The translations under genes and the position numbers were made by a program. A DNA stretch of 64,000 nucleotides from Thermococcus sibiricus MM 739. Lineage in GTDB: Archaea > Methanobacteriota_B > Thermococci > Thermococcales > Thermococcaceae. The stretch lies in NCBI RefSeq assembly GCF_000022545.1, contig NC_012883.1, positions 124,001 through 188,000 of the forward strand. Direction: 5' to 3'. The notes below the pieces were generated by a model. It was not told where the DNA came from and ran no database searches. It saw nothing but the letters and a program-made list of their open reading frames with translations. The stretch's first letter is position 1; each line of letters begins with the position of its first letter. Shown in pieces: positions 1 through 64,000 of the stretch.

Positions 1-622
1 ATATCAATAAAGCACCTTTTATTCTAAGACTTATGAGGATCGCAGCTAGGAATAGTCCGAATAGGAACAAAAGTCCTTGTTTAGTGACGAGTGCAGATGC
101 ATTAAGCCCTGTTAACTGAAGTACCCCTGCCTCATTTACAACTGCTGTTAGGAAACCGACATCGTTGAGACCTATGAATGTTAAGAAAAGGCCTATTCCA
201 GCTCCAACTGCATATTTTTGGCTTAGAGGGATCGCATGGATTATTGCGCTTCTTATTTTGGTCACGGAGAGTATTATGAATAGTATTCCCTCAACAAATA
301 CTGCTGCTAAGGCAACTCTCCAGTCATAACCCATCCCAATAACAACATTATAGGCAAAATAGGCGTTAAGACCCATTCCTGGAGCAAGTGCAAAAGGTTT
401 TTTGGCGTATAATCCCATTATTATGGTGGAAATTCCTGAGGCTAGTGCAGTAACTGCTACAAGGGAGCTGAAAGCATCTTTACCCATTGCATCACTTAAT
501 ATGGCTGGATTCACAAAGAGAATATATGCCATTGTCATGAAGGTTGTAACTCCAGCAAGCACTTCAGTTCTTATATCTGTTCTGTGCTTTTCAAACTCAA
601 AATACCTCTCGAACCATGACAT
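1..622 (-). CDS. NCS2/AzgA-type purine permease, N-terminal part (runs off the left edge)
   Basis: The N-terminal 207 residues of a polytopic membrane protein are visible; the rest lies beyond the window. The start MSWFERYFEF followed by RTEVLAGVTTFMTMAYILFV is typical of the AzgA/PbuG branch of the NCS2 nucleobase transporters, which import guanine, hypoxanthine or adenine with a coupling ion. Helices rich in Gly and Ala (for example ALAPGMGLNAYFAY) match the substrate-site helices of the family. The start is chosen because GAGGTGA lies just upstream at about 626-632. It is divergent from the malic enzyme gene. Substrate within the purines cannot be decided. Confidence 0.85.
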   Translation of the reverse strand, partial: MSWFERYFEFEKHRTDIRTEVLAGVTTFMTMAYILFVNPAILSDAMGKDAFSSLVAVTALASGISTIIMGLYAKKPFALAPGMGLNAYFAYNVVIGMGYDWRVALAAVFVEGILFIILSVTKIRSAIIHAIPLSQKYAVGAGIGLFLTFIGLNDVGFLTAVVNEAGVLQLTGLNASALVTKQGLLFLFGLFLAAILISLRIKGALLI

Positions 623-754
623 CTCGCTCACCTCTAATTGATACAAAAATGATAAAAAGCCCGAATATTTAAATATTTTTGAACATAAAAATGTCAAACA
701 AAAGGCACAATGCGTTTAAGAAGGGTAATGGTCTGAAGAATGGAGGTGATCCTA

Positions 755-2062
755 ATGATAAATGTGAAATTTAGAGAAAAGATCAGGGAATTTGCTCTTG
801 AATATCATAAAAATAATCTTCCCGGAAACGGGAAAATAGAGATTATTCCGAAGGTGAAGGTAGAGGATCCTTATGACCTTAGTCTTGCATATACTCCCGG
901 AGTCGCTGAACCATGCAAAGCCATTGCTAACGGAGAGAGCTATGAAAATTATACCATAATCCCAAACACAGTGGCAGTTATTTCTGATGGGTCTGCAGTT
1001 CTTGGTCTTGGTGATGTCGGAATTTTGGCAGGGATGCCAGTTTTAGAAGGGAAATGTGTTCTTTTTAAGGCATTAGCGGGAGTAGATGCTTTTCCAATAC
1101 TAATTGATACTAAAGATATTGATGAGATTGTAAACACTGTGAAATTAATTTCAAAGGGATTTGGTGGGATAAACCTTGAAGATATATCTGCTCCAAGGTG
1201 TTTCGAAATTGAAGAAAAACTAAAGAAGGAATTGGATATCCCGGTTTTTCATGATGATCAACATGGGACTGCCGTTGTTACCCTCGCAGGCCTTATAAAT
1301 GCATTAAAGATTGTTGGTAAGAAATTTGCAGATATAAAAGTGGTTATAAAAGGGGCAGGTGCAGCAGGGATTGCAATAGCCAAAATACTCCACCAGAGAG
1401 GGATTAGAGAAATATTAATAGTTGATAGAAAAGGGATAATACATGAGGGTAGAGAGGATCTGAATCCCTACAAAAGAGAGGTGGCTAAGTTTAACATAAA
1501 TGGGATAGAAGGAGAATTAATTGATGCTATTAACGGGGCAGATGTTTTTATAGGTGTTAGTGTAGGAGAAAGCGTGAGTAAAGAGGTAATCAGAAGAATG
1601 AGTGATGATGCTATTGTTTTTGCTTTGGCAAATCCAATTCCAGAGATCATGCCTGAGAAAGCTAAGGAAGCTGGAGCGAGAATAATCGCTACTGGTAGAA
1701 GTGATTATCCAAATCAAATAAACAATGTTCTTGGATTTCCTGGGATATTTAGAGGGGCTTTAGATGTTAGGGCAAGAGAAATAACATTCAACATGAACAT
1801 AGCAGCGGCCGAGGCAATAGCTAACACTATTTCAGAAGATGAGTTATTTGAGGACTACATAATCCCTACTCCCCTCCATCCGGAAGTTTATCCAAAAACG
1901 GCCAGAGCAGTTGCAGAACAAGCAATAAAAGATGGAGTAGCAAGAAAAAAAGTTAGTGGGGAATGGGTGGAAGAGCATATCAAAAAGTTGAGATCATTTT
2001 ACTGGCATTATATAGCCCCAATAAATAGAAAAAGGAGGAAATTCAAAAAAGAAGTTGATTAA
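755..2062 (+). CDS. Malic enzyme (malate dehydrogenase, oxaloacetate-decarboxylating)
   Basis: Converts malate to pyruvate and CO2 with reduction of NAD(P). The 435-residue length fits the short archaeal/bacterial form without the phosphotransacetylase tail of MaeB. Visible family residues are Tyr46 in LAYTPGVA, Lys100 in PVLEGK, the metal-binding NLEDISAP at 140-147, the FHDDQHGT segment at 166-172, and the dinucleotide-binding GAGAAG near residue 200. The ATG at 755 is preferred over an in-frame ATG at 740 because the latter overlaps the strong GGAGGTGAT ribosome binding site at 742-750. Its stop overlaps the convergent dphB stop by four bases. It connects C4 acids to pyruvate, complementing PEPCK at 25 kb. 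Confidence 0.93.
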   Translation: MINVKFREKIREFALEYHKNNLPGNGKIEIIPKVKVEDPYDLSLAYTPGVAEPCKAIANGESYENYTIIPNTVAVISDGSAVLGLGDVGILAGMPVLEGKCVLFKALAGVDAFPILIDTKDIDEIVNTVKLISKGFGGINLEDISAPRCFEIEEKLKKELDIPVFHDDQHGTAVVTLAGLINALKIVGKKFADIKVVIKGAGAAGIAIAKILHQRGIREILIVDRKGIIHEGREDLNPYKREVAKFNINGIEGELIDAINGADVFIGVSVGESVSKEVIRRMSDDAIVFALANPIPEIMPEKAKEAGARIIATGRSDYPNQINNVLGFPGIFRGALDVRAREITFNMNIAAAEAIANTISEDELFEDYIIPTPLHPEVYPKTARAVAEQAIKDGVARKKVSGEWVEEHIKKLRSFYWHYIAPINRKRRKFKKEVD

Positions 2063-2853
2063 ACCTCTTTTAATATTTCCTTTGGAGCATTGGCGAATTC
2101 CACTAAATACTCTGCTTCCACTATGTGGAGCTTTCCAGGCACTATCAAAATGTGGGGTTGCTTTCCAAAATCTTCTTTTATCATTTCTCTTACATATCCT
2201 GCTTTAAGTGTTGGAGTTAGTGATCCTGCCCGGGCAAGAATGACTACTAATGTATCCTCAGTAAAAATCTCTTCTTTTTTCATTTCTTCAACTTGTAGTA
2301 GAATATTCATGGCCTCATTGGCAGTCATATATTTTTTCTGTTCTGCCTTTATGTCAAGGAAGAGAAGTGTATGGAGGCCCCTTTCTTTATTTTCTTTTAT
2401 TACCTCATAATGGCTTGTTGGAAACCAATTTTTCTCGGGATATGCGACAGTAGCACTCTTACCAAATTTATAAATCTGGAGGCCGGTTATTGAGATAGCG
2501 GAGTATATTGATGGAGCATGAATGACATAACTCCTTACCCCCATCTGTTTTGCTCTTATTCTAAGATCTGCATGAGTTGTGGCAACCATGGGATCCCCTG
2601 CGGTTAAAAAGGCCACATCCCTTTCTTTGGCGTTATTTAGAACTATCTTTTCAAAGTTCAACTCTACATCCTCCCTGCTTAGAAGCTTTATGGGTTTTCC
2701 TATCTGCTGTTCTATTTTTTCTATCGTGGTTCCTGCTAGGAGTGAAGTATAGAACTCCGCAAACACTAAGTCGCAGTTCTTTGCAATCTCTAAACCTTTT
2801 AGAGTAATATCCTTCTCATCGTAAAGTCCTAGACCGATGAAATAAATTGACAT
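2059..2853 (-). CDS. dphB: Diphthine synthase (DphB), SAM-dependent methyltransferase
   Basis: Methylates the modified histidine of elongation factor 2 on the way to diphthamide. The 264-residue length and the start MSIYFIGLGLYDEKDIT agree with archaeal DphB, a member of the tetrapyrrole-methylase fold. Family signatures are the glycine-rich GLGLYDE at the N-terminus and LTAGDPMVATTH near residues 83-94, which shape the SAM pocket. The chosen ATG follows GGTGATTAAA; an upstream in-frame start would add 16 residues without a ribosome binding site. It is divergent from bpsA across about 120 bases and converges with the malic enzyme gene. Confidence 0.95.
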   Translation of the reverse strand: MSIYFIGLGLYDEKDITLKGLEIAKNCDLVFAEFYTSLLAGTTIEKIEQQIGKPIKLLSREDVELNFEKIVLNNAKERDVAFLTAGDPMVATTHADLRIRAKQMGVRSYVIHAPSIYSAISITGLQIYKFGKSATVAYPEKNWFPTSHYEVIKENKERGLHTLLFLDIKAEQKKYMTANEAMNILLQVEEMKKEEIFTEDTLVVILARAGSLTPTLKAGYVREMIKEDFGKQPHILIVPGKLHIVEAEYLVEFANAPKEILKEV

Positions 2854-2972
2854 TTTAATCACCATTTTTCTTATGAAATTGAGGCTAAAAAAGTATTCCA
2901 AAAACTTTAAAATGGATGCATCTGAACTTTTTCCGGCAATTTTGATTAAGAATTTTGTTGGAGGGAGTGAAG

Positions 2973-4025
2973 ATGAGGAAGATTGTGGAGAGAGTTAAAG
3001 AGAAGACTTCAATTCCAATTTATGAGAGAAAGGTCGAGAATGTATTAAGTGCCATTCTAGCGAGCAATGATCCATGGAAGATAGTTGATCTGAGTGAGGA
3101 GCCACTTCCCCTTGTAGTAGCAATTGTTGAGGCCCTTCATGATACAGGGTATGTGGAATTCAAAAATGGCATATTGCTTACTCAAAAAGGTAAAGAGCTT
3201 GTGGAAAAGTATGGAATCGGAAAGAGAGAAGATTACACCTGTAAAAATTGTAAAGGAAAGACTGTTGAAGTTGATGCATTTAGTGACCTTCTTGAGCAGT
3301 TCAGGGAAATCGTGAAGGAGAGACCTGAACCAAAGCACGAATTTGATCAGGCCTATGTGACCCCAGAGACAACAATCGCAAGAGTGGCTTTAATGCATAC
3401 GAGAGGTGATTTGAAAAATAAAGAAGTCTTTGTTCTAGGGGATGATGATCTTACAAGCATTGCTCTAATGCTCTCCAGTCTTCCAAAGCGAATTGCTGTT
3501 CTTGATATTGATGATAGGCTCACAAACTTCATTAAAAAAACAGCAGAAGAGTTGGGTTATAATAATGTGGAAATATTCACTTTTGATCTTAGAAAGCCCT
3601 TACCTGAGTATGCTATTAGGAAATTCGATACCTTTATCACAGACCCTCCCGAGACAGTTGAGGCAATTAGGGCCTTCGTGGGAAGAGGCATAGCCACACT
3701 CAAAGGGCCTGGGTGCGCCGGTTACTTTGGAATCACGAGAAGGGAAAGCTCAGTTGATAAGTGGCACCAGATAGAGAAACTCCTTATAACTGAGTTCAAT
3801 GTTGCTATCACAGATATAATAAGAAACTTCAATGAGTACGTCAACTGGGGATACGTTGAGGAAACAAGAGCCTGGAAGCTTTTACCGATAAAGACCATGC
3901 CCACGTACAACTGGTACACGAGCTACATGTTTAGAATTCAAACCATTGAAGGATCTAGGGGTTATGAAGAGGAAATTACTGTTGGCCAAGAACTTTATGA
4001 CGACGAGGAAAGCTCAACAACTTGA
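2973..4025 (+). CDS. bpsA: N4-bis(aminopropyl)spermidine synthase, branched-chain polyamine synthase
   Basis: Transfers aminopropyl groups from decarboxylated SAM onto spermidine to make the branched quaternary polyamine that stabilises nucleic acids at high temperature in Thermococcales. The 350-residue protein has an N-terminal winged-helix-like region, a CKNC pair at 90-93 suggestive of a small metal or disulfide site, then a Rossmann methyltransferase-like domain with GDDD at 156-159, LDID at 177-180 and DPPE at 224-227, acidic motifs characteristic of this family. The ATG at 2973 has GGAGGGAGTGA just upstream; a TTG at 2955 is in frame but overlaps no better signal. A TATA-like element (CTTTAAAA) lies in the dphB-bpsA spacer. 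Confidence 0.93.
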   Translation: MRKIVERVKEKTSIPIYERKVENVLSAILASNDPWKIVDLSEEPLPLVVAIVEALHDTGYVEFKNGILLTQKGKELVEKYGIGKREDYTCKNCKGKTVEVDAFSDLLEQFREIVKERPEPKHEFDQAYVTPETTIARVALMHTRGDLKNKEVFVLGDDDLTSIALMLSSLPKRIAVLDIDDRLTNFIKKTAEELGYNNVEIFTFDLRKPLPEYAIRKFDTFITDPPETVEAIRAFVGRGIATLKGPGCAGYFGITRRESSVDKWHQIEKLLITEFNVAITDIIRNFNEYVNWGYVEETRAWKLLPIKTMPTYNWYTSYMFRIQTIEGSRGYEEEITVGQELYDDEESSTT

Positions 4026-4091
4026 CCTTTTCCACATTTTTGTTCCATAAGGTTTAAATTTGTTGTTTAGGAACTTTTTCAGGTGAGAAAA

Positions 4092-4686
<595 letters not shown>

Positions 4687-4694
4687 TCTCTCTG

Positions 4695-4720
4695 TTGGTT
4701 TTTCTTTTGTTTTACTTTTA
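4695..4720 (+). terminator. T-rich transcription terminator after the first ferredoxin
   Basis: A run of T-rich clusters begins a few bases after the ferredoxin stop codon. Thermococcales RNA polymerase terminates at such oligo-T tracts without needing a hairpin. Confidence 0.5.
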
Positions 4721-4730
4721 CTTCTCCAAA

Positions 4731-4761
4731 CCTTGCCCTTCGGGGCGGGGGAGGAGATCAG
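4731..4761 (+). mobile_element. GC-rich hairpin resembling the right end of an IS200/IS605-type element
   Basis: CCTTGCCC at 4731-4738, a TTCG tetraloop, and GGGCGGGG at 4743-4750 pair into an eight-base stem with two G-T pairs, followed by GAGGAGATCAG. A compact hairpin followed by a G-rich run and a TCA-containing end is the layout I associate with IS200/IS605 right ends and the 3' part of TnpB guide RNAs; the second candidate in this window is at 38111-38154. No transposase or TnpB gene is adjacent, so this would be a relic. An ordinary RNA hairpin between two ferredoxin genes is the alternative. Confidence 0.35.
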
Positions 4762-4846
4762 TCTTTATCTTCTTTCCCTCTAAAATATGAGGTATAACCT
4801 TTAGTTTGAAAAAAATTTTTAAACTTATGTTTTTCTCTATTTTTGA

Positions 4847-5047
<201 letters not shown>

Positions 5048-5065
5048 ATTCTTTTCCTTTTTTAT
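5048..5065 (+). terminator. T-rich terminator after the second ferredoxin
   Basis: Immediately after the stop codon the sequence becomes a T-rich tract with a run of seven T, the usual Thermococcales termination signal. It separates this gene from the convergent pncB gene. Confidence 0.55.
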
Positions 5066-5146
5066 TACTCTTCTCGACTTCGCGGTTTTTGCATGTGCAG
5101 TTTTCCATGCCTTTTTGGGAAGAAAAGTTGTCAAAAAGAAAGAACG

Positions 5147-6319
5147 TCAATCCAGTGTCAGTCCAAACTTTTTCGCCTGTTCGAGCACATATTCCCTAAT
5201 TTCTTTGGCTTTTGGAAGTTCCGCGACTATTTCTCCGTTTTCGATAAGAGGCTTCAAGAGAGGTTCAACTTTTGCTCCACAAACCGGGCACTTTTCGAGT
5301 TTTTTCTCCGCTGGAACCCTGTGATAGTGCCCGTTCTCACAGCGGTACACCTGTTTTCTTCCGCTAAGCTTTCCTCTCTTTGTTAGAGGCTTTCCTTCCA
5401 CCTCAACAATATCGAGGGAAAAATCCACTGGTTTTGCACTTGCTATACTCCCCCCAACACCAAAGGCATCGGCTACATCTGCAAGCTCTTTAAGACTCTC
5501 CTCGTCAAGGCCACCGCTTAAGAAGATTTTCACATGCTCATACCCTCTTAAATCAAGCTCCCATCTTACCTCTTCCACTATGCGCTTGAAGTTTCCTCTC
5601 CTTGAGCTTGGTGTGTCAAGTCTCACTGCGTTAAGTCTCTCTCCGAGGGTCTCAGCGGCCATAACTGCTTCGAATTTCTCATCGCAGAGAGTATCTACAA
5701 GGGCCGTCCTTGGTACTTCGGGGGGCATGATCTCATCGAAGTACTTCCAGGCCTTTACCTGATCTCCAACTGTTAGGATTAATGCATGGGGCATTGTTCC
5801 AACAGCTTTTTCTCCAATCATCTCTGCCCCCAGCACACCGCTTACACCATCGCATCCACCTATAAAAGCTGAACGATCTATCATTGGTGCTATAGCTGGA
5901 TGCATGTGTCTTATTCCAAATGAATACACTGGTTTAAACTTTGCTGCGATTTTTGTTCTCAATGCTGCAGTTGCGATCCCACTTGCCTGACTTAACATTC
6001 CGAGTAAAGCAGTCTCAAAAATTCCAAATTCTTTGTAGTATCCTTCGATTTGCATTACCGACTCAAATGGGTGGAAGATCGTCCCCTCGGGCATAGAGTA
6101 AACGTTTACTGGATGTCCTTCTAGGAGCTTTGCGACTTCTTCAACTCCAGCCAAAACTCCCCAATTCCAGCCTTTTGGAAGGGAAGTTGTGGAAATATCG
6201 GCAAAAACTTTTTTGTGTATCCCTTTCTCTTCAAGTATCTTTTTAGTCCTGATAAAATAAACATCAGTAGTTTTACCGCTTTTTATCTCATCTTCATGTG
6301 CTATGTAAAAATCTTTCAT
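5147..6319 (-). CDS. pncB: Nicotinate phosphoribosyltransferase
   Basis: Makes nicotinate mononucleotide from nicotinate and PRPP in NAD salvage. The 390-residue protein has the archaeal NAPRTase layout: an N-terminal domain, SFGIRHMHPAIAPMIDR near residues 133-149, a TIM-barrel with FLSGGLDEESL, and GVGGSIASAKPVDFSLDIVE for the phosphate-binding C-terminal loop. A C-terminal CENGHYH and CPVCGAK pair look like a small zinc ribbon, as in other archaeal members. The start is preceded by GAGAGGTGG. It is convergent with the ferredoxin and followed upstream by the PTPS-like gene on the same strand. Confidence 0.92.
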   Translation of the reverse strand: MKDFYIAHEDEIKSGKTTDVYFIRTKKILEEKGIHKKVFADISTTSLPKGWNWGVLAGVEEVAKLLEGHPVNVYSMPEGTIFHPFESVMQIEGYYKEFGIFETALLGMLSQASGIATAALRTKIAAKFKPVYSFGIRHMHPAIAPMIDRSAFIGGCDGVSGVLGAEMIGEKAVGTMPHALILTVGDQVKAWKYFDEIMPPEVPRTALVDTLCDEKFEAVMAAETLGERLNAVRLDTPSSRRGNFKRIVEEVRWELDLRGYEHVKIFLSGGLDEESLKELADVADAFGVGGSIASAKPVDFSLDIVEVEGKPLTKRGKLSGRKQVYRCENGHYHRVPAEKKLEKCPVCGAKVEPLLKPLIENGEIVAELPKAKEIREYVLEQAKKFGLTLD

Positions 6320-6374
6320 TTTTCTCCACCTCTCATTACATTATTTCCATCAAATTTTAGCTTTTTGGTAGAGG

Positions 6375-6722
6375 CTAAAACTCAAATTCAACTCCATTTT
6401 CCTCTCCTTCCCACAGAACAATTTTATGCAACCTAATCCCTTGGGGTAAGTCCATCTTAACTTGTTCCGCGATCCAAAGAGCAATGTTCTCCGTTGTGGG
6501 ATTTTCAAAGAGTCTGTTTAGATTTTTATGCCTCAACGGAGCAATAGCATCATTTAATATCTTTCTAAGCTCCAAGAAATCCATTATGTATCCTTCTCTT
6601 ACTTCCCCTTCAATGAAAATTTCGCCTCTGAAAGTATGTCCGTGAATCTCTTCAAGTTCTCCATTTATCTTTATTGCATGGGCAGCATCAAACACAAACT
6701 TTTCCCTAATTCTGGATTTCAT
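6375..6722 (-). CDS. 6-pyruvoyl-tetrahydropterin synthase / QueD family protein
   Basis: A 115-residue T-fold protein of the PTPS/QueD family. Zinc ligands are visible as H15 in DAAHAI and H27/H29 in EIHGHTF, and the C-terminal LHKIVLWEGEENG carries the conserved pterin-anchoring glutamate. The nucleophilic cysteine four residues before HGH in canonical QueD is absent: residue 23 is Leu and residues 24-25 are Glu. Glutamate next to HGH is the PTPS-III arrangement, so a role in folate-type pterin or archaeosine precursor synthesis is possible but undecided. The start context is weak. It is divergent from the small gene at 6777. Confidence 0.8.
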   Translation of the reverse strand: MKSRIREKFVFDAAHAIKINGELEEIHGHTFRGEIFIEGEVREGYIMDFLELRKILNDAIAPLRHKNLNRLFENPTTENIALWIAEQVKMDLPQGIRLHKIVLWEGEENGVEFEF

Positions 6723-6776
6723 ATTCCCACCGAAAGAGTTTTTGGGTTTGGTAGTTAAAACACTTTGGTGAGGGCC

Positions 6777-7046
6777 ATGGGTTGCGGGATCGAGGTTCCA
6801 GCTCAGAGGGTCTTAGCTGGAGGGGTAATAGTTTATGTTGATAAGGAGAGCTTTTACAGACTTTTGGAGCTTAAAGAGAAGCCTTTTTGTATAGTTGGAG
6901 AATTATCTTCAGCTGGCTTTGGCCTAAAAAAGACTAAAGTTACAATTATACCTTTTGAAGGGGCATTGATCGTTTACAGAGGAGAAGTTGAGTTACCTGA
7001 AAAGTGCATACTCGTTAAAGCATCGGAGATAAGTATTAGCAAGTGA
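6777..7046 (+). CDS. Small conserved-looking protein of unknown function
   Basis: I do not recognise this 89-residue protein. It starts MGCGIEVPAQRVLAGG and is a soluble alpha/beta chain with two cysteines near the N- and mid-region (C3, C38) and a third near the C-terminus; there is no signal peptide or transmembrane segment. GGTGAGG directly precedes the ATG; TTG and GTG codons at 6765 and 6768 are in frame but overlap that signal. Codon usage resembles the neighbours. It is divergent from the PTPS-like gene and followed by the independent metG promoter. Confidence 0.6.
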   Translation: MGCGIEVPAQRVLAGGVIVYVDKESFYRLLELKEKPFCIVGELSSAGFGLKKTKVTIIPFEGALIVYRGEVELPEKCILVKASEISISK

Positions 7047-7108
7047 TTATGCAATACCAGACATATTCTTGTATGTTTAAAATAACCCACCGTAATATTT
7101 AAAATTGG

Positions 7109-7123
7109 CAAGAACTTATAAAG
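7109..7123 (+). promoter_or_regulatory. BRE/TATA promoter of metG
   Basis: CAAGAA plus CTTATAAAG (TATA at 7115-7123) lies about 32 bases upstream of the ATG at 7155, leaving a short leader that holds the GGAGGTGAT ribosome binding site. Confidence 0.65.
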
Positions 7124-7154
7124 GGCAACGAGTTAGTCTTTGGAGGTGATAAGG

Positions 7155-9338
7155 ATGAGATTCACAGTGACATCTGCTTTGCCTTACGCTAATGGCCCTA
7201 TTCATGCAGGACATTTGGCCGGAGCCTATCTGCCGGCGGATATATTCGTACGTTACTTGAGGTTAAAAGGAGAGGACGTTGTATTTATATGTGGAACAGA
7301 TGAGCATGGTACACCAATAACTTTCAGAGCCCTTAAAGAAGGAAAGAGCCCAAGGGAAATAGTTGATTACTATCATGAACATATCAAGACAACTTTTGAA
7401 AGGGCTAAAATTAGCTTTGATTACTTTGGTAGAACTGAGCTCCCGGTTCATTATCGGATAAGTCAGGAATTCTTCCTTAAAGCTCTTGAAAATGAGTACT
7501 TGATTAAGAAAGTTGAAAAACAAGCTTATTGTGAGCATGATAAAATGTTCTTACCTGACAGGTATGTTATTGGGACATGCCCTTACTGCGGTGCTGAAGA
7601 ACAAAGAGGAGATCAATGTGAAGTCTGTGGACATCCACTAACTCCGGAGAAACTTATAAATCCGAAATGTAATATCTGTGGAAACTCAATTACCTTTAGG
7701 GACTCAGCCCATTACTATATAAGAATGCAAGAATTTCAAGAAAAACTTAAGGATTGGGTTCTCAGGCAAGAACACTGGAAATCAAATGTTAGAAACACTG
7801 TGTTAGGATGGATTAATGAAGGTTTGGAAGAGAGAGCAATAACCCGGGATTTAGGTTGGGGGATTCCGGTTCCGCTGGAAGATGAAGATGTTAAAGGAAA
7901 AGTCCTCTACGTATGGTTTGAAGCCCCAATTGGTTATATCTCAATAACAATAGAACACTTCAAAAAACTTGGAAAAGAGGATGAGTGGAAAAAATACTGG
8001 TTTAACATTGATGGTGAAACAAGGGTAATCCATTTCATTGGAAAGGACAATGTTCCATTCCACGCCATATTCTGGCCAGCATTCTTAATGGCTTACGGTA
8101 AGTATAAAGACGAGAAAGGAGAATTTGAATGGAATCTTCCATATGACATCCCGGCAAACGAATACCTAAATCTTGAGGGAAGAAAGTTCTCAACAAGTAG
8201 AAATTGGGCGATATGGGTTCATGAGTTCCTTGATGCATTCCCTGCAGATTATTTAAGATACTACCTAACAGCTATAATGCCTGAAACAAGGGACAGTGAC
8301 TTTAGCTTGGGAGACTTCAAAAAGAAAATAAACGAGGAACTTGTGAACAATCTTGGAAACTTTGTACACCGAGCACTGACCTTTGTGAACAGGTATTTTG
8401 ATGGGAAGGTTCCAGAAACTGGAGAACTTGATGACCTTGACAGAAAAGCACTCAAAGAAATTGAAAAAACCTTTGAGGAAGTAAATAGGCTTATTTCGAG
8501 ATATCAGTTTAAGGAAGCTCTCAAGAGGGTAATGGCCCTAGCAATATTTGGAAACCAGTACTTTGACTATCAGAGGCCATGGAAGACTGCTAAGACTGAT
8601 AAAGTTAGAACAGGGACAACCATAAATGTATCTCTCCAAATCGTTAAGGCCCTTGGGATTCTCCTTGAGCCATTCCTTCCAGATGCTAGTGAGAAAATCT
8701 GGCACCTGCTTAACATTGAAGAAGTAAAAAGATGGGAATTCATCCCACTAGAGGCAGGCCAAAAAGTTAGAAAGGCCGAAATTCTCTTTAGAAAGGTCAG
8801 CGATGAGGACATTATAGCATATGTAGTTAGCTACATAGGCAAAGGAAATCCAGAAAGCGCAAGAATTCTCTTAGATAAGTACTACAAAATGGAGGATGTT
8901 ATTAAGGTAGCTAAAGAGAGACTTGGGGATGAAAGTGAAATAATTCTTAGGAGGATTTATGGGGAGAAGATAGAAATCACACCTAAAAAAGAAAAAAAGG
9001 AGGGTAGTAAAGTGAGCTATGTGAAATTTGAGGAATTTGCAAAACTTGATATAAGAATTGGAAAGATAATTGGTGTTGAAGACCATCCAAATGCAGACAA
9101 GCTTTACTTGATTAAGGTGGATCTTGGAGATGAAGTCAGACAACTCGTAGCAGGCCTGAAAAAGTACTATAAAAAGGAAGAGTTGCTCAATAGGTACGTA
9201 GCTGTAATAACAAACCTTGAGCCTAAGAAACTCAGAGGAATCGAGAGTCAGGGAATGATCTTGGCTGCAGATGATGGCAAAGATGTTGCTTTGCTAACTC
9301 CAGAAAAAGAAGTTAAACTTGGAGCAAAGGTAAGGTGA
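7155..9338 (+). CDS. metG: Methionyl-tRNA synthetase with C-terminal tRNA-binding domain
   Basis: Charges tRNA-Met. The 727-residue class I enzyme shows the HIGH-type HAGH at 17-20 and the KMSKS-type KFSTS at 344-348. Zinc knuckle cysteines are CPYC at 142-145, CEVC at 155-158 and CNIC at 172-175. After the anticodon-binding helical domain a linker leads to a Trbp111-like OB-fold from about residue 620 (FEEFAKLDIRIGKIIGVEDH), which improves tRNA binding; in some archaea this domain is encoded separately, here it is fused. The ATG at 7155 follows GGAGGTGATAAGG. Confidence 0.97.
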   Translation: MRFTVTSALPYANGPIHAGHLAGAYLPADIFVRYLRLKGEDVVFICGTDEHGTPITFRALKEGKSPREIVDYYHEHIKTTFERAKISFDYFGRTELPVHYRISQEFFLKALENEYLIKKVEKQAYCEHDKMFLPDRYVIGTCPYCGAEEQRGDQCEVCGHPLTPEKLINPKCNICGNSITFRDSAHYYIRMQEFQEKLKDWVLRQEHWKSNVRNTVLGWINEGLEERAITRDLGWGIPVPLEDEDVKGKVLYVWFEAPIGYISITIEHFKKLGKEDEWKKYWFNIDGETRVIHFIGKDNVPFHAIFWPAFLMAYGKYKDEKGEFEWNLPYDIPANEYLNLEGRKFSTSRNWAIWVHEFLDAFPADYLRYYLTAIMPETRDSDFSLGDFKKKINEELVNNLGNFVHRALTFVNRYFDGKVPETGELDDLDRKALKEIEKTFEEVNRLISRYQFKEALKRVMALAIFGNQYFDYQRPWKTAKTDKVRTGTTINVSLQIVKALGILLEPFLPDASEKIWHLLNIEEVKRWEFIPLEAGQKVRKAEILFRKVSDEDIIAYVVSYIGKGNPESARILLDKYYKMEDVIKVAKERLGDESEIILRRIYGEKIEITPKKEKKEGSKVSYVKFEEFAKLDIRIGKIIGVEDHPNADKLYLIKVDLGDEVRQLVAGLKKYYKKEELLNRYVAVITNLEPKKLRGIESQGMILAADDGKDVALLTPEKEVKLGAKVR

Positions 9339-9398
9339 GTTTTCTCCCCCATTTTTATGTTTGCTGGATAAATTGAGAAATAATGGCAGGTGAGTAAC

Positions 9399-10244
9399 TC
9401 AAAGCTTGAGTTCCACCCAGTTTTCTTTTCTTCCTTTGATTATTTTCACTAGTCCTTGCTTTTCAAGGCGTTTGAACATTCTCCAAGCTGTAGTTTTTGG
9501 GATCTCCAGAGCAGTTCTTACTTCTGCTTGGCTAGCTCTTCCACCTTTCTCTAAGATATAAAGTAATGCTCTCCTTTCATCTTCATTTAGATTAAAGAAT
9601 TCGAGCTTTTTCAAGAATTCTTCTTTATCTATGTGGATTTCTGTTCTTTTAGGTTCTTTTCTCCTATTTCTGGCAAGGACAATAGAAATCAAGAGTATAA
9701 CCACCAGAATTCCTAATGGTAAAAGATATTTGCTATAACTTTGTCCTTCCTCTGTAGGAGTTTCTTTGAATTCCAAAGTGTATGAGATACTTTGATTCCC
9801 AGGGGGCATTGTTATTACATTGGAAGCTATTTTGAGGGGTACTTCTGATAGGTCTACAATAACAGCATTTTCCGGGAGGATCACATTAAAGGAAGAATCC
9901 ATAGACATGTTAAGCGTCCACACTAAACCCTCTTTATATGTTAAGTCAGGGGTGTAATAAGAGACATCAATAATTTGGGCCTCACCAACATATATCACCA
10001 TATATCTGTCGTAAATCTCAAAATTTAATGGGTTGTTATTCTCATCAACGACTGCCAGTCCTTCGTAATTTTCTCCTAAAAATGGTAGAATTATCTGGGA
10101 GGAGTATTCATCGGGAATTATTTGATAATGCACTTTTACATAACCATCAGTGTACACAGTTAATTCCATCTCAGAGACTGTAAATTGGGCACTGATAAGG
10201 GGTAAAATTGCAAGGATGCTGATTAGAGATAGGATTTTCTTCAT
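9399..10244 (-). CDS. Membrane-anchored winged-helix regulator with secreted sensor domain
   Basis: A 281-residue one-component-like regulator. Residues 1-19 form a signal peptide, 20-170 an extracytoplasmic beta-rich domain, 173-191 one transmembrane helix followed by RNRRK, and 218-281 a cytoplasmic winged helix (helix-turn-helix around SQAEVRTALEIPKTTAWRMF) of MarR/TrmB-like type. The outside domain is closely related to the protein at 62507-63091, which has no winged helix. It is the second gene of an operon, 12 bases after the secreted helical protein, suggesting that the secreted partner or its ligand is sensed. Topology is read directly; the signalling role is inference. Confidence 0.75.
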   Translation of the reverse strand: MKKILSLISILAILPLISAQFTVSEMELTVYTDGYVKVHYQIIPDEYSSQIILPFLGENYEGLAVVDENNNPLNFEIYDRYMVIYVGEAQIIDVSYYTPDLTYKEGLVWTLNMSMDSSFNVILPENAVIVDLSEVPLKIASNVITMPPGNQSISYTLEFKETPTEEGQSYSKYLLPLGILVVILLISIVLARNRRKEPKRTEIHIDKEEFLKKLEFFNLNEDERRALLYILEKGGRASQAEVRTALEIPKTTAWRMFKRLEKQGLVKIIKGRKENWVELKL

Positions 10245-10256
10245 CTCCCGACCTCC

Positions 10257-11411
10257 TTAGGAATTTGCATTTATGAATTCCTCTACCTCTGTGAGAAGCC
10301 TGTTTGCTCTTTGCAAGTGCAGAATTGCACTGTTTACATCGTTTTTCTTAATGAGGCTAATTGCTATAGAAAACTCATTAATTGCACCTCTTAGTTGAAT
10401 TTCTGCTCTTGTAGTCTGTATTCCTTTCTTCCGTAAGGTGGCAAGAGCGGTAGCATCTTTTCTAATCCTTTCTCTTGTCATCATTAGAAACACTTCTGTA
10501 TTCATTTTTTCGCTTTTTACCTTTTCAATTGTCATGAAAAAATTTTTCATATAATCTGCATTTTCCCCGATCACTCTAAGGGCATCTATCCATTTTCCTT
10601 CATTCGCTAAGTAGGTCACTTGTAGATATATTCCTTTTATTTTTTCCATGGCTTTTTCAGCTTCTCCAGTCTCTCGTCCTCTTGATTTTGCGTATTCAAT
10701 TGCTTTTTCAGCTGTTGTAATACTTTGATTGGTCTTTATAAGGAAGGATTTTACAATCATCTCTGCGTTTTTTGAAGTCAGCTTGGTTGTAAGATCTCTA
10801 GTCTCTATATCGAGTTCCATTTTCTTTTGTTTCGCTTTTTCTAGGCTTATTTTGGCCTCTTCAAGGTTTCCATTCTCTATATATTCAAGAACTTCAACAT
10901 AAGCAGTTTTAGCTTCAACATAAGCCTTGGTCAGGTTCTCTACGTCTATCCCTTTACTTTTTGCTACTTCTATAAGCTTTTCCACATATGTAAAGTATGC
11001 GAAGACCCTGGTGCTCTCTTCCTGAATTTGTGTTCTTAAAACTCCGGGAGTTTTTTCATCTTCTTCGAGGGCCTTGAGAATCCCTTTGTAATACCTCATT
11101 GCACCCAGAGAATACTGAATTGCTTGGAGATAGTTTCCATTTTGATATTCGGTAAGAGCCTTTTCTTTAAGTTCTTTGGCTTTATCGTAGTCCTTTAGGA
11201 GATTCTCAGGTAATCTACTCTCCACTGGTTTCACTCGTATATTCACTAAAGTGCTAAGTTTTGTCAGTTGATTTATAATCTCTCCAGCGATCTCTTCGTT
11301 ATTTTGTTCACCCAAATATTCACTAGTTGATTGATTTTGGGCAAAAGTAGCCCCTATGGGAATTAAACCTCCAATTAAGATAAGCATCAACCAAAGGCCA
11401 CTAAATTTCAT
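10257..11411 (-). CDS. Secreted all-helical protein, partner of the membrane regulator
   Basis: A 384-residue protein with a signal peptide (about 1-25, ending ATFAQ) and an otherwise almost entirely helical, Lys/Glu-rich chain likely to form helical-hairpin or TPR-like repeats; the units around YLQAIQYSLGAMRYYKG and NGNLEEAKISLEKAKQKK look TPR-like. There is no second membrane span, so it should be secreted or held at the surface. It is clearly paralogous to the partial protein at 63122-64000: shared landmarks are IE(V/I)A-x3-GIDV, EYA or EMA followed by (S/E)-(R/K)-G, and a C-terminal R-AE-QL segment. GGTGAGAG precedes the ATG. Function unknown. Confidence 0.7.
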   Translation of the reverse strand: MKFSGLWLMLILIGGLIPIGATFAQNQSTSEYLGEQNNEEIAGEIINQLTKLSTLVNIRVKPVESRLPENLLKDYDKAKELKEKALTEYQNGNYLQAIQYSLGAMRYYKGILKALEEDEKTPGVLRTQIQEESTRVFAYFTYVEKLIEVAKSKGIDVENLTKAYVEAKTAYVEVLEYIENGNLEEAKISLEKAKQKKMELDIETRDLTTKLTSKNAEMIVKSFLIKTNQSITTAEKAIEYAKSRGRETGEAEKAMEKIKGIYLQVTYLANEGKWIDALRVIGENADYMKNFFMTIEKVKSEKMNTEVFLMMTRERIRKDATALATLRKKGIQTTRAEIQLRGAINEFSIAISLIKKNDVNSAILHLQRANRLLTEVEEFINANS

Positions 11412-11460
11412 AATCTCTCACCCAAATGTATGTTGAATTGTACATCACTTTAGGGACTCG

Positions 11461-11486
11461 ATGAAACGAAAGTTTCATATCGTTTC
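11461..11486 (-). promoter_or_regulatory. Candidate operator of the helical-protein/regulator operon
   Basis: Nested inverted repeats: ATGAAAC-GAAA-GTTTCAT at 11461-11478, and GAAACG at 11463-11468 mirrored by CGTTTC at 11481-11486. On the coding (minus) strand they lie just downstream of an AT-rich TATA-like stretch at about 11490-11499 and 50 bases before the ATG at 11411, a repressor-type position. Binding by the winged-helix protein encoded in the same operon is a natural guess. Confidence 0.45.
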
Positions 11487-11591
11487 GTTCTTTTATTTTA
11501 ATTGTGATTAGAATCTTTAATAAGTTTGGGCTCGGAATTCTATCCAGTTGGGGGAATTTTGATAAGTTTAAAAAGAAGTGTAAAAGCAAAA

Positions 11592-12356
11592 TCAAGGGAT
11601 TGGATATCCAAGTCCTTTAAGAATCATCCTGATTGCTAGGAATGCCATTATCACTGCAAATGCTTTCGTTAGATTGCTGGCTTTGGTCCTTTTGGCTATC
11701 TTCGCCCCTAACTGAGCACCAACTATTAATCCTGGCACAAGTAGGATCAGCCACTCAACCTCAACGTTCCCGAGCATGTAGTGTTTCAAGGCTCCGCTTA
11801 TGGCTGTAAATACAATGGCAAAGCTTGAAGTTGCTACTGCATAGTGGATTGGCAACCCCATATAAGTCAAAAATGGTACGTTTATTGCTCCACCACCTAT
11901 TCCAAGCAATCCACTGGCTATTCCTGCTATAAACCCTCCTATTGGGACAATTTTGTAGTCTAGCTTTACCTGGTTTAAGTCAACTTCGTGGGGTTCTCTG
12001 CTCTTTTTACGATAGATTCTTATCGCAACCAGAAAGAGAACTACACCAAAGATCACTTTAAGCTGGCTTGCACTGATGTAACTCGTCATCCATGCTCCGA
12101 TATAGGCTCCTATAACGGCAGTACTTGCCAAAAGTAGGCCTGCCTTGTAGTGTATTCTCCTTTGCCTGTGATAGGCTATAGCAGAGCTTAAGGATGTAAA
12201 AACGACGGCAGCACTTGAGGTTCCAACTGCATGGTGAATTTCAACTCCTAAGAGATTTAGAGTGGGGACTACTAAAAATCCTCCTCCAAGTCCGAATAAT
12301 GCGGCCAATATACCTACGAAAATTCCAATGCTAAAGTACCCAAGGTATTTAAGCAC
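11592..12356 (-). CDS. TauE/SafE family membrane permease
   Basis: A 254-residue polytopic protein made of two homologous halves, each starting with a glycine-rich motif: GLGGGFLVVP near residue 23 and GIGGGAINVPF near 155, followed by AVGTSSAAVVFTS and AVATSSFAIVFTA. This internal duplication is diagnostic of the TauE/SafE (sulfite, sulfoacetate or other anion exporter) family. A cytosolic loop RIYRKKSREP separates the halves. It ends 4 bases short of the M42 peptidase stop region, with no shared function evident. Substrate unknown. Confidence 0.88.
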   Translation of the reverse strand: MLKYLGYFSIGIFVGILAALFGLGGGFLVVPTLNLLGVEIHHAVGTSSAAVVFTSLSSAIAYHRQRRIHYKAGLLLASTAVIGAYIGAWMTSYISASQLKVIFGVVLFLVAIRIYRKKSREPHEVDLNQVKLDYKIVPIGGFIAGIASGLLGIGGGAINVPFLTYMGLPIHYAVATSSFAIVFTAISGALKHYMLGNVEVEWLILLVPGLIVGAQLGAKIAKRTKASNLTKAFAVIMAFLAIRMILKGLGYPIP

Positions 12357-12369
12357 TTAAACACCTCCA

Positions 12370-13368
12370 TTATTCAAGCTCGAAGACTAAGGCCTCAATT
12401 AGTTTTATCAATGCTTTTAAGTCACTTATATGTAACATCTCTGCTTCACTGTGTAAATATCTTAAGGGGACGCTTAGAGCGAGGGTTTGACTTTTTGCTT
12501 CAAAGACGGAAGCATCGGTTCCGCCTCCAGTGACTCCAATTTGTATAGGAATATTGTTCTTTTGTGCTATCTCAAGAGTTTTTCTTGCTAAAGAAGGAGT
12601 ATAGATTGCTGAATTATCAACAGCTCGTATTACGGCCCCATTTCCAGGCTTCACGTCTCCCGTGAGGAAGGAACAGCATGCAAATGAATCCACTGCTATT
12701 GCGTACTTTGGTGAATAAGTGTTTGCTAGGAATCTGGCGCCTTTAAGGCCTATTTCTTCTTGAACAGTAAATGCAAAAATGTATTTTCCGTCCAAGTCAT
12801 GATCAACGAGATCTTTTATAGCCTCTACAAGAGCGACTACCCCAAAGCGATCGTCAAGAGATCTGGCAGCAATGTATCTGTTATTTAAAACACTAAAGTG
12901 CTTCTTGAAAACGGCAAAATCTAGAACTTTTACTCCCATTTTTTCAGCTTCCTCTTTTGATTCTGCCCCGATGTCGATTTCAAGAGCATTCCATGGAATA
13001 GTATCAAATTTCCTTTCAATATTTAAGTGTACTGGGGTTACCCCTATGACTCCATCAAGCGTACCTTCCTCAGTTATGACCTCTACGTGCCTCCCTAAAA
13101 GAAGTCTGTCGTCTATCCCACCAACTTTTCTGAATTTGAGTTTCCCATCGCTTGTTATTCCTGTTATTAGGAGTCCAATCTCATCCATATGTGCCATAAA
13201 AATTGCTTTTTCCTCACCTTCTCCCAGTTCTGTGATGAGATTTCCTATCGTGTCTACTTTGTAATTGGCATATGGTTCTATCCATTCAATTACCTTTGCT
13301 CTTGTCTTACTTTCATATCCGGATATGCCTGGGGTTTGAATTATTTCTCTGAGCATTTGCACAAGCAT
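12370..13368 (-). CDS. M42 family metallo-aminopeptidase (TET-type)
   Basis: A 332-residue cytosolic zinc or cobalt peptidase of the M42 family, whose archaeal members form dodecameric tetrahedra that trim peptides made by the proteasome. Visible metal-site motifs are AHMDEIG (H60, D62), SLDDRFG with the bridging aspartate, VQEEIGLKGA with the catalytic and ligand glutamates, and the C-terminal YLHSEAEML histidine. The ATG at 13368 follows AGGTGAAAATT; a GTG three codons upstream overlaps the binding site. It is divergent from tbp. Confidence 0.93.
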   Translation of the reverse strand: MLVQMLREIIQTPGISGYESKTRAKVIEWIEPYANYKVDTIGNLITELGEGEEKAIFMAHMDEIGLLITGITSDGKLKFRKVGGIDDRLLLGRHVEVITEEGTLDGVIGVTPVHLNIERKFDTIPWNALEIDIGAESKEEAEKMGVKVLDFAVFKKHFSVLNNRYIAARSLDDRFGVVALVEAIKDLVDHDLDGKYIFAFTVQEEIGLKGARFLANTYSPKYAIAVDSFACCSFLTGDVKPGNGAVIRAVDNSAIYTPSLARKTLEIAQKNNIPIQIGVTGGGTDASVFEAKSQTLALSVPLRYLHSEAEMLHISDLKALIKLIEALVFELE

Positions 13369-13422
13369 AATTTTCACCTAAATAATAACCTGAATCAAAC
13401 TACTTAAAGTTTTTTGATAGCG

Positions 13423-13440
13423 TTAAGATTTGCATCTTAA
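13423..13440. promoter_or_regulatory. Inverted repeat upstream of tbp
   Basis: TTAAGAT and ATCTTAA form perfect seven-base arms around a four-base spacer. It lies between the divergent M42 peptidase and tbp genes, about 50 bases upstream of the tbp TATA box, and could bind a dimeric regulator of either gene. Confidence 0.35.
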
Positions 13441-13468
13441 CAAGCTTTCAATTTTTTGTCAGCTAAAC

Positions 13469-13510
13469 TTTAAAAACCCCGGTGGGGTTATTTATAAAAG
13501 GGTTTTTAAA
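13469..13510 (+). promoter_or_regulatory. tbp promoter: TATA box enclosed by 11-base inverted repeats
   Basis: TTTAAAAACCC at 13469-13479 is mirrored exactly by GGGTTTTTAAA at 13500-13510, with the TATA element (TTTATAAAA, about 13491-13499) in the 20-base interval. Within it, AACCCC-GGT-GGGGTT and GGGTTT-TT-AAACCC are further inverted repeats. The structure ends 13 bases before the GGAGGTG-type ribosome binding site region of tbp. Confidence 0.55.
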
Positions 13511-13533
13511 CCCACCTTAGGGAGGTGCAAAAC

Positions 13534-14100
13534 TTGGTTGACATGAGCAATGTGGAACTTAGAATAGAGAATATTGTTGCTTCGGTGGATCTTTTTGCTT
13601 CATTGGATCTTGAGAAGGTTATAGAGATATGTCCACATTCTAAGTATAATCCGGAAGAATTTCCAGGGATAATATGTCGCTTTGATGAACCAAAAGTGGC
13701 GCTTCTTGTGTTCAGTTCTGGGAAGCTCGTTGTAACAGGAGCAAAAAGCGTTGATGACATTCAAGCAGCAGTTTCAAAACTTGTTGAAATGCTTTCAAAG
13801 ATTGGAACTAAATTTGGCAGAGCTCCTGAAATAGATATTCAAAACATGGTTTTTAGTGGCGATCTTAAGATGGAGTTTAATCTCGATGCTGTTGCACTTG
13901 TGTTGCCCAATTGTGAATATGAGCCTGAGCAGTTCCCGGGTGTCATCTATCGTGTTAAAGACCCGAAGGCGGTCATACTTCTATTTAGTTCTGGAAAAAT
14001 TGTTTGTAGCGGTGCAAAGAGTGAACATGATGCATGGGAAGCTGTCAAAAAGCTCCTTCACGAGCTCGATAAATATGGCCTTATTGAAGAAGAGGCTTAA
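13534..14100 (+). CDS. tbp: TATA-box-binding protein (TBP)
   Basis: General transcription factor that binds TATA boxes and recruits TFB and RNA polymerase. The two imperfect repeats are obvious: [10 protein letters not shown]...[18 protein letters not shown] and [10 protein letters not shown]...[18 protein letters not shown]. The C-terminal acidic tail is short (EEEA) compared with Pyrococcus. I choose a TTG start at 13534 because it yields [13 protein letters not shown], matching the known Pyrococcus N-terminus (MVDMSKVKLRIEN), and sits seven bases after GGAGGTG at 13520-13526. An ATG at 13543 is the alternative. Confidence 0.97.
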
Positions 14101-14253
14101 TTTTTCTTTAACTTTTCTAGGAGGAGGCTTAACAGCCTTGATTATCACCAGGAAGTCCAAGGCAGGGCCCTTTAATTACTCCCTTTGATACCAAACATTG
14201 GAGGAGGACTAAGTATATCTAGGAACAAAATTAGAAAATTGAGAAAAAAAGTA

Positions 14254-14685
14254 TTAAAGCTCCCGTAGTTTCCTCCCAACTTCGTCCAGCGTTTTTCGTA
14301 TTCCTTCCCAATAGATTAAATCCTCCTCATCTTGTATTCTCTGTTCATTCACCAAATAAGCTCCTTCTGAAACCTGAACAATCAATTTCTGTTCTAAAAG
14401 TTCCTTTAGAGTATCATCAAGAGACTTCCAAGGCTTTATTATGTTTGAAAACATCTCTCTGTCAACGTAGTACAACTCTCCTAGGAACATCTTGAGGTCT
14501 TCCTTACTGACCTCCTCCTTTCCCTGGACGTGTTGGATGTAGTAGATGATGTTTAGAAGCAGAAATCTTCTTCGTCCGGCTCTAAGCCAATCTTCCCAAT
14601 GCTCCGGATGGTTCTCCGGATGTTCTACACAATCCCGTATGTAGTCAAAAACACGCTGTGTATCACGCTGTGGGGGATTTCTCAT
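14254..14685 (-). CDS. Unknown protein paired with the beta-CASP nuclease-like gene
   Basis: I do not recognise this 143-residue protein. It is soluble and mostly helical with an Asp/Glu-rich C-terminus; the N-terminal half has HPENHPEHWEDWLRAGRRR, and the segment DDTLKELLEQKLIVQVSEGAYLV has the look of a winged-helix wing, although no clear helix-turn-helix is assigned. The start codon lies 2 bases after the stop of the upstream gene, with GGGAGG inside that gene's end, so the two are translationally coupled. A role as regulatory or adaptor subunit of the neighbouring MBL protein is inference. Confidence 0.6.
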   Translation of the reverse strand: MRNPPQRDTQRVFDYIRDCVEHPENHPEHWEDWLRAGRRRFLLLNIIYYIQHVQGKEEVSKEDLKMFLGELYYVDREMFSNIIKPWKSLDDTLKELLEQKLIVQVSEGAYLVNEQRIQDEEDLIYWEGIRKTLDEVGRKLREL

Positions 14686-14687
14686 TT

Positions 14688-16229
14688 TTAAACCTCCCAG
14701 CTTTCTCCGTTTCTTAAAACAACGGCCTTTTCACCCCAGTTATTCCTAAACCACATTGGATTTTCAGTGTGGACGGGGATGATGTAGTCCGGGTTAACCT
14801 CGTCAATGATACCCCTCAGCTCCTCTCTCGAGATATGTCCAGAGGCATGCAAACCTTTCTCGAAGATCGGTTTTCCATATCCATTTATTCTGAATCCATG
14901 GACTTCAAAACCGAAGTATTGCAACCAGTTCCAGAGCCTCAAAAAGCTGAACTCCTGTTCTTCTCCAAAGGCCTCACTTGAAGAGTAGATGTAAGTTCCG
15001 CCATTGGGCATTACATCAAGCAAGTGTGGCATGTCATAGAATGAGAAGCAGAGGATGTAGTCCTCTTGGTTCTTCCTAATTTCAAAGGGAGAGATGTAGT
15101 ACTCGGCATAATTGCTCCAGACTACAAGTTCCTCCCATTTTTGTTGACTAGCTTTGAAGTTTCCGTAGATCCTCAAGCCTTTAAGTCGATCAACACCCTC
15201 AACCATTTTCAAAGCGTGTAAAAAGTAAGCATCTTTCGCCGTGACTATTAACTCTCTTTCCGTTTTCTCTGCAATTTCTTTAAAGCTTTCAAGTCTCTCA
15301 AAATTCCTTGCCGAAAAGTCCCCTATTACAAGACCCTTGGCCTCTTCAACAATCTTTAAGGCATTTTCATAAACTTCTTGCTCGGAAACGTTTTCGTGTT
15401 CTTCTCTCCCAGTTCTTGTTCCTTCAGTAATTAGGATGCTTGCATTTTTTGCCTCCCTGATGAATTTCCTTGTTTCGTTGCCACTTTTTCCATGAAGTCT
15501 AAAATCACCCGTGTAGGCTAAACTGACGTCACCTTCAATTATGTAGGCTGTGGCACCATAGATTGAGTGATCCACACTGAAGGCTTTAATTTCAAAGCCC
15601 AAATCTTCATCATTGAGGGATTTCACGTCGCTTGGAATGATTTTCTTAGCTTTCGGGGACTCCTGCCCGGGCCTGTAAAAGAGGAAGTCATGGAAAGAGG
15701 ATATTGCCTCAGAGAGAATAACTTTTCTTGAGGGATAATGGGATTTTTTATCTGCTTCGAGGATATATCCCTCCGAATCCTTGTTCTTTTTTACTTTGTA
15801 ATAGGGAATCTCCATTCCAAAGTGACTGCCTCCGCCAGAGGTGTCGTTTAGGGCTTTGAGAATTGCAATTGTTGTTGGGGAGCCAACTATAGAGATGTTT
15901 TCGTCAAGAAGAGCAACATTCCCCACGTGATCTAGATGGGCATGGCTTATGAGGACTGCATTGGCCGGGACTTTTGGATATCGAGTAACTTCATTCACAA
16001 GGTCTCTGGGAATTAGATCCCTTCGATAAATGTTAAGTTTTGGTAATAGGTTGAGATGCCAGAGGTCGTAAATTCCTCTTGCAGTCCTTTCGCTCATGAA
16101 TTCTTCATAGTATAGGGAATACTTTGCAAAATTCATCCCGAAATCAAGAAAGAGGCCGTTATTGCATTCTTCAACATGAATCTTGGAACCCCCAATAGTA
16201 TTAGCACCATCATAAATAACTATCTTCAT
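14688..16229 (-). CDS. MBL-fold, beta-CASP-like RNase J-type hydrolase
   Basis: A 513-residue metallo-beta-lactamase-fold protein. The metal motif SHAHLDH gives H96, H98, D100 and H101; AYTGDFRLHG supplies the next conserved aspartate. The C-terminus has GHISREEL at 464-471 and PVHTE at 485-489, which match beta-CASP motifs of RNase J and CPSF-type nucleases. The N-terminus GANTIGGSKIHVE differs from the common aRNase J and aCPSF1 groups and no KH domains are present. It may be a divergent ribonuclease or nucleic-acid hydrolase. It forms an operon with the small downstream protein and is somewhat richer in G+C than the window average. Confidence 0.7.
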   Translation of the reverse strand: MKIVIYDGANTIGGSKIHVEECNNGLFLDFGMNFAKYSLYYEEFMSERTARGIYDLWHLNLLPKLNIYRRDLIPRDLVNEVTRYPKVPANAVLISHAHLDHVGNVALLDENISIVGSPTTIAILKALNDTSGGGSHFGMEIPYYKVKKNKDSEGYILEADKKSHYPSRKVILSEAISSFHDFLFYRPGQESPKAKKIIPSDVKSLNDEDLGFEIKAFSVDHSIYGATAYIIEGDVSLAYTGDFRLHGKSGNETRKFIREAKNASILITEGTRTGREEHENVSEQEVYENALKIVEEAKGLVIGDFSARNFERLESFKEIAEKTERELIVTAKDAYFLHALKMVEGVDRLKGLRIYGNFKASQQKWEELVVWSNYAEYYISPFEIRKNQEDYILCFSFYDMPHLLDVMPNGGTYIYSSSEAFGEEQEFSFLRLWNWLQYFGFEVHGFRINGYGKPIFEKGLHASGHISREELRGIIDEVNPDYIIPVHTENPMWFRNNWGEKAVVLRNGESWEV

Positions 16230-16418
16230 GAAGGCGCACCCAACATATAATTTAATGACCAGTAGTAATAATATTTTCGTTTATTTCACACCCATAGAAT
16301 TTCCTTTGAAGTTTTGCAGAATCTCAAGAGAAATGGTCAAAATACCAATAACAAGGATTTTCTATTCTTAAAGATAATCTTTAAATATCTATTAGTTGTT
16401 GGATTATTGGGTGCATTG

Positions 16419-17315
16419 ATGTCGGCTATTAAGATTAAAAATCTAACGAAAAGTTACGGGAATTTTTTAGCATTGAAAGGGATAAACCTAGAAATTGAAG
16501 AAGGTGAAATATTTGCCCTTCTTGGACCCAATGGTGCGGGTAAAACAACACTCATAAGGATTCTTGCGGAGGGCCTGAAGTTTGATAGTGGAGATATTGA
16601 AGTATTTGAAGAGAAGTTAAGTAAGAAAACAGCACGTTTAATAGGCTATGTTCCTCAGGAAAGTATTTCCTATGATTTGTTGACCGTTGAGGAAAACCTT
16701 GGCTTTTACGCGGATCTATACAATGCACCTATGGAGAAGGTCAAGGAGCTCATCAAACGTTTTGATCTGCCATCCAAAAAGAAAGCTAAGTAGTTGAGTG
16801 GAGGATTTAAGCGGCGTTTAAACATAGCTATCTCACTTTTATATGAGCCTAAAATCCTGATTTTGGATGAGCCCTCAACAGGTTTGGATGTTACATCAAG
16901 AAGACAGCTATGGGATCTTATAAAAGGCTTTAAGGTCGATGGCAAGACGATAATCCTTGCCACACATTATATGGAAGAGGTCGAGGCATTAGCTGATAGG
17001 ATAGCGATAATAAACGAAGGAAGAGTCGTGGCTGTTGGTACAGCGGATGAACTGAAAGCCTTGATAGGAGAGGAAAGCATTATTCAAGTGGAGGGCATTC
17101 TAAAAGGAGTCGAAAGGATTAGAGAGGTATTCCCAAGGCTCATTGAGAAAAGCGGGACTCTTCGAATTCATGTGAGGAATTCAAAGGAAGTTTTATCAAA
17201 GATTCTTGAGCTTTTAATCTCGGTTGGAAGTGAAATAAAGGCTATTAAGGTGGAGGAGCCGACTCTGGAAGATGTATTTTTAAAATTAACGGGGAGGACT
17301 TTGGATGAAGCTTAG
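16419..17315 (+). pseudogene. ABC-2 transporter ATP-binding gene with in-frame TAG
   Basis: An ABC ATPase of the drug/antibiotic (ABC-2) exporter class. Walker A GPNGAGKTT, Q-loop YVPQES, signature LSGG, Walker B ILILDEPSTGLD and the H-loop THYMEE are all present in one frame, but a TAG codon at 16791-16793 falls immediately before LSGG, between KKKAK and LSGGFKRRLN. The rest of the frame is intact to 17315, so a single substitution would restore a 298-residue protein. The ATG at 16419 follows GGGTGC and a TTTAAATA promoter. The downstream permease is also broken, arguing for real decay rather than recoding. Confidence 0.85.
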
Positions 17316-18503
17316 GATCATTAAAGGCATAATCCTGAAGGATTTAAAAGAGCTCCGCAGAGAAAAGATGGCTCTCTTTTGGATATTCATATTTCCGCTC
17401 ATGTGGATTACTCTATTTGGAACAATTTGGGGTGGTGAAAGCCCACCGATTACTGTGGATATTGGAGTTTTTTACACAAACGAAAGTGCTCCATTTACAG
17501 CTTATGATATAGTTGAGATAATGAGAAACGTAACACTTGAGGAAACAAACCTCTTCAACGTGCTTGATTTTAAAGACGAGAACAGTGCTCTTGAAGTCCT
17601 CAAAAGCGGAAAGATAGATGCTGTTGTAGTCAGGCTAAAGTTTATTTATACTTTGATAAGAGTGATCCCCAAGACTATCAAATAGTAAGCGGTGTTGTTA
17701 AAGGCTTTTTTGGAGAGATGGAAAAAGAGATGAAGCGCAGAAACCTTGAGATGCAACTTGAATATATGGAGTCCTACCTTCCAAAAGAGATTATTGCAGA
17801 GTATAATCTCACCACAGAGATGATCAGGAAGTATATGCTCGCGAGTGCTGAGCCTATTGTGATAGAAGAGAAAGAGGTAGAAAGTAAAACAGCAACACCG
17901 ATACAGTTCTATGTGACGAGTTTCATAGGGATTCAATTACTCTTTGCCACGATGCTAACTGTAGGTTCCGGAACACTGGAGGAGATTCAAAAGGGTACAC
18001 TTAGGAGAATAGTTGCTTCACCTGCTACTGCATGGGACTTTCTGATGGGGAAGATGCTTTCCACGTTTTTGGTTATAATGTTCAGCATAGTTGTGGGACT
18101 GGGCTATGCTAAACTTTTGTTTGGTGAAACTATAATCCCGAGTCTCCTTGGATGGGTTATAATATTCATAGCTTCGCTTTTCTCTATGAGCCTTGGCTTA
18201 GCGATCGCAATGGGAACTAGGAGCATAAAATCTACAACAGCAGTGGTGAATTTTGTATCAATGCCGTTACTCTTTTTGGCTGGTATAGTTGTCCCAGAAA
18301 GTGTTCTTCCAAAGTGGGTGAGACCTATAGCAAATTATTTCCCACTTGGTAGAGCTTTAAAGGATTTCCGCCTCTTGGAAATCTACAAAAGGTCTGCAAG
18401 CGAGATAGCACCCGATATCTTGTGGCTAAGTTTAGCAACCCTTATTACTCTAATAATCGCAGTAGTGCTTTATAACTGGGCAGTCAAGAGGATAGAAGTC
18501 TAA
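17305..18503 (+). pseudogene. ABC-2 type permease gene with frameshift
   Basis: The membrane partner of the preceding ATPase. The N-terminal piece (17305-17685) has the first transmembrane helix MALFWIFIFPLMWITLFG; the C-terminal piece, readable in another frame from about 17643 to 18503, has the five-helix ABC-2 domain with GSGTLEEIQKGTLRRIVASP and LAGIVVPESVLPKWVRP. Moving from one frame to the other near 17630-17643 requires the equivalent of a one-base deletion, and the joined product reads smoothly across it (FDKSDPQDYQIVSGVV). The start overlaps the ATPase gene by 11 bases, so this was a normal operon. Confidence 0.85.
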
Positions 18504-18552
18504 TTTGATCGTTCTGAGAGAATACGAATAAAATACAAATATAAAAAAGAGC

Positions 18553-19161
18553 CTAAAGTCCCAAAATTTCTTTTGTCGCTTTTATTCCAAGGTCAAAGGC
18601 CTTCATGTTCATGTCTACGGCTTTAGGTGGGACGCTGATCTTTATGACTTCTCTAACATGTTCTGCATCAAGTGGGAACTCTGGAATTTGAGTTAAAGCC
18701 CCTATTAATACTGTGTTTGTTGTAACAACATGCCCTGCTTGTTCTGCAAGCTCTTCTGCGTTAAATCCAATCCATTTTGCCTTGAACTCCTCCTCAAAAA
18801 CTTTTCTTATCTCCTCAAGGCTTGGATACTTTGCCATCCCCATTGAGACTTGCACTGGAACAATTGGTTTTGTGTTTACGACAACCATTCCGCCTTCCTT
18901 AAGATAATTCACGTATCTAAGTGCTTCTACAGGCTCAAAAGATAGCATAACATTGGCTTTTCCTTCAGGCACCATGGAACCATAAACGTCTTCACCAAAG
19001 CGCACATAGCTTATGACGCTTCCAAATCTTTGGCTCATCCCGTGAACTTCACCAAGTCTCACTTTATAGCCTGCATGGAGTGCAGCCCATCCAAGAATAT
19101 TGGCAGCCGTTAATACTCCTTGGCCACCAACTCCTGTGATGACGATGTTGTACTCCTTCAT
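18553..19161 (-). CDS. iorB: Indolepyruvate ferredoxin oxidoreductase, beta subunit
   Basis: The 202-residue gamma-domain-like subunit of indolepyruvate oxidoreductase, which oxidises aryl pyruvates from aromatic amino acids to aryl-acetyl-CoA and reduces ferredoxin. The glycine-rich [17 protein letters not shown] at the N-terminus and [20 protein letters not shown] are family signatures. Its start overlaps the iorA stop by four bases (ATGA), indicating translational coupling. It is the last gene of the acdA-iorA-iorB operon. Confidence 0.95.
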
Positions 19162-21098
19162 TGTTCTCCCTCCTTCATAGGCTCAAAAGCCCCAAACGGA
19201 CACACTTGGGCACAACCTCCACATCCCCAGCACATTGTTGGTTCAACTCTTGCTTGTTTCTTCTCTTCGTCCCAGTAAATTGCCGGACACCCATAGGCAT
19301 TGATACATATTCTACAGCCAGTACACTTGTCTTCGTTTACGTAATAAATTGGCCATTTCTCGCCCCTTCTTCTCATTTGGCCGATCCTGTGTAAGGCACA
19401 AACTTGTCTTGAAACTATAACACTAACTCCTTCAACTTCAAGGGCCTTCTTCACAGTCTCATAAGTTGTTTTGATGTCATATGGGTCAACGACAGCAACA
19501 AAGTCAGCGCCCATAGCCTTTGCGACATCCTCAATTGGTATCCTTTTACCCATACCATGTGGAGTTTGTCCAGTGCTTGGGTTGGGCTGGTCACCGGTCA
19601 TTGCCGTGACGAGGTTGTCAAGGACTACGATAAGTACATTGGAGCGGTTGTATATGGCGTTTGCTAACGCTGGTAGTCCCGTGTGATAGAACGTTGAGTC
19701 TCCAATAGTGGCCACTACTACCTGCTTTTCTGGGCCTTGTTGTTCTTCGCTTAAGCTTCCATTTTGTGCTATGCTTAACCCGTGACCTATTCCAATTGAA
19801 GCACCCATTGCAACTGTGGTATCAACAGTCTTAAGAGGAGGCAGGAGACCAAGGGTATAACATCCAATATCGCTTGGATAGATTGCTTTTGCTCTTGTTG
19901 CTTTCTTTATTGCGTAGAAGCTGTTTCTGTGTGGGCAAGCGGGACAGAGTGAGGGGGGTCTTGGTGGGAGCAATGGCTTGACCTTTTCATATTTTTTGTC
20001 GAGTTCTTCAAAGTTTATTGGTGTTTCAAGGCCAAGGAATTTTGCTATAGCTGTTACAGCTCTTCTAGTGGTCATTTCATAAATTCTCGGGACAAGCTCT
20101 TTGCCCTTTATCTCAATATTGAGCTTTTTATCAAAGCCCCATGTTTTCACTTGTTCTTCTACAACTGGTTCGAGTTCTTCGACTATTAATACTCTCTCTA
20201 GTCCTTCAAAGAACTTCTCAAGAAGGCCGTAAGGGACGGGGAATGGTGTTCCTAGTTTTAGAATCTTTACATCTTCAATTCCCAACCACGCTAAGGCCTC
20301 TTTTACATAGGCATAGTTCAATCCTGGGGTTATTATACCGATCTTAGCATCTTCTTTACCCTCTATCCAGTTGAATGGGCAGTTGTTCAATTCTTCCCTA
20401 ATCTTCTCGATCTTTTCAAGAATTGCTGGGTGGAACTTTATTGCATTGGCAGGAACATCCACGAATCTGCTTGGGTCTTTGTTGAACTTACCGAACTTTC
20501 TCTTTCTTTCTTTTATCTCCTCTGGAAGTTCTCCTAAAACTACATCTCCCCTTGCGTGTGATGTCCTTGTGGTAGTTCTTAAAATCACGAAGTGTTTGAA
20601 CTTTTCACTAAGTTCGAAAGCATATTTTGTCATTTCCTTTGCTTCATGAGGGCTGGTGGGTTCTAAAACTGGAACATTTGCGAATTTGGCATAGACCCTA
20701 GTGTCCTGCTCGTTTTGAGAGGACCACATACTTGGATCGTCAGCAACCATTATAACGAATCCGCCCTCAACGCCCATTCCAACGGCACTCATGAAAGTAT
20801 CGGCAGCAACGTTTAATCCAACGTGCTTCATCGCTGTCATGGCTCTAAGGCCGCTCCATGCTGCGGCTAGGGCCGTTTCGAAGGCCACTTTTTCGTTTGT
20901 GGAGTACTCCATGTAAACACCTGCCTTTTTGCTTACAATTGCCATGGTGTCTGTAAGTTCGGAACTTGGAGTTCCAGGATAAGCAGCATAGACTGCTATG
21001 TTAGCTTCCAAGGCACCCCTGGCTATTGCTTGGTTTCCTAAAAGGAGAACTCTTTCTCCGGGTTTATCCCATAAGACTATATCACTAACCTTAGCCAT
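19158..21098 (-). CDS. iorA: Indolepyruvate ferredoxin oxidoreductase, alpha subunit
   Basis: The 646-residue catalytic subunit. It holds a pyrimidine-binding half with [13 protein letters not shown], a thiamine pyrophosphate site ([19 protein letters not shown], then [16 protein letters not shown]), and a C-terminal ferredoxin-like domain with two [4Fe-4S] motifs: C592, C595, C598, C604 and C623, C626, C629, C633. It oxidises indolepyruvate, phenylpyruvate and hydroxyphenylpyruvate in the cytosol, passing electrons to the ferredoxins of this window. GGAGGTGTGATTA, overlapping the acdA stop, precedes its ATG; the gap to acdA is three bases. Confidence 0.96.
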
Positions 21099-21101
21099 TA
21101 A

Positions 21102-22463
21102 TCACACCTCCAAATTTCTCTCTGCAAAGGCAGCTAAGGCATATGCTGCGGAAGCAACATCTTCTGGTCTTTCATATGCTGGAATACCCTCCTTTTCTAG
21201 GAGCTCTCTGGCTTTCTCACTAACGTATCCGGCCATAAAGAGTGCTAAAACAGGTTTTCTATTGTTGACTTCCTTTACAGCTCTTGCTATGCCTTCTGCA
21301 TGTTCTGTGGGAGTCATTCCAGCAAAAGTTGGAACAACACAAATTGTCACAAGCATATCAACATTCTCATCCTCTAAAAGAAGTTTGGCTGTTTTATAAT
21401 AATCTTCTCCTCTTGCACTTGCTATCATGTCAACGGGATTTTTAACAGCTGCCATTGGGGGTAAAAATTCCCTAAGCCTTTCCATTGTTTCTTCTTTCAA
21501 ATCGGCCAGTTTAAGTCCACGTTTATCGAGCTGATCAGCAGTTAGGACTCCAGGGCCACCAGCGTTGGTCATTATTGCTACTTTCTTACCCTTTGGTAGA
21601 GGCTGAGTAAAGGCCCTTGCCATACTTAATAAATCATCTATGGTTTCAGCTACGAGAACTCCGCTCTGTCTGAATGCTGCATCGTAGATTGCATAACTTC
21701 CCGCAAGTGAACCAGTATGAGAAGAAGCTGCTCTTGCTCCACTTTCACTTTTTCCAGCTTTTAAGGCTATTATTGGCTTCTTTTTGCTAACTTTTTTGGC
21801 TATTTCCATGAATTTTTTTCCATTCTTTATTCCTTCAATATATAGGGCAATGGACTTGCTATTATTATCTTCGGCTAAATATTCCATCAAATCTGCGAAA
21901 TCAACGTCGGCCATATTTCCAACGCTTATAAACTTTGAGAACCCGATATCTTCTTTAATAGTCTTGTAGACTATTCCAGCTCCTAAAGCACCACTCTGGG
22001 AAACAAAGGCCACACTTCCTTTTTTTGCATTCATGATAAATGTGGCGTTCATGTTGCTGTGAGTGTCCATTACACCAACACAGTTGGGCCCAATTATTCT
22101 TATTCCGTATTTTTGTGCTATCTCTACAAGTTCTCTTTCTTCTCTTTTGCCCTCTTCACCCATTTCTCCAAAACCGGCCGTAATTATGATGGCTCCTTTA
22201 ACGCCTTTCTCACCGCAATCCATGAGTGCTTGCTTGACGAATCTCTTTGGAACAACTATAACTGCTAAATCAACATCTTCTGGAATGTTTTTGACATTCT
22301 TGTAAGCTTTGACTCCCTGAACAGTTTCTTCTTTTATATTGATGGGATATACTTTCCCTTCATAGTCTTTAAGGTTTTTGAAGACTTCATATCCCAGTTT
22401 TAGTGGATCATTTGATGCTCCTAGCACTGCTATGCTTTTTGGAGTGAAAAAGTAATCAAGCAT
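21102..22463 (-). CDS. Acetate/acyl-CoA ligase (ADP-forming), alpha subunit
   Basis: The 453-residue alpha subunit of the ADP-forming acyl-CoA synthetase, which converts acyl-CoA, ADP and phosphate to acid and ATP. It contains the CoA-binding Rossmann domain (SIAVLGASNDPLKLGYEV), the second flavodoxin-like domains, and the phosphorylated histidine H249 in SSHTGSLAG. No ATP-grasp beta subunit is adjacent and must be encoded elsewhere. Being first in an operon with iorAB, it probably belongs to the isoform handling indoleacetyl- and phenylacetyl-CoA. The ATG at 22463 follows GGTGATT; a longer reading frame would start inside the operator region. Confidence 0.92.
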   Translation of the reverse strand: MLDYFFTPKSIAVLGASNDPLKLGYEVFKNLKDYEGKVYPINIKEETVQGVKAYKNVKNIPEDVDLAVIVVPKRFVKQALMDCGEKGVKGAIIITAGFGEMGEEGKREERELVEIAQKYGIRIIGPNCVGVMDTHSNMNATFIMNAKKGSVAFVSQSGALGAGIVYKTIKEDIGFSKFISVGNMADVDFADLMEYLAEDNNSKSIALYIEGIKNGKKFMEIAKKVSKKKPIIALKAGKSESGARAASSHTGSLAGSYAIYDAAFRQSGVLVAETIDDLLSMARAFTQPLPKGKKVAIMTNAGGPGVLTADQLDKRGLKLADLKEETMERLREFLPPMAAVKNPVDMIASARGEDYYKTAKLLLEDENVDMLVTICVVPTFAGMTPTEHAEGIARAVKEVNNRKPVLALFMAGYVSEKARELLEKEGIPAYERPEDVASAAYALAAFAERNLEV

Positions 22464-22471
22464 TTTTACAA

Positions 22472-22507
22472 TCACCGAGTTCCCTATCGGTGAAAGTCTA
22501 TATAAGT
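22472..22507 (-). promoter_or_regulatory. acdA-iorAB promoter with palindromic operator
   Basis: On the minus strand a BRE/TATA (GGAAAA then CTTATATAG, plus-strand 22499-22507) is followed by TCACCGA-N8-TCGGTGA with perfect arms at 22487-22493 and 22472-22478. The expected start of transcription falls in the spacer, and the second arm contains the GGTGA of the ribosome binding site. Such a position suits a repressor controlling aromatic amino acid breakdown. Confidence 0.6.
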
Positions 22508-22672
22508 TTTCCGAGAAAGTACAACTAGGCAATTTTGACCATAAAAAGGCAAAATCCGTCTTTGATGAGCATAAAAGAACATGAATGTAACTTATGTTTT
22601 TCTTTTTTGAATCTTCTAAATCTCAGCCCCTCCTTTGGTCTTCTTTATAGAGGAATAGGATAAGAGTTCGAA
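22508..22672. other. Intergenic stretch without a recognised gene
   Basis: Between the acdA promoter and the candidate guide RNA. It is AT-rich with a short GC-richer block (CAGCCCCTCCTTTGG around 22624). I see no coding frame, tRNA or convincing repeat in it. Confidence 0.5.
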
Positions 22673-22731
22673 AGCCTCAGGTAACCCTCTTTTCTTCATC
22701 TCATCAGAGTGGCTAACGCTCGTCATCGGCT
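22673..22731 (-). ncRNA. Candidate C/D box guide RNA (2'-O-methylation guide)
   Basis: Read on the minus strand this 59-base segment has the order of an archaeal C/D sRNA: terminal AGCC, C box GATGACGA (22727-22720), a 12-base guide, D' CTGA (22707-22704), C' GAGATGA (22702-22696), a 15-base guide, D CTGA (22680-22677), and terminal GGCT complementary to AGCC. C and C' each differ by one base from RUGAUGA, and the D'-C' spacing is short. It lies 43 bases after the tmk stop on the same strand. The implied target positions are G in AGUGGCUAACGC and C in GUAACCCUCU, five bases from the D boxes. Confidence 0.6.
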
Positions 22732-22774
22732 AAGTGTTTTAAAGAAAAGGAAGTTAAAAGGGTTTGGGATTTAT

Positions 22775-23407
22775 TCAATCTTCTGCTTTTTCAAAGAGTT
22801 CGTGCTCTATGAGAGCAGTAATGTCATTGTGAATGTCCTCCACAGGGGCAAGAGCATTAATTATTCTTATTTCATTAAACTTTTCCGCAAGTTTTAGATA
22901 GTTTTTCCTGACTTTTTTCTGAAGTTCTACGATTTTATCGAATTCAGATCTGATACTTCTTCCATTTATTCTGTTTATACTTTCTTTAACAGGTAAATCT
23001 AGCAATATAACCAAATCAGCTCTTGGAGCAAATGCATTCAAATTAATAAGCCAGTTTAGGTCAAGACCTCTTGCCCATTGATACGCGAGGGATGAGTAAA
23101 AATATCTATCAGATATAACTACCTTTCCAGCTTTTATAGAAGGTTCTATAAGTTTTTTAACATGTTCTGCTCTATCTGCAGCAAAAAGCAGTGCCTCGGC
23201 CTCTTTACTTATCCTAGCACCGTCGATTATACCCTCCTTTCCACCTATTAAAACTAAACGTCTGATTAATTTTCCAAAAGCGGTATCAGTTGGTTCTTTT
23301 GTTAACACAACCTCATACCCTCTATTTTCAAACCATTTTGCAAGCATTTTGGCTTGGGTTGATTTTCCAGCTCCATCTATGCCTTCTAAGACAATAAATA
23401 TTCCCAT
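22775..23407 (-). CDS. tmk: Thymidylate kinase
   Basis: Phosphorylates dTMP to dTDP. The 210-residue protein carries the P-loop GIDGAGKST at 9-17, the DR-type motif [13 protein letters not shown] near 95, and a short lid region after [18 protein letters not shown]. The start is preceded by GGAGGTACGACT. A segment from the following tmk 3' region appears to hold a guide RNA. It is separated by 28 bases from the phosphohexomutase-like gene upstream and probably shares a transcript with it. Confidence 0.94.
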
Positions 23408-23435
23408 AGTCGTACCTCCAGAGGACTTCTATTTT

Positions 23436-24143
23436 TCAAAGAACTTTTTTCATATGGTCTAACAATTTCCACATACTTCCGAATTCTTTTTCTTCTCCAT
23501 CTTTGTAGAACTCCACATGTCCGTCTGGTCGGAAACGAAGTCCAAAGGTGTAATTTCCCTTTTTAAGCTTTTGTAAATAAACTTCTTGTGGTTTGGGAGG
23601 CAAATAACTGGTCATCATATCGTTAAGGAGTTCTGCCTCAAATCTCAAATGTTCACTTAATCTGGGGAATAAAAGTACTGCTGGAGTGTTCATGCAATCA
23701 ACCAAAGCTTTGCCTTCAATTTCGAAGTTGTAGTGCTTGAACATATCTTGAAGGAAATCATCTAGTGCATTTGGATAATAAATAGTGGCCCCTATGTCGT
23801 TAGGATGAGCTTCTATAAACTTCTTTGTTTTCAGTAACGCATTTATCTCATCGGGGTCAAATCCGCTAACTTCTACATTCACTCCATTGTAATAATAAAC
23901 ATATACAAGAGGAAGGCCTCGTTTGTGAGCGAAATCCTTGAGGACTATGAGGGGAATCAACCTTACATCCATTGTGGAGGATCCGGTACTCACGATCCCA
24001 ACTACTAGAGCTCTCTTTCCATATCTCGAAATTGCTCTTCCATCCCTTCCTACTATTATAGTCCCTTGGGCAACTGTTCCGATGGCCCTTCCAAGCAGAG
24101 CAAGCTCCTCTGGGTTAAATTCTTCAGATCTATAGATTTCCAT
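23436..24143 (-). CDS. Short phosphohexomutase-like protein
   Basis: A 235-residue protein with the first-domain features of alpha-D-phosphohexomutases: VGRDGRAISR at 31-40 and VSTGSSTMDVRLIP at 51-64, which correspond to the substrate-binding and STGxxP-type loops. It lacks the phosphoserine TASHNP motif, the DGDxDR metal motif and the domain 4 RPSGTEP loop, so normal mutase catalysis is unlikely. It follows a sugar-phosphate nucleotidyltransferase after 10 bases and may be a binding or regulatory subunit for it. The ATG at 24143 follows GAGGTGG. A full-length mutase is encoded at 57442. Confidence 0.7.
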   Translation of the reverse strand: MEIYRSEEFNPEELALLGRAIGTVAQGTIIVGRDGRAISRYGKRALVVGIVSTGSSTMDVRLIPLIVLKDFAHKRGLPLVYVYYYNGVNVEVSGFDPDEINALLKTKKFIEAHPNDIGATIYYPNALDDFLQDMFKHYNFEIEGKALVDCMNTPAVLLFPRLSEHLRFEAELLNDMMTSYLPPKPQEVYLQKLKKGNYTFGLRFRPDGHVEFYKDGEEKEFGSMWKLLDHMKKVL

Positions 24144-24153
24144 CACAACCACC

Positions 24154-25239
24154 TCAATCAGGAAGTATTATACTTTCTCTACCAATTCTCGACTCGGTCC
24201 AGATTTTTACATTGGCCCCAATCTTTGTGAAGTCTTCAATCACCGAATTATCACCGATAACACTCCCACTTTCAATAATAACACCTTTTCCAATATAAAC
24301 ATTCTCTCCTATAATCGCTTCATAAATTTCTGTCCCTTCTTCTATAGTTACATTTGAGAATATCACTGAACGTTCTATTTTAACATTTCTGCTTATTTCA
24401 ACATTATCCCCTAAAACCGCAAACCCTCTTATCTGCGGCTTTCTTATTTGACACCTTATCCCACTGTAAAGGGAGCCTCCATATTCTAGGTTCCCTTTAA
24501 GGGAATCAGTTCTTATTTGAGGTAGCTTAAGCTTCCCGAGAAACACATCTGCTGTTGCTTGAAGGTAACTTGAAGGCCTCCCTACGTCATTCCAGTATTC
24601 TTCAAAGGGGAACCCGTAAAGAGGGAGATTTTCCTCTAACATTTTTGGAAATAAGTTAAGGGAGAAATCAAAATTCTGTCCTCTAGGAACTAGGTCAAAG
24701 ACCTCCGGCTCAAAAATGTAAACACCTGCATTCACTAGATTGCTAAAAGCTTCTTCAAGTCTGGGCTTTTCTTTGAACTTTAATATTCTGTTATTTGAAT
24801 CTACAATTGCAATCCCATATTGGCTTGGATCTTCAACCCGAGATAAAGCTATAGTGGCTAGAGCTTTCTTTCTTTTATGGTAATCATAGAGTGTCTTGAT
24901 ATCAAGGTTTGTGAGTACGTCGCTTGAAGCCACAATGAAAGTATCATTTATTCTGTCCGCTACTTTTTTTGTAGCGCCGGCTGTTCCAAGTTTTATATTT
25001 TCTCCATTTGAATATTTTATTTCTACTCCAAAATCGCTTCCATCACCGAAATAATTTATGATCCTCTCTTTGAGGTACCCTACGAGGATAAATATTTCTT
25101 CTACACCGGCATTTACTAGTTCTCTTACCACATATTCCATCATGGGTTTATTGAAGAATGGGATCATTGGTTTGGGACGATAAACTGTTAAGGGAAGCAA
25201 TCGTGTCCCTTTTCCGCCCGCTAAGATCACTGCATGCAT
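24154..25239 (-). CDS. Sugar-phosphate nucleotidyltransferase with left-handed beta-helix
   Basis: Couples a sugar 1-phosphate to a nucleoside triphosphate. The 361-residue enzyme begins with the pyrophosphorylase loop LAGGKGTRLLPLT, followed by RPKPMIPFFNKPMMEY, and ends with hexapeptide repeats of a left-handed beta-helix (ENVYIGKGVIIESGSVIGDNSVIEDF). These fit mannose-1-phosphate guanylyltransferase or glucose-1-phosphate thymidylyl/uridylyltransferase; base preference cannot be told by eye. Together with the downstream mutase-like gene it points to activated sugars for glycoconjugates or solutes. Confidence 0.88.
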   Translation of the reverse strand: MHAVILAGGKGTRLLPLTVYRPKPMIPFFNKPMMEYVVRELVNAGVEEIFILVGYLKERIINYFGDGSDFGVEIKYSNGENIKLGTAGATKKVADRINDTFIVASSDVLTNLDIKTLYDYHKRKKALATIALSRVEDPSQYGIAIVDSNNRILKFKEKPRLEEAFSNLVNAGVYIFEPEVFDLVPRGQNFDFSLNLFPKMLEENLPLYGFPFEEYWNDVGRPSSYLQATADVFLGKLKLPQIRTDSLKGNLEYGGSLYSGIRCQIRKPQIRGFAVLGDNVEISRNVKIERSVIFSNVTIEEGTEIYEAIIGENVYIGKGVIIESGSVIGDNSVIEDFTKIGANVKIWTESRIGRESIILPD

Positions 25240-25308
25240 ATTTTTTGCACCATAAAAATTAGGAGGTCTCTGTTAATATAATTTTTGGTGATGTCTGGCG
25301 AGTATTGT

Positions 25309-25323
25309 AGAAACCTTTTTAAT
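25309..25323 (+). promoter_or_regulatory. BRE/TATA promoter of the PEPCK gene
   Basis: GAAAC followed by CTTTTTAAT (TATA at about 25315-25323) is 31 bases upstream of the PEPCK ATG, with a GGTGGTG ribosome binding site between. No TATCAC-N5-GTGATA glycolytic motif is present near it. Confidence 0.55.
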
Positions 25324-25354
25324 TTCTAAATGTAAAAGTTTTACGGTGGTGTAA

Positions 25355-27223
25355 ATGACTCCAGAGGATTATCTAAAGAAAAGACTGGATCCGGAACAAT
25401 TTGAAAAAATTAAAGGGATTGATAACCCAGAACTTAATGAATTCTTGGCAAAGTACATTGAACTTCTGAATCCTGCAAGAGTCTTTATTTGTACCGATTC
25501 AAAAGAAGATGAGAATTACATAAGAAGAAGGGCAATTGAGTATGGTGAGGAAAAATCTCTTGCAATGGAAGGTCATACCATCCATTATGATGGTTACTAC
25601 GATCAGGCAAGAGATAAGGCAAGAACTAAAATATTAGTGCCTAAAGGTGTTGAAATACCTTTTATTAATACCATGGACAGAGAAAAAGGCCTTAAAGAGA
25701 TACATGAGATTATGAAAGATATAGCTAAAGGGAAGGAGCTCTTTGTATGCTTCTTTGTGCTCGGCCCTAAAAATTCCGTTTTCACCATACCAGCAGTTCA
25801 GCTTACTGATTCTGCTTATGTTGCTCATAGTGAATTTATACTTTATAGAAAGGGATACGAAGAATTTAAACGCTTAGGTAGAGAGGCAAAGTTCTTAAAG
25901 TTCGTACATTCGGCAGGAGAACTCGATGAGAGGAAGACCAGCAAGAACATAGATAAGAGGAGAGTATACATTGATTTAGAAGGTGAAACCGTTTACTCTG
26001 CAAATACTCAGTATGGTGGAAACACTATAGGATTGAAGAAGCTTGCATTTAGACTAACTATAAAAAGAGCCGTTGAAGAAGGCTGGCTAAGTGAACACAT
26101 GTTCTTAATGCGTATAAATGGGCCAAATGGAAGAAAGACATACTTCACTGGAGCGTACCCATCAATGTGTGGTAAGACCTCAACTGCCATGATTTCTTGG
26201 GAAAATATTGTGGGGGATGATCTAACATTCATAGTCGACATGAAAGGAGAAGCAAGAGGTGCAAACGTCGAGAAGGGCGTTTTTGGAATAATTCAAGGAG
26301 TTAATCAGGAAGATGACCCAATAATTTGGGAAGTTCTTCACTCACCGAACGAGATAATTTTCTCTAATGTACTCGTTAAAGATGGAAAACCTTACTGGAA
26401 TGAGATGGGTATACCAATACCTGATGAGGGAGAAAACCACAGTGGCAAGTGGTGGAGAGGTAAAAAAGATTCAGAAGGCAATGAAATTTCACCAAGTCAC
26501 AAAAATGCTCGTTTTACAGTTAGTTTAGATGCATTCCCAAACACTGACTTGGAAGCATTGGAGACCCCTTGTGGTGTTAGAGTAGGTGGCATGATTTTTG
26601 GAGGTAGAGATGCGGATACTTGGCCTCCAGTAAGGGAAGCCTTTGATTGGGCTCATGGTGTTATAACAATGGGTGCAGCTTTGGAAAGTGAAACTACAGC
26701 AGCTACTCTTGGAAAAGAGGGAGTCAGAGCATTTAATCCAATGGCAATCCTTGATTTCCTAAGTGTTCATATCGGGAAGTACTTAAAGAATTATCTTGAA
26801 TTTGAGAAAAAGCTTAGAATAAAGCCTAAGATATTTGCAGTCAACTATTTCCTAAGAGAAAAAGATGGAAAATGGCTCAATCACAAGCTTGATAAATCTG
26901 TGTGGCTCAAGTGGATGGAACTGAGGGTTCATGGGGATGTGGATGCAATAAAAACTCCGGTTGGATATATTCCCAAATATGAAGATCTAAAGAGACTCTT
27001 TAAGGAAGTCCTTAACAAAGATTACAGCAGAGAAGATTATGAGAAGCAGTTTGTCATTAGGGTTCCGGAATTTTTAGCTAAGATAGAGAGGATTGAAAAG
27101 ATTTACAGAGATGTTGGTAATATCCCTGAAGAGCTCTTTAAAGTTCTAGAAGAGGAAAGACATAGGTTAATTGAGGCTAAAGAAAAATATGGTGATTATA
27201 TATCTCCTTTCAAGTTTTTATAA
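25355..27223 (+). CDS. pckG: Phosphoenolpyruvate carboxykinase (GTP)
   Basis: Interconverts oxaloacetate and PEP with GTP or GDP. The 622-residue length and motifs are those of GTP-type PEPCK: the kinase loop GAYPSMCGKTSTAM near residue 265-278 with the reactive cysteine before GKT, INGPNGR, and TPCGVRVGGMIFGGRDADTWPP for nucleotide and Mn binding. In Thermococcus this enzyme operates near the C3/C4 junction and complements the malic enzyme at 755. It stands alone with its own promoter and a T-rich tract after the stop. Confidence 0.96.
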   Translation: MTPEDYLKKRLDPEQFEKIKGIDNPELNEFLAKYIELLNPARVFICTDSKEDENYIRRRAIEYGEEKSLAMEGHTIHYDGYYDQARDKARTKILVPKGVEIPFINTMDREKGLKEIHEIMKDIAKGKELFVCFFVLGPKNSVFTIPAVQLTDSAYVAHSEFILYRKGYEEFKRLGREAKFLKFVHSAGELDERKTSKNIDKRRVYIDLEGETVYSANTQYGGNTIGLKKLAFRLTIKRAVEEGWLSEHMFLMRINGPNGRKTYFTGAYPSMCGKTSTAMISWENIVGDDLTFIVDMKGEARGANVEKGVFGIIQGVNQEDDPIIWEVLHSPNEIIFSNVLVKDGKPYWNEMGIPIPDEGENHSGKWWRGKKDSEGNEISPSHKNARFTVSLDAFPNTDLEALETPCGVRVGGMIFGGRDADTWPPVREAFDWAHGVITMGAALESETTAATLGKEGVRAFNPMAILDFLSVHIGKYLKNYLEFEKKLRIKPKIFAVNYFLREKDGKWLNHKLDKSVWLKWMELRVHGDVDAIKTPVGYIPKYEDLKRLFKEVLNKDYSREDYEKQFVIRVPEFLAKIERIEKIYRDVGNIPEELFKVLEEERHRLIEAKEKYGDYISPFKFL

Positions 27224-27278
27224 TCCTTTTATCTTTTATTCCTTCATTTTCATTAGTTTTTTCTTGAGTTAGAGTTAC

Positions 27279-27334
27279 CAAAACCTTTTTATAGGATTTT
27301 TTGAGAGTTATAATAAGAGAAAAGCAGCAGGAGG
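27279..27334 (+). promoter_or_regulatory. Promoter and strong ribosome binding site before the SLC41-type gene
   Basis: CAAAAC plus CTTTTTATA (TATA at 27285-27293), then AGGAGG at 27329-27334. The AGGAGG is nine bases before an ATG at 27344 that is in a different frame from the transporter, whose first in-frame start is the GTG at 27360. Confidence 0.55.
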
Positions 27335-27359
27335 AACAAAAAGATGGAGAGTGAGATAA

Positions 27360-28547
27360 GTGGCAGTAGTTCGAGTAGGTTCGTCAGGGGGAATAGGAGG
27401 ATTGTTAAGAGAAATTATCCTAGCTTCGTTTCCAGCATTATTCTTATGCTTACTCCTTGACTTTTTTGCTGGAGCGTTTCTTGGAAAATTCTTTGAGAAG
27501 ATAATGGTTGAATATCCAATAATTCTTGTTATTCTCCCTGGCCTCATGGGGCTTAGAGGAAATATATATGGATCTTTAGCTTCCCGTTTTACAACTATGC
27601 TCCATTTAGGTGAAATGAATCCAGCTCTGAAGGACAAAAACGTTGTTAAGAATATTTTCATTTCTATACTTCTCTCATTACTTCCTGTTACTATACTTTG
27701 GCTTGTAGGCGTGATTAAAATTAGAGAAGTTGGAACTGCAGTTGCTGTCTTTTTGATAGTAATAACCTCCACTCTATTTACGAGTCTTTTGTTAGGATAT
27801 TCAACTGCTTTAGCTACTATAATCCCGTTTAAAAAAGGTATAGACCCGGATGCAGTAGCTGCACCTATAGTGACTTCTATAGCTGATTTGATTACTATCC
27901 CACTTTTGGTTGGTTTCATGTTCCTATATGAGGGCAACCCTAAGACTTTTTACCTCCTTCTGGTTCTTGGTGTAATTCTCTCATTAATAGTGAGCAAGGG
28001 GTCTAAAATTGGAAAACGGGAGAGGAAGATCTTCGTTGAAGTATTAAGCATTGTGGGAGCATTGGCATTTATTTCAAGCATATCTGGAACACTTTTGGAG
28101 AGTTATAGTGAGATAATTCACGCTTCAATAATTTTCAGTGTTATGTATCCAGCGATACTTGATAGTACTGGAAATCTGGGGTCAGTAATAGGAGCAAAAA
28201 CATCTACTAGGATACACCTCGGGGAAATAGAGAAACTTTTTAACAAAACAACGGCAATTGAAATTTCCCTTTATACTATTTTAGCTGCCATATTGGGAAT
28301 ATTAGCAAATTTGATTGCAATTGGCGTTGTTAAACTTACACTCAATACGCAGATTGGATTGGTAAAACCGTTCTTGCTACTCTATCCCCTTCTGACATTC
28401 GGGGTTATGTGGATGGCGTATTTTTTAGCAATAACCTTTGATAGGTTAGGTTTAGATCCTGATAATGCCACCGTTCCCACGATAACAACTTTGGCCGATA
28501 TATTTTCAACACTCTTCACGGTAGTTGTTGCTCATCTGATTGTTTAA
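27360..28547 (+). CDS. SLC41/MgtE-type divalent cation transporter
   Basis: A 395-residue membrane protein with two homologous halves, each bearing the SLC41/MgtE channel signature: LPGLMGLRGNIYGSLASR with LHLGEMNP in the first half and PAILDSTGNLGSVIGAKTS with IHLGE in the second. It likely moves Mg2+ or a related cation. There is no cytosolic N or CBS domain; the two downstream PhoU-TrkA_C proteins may take over regulation. The N-terminus is uncertain: the GTG at 27360 has only a weak GAGTGA, while the strong ribosome binding site serves an out-of-frame ATG, so a frameshift near 27395-27410 is possible. Confidence 0.85.
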   Translation: MAVVRVGSSGGIGGLLREIILASFPALFLCLLLDFFAGAFLGKFFEKIMVEYPIILVILPGLMGLRGNIYGSLASRFTTMLHLGEMNPALKDKNVVKNIFISILLSLLPVTILWLVGVIKIREVGTAVAVFLIVITSTLFTSLLLGYSTALATIIPFKKGIDPDAVAAPIVTSIADLITIPLLVGFMFLYEGNPKTFYLLLVLGVILSLIVSKGSKIGKRERKIFVEVLSIVGALAFISSISGTLLESYSEIIHASIIFSVMYPAILDSTGNLGSVIGAKTSTRIHLGEIEKLFNKTTAIEISLYTILAAILGILANLIAIGVVKLTLNTQIGLVKPFLLLYPLLTFGVMWMAYFLAITFDRLGLDPDNATVPTITTLADIFSTLFTVVVAHLIV

Positions 28548-28598
28548 GAAAACCTTAAAAGAAAACAATGAATGAGATAAAAGTGGGAGGATAGGTAG

Positions 28599-29216
28599 AT
28601 GGAGGAATTTGAGGAATTTGAATATCAACCTAAAAGCGTTAAAGAAATCTTCATAGAGATGAAAAACATTGTCGAACTCATGGTTGACCTTGCTTATACA
28701 TCAATTCTCTTCGGAGATAAAGAGATAGCCGAAGAAGTGCTGGATCTCGAGGAAAGAATGGATCTCTTGAATTATCATTTAATGACTCATGCAGTTTTGG
28801 CAGCAAGAAACCCAAAAGAGGCCGAACAGATAACTTCCGTATTACAAATGGCCAATTCTATAGAAGACATATCGAATGCTGCTGGTGATTTGGCCAAAAT
28901 GGTTTTAGAAGGTATTGCACTTCACCCCGTTATTACAGAAGCAATAATGGAAAGTGAGGAGGTTATAGCTAAAATAACAGTTACACAAGAGTCAATTCTA
29001 GTGGGGAAGACTCTGGGAGACTTAAAATTGGCAAGCAATACAGGTGTCTGGATAATCGCTGTTAGAAGGGGTAAGAGGTGGATATTCGCTCCGGATAAGG
29101 ACTTTAAGATAAAACCTGGTGATGTACTTATTGGTAGGGGTACTCAAACATCTGTGGGACATCTTAAGGAAATTGCTAGAGGTATTATCAGGGTGATTGG
29201 CGATGAAAGAGCTTGA
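28599..29216 (+). CDS. PhoU-like/TrkA_C (RCK_C) regulatory protein 1
   Basis: A 205-residue soluble protein combining an N-terminal PhoU-like helical domain (residues about 10-110) with a C-terminal TrkA_C/RCK_C ligand-binding domain (ITVTQESILVGKTLGDLKLAS onward, then KPGDVLIGRGTQTSVGHLKE). RCK_C domains bind nucleotides or ions and gate transporters. It follows the SLC41-type transporter and overlaps the paralogous next gene, so all three probably form a complex. GGGAGGATAGG precedes the ATG. Confidence 0.87.
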   Translation: MEEFEEFEYQPKSVKEIFIEMKNIVELMVDLAYTSILFGDKEIAEEVLDLEERMDLLNYHLMTHAVLAARNPKEAEQITSVLQMANSIEDISNAAGDLAKMVLEGIALHPVITEAIMESEEVIAKITVTQESILVGKTLGDLKLASNTGVWIIAVRRGKRWIFAPDKDFKIKPGDVLIGRGTQTSVGHLKEIARGIIRVIGDERA

Positions 29217-29796
29217 GGAGATTAAAGACTGCTTGATAGAAATGAAAAACCTCTCTTCCCTTATGGTAGACCTTGCATTTTCTTCAGTTATGTATGATAG
29301 TGAGGATATAGCTGATGAAGTTTATATTCTTGAGGAGAAGATGGATGAACTCACGCTTAAAGTTAAAAAACTGGCTTTAAGGGCTGCTAAATATGAAGAA
29401 GATCCCGAGAAGTTGTTAAGCATAATTGAGATGGCCAATATCAATGAGCAGATATCTGATTCTGCATATGAGATTTCAGATTTAGTTCTTAGGGATGTGG
29501 AACCTCATCCGGTGATAAGAAAGATAATGCATGATGTTGATGAGGAAATTGGCAGGGTTAAAGTTAACAAAGGCTCAATACTCATTGGAAATCCCTTAAA
29601 ACAGCTTAAACTCCCTACAAAAGTTGGTATTAGGCTAATAGCAATAAAAAGAGGGTCTCGTTATATTTACAACCCTTCAAAAGACGAAATTATTGAAGAA
29701 GGGGATATACTCATAGCAGTTGGTTCTGGTATTGATCGTTTGAGAGAACTTTCCAATGAAAAGGGTGAAGAAGGCGAGTTTATAGAGGAGGAATAA
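29203..29796 (+). CDS. PhoU-like/TrkA_C (RCK_C) regulatory protein 2
   Basis: A 197-residue paralogue of the preceding protein with the same order: PhoU-like helices (EMKNLSSLMVDLAFSSVMYD) and a TrkA_C domain (VNKGSILIGNPLKQLKLPT, EEGDILIAVGSGIDRLREL), ending in an acidic tail. The ATG at 29203 follows GGTGATTGGC and overlaps the end of the first gene by 14 bases, so the two are co-translated. Two non-identical subunits suggest a hetero-oligomeric gating ring for the transporter at 27360. Confidence 0.87.
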   Translation: MKELEEIKDCLIEMKNLSSLMVDLAFSSVMYDSEDIADEVYILEEKMDELTLKVKKLALRAAKYEEDPEKLLSIIEMANINEQISDSAYEISDLVLRDVEPHPVIRKIMHDVDEEIGRVKVNKGSILIGNPLKQLKLPTKVGIRLIAIKRGSRYIYNPSKDEIIEEGDILIAVGSGIDRLRELSNEKGEEGEFIEEE

Positions 29797-29847
29797 TTAT
29801 AAATCTCTTCGCTTATTTCTTTTGGAAAGAAAAATGGAGGGATTGAC

Positions 29848-30318
29848 ATGAAAGTTGAAGGATTCGTTGCAAGTTTAAAGAATGCTGAGACAATTGAGGA
29901 ACTTTTTCATATACTTGAGAATAAGGGTGCTCCGGTTATAGAATTTGATGGACAAAAAACCCTTGTAGTGGTGGAAGGTGACTTTGAGGGCATTCCTTTT
30001 TGGACTGAAATAAATGGTAAAAAAGCAAACTTTGCGCTTGGAGATGCTATGTTAAACTCTGCGAGTGTTCCCTTTAAGTGTAAGAAGCCTTACACTGGTG
30101 GCAATGCTATATTCGTAGACTTTGGAAACATAGAAACTGGAGAGTTTTTAGTTGCTTATAAAGCGGAGGGTATTCTGAAGGCATTTTATATAAAAAATGG
30201 GGCCTCAGAGAAGGTAAGCGAGGAGAGATATGCTGAGTTAATTGATAAAATGCCTGAATTTAAGGTTAAAGGATTTTCTGAAGAGCAGATGGACATGATG
30301 GGTGCCTTCTTTGGTTAA
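29848..30318 (+). CDS. Conserved-looking protein of unknown function
   Basis: I do not recognise this 156-residue protein. It is soluble and acidic, has an alpha/beta pattern with a CKKPYTGGNAIFVDFGN segment in the middle, and ends with an acidic, Met-rich helix (EEQMDMMGAFFG). No signal peptide, membrane helix or cofactor motif is visible. It lies 51 bases after the PhoU-TrkA_C pair and could be in that transcript. A purine-rich GGAGGG precedes the ATG. It overlaps the convergent phosphoesterase stop by four bases. Confidence 0.6.
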   Translation: MKVEGFVASLKNAETIEELFHILENKGAPVIEFDGQKTLVVVEGDFEGIPFWTEINGKKANFALGDAMLNSASVPFKCKKPYTGGNAIFVDFGNIETGEFLVAYKAEGILKAFYIKNGASEKVSEERYAELIDKMPEFKVKGFSEEQMDMMGAFFG

Positions 30319-31829
30319 TCCCATGGCATCTCTGTTTTAATTTTCCATATTCCTAGGAGCTTTCTAGATCCCCAAGTTGCTTGGATTTCAAAGGCTGCGA
30401 TCATATCTTCGTAGATATCTATCAAATTAAATGAATTTCCAAAGGGATTTCTGTGGAGCTCCCAACTTATTGAACCAGCATTTACTATTGGTGTTTGTTC
30501 TATCTTCATTCCTAGACTATTTCCACCATGGCCTGTTAGAACTAAATTTGCTTTTTCATCGGTCAATATCTTCAAAACGTTTCCTCCGTCCTCTAAAAAT
30601 CCTATTTCCCGGCTTTTGGGTATTGGGGTTATATTGTGATGCATAATTATAACTCTGAAGGTATCCTCGTATTTTTTCAAGTGCTCTCTAAGGATTTTTT
30701 GACCTATTCTTCCTACCACCCCTATTGGGGTTTCGTATTGGGCCGATATAATTGGTATGAAAGTGAAGTTCTCATTTTCTATAATTTCAGGTTCTCCAAA
30801 ATATTCTCTAAACAGCTCGTAGCCCAAGTAAGTTATGTCATTATGTCCTGGAACAATAATTTTCTTACCCTTTATCTTTTCCCAAAGAGCATAGGCCTTT
30901 TTATAATATCTCTCAATCCCAACTTCCACTATATCCCCGCAGTGAACTACTAGATCTGGTTTATATCTCTCGTTGATAGCTTTTATGGCGTTTTTTAGCA
31001 CCTTTTCTCTAAAGTATATCCTATCCGAGACATTACTTTCACTAATTTGGATAATCCTAAACAGCCTCTTCTTTCTGGGAATAAAAATCCTTTGTTTCTT
31101 AACTGTGAAGTCCCTTTTATGAATATCCTCTGTCACTCGTTTGATTGTCACTGATATTTTTCCATTGTCTTTAATTTTGATCATGTTATAACTGTTTACA
31201 TCTCCTTTTCTTGTTTTTCGACATGAGGTGCATCCAGAGTTTGCTACTACAAGACCTTCCACACTGTAGATGTTAGGGACATGCTTGTGGCCACACAAAT
31301 AAAGATTAACCTCATGTTTGAGGAGCAACTCCAATACATCGCCTGCATTAAAAAGGACGTTTCTTTCTCTTCCAGTGTCAGGTAAAGGCACTAAATGGTG
31401 ATGTGAGGCGACGATCTTAAATTTCTTGTGGGAATATTCTTCGAGCTTCTCTTTGAGCCAGCGAAATTTGTATCCACCTATTCTTCCGTCATTCAAATCA
31501 GGGATTGTTGAATCTGTCCAGATTATCACTAGGTCTTTCCACTCATATATACCATTTAATGGTCCGATATACTTTTGAAAGAGTTCATATCCAACATTTC
31601 TGGCATCGTGGTTACCAGGAAGCACAATAAGAGGTTTTTGTATCTTTTTCAGTTCATAACTCGCTCTTTCATATTCTTCTCTTAACCCATCATTTGTAAC
31701 GTCTCCTGTGTGGATAACTAAGTTGTAATCTAGAGTGTTTATCTCATTGGCTATTAGGTCGTAGGCATATCCTTTGTAAGCTTCTCCGCTTGTTATATGG
31801 GTGTCACTTATATGAGCTATCTTTATCAT
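30315..31829 (-). CDS. Calcineurin-like metallophosphoesterase, two tandem domains
   Basis: A 504-residue protein with two fused metallophosphoesterase domains. The first has the complete set: D-x-H in SDTHITSG, HTGDVTNDG, GNHDARN, SHHHLV and CGHKH. The second (from about residue 245) retains HCGDIVEVG, PGHND, MHHN and TGHGG but its first motif reads SESNVSD instead of DxH, so it is probably not fully active. Substrate could be a cyclic nucleotide, phosphodiester or protein phosphate; nothing visible decides. The ATG at 31829 follows GTGAT; it is transcribed after the CBS-domain gene with 5 bases between. Confidence 0.82.
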   Translation of the reverse strand: MIKIAHISDTHITSGEAYKGYAYDLIANEINTLDYNLVIHTGDVTNDGLREEYERASYELKKIQKPLIVLPGNHDARNVGYELFQKYIGPLNGIYEWKDLVIIWTDSTIPDLNDGRIGGYKFRWLKEKLEEYSHKKFKIVASHHHLVPLPDTGRERNVLFNAGDVLELLLKHEVNLYLCGHKHVPNIYSVEGLVVANSGCTSCRKTRKGDVNSYNMIKIKDNGKISVTIKRVTEDIHKRDFTVKKQRIFIPRKKRLFRIIQISESNVSDRIYFREKVLKNAIKAINERYKPDLVVHCGDIVEVGIERYYKKAYALWEKIKGKKIIVPGHNDITYLGYELFREYFGEPEIIENENFTFIPIISAQYETPIGVVGRIGQKILREHLKKYEDTFRVIIMHHNITPIPKSREIGFLEDGGNVLKILTDEKANLVLTGHGGNSLGMKIEQTPIVNAGSISWELHRNPFGNSFNLIDIYEDMIAAFEIQATWGSRKLLGIWKIKTEMPWD

Positions 31830-31834
31830 GATGA

Positions 31835-32242
31835 TCACTCTGCCGAAATGGCTGTTTCAAGTTTTCTTCTGCTAGCTTCAAGGAGATCACTTAGAGTGAA
31901 GATTCCTACAACTTTTCCTTCCTCTTCAATGAGCATGTGCTTTATCCTTTTTGCTGCCATTATTTCTAAAACTTTTTTTAAAGGAACATTCGCATTCACA
32001 GTAATTAATTCCTTTGACATGATCTCCGCTACAGGAGTATTGTAAGCTAAGCCGGGAACAATCACCCTCCTTATAATGTCACTTTTTGTGAAGAAGCCCA
32101 CAACATTGCCATTATCAACAACTACAAGAGAGCCGATGTCAAATTCCACCATAACTCTGCAGGCCTCTTGAATGGTGTCATCTGGTTTAACAGCAATGAG
32201 TTTCTTTGTCATGTAAACTTTAATTGGAGCATTTTCATCCAT
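31835..32242 (-). CDS. CBS-domain pair protein
   Basis: A 135-residue protein consisting only of two CBS domains (KVYMTKKLIAVKPDDTIQEAC and AEIMSKELITVNANVPLKKVLE), which bind adenosyl ligands such as AMP, ATP or SAM and control partner enzymes. The FFTKSDIIRRV and IFTLSDLLEASRRK strands are typical. The ATG at 32242 has GGTGG in front; an ATG 12 bases upstream is also possible. It precedes the phosphoesterase gene in the same transcript and may sense the energy state for it. Confidence 0.87.
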   Translation of the reverse strand: MDENAPIKVYMTKKLIAVKPDDTIQEACRVMVEFDIGSLVVVDNGNVVGFFTKSDIIRRVIVPGLAYNTPVAEIMSKELITVNANVPLKKVLEIMAAKRIKHMLIEEEGKVVGIFTLSDLLEASRRKLETAISAE

Positions 32243-32304
32243 TGGGACCACCATAAAATGACTTCTAAATATTAATACTTTGTTAAAAGATAAAAGAGTT
32301 TTTG

Positions 32305-33207
32305 TTATTCTATTTTCAATTTAATCCCCCTTTCTTTAAGCCTTTTAGATATGTCTTCCATTAAATGGGCCATTATGTTATTTATGGATCTCTCAAGCTC
32401 AATGTTTTCTATTATCGGAATTTCATATTCTCTTGCTTTTTTGATTAAATACTCTTGAATGTGAATGATCTCTTCAATATTTTTTATGTAATACTCTGCT
32501 GGTCGAAGGCTATAATGGGCTCGTTCATAAAATCTCGCTTCAAGGGCATCTGGGCTCTTTAAACTGATCAAATACATAAAACTCCTATCATTGAGTGATA
32601 CATAACCAGGGACGAGATGAATGCCCTCGATTATTGTATTAAATCCCTCTTTGTATGAACGTTCTATGACTGCATTGATTCCAACGCTAGTGTACCTCAC
32701 CTGGGTTTCAAAACCATATATAAGAGGATCCACGTTTCTTGGTAAGTTTTTAAGTTCTTTCCAGGCTAAAAATGAGGAAGTATGTATTGATGGTAAAAGC
32801 TCTTTGTTTATCATTTTTCTCATGACCTCTCTAATGGTGTCTGTGCCAATAACTGTTCTTATTCCAAGTCTAAAGGCTAGTTCTGTAGCTAGGGTAGATT
32901 TTCCAACTCCTGTTGCTCCACCTATGAGTATTATCATTGGATATTTTAGTCTTCTAAGTTCATGCCAAAAGAGGTATTTTCTGGCAGCGTCTTTTAAACC
33001 GTGTCCTATGAGTTTTTCATACGTTATCTTTCTAATTTCCTCTTTTGTTATCAATTTTATCTTTTTTCTTTGAAGGTCTTTTACTATTTCAGTTGCTATA
33101 GAATAAGCTATACCCACATCAACCCCTGTGGTGGTTATAGATCTAGTTAGGATTCCTCTAGAGAAAGGTATTCTTGTATTTTTTTCAGGATCAATTACAA
33201 TTATCAT
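32305..33207 (-). CDS. 2-phosphoglycerate kinase
   Basis: Makes 2,3-diphosphoglycerate from 2-phosphoglycerate and ATP. The 300-residue protein has an N-terminal ATP-cone-like region (residues about 1-90, with GVDVGIAYSIATEIV) and a P-loop kinase domain with GGATGVGKSTLATELA and the second motif GTDTIREVMRKM. This layout matches the methanogen enzyme. Its start overlaps the cDPG synthetase stop by four bases (ATGA), and the product is the substrate of that enzyme, a strong context link. Confidence 0.88.
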   Translation of the reverse strand: MIIVIDPEKNTRIPFSRGILTRSITTTGVDVGIAYSIATEIVKDLQRKKIKLITKEEIRKITYEKLIGHGLKDAARKYLFWHELRRLKYPMIILIGGATGVGKSTLATELAFRLGIRTVIGTDTIREVMRKMINKELLPSIHTSSFLAWKELKNLPRNVDPLIYGFETQVRYTSVGINAVIERSYKEGFNTIIEGIHLVPGYVSLNDRSFMYLISLKSPDALEARFYERAHYSLRPAEYYIKNIEEIIHIQEYLIKKAREYEIPIIENIELERSINNIMAHLMEDISKRLKERGIKLKIE

Positions 33208-34508
33208 TTTCTCTCCCCCTTAAGTTCCCACCCAATTTCTAACACAGCTTCTCTCAAATTCTTGTTATCTATATTTACCGGTTCGTTGTCAATGTATATA
33301 ACTTCTTTTCCATACTTTAGGGCTTCTTTTGTGGCAACATCTACGGCGGCGGCTTTCAACTCAACAAGAACTGTATCATAATACTTAAATCGACTTAAAT
33401 CCTCAATTAACTTGGGGCGATTGGCAAGGTTGGCACTTTTGCCGACGATCTCCACATCATAACGATTTTCTAAGTGTCTAGCTGCTTTTTCTAACCCTTC
33501 TGGAGGGGCAGTCATTACAAGAATTGCCTTTTTACCTTTTATCTCACTTAAGGGCCTTGGTTTAAATGCAGTCAAGTGGATCTCCGCATCTGGATTTATA
33601 CTCTCTATAATCTTTTGAATTTTTTCAATCTTTTCTTTGCTTACCATATCCGCGAGAGTTATAACAATTAAATCTGCAAGGCCAATTCTGAATGGCCCAA
33701 AATAGCTTTTTATAAACTCAATCCTTTGCGTGGCTCCCACCACAGTTATGTATTTATCTGCTTTAACAGCTGGAAACGTGGCTCCACTTCCCTCTAATAT
33801 CACAATATCCCCTTCAAGCTTTTCTGCAAGTTTTATTCCTTTATTAACTATATCAAAGAAGCTAAATCCGACCATTCCGCCTCCACATCTTCTGCAACCT
33901 ATAGTGATAACTCTTGAAGTTAGGGCATCTTCAAAATGGTCTGAGGCGGCGTGTTTGCCTGATTCTGCTACCCTAACTAGGAAATCGGGGGTGATCTCCA
34001 GTTTATTTCCTTCAATTATTTCTGGTTCTTCTGGGCCTCCTCGTCCCATTGTTACTATTATTGGCTTTGAGATCTCTTTTAGTGTTCTCGCAACGAATCC
34101 ACTTATAGCTGTTTTTCCAACTCTCTTTCCTGTTCCAAGTATTGTAAGGCTTGGCTTGTTAATTTGGACCATTTCTTTTGGAGAAAACTCAAAATCAGCT
34201 CCTTTGTATTTTATACCATGTTTTAATAGTACTGCAGCTATTCTAAAGCGGTCTTCATAATTCAGCACCGGCTCATCACTCAGATCGATAACTTCCCCAA
34301 TCTTATTTTCGTTAATGGCTTTTTTAATATTCGAAATATAGCTCTCGCCATAATACAATTTAACACCTATCTTTTCTTCTAGGGATTTCATATCCCCTAT
34401 CTTTTCTGTGCCGCCTAGGAAAACTGCACATGAGACATCTCCAATCTTTTTTATGGCCCACGCAGTTACATCGGGATAGTGCTCTCCATCTATAAGCACC
34501 ATTCTCAT
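33204..34508 (-). CDS. Cyclic 2,3-diphosphoglycerate synthetase
   Basis: Closes 2,3-diphosphoglycerate to the cyclic trianhydride cDPG with ATP, a thermoprotectant and phosphate store known from Methanothermus and Methanothermobacter. The 434-residue protein starts MRMVLIDGEHYPDVTAWA, as in the family, and has the P-loop GTGKRVGKTAISG near residue 130 and GRGGPEEPEIIEG. AAGGTGAGAG precedes the ATG. It is the first gene of a two-gene operon with 2-phosphoglycerate kinase and is divergent from wtpA with a shared inverted repeat. Confidence 0.9.
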   Translation of the reverse strand: MRMVLIDGEHYPDVTAWAIKKIGDVSCAVFLGGTEKIGDMKSLEEKIGVKLYYGESYISNIKKAINENKIGEVIDLSDEPVLNYEDRFRIAAVLLKHGIKYKGADFEFSPKEMVQINKPSLTILGTGKRVGKTAISGFVARTLKEISKPIIVTMGRGGPEEPEIIEGNKLEITPDFLVRVAESGKHAASDHFEDALTSRVITIGCRRCGGGMVGFSFFDIVNKGIKLAEKLEGDIVILEGSGATFPAVKADKYITVVGATQRIEFIKSYFGPFRIGLADLIVITLADMVSKEKIEKIQKIIESINPDAEIHLTAFKPRPLSEIKGKKAILVMTAPPEGLEKAARHLENRYDVEIVGKSANLANRPKLIEDLSRFKYYDTVLVELKAAAVDVATKEALKYGKEVIYIDNEPVNIDNKNLREAVLEIGWELKGERK

Positions 34509-34540
34509 TCTCTCACCTTTAGAAGTTTAGGAATTCAAGT

Positions 34541-35699
<1,159 letters not shown>

Positions 35700-35730
35700 A
35701 CTTTTTATCTCTCTTTTCAGAGGTGAATAT

Positions 35731-36477
35731 ATGAAGCGTGACTATGTAACGGGGTTCTTTGCTTTGATAGGCACTTTCATGATTTTGTATATTCTCTTGC
35801 CCTTAGTTGTTATTGTAAGTAAGCAGCTTTTTGACTGGGAAATGTTGATGAGAACCTTAAAAGATGAACTTGTTTTAATTGCTCTTAGAAACTCCCTTCT
35901 AACTTCAACAGCTACAATGTTAATTTCCCTGTTTTTTGGAGTACCTTTAGGTTATATTCTTGCAAGAAAAGAGTTTAAGGGTAAAAGCTTTGTTCAAGCC
36001 GTTGTTGATGTTCCGATTGTGATTCCTCATTCCGTCGTTGGTATTATGCTCCTTGTAACTTTCTCAAACAAGATTTTGGATAGTTATCTAGGGATAATTA
36101 TGGCAATGCTTTTTGTTTCTGCACCCTTCACAATTAACGCTGCTAGGGATGGATTTTTAGCAGTGGATGAGAAACTTGAGCACGTCGCGAGAACTTTGGG
36201 AGCCAGTAAGCTCAGAGCATTTTTTACGATTTCTCTTCCTATGGCTATGTCTTCAATTTTAAGCGGTGCAATAATGACATGGGCAAGGGCAATAAGTGAA
36301 GTCGGTGCGATTCTTATCATATCATATTACCCAAAAACAGCTCAAATTCTGGTTATGGAGTACTTTAACAATTATGGGTTAAGGGCATCAAGGCCAATTT
36401 CAGTTATTCTCGTGCTGCTGAGCCTGAGCATATTTGTTATCTTAAGGTGGCTTGTGGGGAGGTCAAGAAATGCTTAG
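35731..36477 (+). CDS. wtpB: Tungstate ABC transporter permease
   Basis: The 248-residue membrane subunit with about six helices and the permease motif [21 protein letters not shown], which docks onto the ATPase coupling helix. The ATG at 35731 follows GAGGTGA; an earlier in-frame start at 35689 would overlap wtpA but has no binding site. The end overlaps wtpC by eight bases. Confidence 0.93.
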
Positions 36478-37504
36478 GGTTGAGAACATTAGCAAAAACT
36501 GGGGGGAATTTAAGCTCCACGATATTACCTTTGAAGTGAAAAACAGAGAGTATTTGATAATTTTAGGCCCAAGTGGTGCTGGAAAGACACTTCTACTTGA
36601 GCTCATTGCTGGAATTTTTGTTCCGGATTCTGGAAGAATTTTCATGAATGGCAATGATATAACATTTTTGCCGCCTGAAAAGAGAAAATTAGCTTATATC
36701 CCTCAGAACTATGCTCTCTTTCCGCACATGAAAGTCTACGATAATATAGCTTACGGATTAAAGCTGAAAAAAATTCCAAAGAATGAAATTGACAAAAAAG
36801 TTAAGGAAATTGGAGAAATCCTTGGAATTTCTCACCTCCTGCACAGAAAACCAAAAACATTGAGTGGTGGGGAGGCTCAAAGAGTTGCCATTGCAAGGGC
36901 CTTGGTTTTGGAGCCGAAACTTCTTCTTCTTGATGAACCATTTGCAAACCTGGATATTCAAACTAGATCTAAGCTTATTCAAGAAATGAAATACTGGCAT
37001 AAGGAGCTAAATTTTACGGCTCTTCACGTGACCCATTCCTTTGAGGAGGCAGTAAGCTTGGGAGATAGAGTAGGGGTTATGTTGAATGGAAAATTAATTC
37101 AAACTGGAGAAGTTAGAGAAGTATTTGGAAGGCCGAAAAATGAAGAAGTGGCAAAATTCCTCGGCTTTGAGAATATAATTGAGGGAATTGGAGAGGGGAG
37201 AGTTTTGAAGACTAATGGCATTTTAATTGAACTTCCCATAGAGGTCAAAGGAAAAGTTAGAATTGGTATAAGGCCGGAAGACATCATAATATCAAGTGAA
37301 CCTATAAAAAGTTCTGCAAGAAATGAATTCAAAGCTAAAGTTCTGGCGGTTGAGGATCTGGGATCCTTAGTAAGACTGACTCTTGATATTGGAGGAATCG
37401 AGCTCAGGGCATTTATAACCCGCTCATCCCTTCTTGAGATGGAAATTAAGGAGGATAAAGAGGTTTATCTAAGCTTTAAAGCAACGGCGATTCATGTCTT
37501 CTAA
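36470..37504 (+). CDS. wtpC: Tungstate ABC transporter ATP-binding protein
   Basis: The 344-residue ATPase. Walker A GPSGAGKT at 33-40, Q-loop [11 protein letters not shown], signature [16 protein letters not shown], Walker [13 protein letters not shown] and H-loop VTHSFEEA are complete. After residue 235 a C-terminal TOBE-like domain ([10 protein letters not shown] onward) may sense intracellular oxyanion, as in ModC. The ATG at 36470 lies within the wtpB end and follows GGGGAGGTC. Confidence 0.93.
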
Positions 37505-37553
37505 TGGATACAAGCATACTTAGGTGCATTTATTTGTCTTTTAGGAATATTTT

Positions 37554-37584
37554 CTTTATATATAGCAAGTCTTTTATATGCTAT
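37554..37584 (+). promoter_or_regulatory. Promoter of the truncated permease, with small inverted repeat
   Basis: A TATA element (CTTTATATATA, from 37554) is followed by ATAGCA at 37562-37567 mirrored by TGCTAT at 37579-37584. The arms are only six bases, so a regulatory role is a weak suggestion. Confidence 0.35.
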
Positions 37585-37610
37585 GAATTTCTTTCACAAT
37601 TGGTGGGAAC

Positions 37611-38219
37611 ATGAAGAGGTTAACATTGGCTGAAGCAAGTGCAATGCTCATAGGAACTCAAATTGGAGCGGGTGTTTTGGGATTGCCGTATGCATTGAGG
37701 GGAGCAGGTTTCTTGGAGTTTTTGTGGTTATTGAATCTGGGGTTGATGACACTTTTAACTGCTCTCTTTGTCCTTGAAGTTGCTTCCAAGAACCTAGGAA
37801 AGAGCCTTTCAAAGCTCACCGAGGAACATTTGGGAAAGATGGGTGGAGTTGTGATGTTCTTGAGCATTTCTGCTTTAGCCTATGGGGCTCTTATAGCGTA
37901 TATAGCTGGAAGTGCTGATATTATATCATCCTTAGTTGGCATTAGGCCCGAGATTGCGGCCATTGTCTTTTGGAGTTTAATGAGCCTGATAGTTTTTATG
38001 GGACTTAAGGTTTCTGGAGAGGCAGAACTAACTCTTACGGGGGTCCTCCTTTTAGCCCTTGTACTTTCAATAAGTCTTGTTTTAGGTAAGATTAATGAGA
38101 AGAATTTAACCCATCGGGTGAGAAGTCCCCTTCCGAAAGGGCAGGGTAGTTCACTCTTCTCTGTGGTTTTTCTGTTAATATTTAATTTTGTATCGATAAA
38201 TAATTTGGTTCGAAAATAG
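37611..38219 (+). pseudogene. Truncated amino acid permease (HAAAP/tryptophan-tyrosine type)
   Basis: The first 166 or so residues are a normal amino acid permease start: LIGTQIGAGVLGLPYALRGAGF gives the unwound substrate helix TM1 of the aromatic/hydroxy amino acid permease family, and four or five helices follow up to LVLGKINEKNLTHR. Members are usually near 380-410 residues. Here the frame then runs through an IS200/IS605-like end (VRSPLPKGQGSS) and stops at 38219, so over half of the protein is missing. GGTGGGAAC precedes the ATG. The gene is almost certainly non-functional. Confidence 0.8.
38111..38154 (+). mobile_element. IS200/IS605-family right-end relic
   Basis: The segment begins CCATCGGGTGAGAAG, folds CCCTT/AAGGG into a hairpin, and ends GCAGGGTAGTTCAC. 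Hairpin followed by GGGTAGTTCAC is the signature I know from the ends of IS200/IS605 elements, where it also forms the 3' part of the TnpB guide RNA. No tnpA or tnpB gene is near, and the permease is interrupted exactly at its left side, so an element inserted and was then deleted apart from this end. Confidence 0.55.
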
Positions 38220-38264
38220 AATCAAAATTTTTAAAGTTCGCCTATGTAAGATAGATGAGGAGTC

Positions 38265-40856
38265 ATGATAAGGTTTGCTACCAGGGAATACAGCGATGAT
38301 GAAATTTATGCTATACTGGATGAACCTATTAGAGAATGGTTTAAACGGAAATTTGGAACATTTACACCCCCCCAGAGATATGCAGTTGTTGAGATTCACA
38401 AGGGGGAGAATGTTCTTATATCTTCACCAACGGGTAGTGGGAAAACTTTATCCGCTTTTCTCGCCGCCATAAATGAGCTTGTTCTTCTGGGAAAAGAAGG
38501 TAAGCTTGAAGACAAGATTTACGTTCTCTATGTATCTCCACTTAGGGCCTTGAACAATGATATAAGGAGGAACCTTGATGAGCCGTTGAGTGAGATAAGA
38601 CAAATTTATAAGGAACTGGGCTATGAGCTTCCAGAAATAAGGGTTGCAGTGAGGACAAGTGACACATCAAGCTATAAAAAGCAGAAAATGGTAAAAAAGC
38701 CACCTCATATTTTGATAACAACTCCCGAAAGCTTGGCTATAGCTCTAAATGCTCCCAAGTTCAGTCAGAGGTTAAAAACAGTCAAATATGTTATCGTTGA
38801 TGAGGTCCACGCTTTAGCTGAGAACAAGAGAGGGACTCATTTGGCTCTGAGTTTAGAACGGCTCCAAAATCTGGCTGGTGATTTTGTTAGAATTGGCTTA
38901 AGCGCAACGATACACCCTCTAGAAGAAGTTGCTAAATTTGTTTTTGGCTTTAATGATGATGGTACTCCTCGTTCCGGTTTAGTTGTAGATGTTAGCTTTG
39001 CAAAGCAGACTGAAATCAAAGTTGAGAGCGTGGTGGAAGACTTAATCTATGCCCCAGCTAATGAGCTGAGTGGGGCTCTATATAAACGCTTGGATGAACT
39101 TATAGAGCAGCATAGAACAACGTTAATATTTACAAACACGAGGAGCGGGGCTGAAAGGGTTGCATATCACCTTAAGAAAAAGTATCCTAAATATGCGGAA
39201 TTAATTGAAACTCACCATTCGAGCCTTTCTAGGGACGTTAGGCTTGAAGTAGAGGAGAAATTGAAGAGAGGAGAGTTGAAATCAGTGATCAGCTCAACCA
39301 GTTTGGAGCTCGGGATTGACATAGGCACAATAGATTTGGTTGTCCTCATTGGCTCACCAAAGAGTGTTAATAGAGCACTTCAAAGAATCGGAAGGGCAGG
39401 TCATAGGTTGCATGAGGTAAGTAGGGGGATAATCCTCGTTTTGGATAGGGATGATTTGGTGGAATGTGCTGTTTTAGCACATAATGCAAGAAGTAGGAGG
39501 CTTGACAGGATTAAAATTCCCCAAAATCCACTGGATGTCCTTGTGCAACATGTGCTTGGGATAGCTCTGGAAAGGGTGTGGGATATAAATGAAGCATACA
39601 ACCTTGTTAGAAGGGCATATCCATATCGTAATTTAAGCTTTGATGACTTTGTGAGTGTTTTACGTTACTTGGCTGGCGAATATGCAGGTTTGGAAGAGAA
39701 GAAAGTCTATGCAAAGGTCTGGTTTGATGAAGAAGAAGGGAAATTTGGTAGAAGGGGCAAAATGACACGGGCCATCTACTATATGAACACCGGGACAATC
39801 CCAGATGAGGCAAAAATCGAAGTTTTTACCCTTGATAAGCATTTTATTGGAACTGTTGAAGAAGAATTTGCAGAAAGATTAATGCCGGGGGATATTTTTG
39901 TTCTGTCTGGCAGAACCTACGAATTTAAAAAATCAAGAGCGAATAGAGTTTATGTTCAGCCAAAGGAAGGAGCAAAGCCAACAATTCCAGCATGGTTTTC
40001 TGAAATGCTGCCCTTAAGTTTTGACCTAGCTTTGGACGTGCAGCGTTTTAGAAGAGAGGTTAAGGCCCTTCTAAGCAGTAAAAGAGCAAAGTCGCTTCTC
40101 ATAAGAAAGTACAAAATTGATGAAAAGGCCGCAAGGGCCATTTTGGGGTATTTTAGAGAACAGGAGAGGTATTCAACTATCCCAGATGACGAACTTCTTC
40201 TTGTTGAGGGGATCTTTGATGAAAGGAGAGTTAAATACTTCTTCCACACACTGATAGGGAGAAGGGCCAATGAAGCTTTGAGCAGGGCCTTTGCCTACAT
40301 CATCAGCAAAAAGAAGAAAACGAATGTTGGAATAGCAATAAGTGATAACGGGTTCATGCTTATCCTTCCTAAGGAAAAGATCTTAAACGAGGAAGAAATT
40401 AGGGAGCTATTTCAGATTGAGAATGTGAGGGAAACCTTAAAGAGAGCATTGGACAATACAGAGCTTTTAAAGAGACGTTTCAGGCATGTAGCAAACAGAG
40501 GTTTGCTTATTCTTAGAAGATATATGGGGAGAAAGAAGAGCTTAAGCAGACAGCAGTTAAATGCACAAACTCTCTTGAGGCTTTTGAAGAAAAACTACCC
40601 AGATTTTCCACTTTTGAAAGAAGTTTACAGGGAGATAATGGAGGATAAGATGGATATAGAGAATGCAGAACTCTTCTTGAGCTGGGTTAAGGAAGGAAAG
40701 ATAAAAGTGGTGGTAGAGCATAATGAATTGCCCTCGCCTTTTGCCTTTAATCTTGAAGTGATTGGAGCTAGTGATGTTGTGCTGATGGAGGACAGAAGGG
40801 AGCTTATCAAACAGCTGCACAGCAAAATCATGAAGCTAATAGGGGAAAAGGTTTAA
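38265..40856 (+). CDS. Lhr-type ATP-dependent helicase
   Basis: A superfamily 2 DNA helicase of the large helicase-related (Lhr) family, implicated in archaeal DNA repair. In 863 residues it has Walker A SPTGSGKT at 54-61, the DEVH box at 179-182, GLSATIHPLE as motif III, TNTRSGAERVA as motif IV and IGRAGHR as motif VI, then the winged-helix and Lhr-core beta domains (CAVLAHNARSRRLDRIKIP). The length is that of the Lhr core without the C-terminal extension of bacterial forms. It starts 45 bases after the permease relic with its own TTTTTAAAG promoter. Confidence 0.93.
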   Translation: MIRFATREYSDDEIYAILDEPIREWFKRKFGTFTPPQRYAVVEIHKGENVLISSPTGSGKTLSAFLAAINELVLLGKEGKLEDKIYVLYVSPLRALNNDIRRNLDEPLSEIRQIYKELGYELPEIRVAVRTSDTSSYKKQKMVKKPPHILITTPESLAIALNAPKFSQRLKTVKYVIVDEVHALAENKRGTHLALSLERLQNLAGDFVRIGLSATIHPLEEVAKFVFGFNDDGTPRSGLVVDVSFAKQTEIKVESVVEDLIYAPANELSGALYKRLDELIEQHRTTLIFTNTRSGAERVAYHLKKKYPKYAELIETHHSSLSRDVRLEVEEKLKRGELKSVISSTSLELGIDIGTIDLVVLIGSPKSVNRALQRIGRAGHRLHEVSRGIILVLDRDDLVECAVLAHNARSRRLDRIKIPQNPLDVLVQHVLGIALERVWDINEAYNLVRRAYPYRNLSFDDFVSVLRYLAGEYAGLEEKKVYAKVWFDEEEGKFGRRGKMTRAIYYMNTGTIPDEAKIEVFTLDKHFIGTVEEEFAERLMPGDIFVLSGRTYEFKKSRANRVYVQPKEGAKPTIPAWFSEMLPLSFDLALDVQRFRREVKALLSSKRAKSLLIRKYKIDEKAARAILGYFREQERYSTIPDDELLLVEGIFDERRVKYFFHTLIGRRANEALSRAFAYIISKKKKTNVGIAISDNGFMLILPKEKILNEEEIRELFQIENVRETLKRALDNTELLKRRFRHVANRGLLILRRYMGRKKSLSRQQLNAQTLLRLLKKNYPDFPLLKEVYREIMEDKMDIENAELFLSWVKEGKIKVVVEHNELPSPFAFNLEVIGASDVVLMEDRRELIKQLHSKIMKLIGEKV

Positions 40857-40889
40857 ATACAATGTTGAGAAGTAATAAAGGGAAGTAAG

Positions 40890-42082
40890 GTGAGTAAAAA
40901 GGTACGGATTTTGCTGAACATTCTGTTTATCTTTCTAATATTCTGGACATTGAACTACTGGGAGGAAACTTCCAAAAGAGATCCTCTGCTAGATAGAATA
41001 TACAGACTTGATCTCGGCCTTGAATGGGATGTAGATGGAATAGGGTTTCAAAATGACACCCTCGTTGTTAAGGTGACGTATCAGGGAATATCAAAAACCC
41101 CGAAAATGGGAGCTTGCTTTTTATAAGGGATGGAAAGATAGTCAGAAACGTAACGTTACTACCTTATGGTGGTTTTGGGACATTTGATATCTCAAAAGAT
41201 GTTATAGCCCTTGGGATCTATAATATTAAGTGGCTTGATGAGTCTACTTTTACTTTCTCTCCGTTTTATCTTATAGTATACTCTCCCACGGGTTCTGAGC
41301 TCTGGAGAAAGGAGTTCAATGTAACTTCTCTAAGTACAGCCGGCGATTTAATTGTGGCAAGAAGCTATGTAAGGAATGGTAGCGTCGTTAAGGTTTTTGA
41401 CATAGGTGGAAATGAGCTTTGGGGATTGGATTTTGGCGAAAAAGTCGCTACAAACGGAAAAACTGTTGCTGTTGCTGAGAAAAGCAAAATCTATATCTTC
41501 TCCAGAGACGGAAATATCATAAGAACCATTGAACCGTGGAAAGGTGCTGTTGGTTCTGTAGAGCTTACGGATGATGAAAAACTCGTTGTAACTTTTTATT
41601 CGAAAGAAGCTTCTTACTTGAGAGTTTATAGTGAAAATGGAAGCTTACTCTGGACGAAGAATTTCTCTCGCATAATGGATTTTGCGATCTCTCAAAATTA
41701 TATCCTAGTGTATGATGGCGCACTGCATATACTCGATTGGTCGGGAAAAGTGCTCTGAGATAACACTCGCTACTATCCTCGATATCCAGAAGTGGGAATT
41801 GTATTGGGTAGAATCGCGATTTCTGAGGACGAAAAGCTTATAGCCTACGGGAGTTCTGGAGTGAGCTTAGCAATAAATCCCCTCTTTGATCATGACAAAG
41901 ACGGCATTATAGACGAAGATGATCCTATTCCCTTTAACAATGGTCTTTTCTATAGAGTTCTGCTGACAATTGCCGTGGGTATTGCTGCAATATGGGTAAA
42001 CAAAAGAGAACAGCAAAGGAATAGGGAAGAAGCGAGAAAAAAGTATGAAGAGATTAAAAACGCCTTAGACTCTAAACTTTAA
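40890..42082 (+). pseudogene. Membrane-anchored beta-propeller protein gene, frameshifted and with in-frame TGA
   Basis: When the pieces are joined the product is a bitopic protein: an N-terminal membrane anchor (RILLNILFIFLIFWTLNYW), a PQQ/WD-like propeller with recurring blades (GSELWRKEFNVTS, GNELWGLDFGEK, GSLLWTKNFSR), an acidic calcium-like loop DHDKDGIIDEDD, and a C-terminal helix. The first piece shifts frame at the A/C-rich run near 41092-41103 (one base missing; the restored frame reads KNPENGSLLFIRDGK). A TGA at 41756-41758 interrupts the second piece, probably from a TGG tryptophan codon (SGKVLW). Both lesions together indicate decay. It overlaps the convergent peptidase gene by 11 bases. 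Confidence 0.75.
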
Positions 42083-43934
42083 CCTCCAGCGTCTTAACAA
42101 CAAAAGAAAGCATATCTGCTAATTCTCTAATCCGGGTTTCAGGTGAAGCTCCCATGTGGCCGCTTTTTGTTTCCACCCTTAGGTAAACCGGTGCACCCAT
42201 ATCTCTGAGCCTCTTTGCGAACTTAAGTGCATGGCCCGGATGAACTCTATCGTCATGTAAACCTGTGTAAATCAGTGTTGGCGGGTATTTTTTGGTTGGA
42301 TCGATGTTATGGTATGGAGAATATTTGAGCAAGAACTCCCTATCCCTTGGGTCATCTGGATTACCGTATTCTGGTACCCAAACGCTGCCAATGTAAAGCT
42401 TGTGGAAGCGCAGCATGTCTATGACGGGGTAGCCTATTAAAGCAGCATCCATTACATCAGGTCTTTGAACTAAGACAGTTGAAACTAAAAGCCCTCCGTT
42501 GCTCCTTCCCCATGCCGCGACTTTGTAATCCTCTTCTTTAAGCTTTTCAAGAACCGCTATGAAATCATCAAACACGTTCTGCTTATTTTCTCTCATTCCG
42601 GCTTTGTGCCATTCTTCGCCGTATTCACTTCCTCCTCTAAGGTTTGCCATTGCAAAGGTTCCACCCATTTCTATGAATGGGATTACATGCGGGAAGAATC
42701 TGGGTTTTAGAGAAATATTGAAGCCACCATATCCGAAGACCCACGCTTTCTTTTCTTCCTTTTCTCCTCTCACAATGAAGTAGTGGATTTTCGTTCCGTC
42801 TTTTGAGGTTGCGAAGTCTTCATTGACTGTAAAATGCCATTCAATTTTGACCTCGTCAATGAGTTCTAGATTGTCATCGAACTTATATAATCTGTAAGGG
42901 ATCGTGAAGCTTTCATATCTTAGAATTGCCGTTTTTCCATTGTTGTCAAGGGGGTAAACCTGGCCCGGCATGTCGAATTTTATCTCTTCAATAAGTTCTC
43001 CGTCTAGGGTAAATACCTTTAACAATGAAGATGCATGAACTAAATAGGCAGCTAGGATCTTGTCTTTTACTATTATGACCCATTCTAATGGGAATTCTCC
43101 TTCCGGGATAATCTCTCTAGTCTCCCCATTTTCAAGAGCAATAACTTTTCCAAGCCCTCTGCCTTCTCTTGTATATATATAGAGTTTTTCGTTTACATAC
43201 TCGATTGGATGGGCTGGAACTTCGCTTGAATATACTTTTTTCCATTTTTCAGGCTCTGAGAGTGGGCCAAAGTATATATCGTTTTTATTCCACCCGAAGG
43301 AGAGGGTAACCAATGCATGTTTTTTATCTTTGGTTTTTTGAATTGACATGAAATACCCTGAACCAAGGCCTTCTCCAAAAACCATTTTTTCTTCTTTGCC
43401 CTTTTTGAGGAAAATTCTCTCTGCAGGGGCATCAATGCCATCAGGAGTTTTTTCTTTTCTGTAAAAACGGGCGAAGTAGTAGCCATCTTCGAGGAAAGTT
43501 ATATTCCAAAGTGAGGGCTTTATTTCTTCAACTATTTTTCCGTTCTCAAAATCAATTATCCTTGTTATTCCTTCATCAGAACCGCCTATTGAAAAGTTGT
43601 AAGCCAACCTCTTTCCGTCTTCATCTACAGTAAAACTTTGGAGAAGAATTTCATCTTTAAGCTCTTTTTCTAGGGTTTCTGAAGTAATTATAACTTCATT
43701 TGTTTCAAGCACCTTTATAATCTGCTTGCCACCTTCATTGACCTTTACAAATGTGCCCTTCTTTGTTATGCGCGCCTCTACAATGTTTGGGAGATAGTAG
43801 TATTTTTTGACTTTATCAATTAATCTGTCTGGAAGTTCTCCGATGAATTCTCTGAAACGAGTGTTCTCTTCATTGACAAATTTTAGCACTCTTTCATCAG
43901 TTAGATTTTCCATCCAGATGTAGGGGTCTTCCAT
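42072..43934 (-). CDS. Prolyl oligopeptidase
   Basis: A 620-residue S9 serine peptidase that cleaves after proline in short peptides, like the Pyrococcus furiosus enzyme of similar size. The N-terminal beta-propeller leads to an alpha/beta-hydrolase domain with the nucleophile in GRSNGGLLV, aspartate in HDDRVHPGHA and histidine in SGHMGA. The ATG at 43934 follows GGTGATTCTT; a longer frame would add 21 residues without a signal. No signal peptide, so it is cytosolic, suiting peptide fermentation. Confidence 0.93.
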   Translation of the reverse strand: MEDPYIWMENLTDERVLKFVNEENTRFREFIGELPDRLIDKVKKYYYLPNIVEARITKKGTFVKVNEGGKQIIKVLETNEVIITSETLEKELKDEILLQSFTVDEDGKRLAYNFSIGGSDEGITRIIDFENGKIVEEIKPSLWNITFLEDGYYFARFYRKEKTPDGIDAPAERIFLKKGKEEKMVFGEGLGSGYFMSIQKTKDKKHALVTLSFGWNKNDIYFGPLSEPEKWKKVYSSEVPAHPIEYVNEKLYIYTREGRGLGKVIALENGETREIIPEGEFPLEWVIIVKDKILAAYLVHASSLLKVFTLDGELIEEIKFDMPGQVYPLDNNGKTAILRYESFTIPYRLYKFDDNLELIDEVKIEWHFTVNEDFATSKDGTKIHYFIVRGEKEEKKAWVFGYGGFNISLKPRFFPHVIPFIEMGGTFAMANLRGGSEYGEEWHKAGMRENKQNVFDDFIAVLEKLKEEDYKVAAWGRSNGGLLVSTVLVQRPDVMDAALIGYPVIDMLRFHKLYIGSVWVPEYGNPDDPRDREFLLKYSPYHNIDPTKKYPPTLIYTGLHDDRVHPGHALKFAKRLRDMGAPVYLRVETKSGHMGASPETRIRELADMLSFVVKTLEVKV

Positions 43935-44065
43935 AAGAATCACCATTAAGATAATGGACTTAACGTTAATAAGGGTGTCGCTCATTTGCTTTAACATTAT
44001 ATTATTGCAAGTTCTAAAAATGATAAAAGGTCTTGGGAAGGTCTCTTTTGAACCGCTTACTCCTG

Positions 44066-44530
44066 TTATTCTACCTTTACATCAAAAAGACAGATCTCAT
44101 CGCCTTTTAATACATTTTTAGGCCGTTTGAAGTTTATATTCGGGTTGTAGGCCTTCATCAGAGCGATATCTTGTTCACAATATATGAGACCGATCTCTTC
44201 TGCACCTTTTTCTTTCCAAACTTTTGCAAAGGGGCAGAAGCTCACTTCACTGTAATATGTTACTTCATCTACTTTTGAGGTGCCTTTCCAGGCTTCTTTA
44301 AGTGGCATATCATAGTATTTTGAAAGATTTTCCATTGTTGGGGGTAGACCCCTGCTTAAAACCTCTTTCCTGATATTCTCTCCCCTTTCTGAGCCAAAGT
44401 TTTCGATAGCTTTTCTTAGAACTCTTTCGCCCTCATCTCCGAAAGTATCTATAACTTCTTTTGAGATATGATAAAAGAGAAGGGCCATAATTTCGGCCAT
44501 TTTTTGAACACTACTCTTTTCTTCGTTCAT
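44066..44530 (-). CDS. L-2-amino-thiazoline-4-carboxylic acid hydrolase family protein
   Basis: A 154-residue soluble protein resembling the ATC hydrolase family: a helical N-terminal half with GSERGENIRKEVLSRG and a C-terminal half with SFCPFAKVWKEKGAEEIGLIYCEQD and KGDEICLFDVKV, containing three conserved cysteines. In most archaea the true substrate is unknown, so only family membership is claimed. AAGGAGGGATT precedes the ATG. It is divergent from the DUF4097 gene. Confidence 0.7.
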   Translation of the reverse strand: MNEEKSSVQKMAEIMALLFYHISKEVIDTFGDEGERVLRKAIENFGSERGENIRKEVLSRGLPPTMENLSKYYDMPLKEAWKGTSKVDEVTYYSEVSFCPFAKVWKEKGAEEIGLIYCEQDIALMKAYNPNINFKRPKNVLKGDEICLFDVKVE

Positions 44531-44667
44531 TTTTAATCCCTCCTTAAAGTGTATTTATTCACAAACAGGTTTTATGTTGCAAATCTAAAAATCTTTGTGT
44601 GTCTAGGAAAGTTTATTATTTGTTGGCGATAATATTTGAAAATAGATCATGAGATGTGACTCAATAT

Positions 44668-44720
44668 AATTGATCAATTTTGACCACATTTTTATTTTCC
44701 TTTGACCACACTATATATAA
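44668..44720 (+). promoter_or_regulatory. DUF4097 gene promoter with tandem TTTGACCACA sites
   Basis: TTTGACCACA occurs at 44679-44688 and again at 44701-44710, 22 bases apart, that is two helical turns. The second copy abuts the TATA element CTATATATAA at 44711-44720, and the palindrome AATTGATCAATT lies at 44668-44679. Direct repeats upstream of BRE/TATA suggest an activator. Confidence 0.5.
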
Positions 44721-44734
44721 TTGAGGTGGTGATT

Positions 44735-45406
44735 ATGATTGAAGTTGTTGAGAGAGAATATAAAGTGGAAGAAAGTTTAAAGTTGAAACTTGGAAATGTG
44801 AACGGCCGCATAAGAATTGAAGGATATGATGGAGATACAATAAAACTCAAAGCAGAGAAAAAATGGGGCCTTTTAGGAACAGAGCCTAAAATAAAGGTAA
44901 AAAAAGAAGGAAATATATTAAAAATTGAAGCAAAACATGGAAAAAGTTTTGGAGTCAGTATGGGAGAAAGTGCAGTTAACTTTGATATTTTAGTTCCTAA
45001 AAGTGTAGAGGTTGGAAAAGTCGGAAATGTAAATGGCTCGATATCGTTGAAAAACATAGAAAAAGTCGGAAAAGTGGCAACAGTAAACGGGAGTATAACA
45101 GCAGAGAATGTATTTGCGGGGAAGATTTCAACTGTAAATGGCTCAATAAAGGCCATGCTTTCAAGTATAAATGGGGATTTAGTCATTTCAACAGTGAATG
45201 GAAGTATTGAAGTTTATCTCTCCAAGGATTCGGATATTGAAGTTAATGCACACTCTGTTAATGGGAAAATAGCCTCTGAAATTCCAGGAGAACTTTCAAA
45301 AGCGCCTTTCCATGGGCCAAAATCATTTAAGGGTGTTCTTGGAGAAGGAAAATATAACGTGAAGATCTCAACAGTAAATGGCAATATATCTATTAAAGCG
45401 CTGTAA
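44735..45406 (+). CDS. DUF4097 beta-helix repeat protein
   Basis: A 223-residue protein of stacked beta repeats. The motif VNGSI recurs with small variation: GNVNGRIRI, GNVNGSISL, ATVNGSITA, STVNGSIKA, SSINGDLVI, STVNGSIEV, SVNGKIAS and STVNGNISI, about one per 15-20 residues, giving a right-handed beta-helix typical of DUF4097 (YvlB-like) proteins. There is no signal peptide, so it is probably cytosolic or membrane-associated. Function is unknown; bacterial relatives accompany envelope-stress genes. GAGGTGGTGATT precedes the ATG. Confidence 0.82.
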   Translation: MIEVVEREYKVEESLKLKLGNVNGRIRIEGYDGDTIKLKAEKKWGLLGTEPKIKVKKEGNILKIEAKHGKSFGVSMGESAVNFDILVPKSVEVGKVGNVNGSISLKNIEKVGKVATVNGSITAENVFAGKISTVNGSIKAMLSSINGDLVISTVNGSIEVYLSKDSDIEVNAHSVNGKIASEIPGELSKAPFHGPKSFKGVLGEGKYNVKISTVNGNISIKAL

Positions 45407-45989
45407 CACATAAAATATCAAATACAATTGCACCAATCCAGTGGAGAAGAAAGCTTGGTAGAAAGCTTTCACTTTTTAAATCTATTTTTGCAAAAACTAT
45501 TCCAGCTATGAATGAGTAGGGTATTTCTAATGGAGGTTTTCCAATATGGACTAAGGTATAAGGAATATTCTGAACAATTATGCCCAGCCATTCATTTTTC
45601 TTGGCAAGAGGAAAGAGAAGAATTCCGCGGTAAAAAGCTTCATGTGCGAACATGATAACACCAATGAAAAGCTCTTTGAAGAGAAACTCTCTCCATGAAT
45701 TATATGAAAATAGTGGGTAATAGCTCCTAAAACTTTCAAGCTGTGAGGCATAGAGACTTATGGGAAGTGTTAGTAGAAAAAGTGCAAGTGCCAACATATA
45801 ACCATCCCTTTTGCCTATTTTGAATCCTAAGTCTTCATGTTTGAATCCTAAGGTTAAGCCCAGTGTGAAAGGTACTAATATGTAAAATAGAGTATTATAA
45901 AGGGCCCATTCATAGATATTGCCTCCTAAAGAGCGGTTTAATATTATAAGAAAAATTCCGAATAGATAAAGAAGCGGAAGTTTTCTCAA
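45393..45989 (-). CDS. CPBP family intramembrane metalloprotease
   Basis: A 198-residue polytopic membrane protein of the CPBP (CAAX protease and bacteriocin-processing, Abi) family. Conserved residues are E and R in HEAFYRGILLFPLA, H in TLVHIGKPP, and LLHWIGAIVFD in the last helix. The usual EExxxR is reduced to HEAFYR. Archaeal members may process prenylated proteins or provide immunity to peptides; nothing decides here. It overlaps the convergent DUF4097 gene by 14 bases. Confidence 0.8.
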   Translation of the reverse strand: MRKLPLLYLFGIFLIILNRSLGGNIYEWALYNTLFYILVPFTLGLTLGFKHEDLGFKIGKRDGYMLALALFLLTLPISLYASQLESFRSYYPLFSYNSWREFLFKELFIGVIMFAHEAFYRGILLFPLAKKNEWLGIIVQNIPYTLVHIGKPPLEIPYSFIAGIVFAKIDLKSESFLPSFLLHWIGAIVFDILCVTAL

Positions 45990-46020
45990 AAGAAATCACC
46001 AAATAAAGGATAAAGAGAGG

Positions 46021-46893
46021 TTACTCTTCTTTTTCTTCATTATCTTCCCCAGTTTTTTCGATGCTATTCTCAGTTTCCTTGTTCTCTTCTGGTTCTGATA
46101 TAACTTCTTCTGCTATTTCTTCCACTTTCTCCCCTTCTTCGGGTTTGGGTTCTTCAGCTTTCTCTTCATCTTCTTCGACTTTTGCCTCTGGTGGCTTTAA
46201 GAGCTCTTCAACTGTGGGCTTGAATTCAATTTTTTCATAACCTAAGAATTTGAGATCGCTTTCTAGTAAGATTTCGCCTAGTACAAGGTTTCTTGGGTCG
46301 ATTGTCTGGTCTTTAAACTCAACCTTGACGTCTTCCTCGCCCACTTCAATTTCTACCTTTTCAAAGTCTATTCTTGGAATTCTGAGTTCTATTAAAGCTT
46401 TTACTTTCTCTATTGGATCTTCGATTTTTTCAAGGATCTCCACTTCATAAACGGCAGTTTTTCCAGCGAATGGGTGGTTGAAATCCACTCTAACTCTGCC
46501 ACTTGAAACGCTCATAACCCTACCTTTGAGTTTCTTACCGCTATCAGTCTCTATTTCAACATCAAGGCCAGGGAATGGGTAAATACCTTGCCTTCTAAAC
46601 TGACCAATTGTGAAGGTCTTTATAAGCTTGGGGTCCCTTTTTCCAAAGGCTTTTTCTGGTGGGATTTCAATTGTGTATTTCTTTCCAACTTCCAATCCTT
46701 CAAGAGTCTCATCGAGACCTTTTATAACATGTCCGGCTCCAACTGCTATTGGGACAGGCCCGTAAATCCCTTTTTCATTGTAAATACCAGCCTCTTTTGC
46801 AACATCATCATAAGTTGTATCAAATATCTCTCCAGTCTCCTTGATCTTTCCGGTGTAGTGAAGCTTTATTACATCTTTCTTTGCCACTTTCAT
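46021..46893 (-). CDS. FKBP-type peptidyl-prolyl cis-trans isomerase, long archaeal form
   Basis: A 290-residue folding helper. The N-terminal SlyD-like FKBP domain has VIKLHYTGKIKETGEIFDTT and GAGHVIKGLDETLEGLEVGKK, with an insert-in-flap region (GKRDPKLIKTFTIGQFRRQG, VDFNHPFAGK) that confers chaperone activity. After residue 150 comes a second archaeal-specific domain, and residues about 235-290 are a Glu-rich low-complexity tail. The start MKVAKKDVIK is chosen by similarity of FKBP N-termini; GGAGGT lies just upstream but a start two codons earlier is possible. It is divergent from cysS. Confidence 0.92.
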   Translation of the reverse strand: MKVAKKDVIKLHYTGKIKETGEIFDTTYDDVAKEAGIYNEKGIYGPVPIAVGAGHVIKGLDETLEGLEVGKKYTIEIPPEKAFGKRDPKLIKTFTIGQFRRQGIYPFPGLDVEIETDSGKKLKGRVMSVSSGRVRVDFNHPFAGKTAVYEVEILEKIEDPIEKVKALIELRIPRIDFEKVEIEVGEEDVKVEFKDQTIDPRNLVLGEILLESDLKFLGYEKIEFKPTVEELLKPPEAKVEEDEEKAEEPKPEEGEKVEEIAEEVISEPEENKETENSIEKTGEDNEEKEE

Positions 46894-46931
46894 ACCCATA
46901 ACCTCCATCTTTCCTTTTTTCAAAAACTGGT

Positions 46932-46986
46932 TTAGATTATGGAGGGGGGTTTTTAAGCTTTGCACTTGCCGAAAGCGATAATCTAA
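46932..46986. promoter_or_regulatory. Inverted repeat between FKBP and cysS promoters
   Basis: TTAGATTAT at 46932-46940 mirrors ATAATCTAA at 46978-46986 with a 37-base spacer. The right arm overlaps the cysS TATA region (CTAATAAAAA) and the left arm lies just downstream of the leftward TATA (CTTAAAAAC on the minus strand, about 46949-46957). Confidence 0.3.
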
Positions 46987-47023
46987 TAAAAACTTTGAAG
47001 AATTTTCTCTAGGTGGTGGAAAA

Positions 47024-48448
47024 GTGAGAGTTTATAACACTATGACAAAGCAGAAAGAAGAGTTTAAACCTTTGAGAGATGATGAGATTAGGATGTATGT
47101 CTGTGGGCCGACGGTTTATGATTACACTCATTTGGGCCATGCAAGAACTTACATAGCGTTTGACGTTATCAGGAGATATTTAGAGCATAAAGGTTACACT
47201 GTGTTGATGGTGATGAACTTTACCGATATAGACGATAAGATTATTAGAAGAGCAAACGAAACCGGCGAAGATCCAAAAGAACTCGCTGAAAAATTCTTGA
47301 AATATTTTCTTGAGGACATGAAAGCTTTAAAAGTAAAACCGGCCGATATTTACCCGAGAGTTACGGAGCATATTCAGGATATAATTGAATTTGTGAGAAA
47401 ACTTGAGGAAAAAGGTTATGCGTATGGAAGTAGTGATGGAGTTTATTTTGAAGTTAGAAAATATGAGAAATATGGAAAATTAAGCAAAGTTAATCTTGAA
47501 GACCTCAGAAAAGGAGTACGTGTTGAGCCAGGAGAAGGGAAGAAAAATCCTGAGGATTTTGCACTCTGGAAGAAGGCCAAGCCAGGAGAGCCAAAATGGG
47601 AGAGCCCTTGGGGAGAAGGGAGGCCTGGATGGCACATTGAATGTTCCACAATGAGTACAAAGTACCTTGGAGAAAGCTTTGATATTCACGGCGGTGGAAA
47701 TGATCTGATCTTTCCACATCACGAGAATGAAATAGCCCAAACAGAAGCATGCACGGGTAAAGAGTGGGTAAAATACTGGTTTCACACAGGTTTTGTGATG
47801 GTTAGTGGAGAAAAGATGAGCAAAAGCCTTGGAAACTTTGTTACTATAAGAGAGCTTCTTCAAAGATACTCTCCCGAGGTCATAAGGTTCTTTGTTCTCC
47901 AGAAGCACTATCGCTCACCTCTTGATTATACCGAAGAGGGGATACAGCATGCAAAGAATAACCTTGAGAGGTTATATAACACGATTGAGAATATAAGAAT
48001 AGCAATGGAAAAAGTGGAGGTTCCATTTAAATGGGAGAAAGAGGAATTTGAACTCTATGAAACAATAAGGGATGCTAAGAAGAAGCTCTATGAGGCCATG
48101 GATGATGATTTTAACACTGCTGAGGCCATGAAACCCATCTTTGAAGTTGCAAATGCTGTAAACGCATATCTTACAAAGGTCGAAAAACCAAAGGAAAGTG
48201 TTCTTAGAAAAGCATTAGAATTCTTTAGAATAATAAGTGAGGTCTTTGGGATTTTTGAGGAATACTTCAAAGAGGCGAAAGAAACCAAAGAAGAGGAACT
48301 TATAGAGCTCCTAATTGAAGTGAGGAGTGCACTTAGGAAGCAAAAGAACTTTGAACTGGCGGATAAAATAAGGGCCCAGCTTAGGGAACTTGGTATTCAA
48401 CTTGAGGACACTCCACAAGGGACAATCTGGAAGAGAATAAATGTTTAG
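47024..48448 (+). CDS. cysS: Cysteinyl-tRNA synthetase
   Basis: Charges tRNA-Cys. The 474-residue class I enzyme has HLGH at 36-39, KMSKS at 264-268, the zinc ligand cysteine in YVCGPTVYDY and GWHIECSTMS with HGGGNDLIFPHHENE, all typical. It starts with GTG at 47024 (MRVYNTMTKQ), after GGTGG. Directly charging cysteine means that the SepRS/SepCysS route is not required here. Confidence 0.97.
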   Translation: MRVYNTMTKQKEEFKPLRDDEIRMYVCGPTVYDYTHLGHARTYIAFDVIRRYLEHKGYTVLMVMNFTDIDDKIIRRANETGEDPKELAEKFLKYFLEDMKALKVKPADIYPRVTEHIQDIIEFVRKLEEKGYAYGSSDGVYFEVRKYEKYGKLSKVNLEDLRKGVRVEPGEGKKNPEDFALWKKAKPGEPKWESPWGEGRPGWHIECSTMSTKYLGESFDIHGGGNDLIFPHHENEIAQTEACTGKEWVKYWFHTGFVMVSGEKMSKSLGNFVTIRELLQRYSPEVIRFFVLQKHYRSPLDYTEEGIQHAKNNLERLYNTIENIRIAMEKVEVPFKWEKEEFELYETIRDAKKKLYEAMDDDFNTAEAMKPIFEVANAVNAYLTKVEKPKESVLRKALEFFRIISEVFGIFEEYFKEAKETKEEELIELLIEVRSALRKQKNFELADKIRAQLRELGIQLEDTPQGTIWKRINV

Positions 48449-48545
48449 CTCTTTTCTTAATTTCTTTTCAAGAGGGGTTGTAAAGAGGCTTTTACTTTAG
48501 CAATTTTTAAATATCATTTCGATGAAAATCTTAATGGTGAGGACT

Positions 48546-49865
48546 ATGAAAATATTGGAACTTCTCTCAGACCTTGTGGAGTTTGAGACGGTAAACGACC
48601 CAGCAAAAGGGATTAAGCCCTCTAAAGACTGCCCCAAATTTGTAATGGACATCCTCTCTTCATGGGGCATTGAGACTGAGTTGATCGAGAAGGATGGATA
48701 CTATGCCGTTTACGGTGAACTAGGGGAGGGAAAACCAAAAATCCTTTTTATGGCCCATTTTGACGTTGTACCCGTAAACAGGGAGGAATGGAATACAGAG
48801 CCATTTAAATTAGTGATAAAGGGCAATAAGGCATATGGGAGAGGAAGTGCCGATGATAAGGGAAATGTTGCCTCAGTAATGCTGGCTATTAAGGAATTAT
48901 CGAAGATGGATCTTGAGGGAAAAGTTCTCTTTGCAGTTACGGGGGATGAAGAAATAGGTGGGGTCTTAGCCATGCACATTGCGGAGAAACTTAGAGATGA
49001 GGGTAAAATGCCCGAATATATGATAAACGCCGATGGGGTTGGCATGAAACCAATTATTCGAAGAAGAAAAGGCTTTGGAGTTACAATAAGGATGCCTTCA
49101 GAAAAAGTTAAACTTAAAGGGACTTTAAAGGAACAAAAGTTTAGAATAAACACTCCTATAGTTGAAACGAGGCATGCTGCTTATTTCCTTCCGGGGGTCG
49201 ACACTCATCCAATGATAGCTGTTTCCCATTTCCTAAGGAATAGCAATGTTGCAGTTGTCTCTCTCGAAGGCAAATTCTTAAAGGGGAACATTGTACCGAG
49301 TGAAGTGACCCTTAAATATCTTGAAGTGGGTGATGGGGAAGAGATTGAGGTAGATCTTGGATTGACAAGGCTTTTGAAAGCTATAATACCTCTTGTGAGG
49401 GCCCCAATAAAGACTGAAAAGTACAGTGATTATGGTGTCTCCATAACGCCTAACTTATATTCTTATCAGGGGAATAAACACGTTCTAAGGTTGGATATAA
49501 GGGCGATGAGTTATTCTCAGGAGGCTATTGAAACGACTTTGAAAGAGATTATCAGATTCAACATTCCTAATGCAGAAATCACGATTAGAAGTAATGAAAA
49601 AGCTGGTTATCTTTTTACACCTCCAGATGAGGGAATAGTGACAACAATGCTAAAAATACTCGAGGGGTTTGACCAGAAAGCGGAGCCTGTAGAAGGGCCT
49701 GGAGCGGCTGATTCAAGATTTTTCACACCTTATGGAGTCAAGGCGATAGATTTTGGGCCCAAAGGCGGGAATATTCATGGGCCTAATGAATATGTGGACA
49801 TTGAATCCCTTAAAGTGTTGCCTGATGTATACAAAGAGGTTGCATTGAGACTTATTAAGGGTTAA
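48546..49865 (+). CDS. M20 family metallopeptidase (ArgE/DapE/carboxypeptidase G2-like)
   Basis: A 439-residue di-zinc amidohydrolase. Metal-site motifs are MAHFDVVPV, GRGSADDKGN, TGDEEIGG and, at the C-terminus, IHGPNEYVDIESL. The central dimerisation domain separates them. Relatives act as acetylornithine/LysW-amino acid deacylases or as dipeptidases; the absence of neighbouring lysine or arginine genes favours a peptidase. The ATG at 48546 follows GGTGAGG; eight upstream in-frame residues have no binding site. Confidence 0.88.
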   Translation: MKILELLSDLVEFETVNDPAKGIKPSKDCPKFVMDILSSWGIETELIEKDGYYAVYGELGEGKPKILFMAHFDVVPVNREEWNTEPFKLVIKGNKAYGRGSADDKGNVASVMLAIKELSKMDLEGKVLFAVTGDEEIGGVLAMHIAEKLRDEGKMPEYMINADGVGMKPIIRRRKGFGVTIRMPSEKVKLKGTLKEQKFRINTPIVETRHAAYFLPGVDTHPMIAVSHFLRNSNVAVVSLEGKFLKGNIVPSEVTLKYLEVGDGEEIEVDLGLTRLLKAIIPLVRAPIKTEKYSDYGVSITPNLYSYQGNKHVLRLDIRAMSYSQEAIETTLKEIIRFNIPNAEITIRSNEKAGYLFTPPDEGIVTTMLKILEGFDQKAEPVEGPGAADSRFFTPYGVKAIDFGPKGGNIHGPNEYVDIESLKVLPDVYKEVALRLIKG

Positions 49866-49890
49866 TTTTAGTTTTCTTTTTCTTTTCTTC
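49866..49890 (+). terminator. T-rich terminator after the M20 peptidase
   Basis: Clustered T runs follow the stop codon directly and precede a new TATA-bearing promoter (GCTTAAATATTA) for the phosphoribosyltransferase gene. Confidence 0.5.
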
Positions 49891-49942
49891 CCGTGAGAAA
49901 AGCTTAAATATTACTTCCCTACTAACGTCAGTAAGGGAAATC

Positions 49943-50590
49943 ATGAAAAAGTTTCCAGCATACTTGGCTTCTTGGGACGATATAGAAAGGTGGGCAAAAG
50001 AAGGTTCAATAAAGATTCTTAAAGAGAACTGGATCCCAGATGTTGTTGTTGGGCTTGCAAGAGGAGGCTGGGTAGCAGCAAGGCTATACTGTGACTATCT
50101 TGGCATTAAAGAGCTTGTGAGTATTAAAGTGGAACACTGGGGAGTTACAGCAACTCCAGATGGGAAAGCAAGGTTGAAATATGGTACTCAATATGACTTT
50201 GAAGGCAAGAAAGTTTTAATAGTGGATGATATAGCCGACACTGGAGAGAGCCTTACTCTAGCAAAGAACTATATTGAGAGCAAAAATCCAGCTGAAATTA
50301 AAGTGGCTGCTCTGTTGGTAATAAAGACCTCAAAATTCAGGCCAGATTACTTTGGAGAGGAAATTGACTGGGCCTGGATAGTCTTCCCTTGGAACTTCGT
50401 TGAGGATATGATAAACCTTGTAAACAATCTCTTTGAAGAAAAAGAATCTCTTACTTCGGATGAAATAATAGAATTGTTTAAAGAGCTCCATGGGATGGAG
50501 GTTCCTAAAGATAAATTGGAGGAAGCATTAAAATTTGCCCAGATGAGAAAGATATTTAAATCGGATGGGCAATCTTGGCGCAAAGCCTAA
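49943..50590 (+). CDS. Phosphoribosyltransferase (purine salvage type)
   Basis: A 215-residue type I phosphoribosyltransferase with the PRPP loop VLIVDDIADTGESL near 91-104, DVVVGLARGGWVAARLY and a flexible WGVTATPDGKARLKY loop. The pattern resembles archaeal xanthine-guanine or hypoxanthine phosphoribosyltransferases; a C-terminal helical extension (residues about 165-215) is unlike short Hpt enzymes and may be regulatory. The gene begins with ATG at 49943. A small unknown frame overlaps its end. Confidence 0.85.
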   Translation: MKKFPAYLASWDDIERWAKEGSIKILKENWIPDVVVGLARGGWVAARLYCDYLGIKELVSIKVEHWGVTATPDGKARLKYGTQYDFEGKKVLIVDDIADTGESLTLAKNYIESKNPAEIKVAALLVIKTSKFRPDYFGEEIDWAWIVFPWNFVEDMINLVNNLFEEKESLTSDEIIELFKELHGMEVPKDKLEEALKFAQMRKIFKSDGQSWRKA

Positions 50591-50894
50591 GGTTGTGGTA
50601 CCTTTGGATAAGGAGGATATGATAAAATCAATAAAGGGGCACAGCAACTATTCCAAGGAAATTTACGGTATGCATGAAGATGTAATAAATGAAACTCTAG
50701 AGAACTATGATAAACTGAAGGAAGACTACTTAAATGATCATTCAAGGGCTAGAATCGTGAGGATAGTGATAAATGAAGATAATAACCTGCCATTAGCCAT
50801 AGAGTTCCATCGAAAGGATGATTCATTTAAAGGCTTCAGTATAGCAATAGGAAAGCCGTACATAAAGAATGGAAAGAGTAATGGCCACGATTGA
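50565..50894 (+). CDS. Small protein of unknown function overlapping the PRT gene
   Basis: I do not recognise this 109-residue, soluble, Lys/Asp/Asn-rich protein. The ATG at 50565 lies inside the end of the phosphoribosyltransferase gene (26-base overlap). An internal ATG at 50619 has GGAGG only two bases ahead, too close for efficient use. The C-terminal half (RARIVRIVINEDNNLPLAIEFHRKDDSFKGFSIAIGKPY) has alternating strands like a small alpha/beta fold. Overlap suggests co-translation with the enzyme. Confidence 0.5.
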   Translation: MGNLGAKPKVVVPLDKEDMIKSIKGHSNYSKEIYGMHEDVINETLENYDKLKEDYLNDHSRARIVRIVINEDNNLPLAIEFHRKDDSFKGFSIAIGKPYIKNGKSNGHD

Positions 50895-51012
50895 ATGTAA
50901 AATCCATCTTTGCTGATCCTTCTAGCATATTTGGTAGTTTATTTTTTCTTTTGAAGCTTGACTCTTTAGGAGTAATGTAAAGATTTTTAACTTTCAACTT
51001 TCACTTTTAAAA

Positions 51013-51026
51013 AGGTTTTAAAACCT
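51013..51026 (+). promoter_or_regulatory. Perfect palindrome over the promoter of the metal-binding gene
   Basis: AGGTTTTAAAACCT reads identically on both strands and overlaps the TATA-like TTTTAAAA. It is 15 bases upstream of the second palindrome at 51041, so both could bind one regulator. Confidence 0.45.
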
Positions 51027-51040
51027 ATAATATCAACTTT

Positions 51041-51056
51041 ATTAGGGTGACCTAAT
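51041..51056 (+). promoter_or_regulatory. DtxR/MntR-like operator overlapping the ribosome binding site
   Basis: ATTAGG-GTGA-CCTAAT is an exact inverted repeat whose centre is the GGTGA ribosome binding site, ending two bases before the ATG at 51058. TTAGG/CCTAA half-sites are those of metal-dependent DtxR/MntR repressors. Confidence 0.5.
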
Positions 51057-51057
51057 A

Positions 51058-52029
51058 ATGAGAAAGATGGGATTAATCCTAATAATCTTTTTAATCTCGC
51101 CTTTATCTTTCACACTTGCTCAAGAGAAACCTCTAGTAATTACAAGTATAGCACCAATAGCAGAGATAGTTAGAGAAGCTTTTGGTGAAAGTGTTCAGGT
51201 GGAATATCTTGTTCCTCCAAGCGTGGATCCACACCAGTATCAGCTCACACCAGAGCAGATTGAAAAAATTCAAAAAGCAGATGTTATACTTACAATTGCT
51301 CACTTGCCCGTCGAAGAGAAAATAGAGGAGCTTGAAAAGGAGGGTGTATTAAAAGGGAAGATTCTTGAAATAGAGGATTATCAGAGGCATGGTTTCCGTT
51401 ATCTGCCCGAGAGGTGGTACAATAACAAGTACAATCCTCATGGTATTTGGCTGGATCCCTATAATGCTCTTGCAATTGCTGAAACAACAAAAGAATCTCT
51501 AAAAACACGTTATTCTGGGAAAAATATCTTTGATGCCCAGTACTCGTTATTTAAGGCAAAAGTTGAGACAATTATTTTAGCGTATCAAAAAATGAATTTA
51601 AGTGAAAAACAAGCCATAATTGAACTCCCTTCTCAACAATATGCATTGGAATGGATGGGTATTGAGGTTATTGCTTCAATAAAGCCTGAGGAGGAGATTC
51701 CAGCTAAAAGTGTTGATGAACTTTTGGAAATGGCAAAAACTGTCGATGTGATAGTTTACTCTGTTGATTCACCAGAATCATTGAAAAATGCTGCGCTTGA
51801 ACTTTCCAGAAAAACTGGAGTCCCAGCAATTGAGGTTTCCACAATATGGAGTGAAAAAGAATACACAGAAGTTCTTATCCAGAATTCAGCAAATATAGTT
51901 TCAGCTTTTAGGACTTATATTCCCCAGGAAGTTCCTTCACAACAAAGTTTAAACACAACTTACATCATATTGGTCTTTATAGTGGGGGTGACCCTTGGAA
52001 CTGCATTTGGGGTAATAATAAAGAAATGA
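51058..52029 (+). CDS. ZnuA/TroA-like metal-binding protein with C-terminal membrane helix
   Basis: A 323-residue cluster A-I (metal) binding protein: signal peptide of about 21 residues, then ITSIAPIAEIVREAF, VDPHQYQLTPEQ with a histidine ligand, NPHGIWLDPYNALAIAE with a second histidine, and VIVYSVDSPESLK. Zn2+ or Mn2+ is the likely ligand. Unlike normal binding proteins it ends in a transmembrane helix (TTYIILVFIVGVTLGTAFGVII), which anchors it. No permease or ATPase is next to it. Palindromes in its promoter suggest control by a metal-sensing repressor. Confidence 0.83.
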   Translation: MRKMGLILIIFLISPLSFTLAQEKPLVITSIAPIAEIVREAFGESVQVEYLVPPSVDPHQYQLTPEQIEKIQKADVILTIAHLPVEEKIEELEKEGVLKGKILEIEDYQRHGFRYLPERWYNNKYNPHGIWLDPYNALAIAETTKESLKTRYSGKNIFDAQYSLFKAKVETIILAYQKMNLSEKQAIIELPSQQYALEWMGIEVIASIKPEEEIPAKSVDELLEMAKTVDVIVYSVDSPESLKNAALELSRKTGVPAIEVSTIWSEKEYTEVLIQNSANIVSAFRTYIPQEVPSQQSLNTTYIILVFIVGVTLGTAFGVIIKK

Positions 52030-52035
52030 AAAAAG

Positions 52036-52941
52036 TTATTCCCTCTTGTATGGTTTTCCGTCGGCTTTTGGTGCTCTTACTCTGCCTATCATTCCTGCAA
52101 CGATGATTAATGTCACCAAGTATGGAAGTGTGGCAACGAATTGCCATGGAACAATTTTCTGAATTGCCGGGGTTGTTCTTACCCATACCGAAAGATTATC
52201 AAAGAACCCAAATATAAATCCACCTAAAAGGGCCCTTAGAGGGTTCCATCCGCTGAATACCATGTTTGCCAGTGCTATGAAACCTCTACCTGCTGAGAGC
52301 TGTTTTGTAACGGTACCAAGCCAATCGACACTCATGAAGGCTCCACCAAGTCCTGCAAGAGTTGCTCCGTAAACCGTGGCTAAAAATCTATAGCGTTCTA
52401 CGTTTATACCCAGTGCATCTGCGGCTTCTGGATTTTCACCTACTGACCTTATTCTGAGGCCCAAAGGTGTTCTAAAGAGTACCCAGTGAGTTAAAACTGC
52501 TATCACTATTGTTACAAAAACCATTGGGCTTAAGCTTCCATAAGCAGTTTTTATTATTGGGGTTATTCTGAAGTTTGAGGGGACTTGATGTTGTCCTGCA
52601 GTTCCCCAGTATGCTGGAATTCCAAAAGCCACAACACCCAAGGCCAGCAAGTTCACGCCTATACCAGGAATAACGTGATCACCCTTCAAATAAACGGTAA
52701 TAAAACCGTGAAGCATTCCAAGTAGCATTCCAATAAATGCTCCTCCGATTAGGCCGATCCAAGGACTACCACTAATCTCCGCAAACATTGCTCCAAAGAA
52801 TGCAGTCATGAGTAGTATCCCTTCATAGCCTATGTTAACTACACCCGCTCTCTCACTAACTGTAGCGCCAACGCTTGTAAGCACAAGTGGTACCATAGCG
52901 GTCAAGGCTCCTATAAGTATTGAAAGGGCTGTGTCCATCAT
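52036..52941 (-). CDS. BMP-type (nucleoside) ABC transporter permease 2
   Basis: The 301-residue second membrane subunit of a nucleoside-type ABC importer, in the branch of YufQ/NupQ-like proteins. It has about eight to ten helices, ASERAGVVNIGYEGILLM near residue 30 and the loop RIRSVGENPEAADALGINVERYRF, the coupling region. Its start overlaps the upstream permease stop by four bases. The full operon order is binding protein, ATPase, permease 1, permease 2. Confidence 0.9.
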   Translation of the reverse strand: MMDTALSILIGALTAMVPLVLTSVGATVSERAGVVNIGYEGILLMTAFFGAMFAEISGSPWIGLIGGAFIGMLLGMLHGFITVYLKGDHVIPGIGVNLLALGVVAFGIPAYWGTAGQHQVPSNFRITPIIKTAYGSLSPMVFVTIVIAVLTHWVLFRTPLGLRIRSVGENPEAADALGINVERYRFLATVYGATLAGLGGAFMSVDWLGTVTKQLSAGRGFIALANMVFSGWNPLRALLGGFIFGFFDNLSVWVRTTPAIQKIVPWQFVATLPYLVTLIIVAGMIGRVRAPKADGKPYKRE

Positions 52942-53969
52942 TTTCTCACCACCCTTTTCAATAGATCTAGAAGTCCCGGGATAGCTACTGTAACAACTAT
53001 AATTCCTTGGACTACTCTAACCATCTCTAAAGGTACTCCTGCTTCAATCTGCATAGCTGTAGCTCCAGCTTTAAGCATTCCAAAGAATATTCCACTGAAT
53101 ATTATCCCCAAGGGATGATTTCTACCTACTAATGAGACTCCAATTCCATCAAATCCATATCCATAGATATTTGCCATCCCTTGACTTATTGCATAACTTG
53201 GTGGTCTTCCCATCATCTCAATAGCACCGGCAAGTCCACTCATGATCCCTCCTAGGACGAAGGACCATATAACAGTTTTTTTGGGGTTTATACCAGCATA
53301 ACGGGCTGCTCTTTCATTGTATCCGCTAACACGTAGTTCATATCCGATGGTGGTGTGCCAGAGAATATAGTAAGCAACTAGTGCTGCTATTACTGAAATT
53401 GCAAAGGCCCAAGATAATTCCGTTCCCTTTATTATTATGGGAAATCTAGCGCTTAAAGGAATTGCTATAGTTTTATTTGGATCTTTTGGATTGGGTATTT
53501 TCTGGATTATAATGTACAGAGCTAAGAAATATGCTACCCAGTTTAGCATAATTGTTGATACAACTTCATTAACCCCCCTGAATACTTTTAGAAGTGCAGG
53601 AATGGCCATCCAAGCAATTCCGGCAATTATTCCACCGAGAAGACCCATTAAAATGTTTCCCCAAATATTGGTCAAAATGAGTGCCGCTATAGCTCCGAAA
53701 TACACTGTGCCTTCCCCACCTATGTTAAACAAGCCGGTTTTTGCACCAAGCCCAAATGTTAGCGCGGTTAGCATTATGGGAGTTGCAGCACTTAGAGTCA
53801 TTGCCCATCCGTATTTGGAGCCTAATGCACCATCAAAGAGAGCGGAATATGCTTCAACCGGATTGTATCCTGAAAATGCTAATATGATGGCCCCTACTAA
53901 TATTCCTATTATTACAGCAATTAAGCTTTCTATGAGAGGTTTGGCAAATCCTTTAATGTCAACTTTCAT
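52938..53969 (-). CDS. BMP-type (nucleoside) ABC transporter permease 1
   Basis: The 343-residue first membrane subunit, YufP/NupP-like. KTGLFNIGGEGTVYFGAIAA and ELRVSGYNERAARYAGINPKKT mark the fold and the coupling loop; about ten helices are predicted by hydrophobicity. It overlaps the ATPase gene by 11 bases and the next permease by four, a tightly coupled operon. Confidence 0.9.
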   Translation of the reverse strand: MKVDIKGFAKPLIESLIAVIIGILVGAIILAFSGYNPVEAYSALFDGALGSKYGWAMTLSAATPIMLTALTFGLGAKTGLFNIGGEGTVYFGAIAALILTNIWGNILMGLLGGIIAGIAWMAIPALLKVFRGVNEVVSTIMLNWVAYFLALYIIIQKIPNPKDPNKTIAIPLSARFPIIIKGTELSWAFAISVIAALVAYYILWHTTIGYELRVSGYNERAARYAGINPKKTVIWSFVLGGIMSGLAGAIEMMGRPPSYAISQGMANIYGYGFDGIGVSLVGRNHPLGIIFSGIFFGMLKAGATAMQIEAGVPLEMVRVVQGIIVVTVAIPGLLDLLKRVVRK

Positions 53970-55488
53970 GTTTTATACCTCCCATCATCAGTCCTATTTG
54001 TTCTTCAGTAACCTCTTCGGGTTTAACGATGCCTACAAATTTCCCTTCATACATTATTGCCATTCTATCGCTAAGCTGAAGCACTTCATCTAGATCTGCA
54101 GAAACTAAAAGAACAGCTTTATTCTCATCCCTGAGTTTTATTAGGTAATTTCTTATATATTCTGTTGAGGCTACATCCACACCCCTTGTGGGTTGAGATG
54201 CAATTATGAATTCAGGTTGCTTGCTAGTTTCTCTTGCTACGATGAGCTTTTGTTGGTTCCCTCCACTTAAGCTTTTTACAGGAGCGTCTATACTTGGTAC
54301 TAAGACTTCAAAATCCTTTACAATCTTTGCAGCGTGTTCTTTGGCTTTGTTCCACCTTAACATTCCAATAGGTCCCCTAAAAGTCTCTCTCCAGTGAAGG
54401 CCAAGTATGGAGTTTTCAGTAACACTCATTTCTGCTACTAAACCCATATGGATCCTATCCTCTGGTATGTGAGCCACTCCAAGGTCATAGAGTTCTTTTG
54501 GAGGTCTTCCAGTGATTTCTTTTCCATTGAGAATAACTTTGCCTTTTTCAATTTTTCTAAGTCCGCTTATTGCTTCTATAAGTTCGGTTTGCCCGTTACC
54601 TTCAACACCAGCTATTCCAAAGATCTCTCCGGCTTTCACGTTGAATGTTAATCCTTTTACAGCATCTTGGCCTCTATCTCCTTTAACCCATAAATCTTGG
54701 ACTTGTAAAACAGGGTTTTCTGCTTCTTTTGGAGGTTTTTCTATCCTAAGAACTACCTCTCTTCCGACCATCATCTTAGCAAGCTCTTTTGGGGAAGTTT
54801 CATTTGTATTTACAGTTCCTATAAGCTCTCCTTTTCTAAGAACTGTTACCCTGTCTGTTATTTCCATGACTTCTTTGAGTTTATGACTGATAAAGATAAT
54901 TGTTTTTCCTTGGGATTTTAGTTTTTTAAGAACATCGAAGAGTTCTTTAACCTCTATGGGGGTTAGTACAGCGGTTGGTTCGTCCAATATAAGTACATCA
55001 ACGTCCCTATATAGTGTTTTTAATATCTCAATCCTTTGTTGGACACCAACAGGGAGGGTTTCTACAGGAACATCAAGAGGAACTTGGAAATTCAAATCAT
55101 CCATAAGTTTTTGCAGTTTCTTCATCGCTTTCTCGACGTCTATCTTAGAAAAGAGACCATGCCCCTCCATCCCAAGTATGATATTGTGGAGGCCATCAAA
55201 AACATCTACCAGCGTGAAGTGCTGGTGAACCATACCAATTCCATTTGCAAGAGCATCAGCGGGAGTTTTAAATCTCACTTCTTTGTTATTAACAAAGATT
55301 TTACCATCTGTAGGATGGAGCATCCCAGAGAGGATCTTCATCAGGGTAGTTTTCCCAGCCCCATTCTCTCCTAATAAACCATGAATCTCACCTTGTTTTA
55401 CGGAAAAATCAACACCTTTAAGTGCTTTAGTGCCATCGGGATAGATTTTTATGATTCCTTTCATTTCAATAATTGGAGCTTCTTCCAT
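53959..55488 (-). CDS. BMP-type ABC transporter ATPase, two nucleotide-binding domains
   Basis: A 509-residue duplicated ATPase like those of sugar and nucleoside importers. Domain 1 has Walker A GENGAGKTT near 38-46 and LILDEPTAVLTP; domain 2 (from about residue 258) has GVEGNGQTELIE, SLSGGNQQKLIVARE and PTRGVD. The second domain lacks the normal Walker A lysine, as in relatives. It energises the two permeases downstream. GGGGTGC precedes the ATG. Confidence 0.93.
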   Translation of the reverse strand: MEEAPIIEMKGIIKIYPDGTKALKGVDFSVKQGEIHGLLGENGAGKTTLMKILSGMLHPTDGKIFVNNKEVRFKTPADALANGIGMVHQHFTLVDVFDGLHNIILGMEGHGLFSKIDVEKAMKKLQKLMDDLNFQVPLDVPVETLPVGVQQRIEILKTLYRDVDVLILDEPTAVLTPIEVKELFDVLKKLKSQGKTIIFISHKLKEVMEITDRVTVLRKGELIGTVNTNETSPKELAKMMVGREVVLRIEKPPKEAENPVLQVQDLWVKGDRGQDAVKGLTFNVKAGEIFGIAGVEGNGQTELIEAISGLRKIEKGKVILNGKEITGRPPKELYDLGVAHIPEDRIHMGLVAEMSVTENSILGLHWRETFRGPIGMLRWNKAKEHAAKIVKDFEVLVPSIDAPVKSLSGGNQQKLIVARETSKQPEFIIASQPTRGVDVASTEYIRNYLIKLRDENKAVLLVSADLDEVLQLSDRMAIMYEGKFVGIVKPEEVTEEQIGLMMGGIKHES

Positions 55489-55542
55489 AAATGCACCCCC
55501 TAAAGATTATAAAGAGAAAATAGAAAGGAAATATCAGTTGTT

Positions 55543-56787
55543 TTACCATTGTTTTCCTAATTCTTCCATCTCTTGCCATGTTTCAGCGTTTCTTATGGCT
55601 TCGATTTGTTCTGAAGTTAGTGCTGATGGAATTTCTATCTCTCCACTCTTAATCTTAGACTCCAATTCACTTACGGCTTGCCAGATCCAGTCTGGAACTT
55701 GGCTCCTTGTTTCTTCAAGCTTGGTAAAGAGTTCTTCCTCGCTGTTAAGTCCAAGTTCTTCAAGTTTTTGTTGCTTTGTGTCTTCTGGTAGTGAGTTAAA
55801 GATTTCCCTAACGTCTTCAATGGTGCTTACGCCAACACCACCCTCGTTAAGACCAAGCTCCATTATTCCTCCTTGCCAGTTACCCTTGACGGCCATTTCA
55901 ACAGTCCTGTAGACACCAACGTCAACTCTCTTCATCATTGAAGCTATTATTACACCTGGCTTGATCCAGTCTTGGGCTGAATCAACACCAACAGCAAATG
56001 GTGGCCCCATCTCTTTTCCTTGACTCTCAAGGTACTCGTCAACAGCATCAAAAACACCAAGGCCAACAGCACCTGCGACTTGGTAGATTATCCAGGCCCC
56101 TTGTCCAAGCTGAGCTTGAGCTGCGGTTTTACCTTTTGCAGGGTCTGTGAATGAACCGGTGTAAGTGTAGAGAACTTCAATATTAACGTCATTTCCAGTC
56201 TTTTGCTTGTAATAGTCTTCGGCCCAAACAACACCGAAGTGATAGCCACCTTCGAATTTATAAAGAACGGGAATCTCAATACCAAGAACGATTCCAACTT
56301 TGTCTTTACCATCATTTGCAGCTATTAATCCGGCTAAAGCTCCAATTAAAGCTGAGCCTTCGTTTTCTTTAAAGAGAATACTTACAACATTTGGTTTGTC
56401 GGGAATAAATCCATCAACAATGGCGAACTTTTGATCTGGGAATTCGTCTGCAACTTGGATCACTGCATCAGTCATCATAAATCCAACTGCTACTATAATG
56501 TCGTACTCTCCAGTCTGGGCGAGACTCCTAAGGTTGGGCAAGTAATCTGATTCTGTATTGCTTTGTACTTCCTTAATTTCAAGGTTAAAGTCTTTTGCAG
56601 CTTTTGAAGCTCCTAGATATGCCATATCGTTGAAGCTTAAGTCCCCTCTCCCACCGACATCATAGACAACTGCAACTTTTCCTGCGTATTCAGGAGTACT
56701 TGTTGTTTCTCCACCTGTACATCCACTTATGGCAACACTAAATACTAAAACTCCTATTAAAAAGACTGTCAATATTCTGTTCTTCAT
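55543..56787 (-). CDS. BMP family lipoprotein, nucleoside-type solute-binding protein
   Basis: The 414-residue substrate-binding component, a lipoprotein with lipobox VAISGC and Cys23. The mature part begins GKVAVVYDVGGRGDLSFNDMAYLGA, characteristic of the BmpA/PnrA family that binds purine nucleosides. It ends in a helical extension of about 90 residues not needed for the core fold. It is the first gene of the transporter operon; AGGTCGACCT, a perfect palindrome, covers its ribosome binding site region at 56788-56797. Confidence 0.92.
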   Translation of the reverse strand: MKNRILTVFLIGVLVFSVAISGCTGGETTSTPEYAGKVAVVYDVGGRGDLSFNDMAYLGASKAAKDFNLEIKEVQSNTESDYLPNLRSLAQTGEYDIIVAVGFMMTDAVIQVADEFPDQKFAIVDGFIPDKPNVVSILFKENEGSALIGALAGLIAANDGKDKVGIVLGIEIPVLYKFEGGYHFGVVWAEDYYKQKTGNDVNIEVLYTYTGSFTDPAKGKTAAQAQLGQGAWIIYQVAGAVGLGVFDAVDEYLESQGKEMGPPFAVGVDSAQDWIKPGVIIASMMKRVDVGVYRTVEMAVKGNWQGGIMELGLNEGGVGVSTIEDVREIFNSLPEDTKQQKLEELGLNSEEELFTKLEETRSQVPDWIWQAVSELESKIKSGEIEIPSALTSEQIEAIRNAETWQEMEELGKQW

Positions 56788-56846
56788 AGGTCGACCTCCA
56801 TAATGGGGTTATCGTATGGGAGTGAGAATGATAGAATATATATTTT

Positions 56847-57368
56847 GTGGTGCTGGTGCATAGGAATCCGCATGTTTTTAAAAACATTGTGCCTATTAAC
56901 AATGGGATGCTCATGCTTAAGGAGATAGTAAATCTTGAACGGGGCGTAATTCTAATCACAGGGGATGCAAAGAAACTTGCTAGGATATTTCTAAATGCAT
57001 GGCTTTCTAAAGGGAAACTATTTCTGGCTGAATATTTGCCATTTGAAGTTGGATATCCTGAAAGTGTTTTCATTGGAAATATAGATGAAACCATAAAACT
57101 TGATGGGTATTTCCTCTATTCCCTCCTTTCTAGACCAAAAACAGAGCGAAAAAAGTATTACTCCTTCATATCCAATCATGATGATAGGGTCATATTAATA
57201 TACGAGCCTAAGTACTTCAAAGACTCAGTTTTTAAGTATGCTATTAAGGATTTTATAGATTATCTTGTTGCTTACAAGCGAGAGACAATGGGTATGGAGA
57301 GAATTGATGTTTACAAGCTTGAAGAGGGCAGAGTTATTAAAAAGGAAACTTATATAAGGAGATTTTGA
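56847..57368 (+). CDS. Unknown protein with P-loop-free alpha/beta fold
   Basis: I do not recognise this 173-residue protein. It is soluble, with hydrophobic strands such as GVILITGDAKKLARIFL and DDRVILIYEPKYF that suggest an alpha/beta (perhaps RecA/KaiC-like) core, but no Walker A is present. Two cores of charged residues and a basic C-terminus (KKETYIRRF) are visible. The start is unclear: GTG at 56847, GTG at 56856 or ATG at 56902-56914 are candidates. It is divergent from the BMP operon. Confidence 0.55.
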   Translation: MVLVHRNPHVFKNIVPINNGMLMLKEIVNLERGVILITGDAKKLARIFLNAWLSKGKLFLAEYLPFEVGYPESVFIGNIDETIKLDGYFLYSLLSRPKTERKKYYSFISNHDDRVILIYEPKYFKDSVFKYAIKDFIDYLVAYKRETMGMERIDVYKLEEGRVIKKETYIRRF

Positions 57369-57441
57369 GGGAAACAGAATAAAAAATTTTTTAACTTAGC
57401 CTCGTATTTCTTAGTGTTAACAGTCATTGTTGGTGATTCTT

Positions 57442-58791
57442 ATGGGCAAGTACTTTGGGACAAGTGGCATAAGGGAAGTCGTTAACGAAAGATTAACTCC
57501 AGATCTTGCTTTAAAAGTTGGAAAGGCTTTGGGCACTTATCTTGGTGAAGGGAAGGTTGTAGTTGGTAAAGACACTAGAACAAGTGGAGAGATGCTAAAG
57601 AATGCTCTTATTTCCGGTCTTTTAAGCACCGGCGTTGATGTTATTGATATCGACCTTTCTCCAACACCCTTAACTGGGTTTGCAATAAAACTCTACGAAG
57701 CAGATGCAGGTGTCACAATAACTGCTTCTCACAACCCTCCAGAGTACAACGGGATAAAGGTATGGCAGCCAAATGGAATGGCCTACACAAGCGAGATGGA
57801 AAATGAATTGGAAAGAATTCTTGAAAAAGGGAAGTTCCAGCAGGTATCTTGGAATGACATAGGAGAACTAACGAGGGCTGATCCAAAAAAGGAGTACATA
57901 AAGAAAGCCCTTGAGATGATAGAGCTTTCAAAAGGCTATAAGGTTGTAGTTGACTGTGGGAATGGTGCAGGTTCAATTCTATCCCCTTACCTCCAGAGAG
58001 AGCTTGGAAACAAAGTTGTTTCTCTAAACTCACATCCAAGCGGTTTTTTTGTTAGAGAGCTTGAGCCAAATGCCAAGAGTCTCTTAGCTCTTTCAAAGGC
58101 TGTAAAGTCTCTTGGGGCCGATGTTGGAATAGCACACGACGGAGATGCTGATAGAATCGGTGTTATTGACGATCAGGGCAACTTTGTTGAATACGAAGTC
58201 ATGCTTTCCCTCATAAGCAGCTACATGCTCAGAAAGTTCGGGAAGGGGAAAATTATCACCACTGTGGATGCGGGGTTTGCCTTGGATGACTACATTAAAC
58301 CTTTGGGAGGAGAAGTCGCTAGGGTAAAGGTTGGAGATGTTGCAGTTGCAGAGGGTATAGTAAGAGAAAACGCAGTCTTTGGGGGAGAGCCAAGCGGGAC
58401 TTGGATAATACCCCAGTGGAACCTAACTCCGGATGGCATATTTGCCGGTGTACTTGTTCTTGAGATGATTGATAAACTCGGCCCATTAAGTGAAATTGCA
58501 AAGGGAGTGCCACGTTACGTTACTTTAAGGGCAAAAATCCCCTGTCCAAATGAGAAGAAAGCCAAAGCCATGGAATTCATAAAGAGAGAAGTCCTCGAGA
58601 ACTTTGAGTACAAGAGGATTATTGACATTGATGGTATCAGGATTGAAAATGATGAGTGGTGGATTCTATTCAGGCCAAGTGGAACAGAGCCAATAATGCG
58701 CATTACTCTTGAGGCACACACAAAGAAGAAGGCGGAGGAGCTGATGGAAAAGGCTGAAGAAGTTGTAAAAAGAGCGATAAAAAGTGTATAA
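57442..58791 (+). CDS. Phosphohexomutase (phosphomannomutase/phosphoglucosamine mutase type)
   Basis: Moves phosphate between positions 1 and 6 of a hexose or hexosamine. The 449-residue enzyme contains all four signatures: phosphoserine S96 in TASHNPP, metal-binding DGDADR at 233-238, sugar-binding GEPSGT at 315-320 and phosphate-binding RPSGTEP at 411-417. It is thus complete, in contrast to the short mutase-like protein at 23436. GGTGATTCTT precedes the ATG. Specificity (mannose, glucose or glucosamine) cannot be told. Confidence 0.93.
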
Positions 58792-58804
58792 TATGAACTA
58801 GCTT

Positions 58805-59260
58805 TCAAATCATGCTCTTTAATTTCTCTGCAAATCTTCTTGCATTCTCTAAATCCTTTTCATTTGGGTGCTCCTTGCTTATCCCCCCAATCTTCTCAAG
58901 CCAGCCGTTCGTGTCCCATCCTCTGCATGAGAACTCCCCAACTATCTCAAATCCCTTTTTCCTGAGAGCACTCCTAAGCTTTCGGTGATTGATAAAAGGA
59001 ATATTTATCCCCGCTGTCGAGAAGATGAACGCCTTCTTTCCCTTCATCCTGGGAAGGCTCTCCACGAGTTTGAAAAGTGCCCTGTGGTGCTTCCAGTAGT
59101 AGATTCCTGAGCCGAAGCCTATGAGGTCATATTTCAAAAGCTCCTCGGGTTTAATTTCCCATGGCTTTGTGAGTTCTGCTTCAAGAGTTTTTGCCATTAT
59201 TTTTGCCACTTTTTCAGTATTTCTGTGGTGAATGGAAACGTAAATAATCAAGGCATTCAT
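58805..59260 (-). CDS. Flavodoxin-like protein
   Basis: A 151-residue flavodoxin-fold protein starting MNALIIYVSIHHRNTEKVAKIMAKTL, where SIHHRNTEKVA is the FMN phosphate loop, followed by DLIGFGSGIYYWKHHRALFK and AFIFSTAG. It is close to archaeal flavodoxins of protoporphyrinogen-oxidase type. AGGTGTGGAGT precedes the ATG. The segment 58861-58920 is 55% G+C by count (33/60), higher than the window. Confidence 0.85.
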   Translation of the reverse strand: MNALIIYVSIHHRNTEKVAKIMAKTLEAELTKPWEIKPEELLKYDLIGFGSGIYYWKHHRALFKLVESLPRMKGKKAFIFSTAGINIPFINHRKLRSALRKKGFEIVGEFSCRGWDTNGWLEKIGGISKEHPNEKDLENARRFAEKLKSMI

Positions 59261-59407
59261 ACTCCACACCTATTATACCTCTTCATGGATTTTCTTATAA
59301 TTTATTCTTGAAAGTGTATTTGTAGATTTTTCGTGTAGTTCGTTTTTAGCATCTTTAGATAATCCAAAAGTTTTTAACTGAGAAAACGAGTTTTGTATGT
59401 GATTACT

Positions 59408-60145
59408 ATGAAAAAGCACGAATGGGAAGAGTTTTTTGACAGGGAGGCCGACTATTATTTACAGGAAGCCTTTACCAAGCATACGAAAAAAGAAATTGAT
59501 TTCTTACTGGAAGAATTTAAACTTCCAGAAGGTGCAAAAATATTAGATGTAGGCTGTGGTGTTGGTAGACATTCTTTAGAGCTTGCAAAGAGGGGATACC
59601 GCGTCACGGGTGTTGATATTTCCCAAAAAATGCTCGAAAAGGCAGAAGAACGGGCCCAAAAAGAGGGTGTTGAAGTTGAATTTATAAAAGCAGATGCAAC
59701 CAAGTTCGCGAGAAATGAAAAGTTTGACGCCGCGGTATGTCTATGTGAGGGTGCCTTTTCATTGCTTGGCTCGTCTGACGACCCAATAGAGCATGACTTG
59801 GCCATCTTAAGGAATGTATATAAGTCACTGAAACCTGGAGGCAAGTTCATCTTAACGGCCCTAAGCGCGCTCTCAAGGGTCAAGAAAGCGACGAACGAGG
59901 ACATTGCCAAGGGGCTTTTTGACCCGAATACCATGACGTTCTATGAGGAGCTTGAGGCCCCGGACGGCACGAAAGTCGCTATACGGGAGCGGGTCTATGT
60001 CCCGACCGAGCTCTACCTGATGTTTAGAATGGTTGGGTTTGAAGTGAAGGCCATTTGGGGAGGAACCGCTGGAAGATGGGGGAAGCGAAAGGTAGATATG
60101 GACGACATTGAAATAATGGTGGTGGCCGAGAAACCTCGAGAATAG
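59408..60145 (+). CDS. Class I SAM-dependent methyltransferase
   Basis: A 245-residue Rossmann methyltransferase: motif I ILDVGCGVGRHSLELA, motif II GVDIS, then ADATKFARNEKFDAAVC and LKPGGKFILTALS. The substrate is unknown; the C-terminal 60 residues form an unusual beta part. GTGATTACT precedes the ATG. Base composition changes inside the gene: 19/60 G+C at 59461-59520 but 36/60 at 59941-60000, so it seems mosaic. Confidence 0.86.
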   Translation: MKKHEWEEFFDREADYYLQEAFTKHTKKEIDFLLEEFKLPEGAKILDVGCGVGRHSLELAKRGYRVTGVDISQKMLEKAEERAQKEGVEVEFIKADATKFARNEKFDAAVCLCEGAFSLLGSSDDPIEHDLAILRNVYKSLKPGGKFILTALSALSRVKKATNEDIAKGLFDPNTMTFYEELEAPDGTKVAIRERVYVPTELYLMFRMVGFEVKAIWGGTAGRWGKRKVDMDDIEIMVVAEKPRE

Positions 60146-60153
60146 CCCCCTCT

Positions 60154-60729
60154 TTAGTGTTTAAAGTGTTTTTCAAGCTGTTTTAAGCTTTTTTCAATGT
60201 TATCTTTATCAAACTCTAGGTAAATAGCCTCTGGAAACCTCCTTTTAAGAATTTGGAAAAGAACACCCTCCCCTGGTATTACTTTGAAGTTTTGCTCTTC
60301 CATGAGTTCTTTTGACAGTTCTATCCGTTCTTTTTTGTTTAGACAAGAGAATTCTTCGATTATCCTATATGGGAACTTTTCTGGATCGCTTGAAGTTGTA
60401 TAGAATATGCCACACGTTGGTGAACCTTTGACGCCAACAAAAATTACCTTCTCAGGTTTTTCTTCCGTTAGAACTCTTTCAATAAAATCCAAAATTTTTC
60501 TAGCAGTTTCGGATATTCCAAGTTTTTCTAAAGCTTCTCTGCTCATTGGGGGTCTTGGCCATCCTATAAGTTTATATTCAGGACAGGGGTAAGTTAAGAC
60601 TCTTATTTCTCTTACATGTTTTGCAAGAAGATTTAATAATTCTCTACTGGTTGTATACTCCTTATCTTTTGGGCCTCGGTAGACATAGAAAGGGCTTAAG
60701 AGACAGGGAGCAAGGACAACTATTTTCAT
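60154..60729 (-). CDS. TudS/DUF523-like protein
   Basis: A 191-residue soluble protein whose three cysteine sites recall the DUF523 (2-thiouracil desulfurase) family: APCLLSPFYVYRG at the N-terminus, YPCPEYKLIGWPRPP and VGVKGSPTCGIFY. Such proteins hold a [4Fe-4S] cluster. The similarity is to motif order; the sequence is diverged and the C-terminal half has no recognised motif. It is convergent with the methyltransferase and starts 36 bases from the kinase gene. Confidence 0.65.
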   Translation of the reverse strand: MKIVVLAPCLLSPFYVYRGPKDKEYTTSRELLNLLAKHVREIRVLTYPCPEYKLIGWPRPPMSREALEKLGISETARKILDFIERVLTEEKPEKVIFVGVKGSPTCGIFYTTSSDPEKFPYRIIEEFSCLNKKERIELSKELMEEQNFKVIPGEGVLFQILKRRFPEAIYLEFDKDNIEKSLKQLEKHFKH

Positions 60730-60765
60730 TGAAGTTCACCAATAAAAGGAAATCTTGAAGAACCT

Positions 60766-61347
60766 TTAAATTTTTCCAGACGTTAAGGAGGTTATAACAG
60801 TATTAACTCTCTTTTTTAGATCTTCAAGGCTGCCTTCATTCACAATCAAGAAATCAGCCAGATCTTTAAGCATTCTTGTGTGGTAGAGCTTTTCTTCGGC
60901 CTCATCGGCATTTAGAAAATCTTCAAAGCTTTTTATCGCCTTGTCCTTACCCGCGTTTCTCCTTTTTAAACGTTCATACCTTATCTTTGGCCTAGCCTCG
61001 ACGTAAATTATAAATCCGCCCTGCTTTTTTATTGCTTCAATTTCTCCCTTAGAGCGGACTCCGTCAATAACCACATTTTTGCAGTTTCTTTTCTTGTCCA
61101 GCGCCAGCCTTATCAAAATATCTTCCCCAAAAGTTTTCTTAAGGTGCCTGCCGTACTCAATGAGTTTGTCTCTTGTTGGTTCGCTCTTTTCTGGAATTTC
61201 TGGAAGCCATGAGTACTTGCTTAGGTTGTGAGTTAGAAGGTCAATTAGTGGATCACTACACGAAACTCTGCAAAATCCTTTTTCCTCAAAGAACTTTGCA
61301 ACCGTGGTTTTTCCTGCTGCAATTTTACCCACAACGCCGACTATCAT
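60766..61347 (-). CDS. P-loop kinase of the dephospho-CoA kinase/UPF0200-like group
   Basis: A 193-residue nucleoside/nucleotide kinase-like protein: P-loop GKIAAGKT at 7-14, VIDGVRSKGEIEAIKKQGGFIIYVEA and RYERLKRRNAGKDKA. It resembles archaeal kinases of the UPF0200 group and dephospho-CoA kinase in fold. The archaeal CoA pathway uses a different GTP enzyme, so the substrate is unclear. GGTGGT precedes the ATG. It follows the unknown protein at 61359 by 11 bases in one transcript. Confidence 0.75.
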   Translation of the reverse strand: MIVGVVGKIAAGKTTVAKFFEEKGFCRVSCSDPLIDLLTHNLSKYSWLPEIPEKSEPTRDKLIEYGRHLKKTFGEDILIRLALDKKRNCKNVVIDGVRSKGEIEAIKKQGGFIIYVEARPKIRYERLKRRNAGKDKAIKSFEDFLNADEAEEKLYHTRMLKDLADFLIVNEGSLEDLKKRVNTVITSLTSGKI

Positions 61348-61358
61348 TTTACCACCTT

Positions 61359-62159
61359 CTATCTTTTCCATGCCCACCATATTAAGTTTGCCCCATCTGT
61401 TGACTCCATAAGTCCTTCGGCTACCATGTCTACTACGAAGTCTATCATGGCATCTTTGTCAACTCTGACGGGCTTTTCAAATCCAAAGAAATATTTTGCT
61501 TCAAAGAATCCAATATGGAAGAACCTGAGGGGGTTCAGGAGTGCGATATCCTCGTTTATCTTTAGGTCAAATGGGAAATCTGCTATTATTATTTTGAGGT
61601 CTCTTTCCTTTGCTACATCTATGAGCTTCCTCTCATCTGGGAAAAAGAGCTCTCTAAGAGAGCCTTCCATTGCTTCGTACTCCATTTTTGGAAAGGTGTA
61701 TTTGATTCCGATTCTCTCGGCTTCTAGACCAACTTTTTCAGCAAAACCTAACATGGCTTTTGCATTGAAGCTAAGGAACACGAGAGCCCTTCCATTGTTG
61801 TGAAGAGTGGGCCATTTCCGAGGAGGGAAGTTAAAATCTGCTTCTATTATGGGAATCAGAAAGTCGAGAAGGGTATCTTTGATTCTCTTCAAGTTCTCTT
61901 CTAGTTTTTTTCTTTTTATGATTAGGTCAAGTTTTGAGTAAACAGTAACTTGTTTTATTCCGAGTTCTTCTCTGAGTTTCCCAATTACGAAGCTGTTTCC
62001 AATGATTGCACTTTTATCACTTCTGTCTTTGGCGATTATAAATAATTTATCCCCTTCTTCATCATAGTTTACTTCCTCTATTACAAAGGGTACTATGGGA
62101 AAACCATTCTCTTTCCTTATTCTATTGATTCTTTCTGCTAGTTCCTCTTTGGCAAACAT
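61359..62159 (-). CDS. Unknown protein in the TBP-like/kinase operon
   Basis: I do not recognise this 266-residue protein. It is soluble, alpha/beta, with DRSDKSAIIGNSFVIG near residue 45 that could be a degenerate PP-loop-like phosphate site (low confidence). A long acidic stretch and a C-terminus of NLIWWAWKR follow. The ATG at 62159 shares its A with the stop of the upstream TBP-like gene (TAATG), after GGGTGAG, so it is translationally coupled to it. Confidence 0.55.
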   Translation of the reverse strand: MFAKEELAERINRIRKENGFPIVPFVIEEVNYDEEGDKLFIIAKDRSDKSAIIGNSFVIGKLREELGIKQVTVYSKLDLIIKRKKLEENLKRIKDTLLDFLIPIIEADFNFPPRKWPTLHNNGRALVFLSFNAKAMLGFAEKVGLEAERIGIKYTFPKMEYEAMEGSLRELFFPDERKLIDVAKERDLKIIIADFPFDLKINEDIALLNPLRFFHIGFFEAKYFFGFEKPVRVDKDAMIDFVVDMVAEGLMESTDGANLIWWAWKR

Positions 62160-62434
62160 TAACTCACCCGATAAGCTTTTGCACACTCGTAAATTTCTTG
62201 AGCGATTTTTAAGGCCTCTTCTTTATTGTCTGTTTCTTTTACTATTATTTTTCCACTTGGGAATATGCTGATATCATATGCTTTTCTCACAAGAGCTAGA
62301 AACCTTGTTACTCTTTTTATTTGATACCCTCTCTCAGCTAGGCATTCACACACTTCTTCTAGATCAAGATCAAATTTCTCTTGAGGGGTGATGTTTATGG
62401 CCTTCATGCTTGTGCATGGTTTTGCAACTAACAT
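62159..62434 (-). CDS. Single TBP-like domain protein
   Basis: A 91-residue protein. ISIFPSGKIIVKETDNKEEALKIAQEIYE resembles a TBP half-repeat (compare [22 protein letters not shown] in TBP), and the preceding EVCECLAERGYQIKRVTRFLA fits the first helix and strand. I infer a stand-alone TBP-like fold; there is one copy, so it could only mimic TBP as a dimer. GGTGG precedes the ATG at 62434. It starts a three-gene operon with the 266-residue protein and the P-loop kinase. Confidence 0.55.
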   Translation of the reverse strand: MLVAKPCTSMKAINITPQEKFDLDLEEVCECLAERGYQIKRVTRFLALVRKAYDISIFPSGKIIVKETDNKEEALKIAQEIYECAKAYRVS

Positions 62435-62506
62435 AGAACCACCAGTAGGAATTTTATGAGCGTGGGTTCATAAATTTAATTGAAGAAAAGACAAATCCAA
62501 AAAAAC

Positions 62507-63091
62507 TCATCTTTTCCATAATGCGATCCCTAAAACTAGGAGTGCCAAAAGACCTCCTAGAGGGAGAATAATTTTTGTTAAATCTTTATCTGTGTTTGTG
62601 GCAATATCTTGAACAGTTTTTTGGTCTTCGAGGTCTTGAAGGATAAAGCTTATTTGCACTTCACCTGCGGGCATTGTTATCTTGTTTCCGTGTATTTCAA
62701 GGGGTGAGTCACTCATATCCACCAAATCTGCTTCTTCAGGTAAGATTACGTCTACTGGAGCTTCTGATTTTAATGAAAGAGTCCAAATAAGGCCTTCTTT
62801 GTTCATTAGATCTGGAGTGGAGTATATTATTTTTACTATTTGAGAGTTTTGAACAGTTATTGTGATCTCGTTTCCGTTTATGGAATATTCTAGAGGGTTA
62901 CCATTTTCATCTATAACAAAGATGTCCTCGTAATGATCCCCGAGCAGGGATGATGTAACTTGAGTTGTATAGTCGTCCACAGGCATTTCAATTTCCACAG
63001 TTGCATAGCCATCTCCATAGGGTGTAATGGTTATGCTCTGGGCATTCACAAGAGGGATGAAAAGTAAAAGGGCAAGTAGAGTTCTCTTCAT
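62507..63091 (-). CDS. Membrane sensor-domain protein lacking the winged helix
   Basis: A 194-residue protein with a signal peptide (1-17), an extracytoplasmic beta-rich domain (18-170) and one C-terminal transmembrane helix (173-191) ending LWKR. Its outside domain is clearly homologous to that of the regulator at 9399-10244: shared stretches include DENGNPLE, STPDL or YTPDL, KEGLIWTL and EIHGNKITMPAGE versus NVITMPPGN. The cytoplasmic winged helix of that protein is absent. It stands 30 bases after the helical secreted protein, the same gene order as at 10 kb. Confidence 0.72.
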   Translation of the reverse strand: MKRTLLALLLFIPLVNAQSITITPYGDGYATVEIEMPVDDYTTQVTSSLLGDHYEDIFVIDENGNPLEYSINGNEITITVQNSQIVKIIYSTPDLMNKEGLIWTLSLKSEAPVDVILPEEADLVDMSDSPLEIHGNKITMPAGEVQISFILQDLEDQKTVQDIATNTDKDLTKIILPLGGLLALLVLGIALWKR

Positions 63092-63121
63092 TCATTTCAC
63101 CTCCGCAAAAATTTAGAGAAA

Positions 63122-64000
63122 TCAAGCATGCCGTAGGATAAACTCGTCGACCTTGTGGAGCATGTCTAAGGCTATTGCAAAATGCATCTTAGCTTCAGCG
63201 GGTTTTCTGTTTTTAAGGAGTTCGATTCCAAGTCTTATTTCTTGTATGGATGTTTTGAGCTGAAGTTCTGCTCTCCTGGTGTCTACTCCCCTTCTTCCAA
63301 GTTCTCTTAACTCCCTTGAATCTTTCTGGATTCTTATTGTCATCTCTCTGAGGAATCCTTTTAAGTCTCCCAATCTCTCTTGGACTTCTCTTTCATGGAA
63401 CTTCTTCTGAAGGAAGGCCATTGCCCGATGGAATTCTTTTATTGTCTCTGTATTCTCTCTCATAACTTGAAGAGCCTCATCGTATTTCCCTTCATCTGCA
63501 AGGGCCTTAACTTCACTATAAATCTCCTTAAATGCTTCGAGTCTTTCCTGGAGCTCATGAGCGTCGTAACCCTTTTCTTCTGCCATTTCAACGACTTTCT
63601 CTGCTGTTTCTATCCCTCTTGCACCTTTCTCTAGGAATTCATTTACTATTTTGTCTGCATTTGCTTCTACAAGCTCCTTTCTGATTCTTCTAAGTTCTTC
63701 ATCTAAGGCAGCTTTCTTTTCTCTGGCGATTTCAAGATCTTCCCTAGCTTTTTCAAGATCTTTAGCTTTTATGTCTTCCAGCACAGCCTTATATGCATCT
63801 TTAGTCTCTTGTAAGAGCGTCGTTGTATTTCCCACGTCAATTCCCTGTCTCTGGGCAATTTCTATTGTCTTTTCGGCCATTCTGAAGTAGCCTTCCATTC
63901 TCTTTATCTCTTCCGGAAGCCTTTCCTTAAGCTCTTCCTTCCCTCTCTCGAAGCTCTTTAGCACTTCTCTGTAGTGGTGCATTGCAGTGAGGCCGTTTAT
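63122..64000 (-). CDS. Secreted helical protein, second copy (N-terminus beyond the window)
   Basis: The visible 292 C-terminal residues of a protein homologous to 10257-11411. The frame is open to the window edge, and the first visible residues (INGLTAMHHYRE) align with AIQYSLGAMRYYKG of the other copy, so about 90 more N-terminal residues with a signal peptide are expected. The chain is entirely helical and charged (KEELKERLPEEIKRMEGYF), with likely coiled coil. It lies upstream of the wingless sensor protein as partner gene. Confidence 0.7.
   Translation of the reverse strand: MNGLTAMHHYREVLKSFERGKEELKERLPEEIKRMEGYFRMAEKTIEIAQRQGIDVGNTTTLLQETKDAYKAVLEDIKAKDLEKAREDLEIAREKKAALDEELRRIRKELVEANADKIVNEFLEKGARGIETAEKVVEMAEEKGYDAHELQERLEAFKEIYSEVKALADEGKYDEALQVMRENTETIKEFHRAMAFLQKKFHEREVQERLGDLKGFLREMTIRIQKDSRELRELGRRGVDTRRAELQLKTSIQEIRLGIELLKNRKPAEAKMHFAIALDMLHKVDEFILRHA

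What the first reader, a model, noticed from the sequence alone, without database searches (positions are those of the whole stretch)
9399..11411. Two-gene module: secreted helical protein plus membrane-anchored winged-helix sensor
Gene 1 encodes a secreted, all-helical, TPR-like or coiled-coil protein; gene 2 encodes an extracytoplasmic sensor domain, one membrane helix and a cytoplasmic winged helix. A second copy of the same order occurs at 62507-64000. A transcription factor held in the membrane by its sensor, co-encoded with a secreted partner, would let the cell translate an outside state into DNA binding without a kinase. I know of no described archaeal system with exactly this arrangement, though membrane-bound winged-helix proteins of unknown function exist in archaea. 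This is my best candidate for an undescribed system.
Basis: partly seen in the sequence, partly recalled or inferred. Interest (0 to 1): 0.8.

Follow-up and report, generated by a model that had tools for sequence, protein, structure and literature searches.

The report
Archaeal membrane-tethered regulator with secreted partner
Most hyperthermophilic archaea of this order, and some distant archaeal relatives, carry a two-gene unit in which a secreted helical protein is made together with a DNA-binding protein anchored in the membrane by an outward-facing domain, and a DNA motif in front of the unit and of some cell-surface genes suggests an undescribed way of passing information about the cell surface to the genes without a kinase.

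Summary
The pair is real. Window 10257-11411(-) encodes a 384-aa all-helical protein with a signal peptide. Twelve nt downstream, 9399-10244(-) encodes a 281-aa protein: signal peptide, beta-sandwich, one membrane helix, cytoplasmic winged helix (TrmB and DUF7343 above cut-off; model pLDDT 87). One correction: the second copy (62507-63091) ends after its membrane helix and has NO winged helix. The module is not strain-specific: the sensor family is in 90/94 and the helical family in 83/94 Thermococcales genomes, 127 of 150 listed sensor hits have a helical gene directly upstream, pair distances co-vary (Mantel r 0.89), and homologous pairs occur in two further families of the class and in Thermoproteota MAGs. 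New here: a conserved dyad, GRAACG-N2-CGTTYC, followed by CCTAA(A)ATA, lies about 35-75 nt upstream of the helical gene. It occurs in 56/90 helical upstreams against 7/664 others, all seven in loci picked for the motif. Genome-wide here a strict form occurs exactly twice, before both pairs. In relatives it also precedes an ABC exporter operon, a PMT-type glycosyltransferase and a lectin-like surface protein. Best reading: a ToxR-like membrane-tethered one-component activator with a co-encoded secreted regulator. DNA binding, partner contact and signal are inferred.

The parts
10257..11411 (-). helical gene: 384-aa secreted protein, signal peptide about 1-25, then all-helical (helices of about 10-60 residues)
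   Evidence: ORF; family in 83/94 Thermococcales genomes; all-helical in AF2 fusion model, most of the region pLDDT 77-98; no Pfam/NCBIfam family above cut-off
9399..10244 (-). sensor-regulator gene, 281 aa
   Evidence: ORF; family in 90/94 Thermococcales genomes; AF2 pLDDT 87.4
9765..10184 (-). exocytoplasmic beta domain of the sensor (residues about 21-160)
   Evidence: 14 strands, pLDDT mostly above 90; Foldseek top PDB hits are M1 aminopeptidases and yeast OST chain 7oci_A; no Pfam family
9663..9734 (-). single membrane helix (residues 171-194), followed by a basic stretch ARNRRKEPKR (positive-inside: C-terminus in cytoplasm)
   Evidence: helix 171-194 in model; sequence
9402..9626 (-). 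cytoplasmic winged helix (residues 207-281) with recognition helix IPKTTAWRMFKRLE
   Evidence: Pfam TrmB PF01978 E 3.9e-9 and DUF7343 above cut-off; P249, T251, T252, W254, R255, R259 invariant in 19 diverse members
10245..10259 (-). junction: helical stop TAA, Shine-Dalgarno-like GGAGG, 12-nt gap to sensor ATG
11447..11486 (-). promoter element GAAACGATATGAAACTTTCGTTTCATCGAGTCCCTAAAGT, 36-75 nt upstream of the helical ATG; dyad GRAACG-N2-CGTTYC then CCTAAA
   Evidence: 46.2 bits; next best site in the window 9.2; best in 20 random 64-kb controls 20.7; strict form only twice in the genome, before both pairs, control pattern 0
62507..63091 (-). pair B: winged-helix-less paralogue of the sensor, 194 aa, ends after the membrane helix
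   Evidence: 42% identity over residues 6-191; about 190-aa homologues in genera g1, g2, g3
63122..64000 (-). pair B helical gene (404 aa), 5' end cut by the window edge; same promoter element upstream at G000:C1:188361-188387

Best explanation
The pair is a kinase-less, membrane-tethered one-component signalling module of archaea. SHOWN by sequence or model: the sensor has an outward beta domain, one membrane helix and a cytoplasmic winged helix; the helical gene encodes an exported all-helical protein in the same apparent operon; the two genes co-vary as a pair; a conserved dyad GRAACG-N2-CGTTYC stands just upstream of a CCTAA(A)ATA promoter box of the module and, in relatives, of some cell-surface genes. 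INFERRED: the winged helix binds this dyad, probably as a dimer. Because the dyad lies upstream of the TATA-like box, binding most likely activates (by helping recruit TFB to a weak promoter) the module itself, the winged-helix-less pair B in trans, and in relatives envelope genes (ABC exporter with an exported Ig-like protein, PMT-type glycosyltransferase, lectin-like protein). The secreted helical protein contacts the beta domain and sets its activity, most likely as a titratable inhibitor or chaperone that reports the state of the cell surface and closes a feedback loop. Pair B would be a surface-anchored form of the same couple with no DNA-binding arm. The signal is unknown; envelope damage is my first guess, metals a second for one subfamily.
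For: Domains and topology. Fold of the beta domain. Distribution: 90/94 and 83/94 Thermococcales genomes; 97/115 genomes of the phylum, including three families outside Thermococcales, two of them with helical partners. Adjacency: 127/150 listed sensor hits with a helical hit directly upstream; several hits scored as lone have a diverged secreted helical gene that BLAST missed. Pairs outside Thermococcales: f2 (L112/L159), f4 (L160-L163), Thermoproteota MAGs (L123-L125, L128). Co-variation: Mantel r 0.889 over 66 pairs, 0 of 2000 permutations (max 0.269). Promoter element: 34-bit matrix; strict form exactly 2 in the genome, before both pairs; 79 matches against 1 reversed-pattern control in 94 genomes, 70 of 79 at 44-103 nt before a helical gene; dyad in 56/90 helical upstreams against 7/664 others; present outside Thermococcales. 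Extra targets are mostly envelope genes. Position matches TFB-RF1 (footprint -47 to -70 from the start codon, weak BRE, PMC5937170); TrmBL1 sites upstream of BRE/TATA activate (PMC4706686).
Against: No DNA-binding, expression or interaction data exist for any member in the papers I could search. The element's binder is assigned by co-occurrence only. G009 has a motif before a lectin-like gene although the sensors found there are of diverged type. Diverged Pyrococcus pairs (L067, L068, L071) lack a clear element. Co-variation partly reflects shared species history. AF2 fusion pTM 0.68 does not establish an interface and the tool returns no PAE. Extra targets are few, were found in relatives, and none was found in this genome at the strict threshold.
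Confidence: 0.55

Rival explanations
1. The pair is first of all a cell-surface structural complex (helical protein held to the membrane by the beta domain); the winged helix is a lineage add-on that monitors it, and signalling is secondary.
For: Pair B keeps the helical protein and the anchored beta domain but no winged helix in several genera, one with a CGP-CTERM-like surface-sorting tail at 19.5 bits against cut-off 21; orphan helical genes without any sensor exist.
Against: Most full-length family members keep the winged helix with an invariant recognition helix; sensors without a helical partner but with the winged helix also exist (L120, L121, L127, L164); the promoter element is shared by pairs and envelope genes.
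Confidence: 0.17
2. The promoter element is bound by another factor (a global regulator or a TFB variant) and merely marks co-regulated envelope genes; the winged helix regulates something else.
For: Binder assigned only by co-occurrence; pair B and orphan helical promoters carry the element without a winged-helix gene next to them; a motif occurs in G009, which has only diverged sensors.
Against: The element is retained in front of the module in several families of the class while the proteins diverge to 30-40% identity; the two genomes over 95% complete without any detectable sensor (G074, G077) have no element; it is not seen before sensors paired with DUF134 or before solo sensors.
Confidence: 0.18
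3. Metal or redox sensor: the helical protein binds metal or is oxidised outside and signals through the beta domain, as CnrX or ZraP do in bacteria.
For: A subfamily of helical partners has Met-rich or acidic/Cys/His-containing tails and lies beside a Zn/Cd-type P-ATPase and an ArsR-like gene (L077, L078); some extra targets lie beside MsrA/B (L131, L135).
Against: The window's own helical protein has no such tail and no metal gene beside it.
Confidence: 0.1

Closest known systems
ToxR-ToxS and CadC type membrane-tethered transcription factors (bacteria; from general knowledge)
   Same: Winged helix in the cytoplasm, single membrane helix, extracytoplasmic sensor domain; ToxR has a co-encoded partner acting outside; no kinase
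   Different: Winged helix is C-terminal here (N-terminal in ToxR/CadC) and TrmB/MarR-like, not OmpR-like (no PF00486 hit); the partner is a soluble secreted helical protein, not a membrane protein; beta domain unrelated by sequence
ArnR / ArnR1 of Sulfolobus (PMC6396743)
   Same: Archaeal membrane-bound one-component regulators
   Different: N-terminal HTH, putative HAMP and sensing domain, two C-terminal membrane helices; no secreted partner mentioned in the passages read
TrmB / DUF7343 winged-helix families (PF01978, PF24034)
   Same: The DNA-binding domain passes both gathering cut-offs
   Different: No sugar-binding TrmB domain; exported sensor domain and membrane helix instead. Two other membrane DUF7343 proteins in this genome carry unrelated outer domains
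TFB-RF1 of Pyrococcus (PMC5937170)
   Same: Palindromic site about 50-70 nt before the start codon upstream of a weak BRE, autoregulation plus an ABC transporter target
   Different: Different motif (TCTGAANTTCAGA); no membrane-tethered regulator or secreted partner described in the passages read
CpxP / ZraP / CnrX periplasmic helical regulators (bacteria; from general knowledge)
   Same: Small exported all-helical protein encoded with its signalling system
   Different: No detectable sequence relation; no histidine kinase or sigma factor here
M1 aminopeptidase N-terminal beta domain / Ost1 (ribophorin I)
   Same: Best Foldseek fold matches of the sensor beta domain
   Different: 8-15% identity, TM-score about 0.3 of the full query; no catalytic domain

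Membership tests
TrmB family (PF01978) | TrmB-type winged helix above the curated cut-off | tested here: met
   36.7 bits, cut-off 25.6
TrmB family (PF01978) | C-terminal effector (sugar-binding) domain of full TrmB proteins | tested here: not met
   only winged-helix families match above cut-off; the rest is signal peptide, beta domain and membrane helix
DUF7343 membrane regulators | DUF7343 winged helix above cut-off | tested here: met
   28.2 bits, cut-off 27.6, marginal; L074 and L120 members also above
ToxR/CadC-type regulators | N-terminal OmpR/PhoB-type winged helix (Trans_reg_C) followed by one membrane helix and an outer domain | tested here: not met
   winged helix is C-terminal and no PF00486 hit up to E = 1
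ToxR/CadC-type regulators | DNA binding while membrane-tethered | not testable with these tools
   needs EMSA or ChIP
ArnR family | N-terminal HTH, HAMP, two C-terminal membrane helices | tested here: not met
   one membrane helix, C-terminal winged helix against the description in PMC6396743
CpxP/ZraP-like helical regulators | recognisable sequence homology (Pfam family) | tested here: not met
   no such family up to E = 1 for either helical protein
   TPR_2 12.3 and 13.0 bits, cut-off 27; helical fold supported by the model
M1 aminopeptidase N-terminal domain fold | structural match of the beta domain | tested here: inconclusive
   82 PDB matches at E <= 0.001, but modest TM-scores on the multi-domain query

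The most novel reading that the evidence does not exclude
An archaeal cell-envelope stress system found in several archaeal lineages: a secreted helical protein and a membrane-tethered winged-helix activator that share an operon, read the surface state directly, and control a regulon of surface glycosylation, export and anchoring genes through the GRAACG-N2-CGTTYC operator, with winged-helix-less copies acting as tuning partners.
Probability: 0.35. Interest if true: 0.82.

Novelty: new variant of a known kind. Interest (0 to 1): 0.66.

Why it matters
Thermococcales, including genetically tractable model species, have few characterised ways of sensing the outside of the cell. A kinase-free system that is nearly universal in the order, with a predicted operator and candidate targets, makes archaeal envelope sensing directly testable, and would add an archaeal counterpart, built from different domains, to ToxR-like signalling.

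Tried and rejected
First fusion alignment A5 misaligned the helical C-terminal half onto the sensor and was discarded; fused in-frame rows fixed this (A7, A8). My first control for the dyad was contaminated by redundant helical ORFs and was redone. Literature searches for locus tags that I guessed from memory (TK1049-1051, PF1028-1032) gave no relevant paper, nor did DUF7343/DUF7345 or membrane-bound winged-helix terms. Considered and rejected: truncation artefact for pair B (about 190-aa homologues in several genera, no second coding remnant seen before the next gene); chance adjacency; a mobile or defence module (conserved neighbours such as metG, no mobility genes seen).

Full report
WHAT IS THERE. 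The window is part of a 1,845,800-bp single-contig genome; that size is the one I remember for Thermococcus sibiricus, and the relatives retrieved are Thermococcales. On the minus strand, a helical gene (10257-11411, 384 aa) is followed after 12 nt by a sensor gene (9399-10244, 281 aa). The junction reads stop TAA, GGAGG, ATG. The helical protein has a signal peptide and otherwise only helices in an AlphaFold2 model, with no family above cut-off. The sensor has a signal peptide, a 14-strand beta domain, a membrane helix at 171-194 followed by basic residues, and a winged helix at about 207-281. The winged helix passes the TrmB and, marginally, the DUF7343 gathering cut-offs. Recognition-helix residues (P249, T251, T252, W254, R255, R259) are invariant in a diverse set, which is what a working DNA-binding domain should show.

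CORRECTION TO THE OBSERVATION. The second copy keeps the gene order but its sensor-like protein is 194 aa and stops right after the membrane helix. It is not a second regulator. The same short form (about 190 aa) occurs in genera g1, g2 and g3. In one g2 genome it ends in KGVCGPALIGLLAILPLAMRKSL, which scores 19.5 bits against the CGP-CTERM sorting-signal cut-off of 21. I read it as a surface-anchored form of the same couple.

DISTRIBUTION AND LINKAGE. In 94 Thermococcales genomes the sensor family is found in 90 and the helical family in 83, in all six genera. Of 150 listed sensor hits, 127 have a helical hit directly upstream on the same strand, mostly 16-80 nt away for the pair A type. Several Pyrococcus sensors scored as lone do have a diverged secreted helical gene overlapping or abutting them. 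True exceptions are a Pyrococcus subfamily coupled instead to a DUF134 HTH gene, solo sensors in Nitrososphaeria MAGs and in one family f5 genome, and orphan helical genes. Outside Thermococcales, homologous pairs occur in families f2 and f4 of the same GTDB class and in Thermoproteota MAGs, where the helical proteins are still found by the Thermococcales profile (E 1e-13 to 1e-17; helical sequences can inflate such scores, but the synteny is independent). L112, titled Methanomicrobia, encodes the same proteins as L159 from a genome of the host's class. Pairwise distances of the two proteins co-vary strongly over 66 pairs (Mantel r 0.889, none of 2000 permutations above 0.27); part of this is shared species history, but paralogous pairs also sort together.

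PROMOTER ELEMENT (new). Upstream of the helical gene most loci carry a GRAACG-N2-CGTTYC dyad, often with an extra GRAACG half-site 10 bp further up, followed by CCTAA(A)ATA. A matrix of 34 bits finds one strong site in the window (11447-11486, 46.2 bits; next 9.2; random controls at most 20.7). A strict form with up to 3 mismatches occurs exactly twice in the genome, before pair A and before pair B, with 0 control matches. In 94 genomes a related pattern gives 79 matches against 1 reversed control; 70 lie 44-103 nt before a helical gene. The dyad with at most one mismatch is in 56 of 90 helical upstreams and in 7 of 664 other upstreams, and all seven come from loci I fetched because of the motif. 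The element persists in families f2 and f4 and in a half form in Thermoproteota. It was not seen before DUF134-type pairs, solo sensors, or diverged Pyrococcus pairs. The two genomes above 95% completeness with no detectable sensor (G074, G077) have no element.

OTHER TARGETS. The nine matches not before a helical gene lie near the start of: a lectin-like (Laminin_G_3) exported protein, in two genomes beside MsrA/B (L131, L135; related gene in L134); a PMT_2 glycosyltransferase (L133, L136); an ABC ATPase operon with a permease and, in L137, an exported NPCBM/Ig-like protein (L137, L139); and a small cytoplasmic protein (L132, L138). Most are envelope functions. This rests on few loci.

MECHANISM. 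The element sits where activator sites sit in Thermococcales. TFB-RF1 protects -47 to -70 from the start codon upstream of a weak BRE (PMC5937170), and TrmBL1 sites upstream of BRE/TATA activate while downstream sites repress (PMC4706686). I therefore predict an activator that regulates its own operon, pair B in trans, and in relatives envelope genes. The secreted helical protein is most simply a regulator of the beta domain, as CpxP-like proteins and ToxS are for their sensors (general knowledge). The fused AF2 model (helical plus beta domain, pTM 0.68 for 559 residues) is slightly above what I estimate two unrelated domains would give (about 0.55-0.66), which is a hint, not proof; the tool gives no PAE. 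The beta domain resembles the N-terminal domain region of M1 aminopeptidases and Ost1, at low identity and modest TM-score.

KNOWN OR NOT. It works like ToxR-type regulators but is not one (domain order and winged-helix type differ). ArnR/ArnR1 are the described archaeal membrane-bound regulators (PMC6396743) and differ in layout. I found no paper on this module, within an open-access library only. Verdict: a real, widely conserved and apparently undescribed module; new variant of a known kind; the operator, partner contact and signal remain to be tested.

Noticed in passing
window 62507-63091; L141:6560-7147; L142:5046-5612; L143:5601-6194: Conserved winged-helix-less paralogue of the sensor, still paired with a helical gene; the g2 form ends in a CGP-CTERM-like tail (19.5 bits, cut-off 21).
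   Followed up: yes
L066, L069, L070, L072, L073, L085: In Pyrococcus a sensor subfamily overlaps or abuts a DUF134 HTH gene instead of a helical gene and lacks the promoter element.
   Followed up: partly
L077:5575-6930, L078:4153-5838: Helical partners with Met-rich or acidic/Cys/His-containing tails beside a Zn/Cd-type P-ATPase and an ArsR-like gene: possible metal-sensing branch.
   Followed up: partly
L137, L139, L133, L136, L131, L135: The promoter element precedes an ABC exporter operon, a PMT-type glycosyltransferase and a lectin-like surface protein in relatives.
   Followed up: partly
L086:1489-2430, L087:1474-2499: Two other membrane-anchored DUF7343 winged-helix proteins in this genome with different outer domains (one CW_binding_2): a wider class of such regulators.
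   Followed up: partly
G083:C9:9573-10723, G084:C3:145651-146801: Helical gene appears broken (stops inside, split hits) in two close relatives; the sensor is intact in G084 and gives split hits in G083.
   Followed up: no
L120, L121, L127: Nitrososphaeria MAGs carry the sensor alone, directly downstream of an ornithine-cyclodeaminase-like gene (named by eye from sequence).
   Followed up: no
L160-L163: In family f4 the pair lies downstream of a gene that looks like deoxyhypusine synthase (named by eye), a conserved neighbourhood.
   Followed up: no
window 11592-12356: A TauE/SafE permease gene lies upstream of the pair; a similar gene is upstream of the pair in the T. kodakarensis-sized genome (L084:5687-6418) and metG lies downstream in several genera: conserved synteny.
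   Followed up: partly

Follow-up and report, generated by a model that had tools for sequence, protein, structure and literature searches.

The window, a 64,000-nt stretch of the Thermococcus sibiricus MM 739 genome (a single contig of 1,845,800 bases, designated G000), contains a tryptophan/tyrosine permease gene whose 3' part has been replaced by a 45-nt terminal-only relic of an IS200/IS605-family element. By its likeness to sister sites, the relic appears to be a left-end hairpin fused to a right terminus with the core of the element lost; it is of an ordinary kind, without evident function. A Thermococcales member of this family would have landed at the permease locus, and on arrival or afterwards about 623 nt of host DNA would have gone between a TTTAA in the gene and a TTTTTTAG past it; the left and right hairpins form imperfect direct repeats, and recombination or slippage between them would have removed the core and left the relic. 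We consider this course of landing, two-motif host deletion and core loss probable, the order of events and a role of TnpA in the deletion being its inferred parts.

The permease gene and its 45-nt insert

The open reading frame at 37,611–38,219 (+ strand) encodes the N-terminal half of the permease, matching positions 8–175 of the 393-position PF03222 profile (E 6.6e-20) rather than the full-length domain, and the amino acid permease named in the first-pass annotation is thereby confirmed. The 5' remnant is 499 nt long (37,611–38,109, + strand), and its last 300 nt are 96.7% identical to the whole gene of the relative G010 (1110 nt, 369 aa), whereas the next 45 nt to the right of 38,109 share only 27% identity with that gene; permease homology thus halts exactly at the left border of the relic. 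The frame was thought to end there as well, but it crosses the element and runs on for about 21 extra codons to 38,219, forming a hybrid of 202 aa. All 13 genus genomes searched (G000 counted in) have a permease match, and in 11 of them the frame at the best match is at least 377 codons long, the exceptions being G000 and G009. What is left of the permease gene is most likely a pseudogene. The G009 gene carries a separate internal deletion at an 11-nt repeat, GGGCAGGATTT, which is present twice in the whole gene of G010, and a search of 36,600–39,600 against Rfam found no family at E values up to 1.

The relic occupies 38,110–38,154 (+ strand) and is preceded by a TTTAA landing motif (38,105–38,109, + strand) that is native to the permease, with AATTTAACC at the same spot in the whole G010 gene. 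Within it lies an imperfect hairpin of left-end type, CCCCTTCC GAAA GGGCAGGG (38,127–38,146, + strand), followed by the right terminus TAGTTCAC (38,147–38,154, + strand), whose TAG is the tnpB stop codon in full-length copies. A hairpin had been reported here, and it is present; however, its stem of eight pairs includes two mismatches and one G–T pair, and as single-stranded DNA it is weak (-4.8 kcal/mol, z -0.27). No tnpA or tnpB is left in these 45 nt, as had been noted.

To the right of the relic is intergenic DNA (38,155–38,264, + strand), 102 of whose 110 nt are identical to G009, where this DNA follows TTTTTTAG 12 nt past the permease stop. Because the left flank corresponds to G010 and the right flank to G009, the 45 nt replace about 623 nt of host DNA, namely the 3' 611 nt of the permease and 12 nt past its stop, the gene length being taken from G010 and the spacing from G009. 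The suspected tie between the element and the missing permease half is therefore borne out, and the whole gene in G010 is free of the 45-nt segment. The borders come from these two comparisons; an alignment of the left flank to G009 obtained with joined flanks is spurious, since the corresponding stretch of the permease is missing from G009. Two other placements were rejected: the right flank is not the permease C-terminus, as G009 shows intergenic DNA past the stop, and a left border at TYAT|CGGG is ruled out by the empty site of a sister copy (L105), which sets it at TTTAA|C.

Element family and host DNA lost at solo sites

A 27-nt pattern of the element end, allowing up to three mismatches, occurs nine times in G000 and is present in 10 of the 13 genus genomes, with no occurrence of a reversed-pattern control in any of them. 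The search for tnpB genes sharing this right end, proposed in the first-pass annotation, found that tnpB genes at 276 kb and 795 kb finish in the motif at their 3' ends, with a more diverged copy at 652 kb, and in all three the tnpB stop TAG lies inside GGGGTAGTTCAC. The left end, taken from two 99.6%-identical tnpB copies, shows TTTAT, then a tip and a hairpin closely resembling that of the solos, as we call short units of the kind seen in the window. These two 1398-nt copies (L018 and L019, at about 651 kb and 795 kb in G000) have their tnpB breaks in common, and the element therefore seems to have moved once its tnpB was already broken.

Several features place the lineage in the IS200/IS605 family. 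In G003 and G005, a Y1 (HUH) TnpA and a TnpB precede the matching right end; the tnpA genes beside it match PF01797, that of G003 being a 169-codon frame without a stop and that of G005 having one in-frame TAA, while the window copy has none. Full copies have hairpins near both ends, and the window copy keeps one, weakly stable. The empty sites of sister copies (TTTTAA|TAGGG and TTTAT|GGTT) place the insertion point immediately 3' of a TTTAA or TTTAT, with no target duplication, TTTTAA being the proven target of L105. They show past movement of the lineage; at the window, the deletion prevents a simple empty site from being seen. Excerpts of PMC5934647 describe IS608-type elements as inserting 3' of a motif that is kept in the left flank and as having subterminal hairpins and an HUH (Y1) TnpA; the elements here share with IS608 short sequences 5' of the hairpins, but the IS608 motif is TTAC rather than TTTAA or TTTAT, and the copy in the window is reduced to a single hairpin without genes. 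Judged by its tip, the window copy belongs to the TTTAA subfamily, of which no long copy was found in G000 with one 140-nt scaffold query from a G009 copy. The sole Y1 TnpA of G000 is part of an element with another right end. At the permease neighbourhood in other genomes, G005 has a long IS605 element upstream of the permease, between it and an ABC gene (L249), and G010 a remnant with a different right end past the permease gene (L035).

The joined flanks of solos were compared with the corresponding loci of relatives. Among 19 solos, 12 are simple or near-simple insertions (5 nt or less; L105, L107, L109, L112, L113, L124, L125, L128, L130, L136, L137 and L141, the last placed here on a weak alignment and repeated in another genome as L142), six are gapped, i.e. 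they replace host DNA (the window, L106, L108, L123, L127 and L139), and one is unclear (L126). A further 13 were not placed on both sides and are uncounted (L110, L111, L114–L116, L118, L119, L131–L134, L138 and L140); at L138 and L140 the left flank is in place elsewhere and the right is not, at L131 the reverse holds, and losses to either side are therefore possible at these three. No clear rightward loss is seen at any of the 19, with those 13 unplaced. One unplaced solo, L133 (G003, 388,200–389,300), adjoins repeated 30-nt units resembling a CRISPR array.

All six gaps end at the border of the element, and at four of these sites both edges are copies of a landing motif native in a relative. 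In addition to the window (623 nt, between TTTAA in G010 and TTTTTTAG in G009), these are L108 (1,220.27 kb in G000), where 73 nt lie between TTTTAT and TTTTTAT in G009, the 3' part of them alignable in G006, G003 and G011; L139 (in G009), with edges TTTTTTAT and CTTTTTAT in G006, to which G003 and G011 correspond less exactly, around 257–258 nt that hold an open frame on the other strand; and L123 (in G011), where G003 and G006 (compared as L294 and L295) agree in having TATAA and TTTAA as edges around 963 nt with an ABC-type ATPase frame, named by sequence. The pattern is incomplete at the other two: about 69 nt are lost at L106, where the right edge is clear and the left edge is TTTCA in G000 and G010 and TTTAA in G009, and L127 is ambiguous, with 19 nt missing relative to G003 and 223 relative to G006. 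A strict TTTAA or TTTAT stands at the left edge at three of the six sites, i.e. the window, L108 and L139 (compared with G006, not with G003 or G011), and the left edge of L123 is TATAA. The probability of motif edges at four or more of six sites is 1e-8 to 1e-5 for assumed motif frequencies of 0.0055–0.03, a post hoc figure that is indicative only.

The motif edges at four of the six gaps suggest a transposase-driven insertion-deletion between two target motifs. TnpA would join the element ends to two motifs, or re-join the left end to an upstream motif, with deletion as the outcome, and this would be the simplest common account of the gapped solos. As a property of the TnpA of this IS605 lineage, such coupling of insertion to deletion is a proposal we hold tentatively: the right-hand motif at the window is TTTTTTAG in G009, not TTTAA or TTTAT, the pattern fails to be complete at L106 and L127, and no intermediate for the window locus was found.

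Two other histories would yield the same edges. Elements of this family could have inserted twice, at the TTTAA in the permease and again past the gene, and the left hairpin of the first could then have recombined with the right hairpin of the second to give both the deletion and the solo, so that a single known process, repeat-mediated deletion, accounts for both edges, and the locus does attract such elements, as G005 and G010 illustrate; yet paired insertions 73–963 nt apart would be needed at 4 of the 19 sites, and a model search of ten loci of relatives at gapped sites found no element copy (two 8.8-bit matches, E 0.33, are at chance level). We regard it as unlikely. Also improbable is an insertion past the permease, with unrelated slippage between short TTTAA-like repeats joining the left border to the gene. 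The motif copies are indeed direct repeats of 4–6 nt, and the separate permease deletion in G009 lies between 11-nt repeats, but plain slippage leaves unexplained that all six gapped deletions stop at the element border.

If TnpA does couple insertion to deletion, these relics would mark repeated deletions of host genes (the permease here, the ABC-type ATPase frame in G011 and part of a coding stretch in G009). The alignment of deletion edges with the landing motif gives a hint of how genes next to such elements can be destroyed. Should the two-motif signature be made by the transposase, single-strand transposases would have one more means of remodelling genomes. By title or abstract, none of the papers listed in one open library dealt with IS605 relics with two-motif deletions in Thermococcales.

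Sister sites and loss of the core

Two loci are found in empty, long-ended and solo states in different genomes. At the 408.2 kb site, G009 is empty (with 4 extra nt), G000 has a solo, and G010 has left and right ends; at the 83.1 kb site, G003, G006 and G011 are empty, G000 has a solo, and G009 has both ends. In both G009 and G010 the two ends lie on different contigs, from which the long form is inferred, and comparisons with these two genomes call for caution, as both look like metagenome assemblies. The 83.1 kb solo follows the G009 left end through the hairpin, with the exception of one of 36 nt, and then changes to TAGTTCAC. Because a long-ended form in one relative stands against a solo in another, core loss accounts for the solos at both loci, each of which has the single hairpin that core deletion between repeated ends leaves in terminal-only PATEs. 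Compared in sequence, such solos consist of the left-end hairpin joined to the final 8 nt of the right end. The first-pass annotation of a solo IS200/IS605 right end was thus correct as to the family and the relic state, and is amended by the sister sites to a fusion of left end and right end.

The hairpins of 34 units, typed by eye and being the higher-scoring among the matches listed rather than a full census, comprise 18 of left type, seven of right type behind a left tip, three mixed and six unclassified, and the crossover point differs among solos. Such variation is what recombination or slippage between hairpins that repeat each other imperfectly would give. That the 45-nt solo is itself a mobile unit inserted as such is distinctly less credible. 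In favour of it, the solo keeps the left junction and the right terminus, relatives have empty sites for several solos, and the idea has been raised for 52-bp PATEs (PMC3119063); against it, the long-ended and solo states at the two loci are explained by core loss, and the solos differ in crossover point.

Core loss has a precedent in Haloquadratum walsbyi, where the portions of PMC3119063 available describe terminal-only PATEs as IS605-type remnants of about 50 bp with a single palindrome, formed by repeat-mediated core deletion, and report sites that have the long form in one strain and the short form in another, as do the two sister loci here. The relic resembles these in its single hairpin and in core loss by recombination or slippage of repeated ends; the relics here differ in their length of 40–45 nt, in their archaeal lineage and sequences, in their variable crossover points, and in the replacement at some sites of host DNA between landing motifs, which those portions do not describe. 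A PATE-like IS605 remnant of Halanaerobium hydrogeniformans, given in excerpts of PMC7290912 as about 271 nt with a partial tnpB and a full right end, is likewise an ends-only derivative, and the window relic, at 45 nt, is shorter. Short IS605-like hairpins in archaeal genomes can therefore be core-deleted relics, comparable to solo LTRs.

Guide-RNA potential of the relic and of other loci

The relic was tempting to read as a right end that might guide TnpB, and the proposal that its transcript serves a TnpB in trans as guide RNA is almost certainly wrong. It does keep the last bases adjoining the place where a guide would start, and G000 does have tnpB genes that share this end. The structured omega RNA scaffold expected 5' of the right end is, however, absent at the relic: when three scaffolds were aligned to the window, no more than 22–33 nt at their termini matched there, the locus is missing from a genome-wide search with a 131-nt scaffold at E<=1e-6, and of the TTTAA-subfamily scaffold only the last 35 nt, the common tip, matched anywhere in G000. 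A strong fold (z -6.31) is predicted for the scaffold that precedes a full right end, whereas the fold of the relic is insignificant. None of the three G000 tnpB genes with this end (tnpB with a recognisable C-terminal domain) is a single open frame, so that an intact partner TnpB with a matching end is lacking. With the scaffold absent, the fold insignificant and the tnpB copies broken, the sequence makes a guide-RNA role for the relic very unlikely.

Other loci would be better guide-RNA candidates than the relic. Three units in G000, at about 1,603.3, 513.8 and 1,824.9 kb (L238, 1,602,900–1,604,400; L239, 512,700–514,400; L240, 1,824,500–1,825,300), have no room for tnpB, and further such loci are found in G010 (L241–L243 and L248), G009 (L244–L246) and G003 (L247). 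By description, these omega-RNA-only loci, and not the window relic, resemble the sRk48/sRk52 class of Pyrococcus abyssi; according to the available parts of PMC3124441, sRk48/sRk52 and sRkB/sRkC are expressed RNAs that have promoters and are akin to the 3' end of orfB/tnpB, and T. sibiricus has two sRk48/52-like copies, whereas the 45-nt relic has neither promoter nor scaffold. The omega-RNA-only units look like mobile, promoter-bearing, guide-RNA-only elements: each is about 160–280 nt long and consists of a left end, a TTTAAATA box, a complete omega-RNA-like scaffold and a right end, and in 8 of the 11 units the box lies 207–209 nt from the right terminus.
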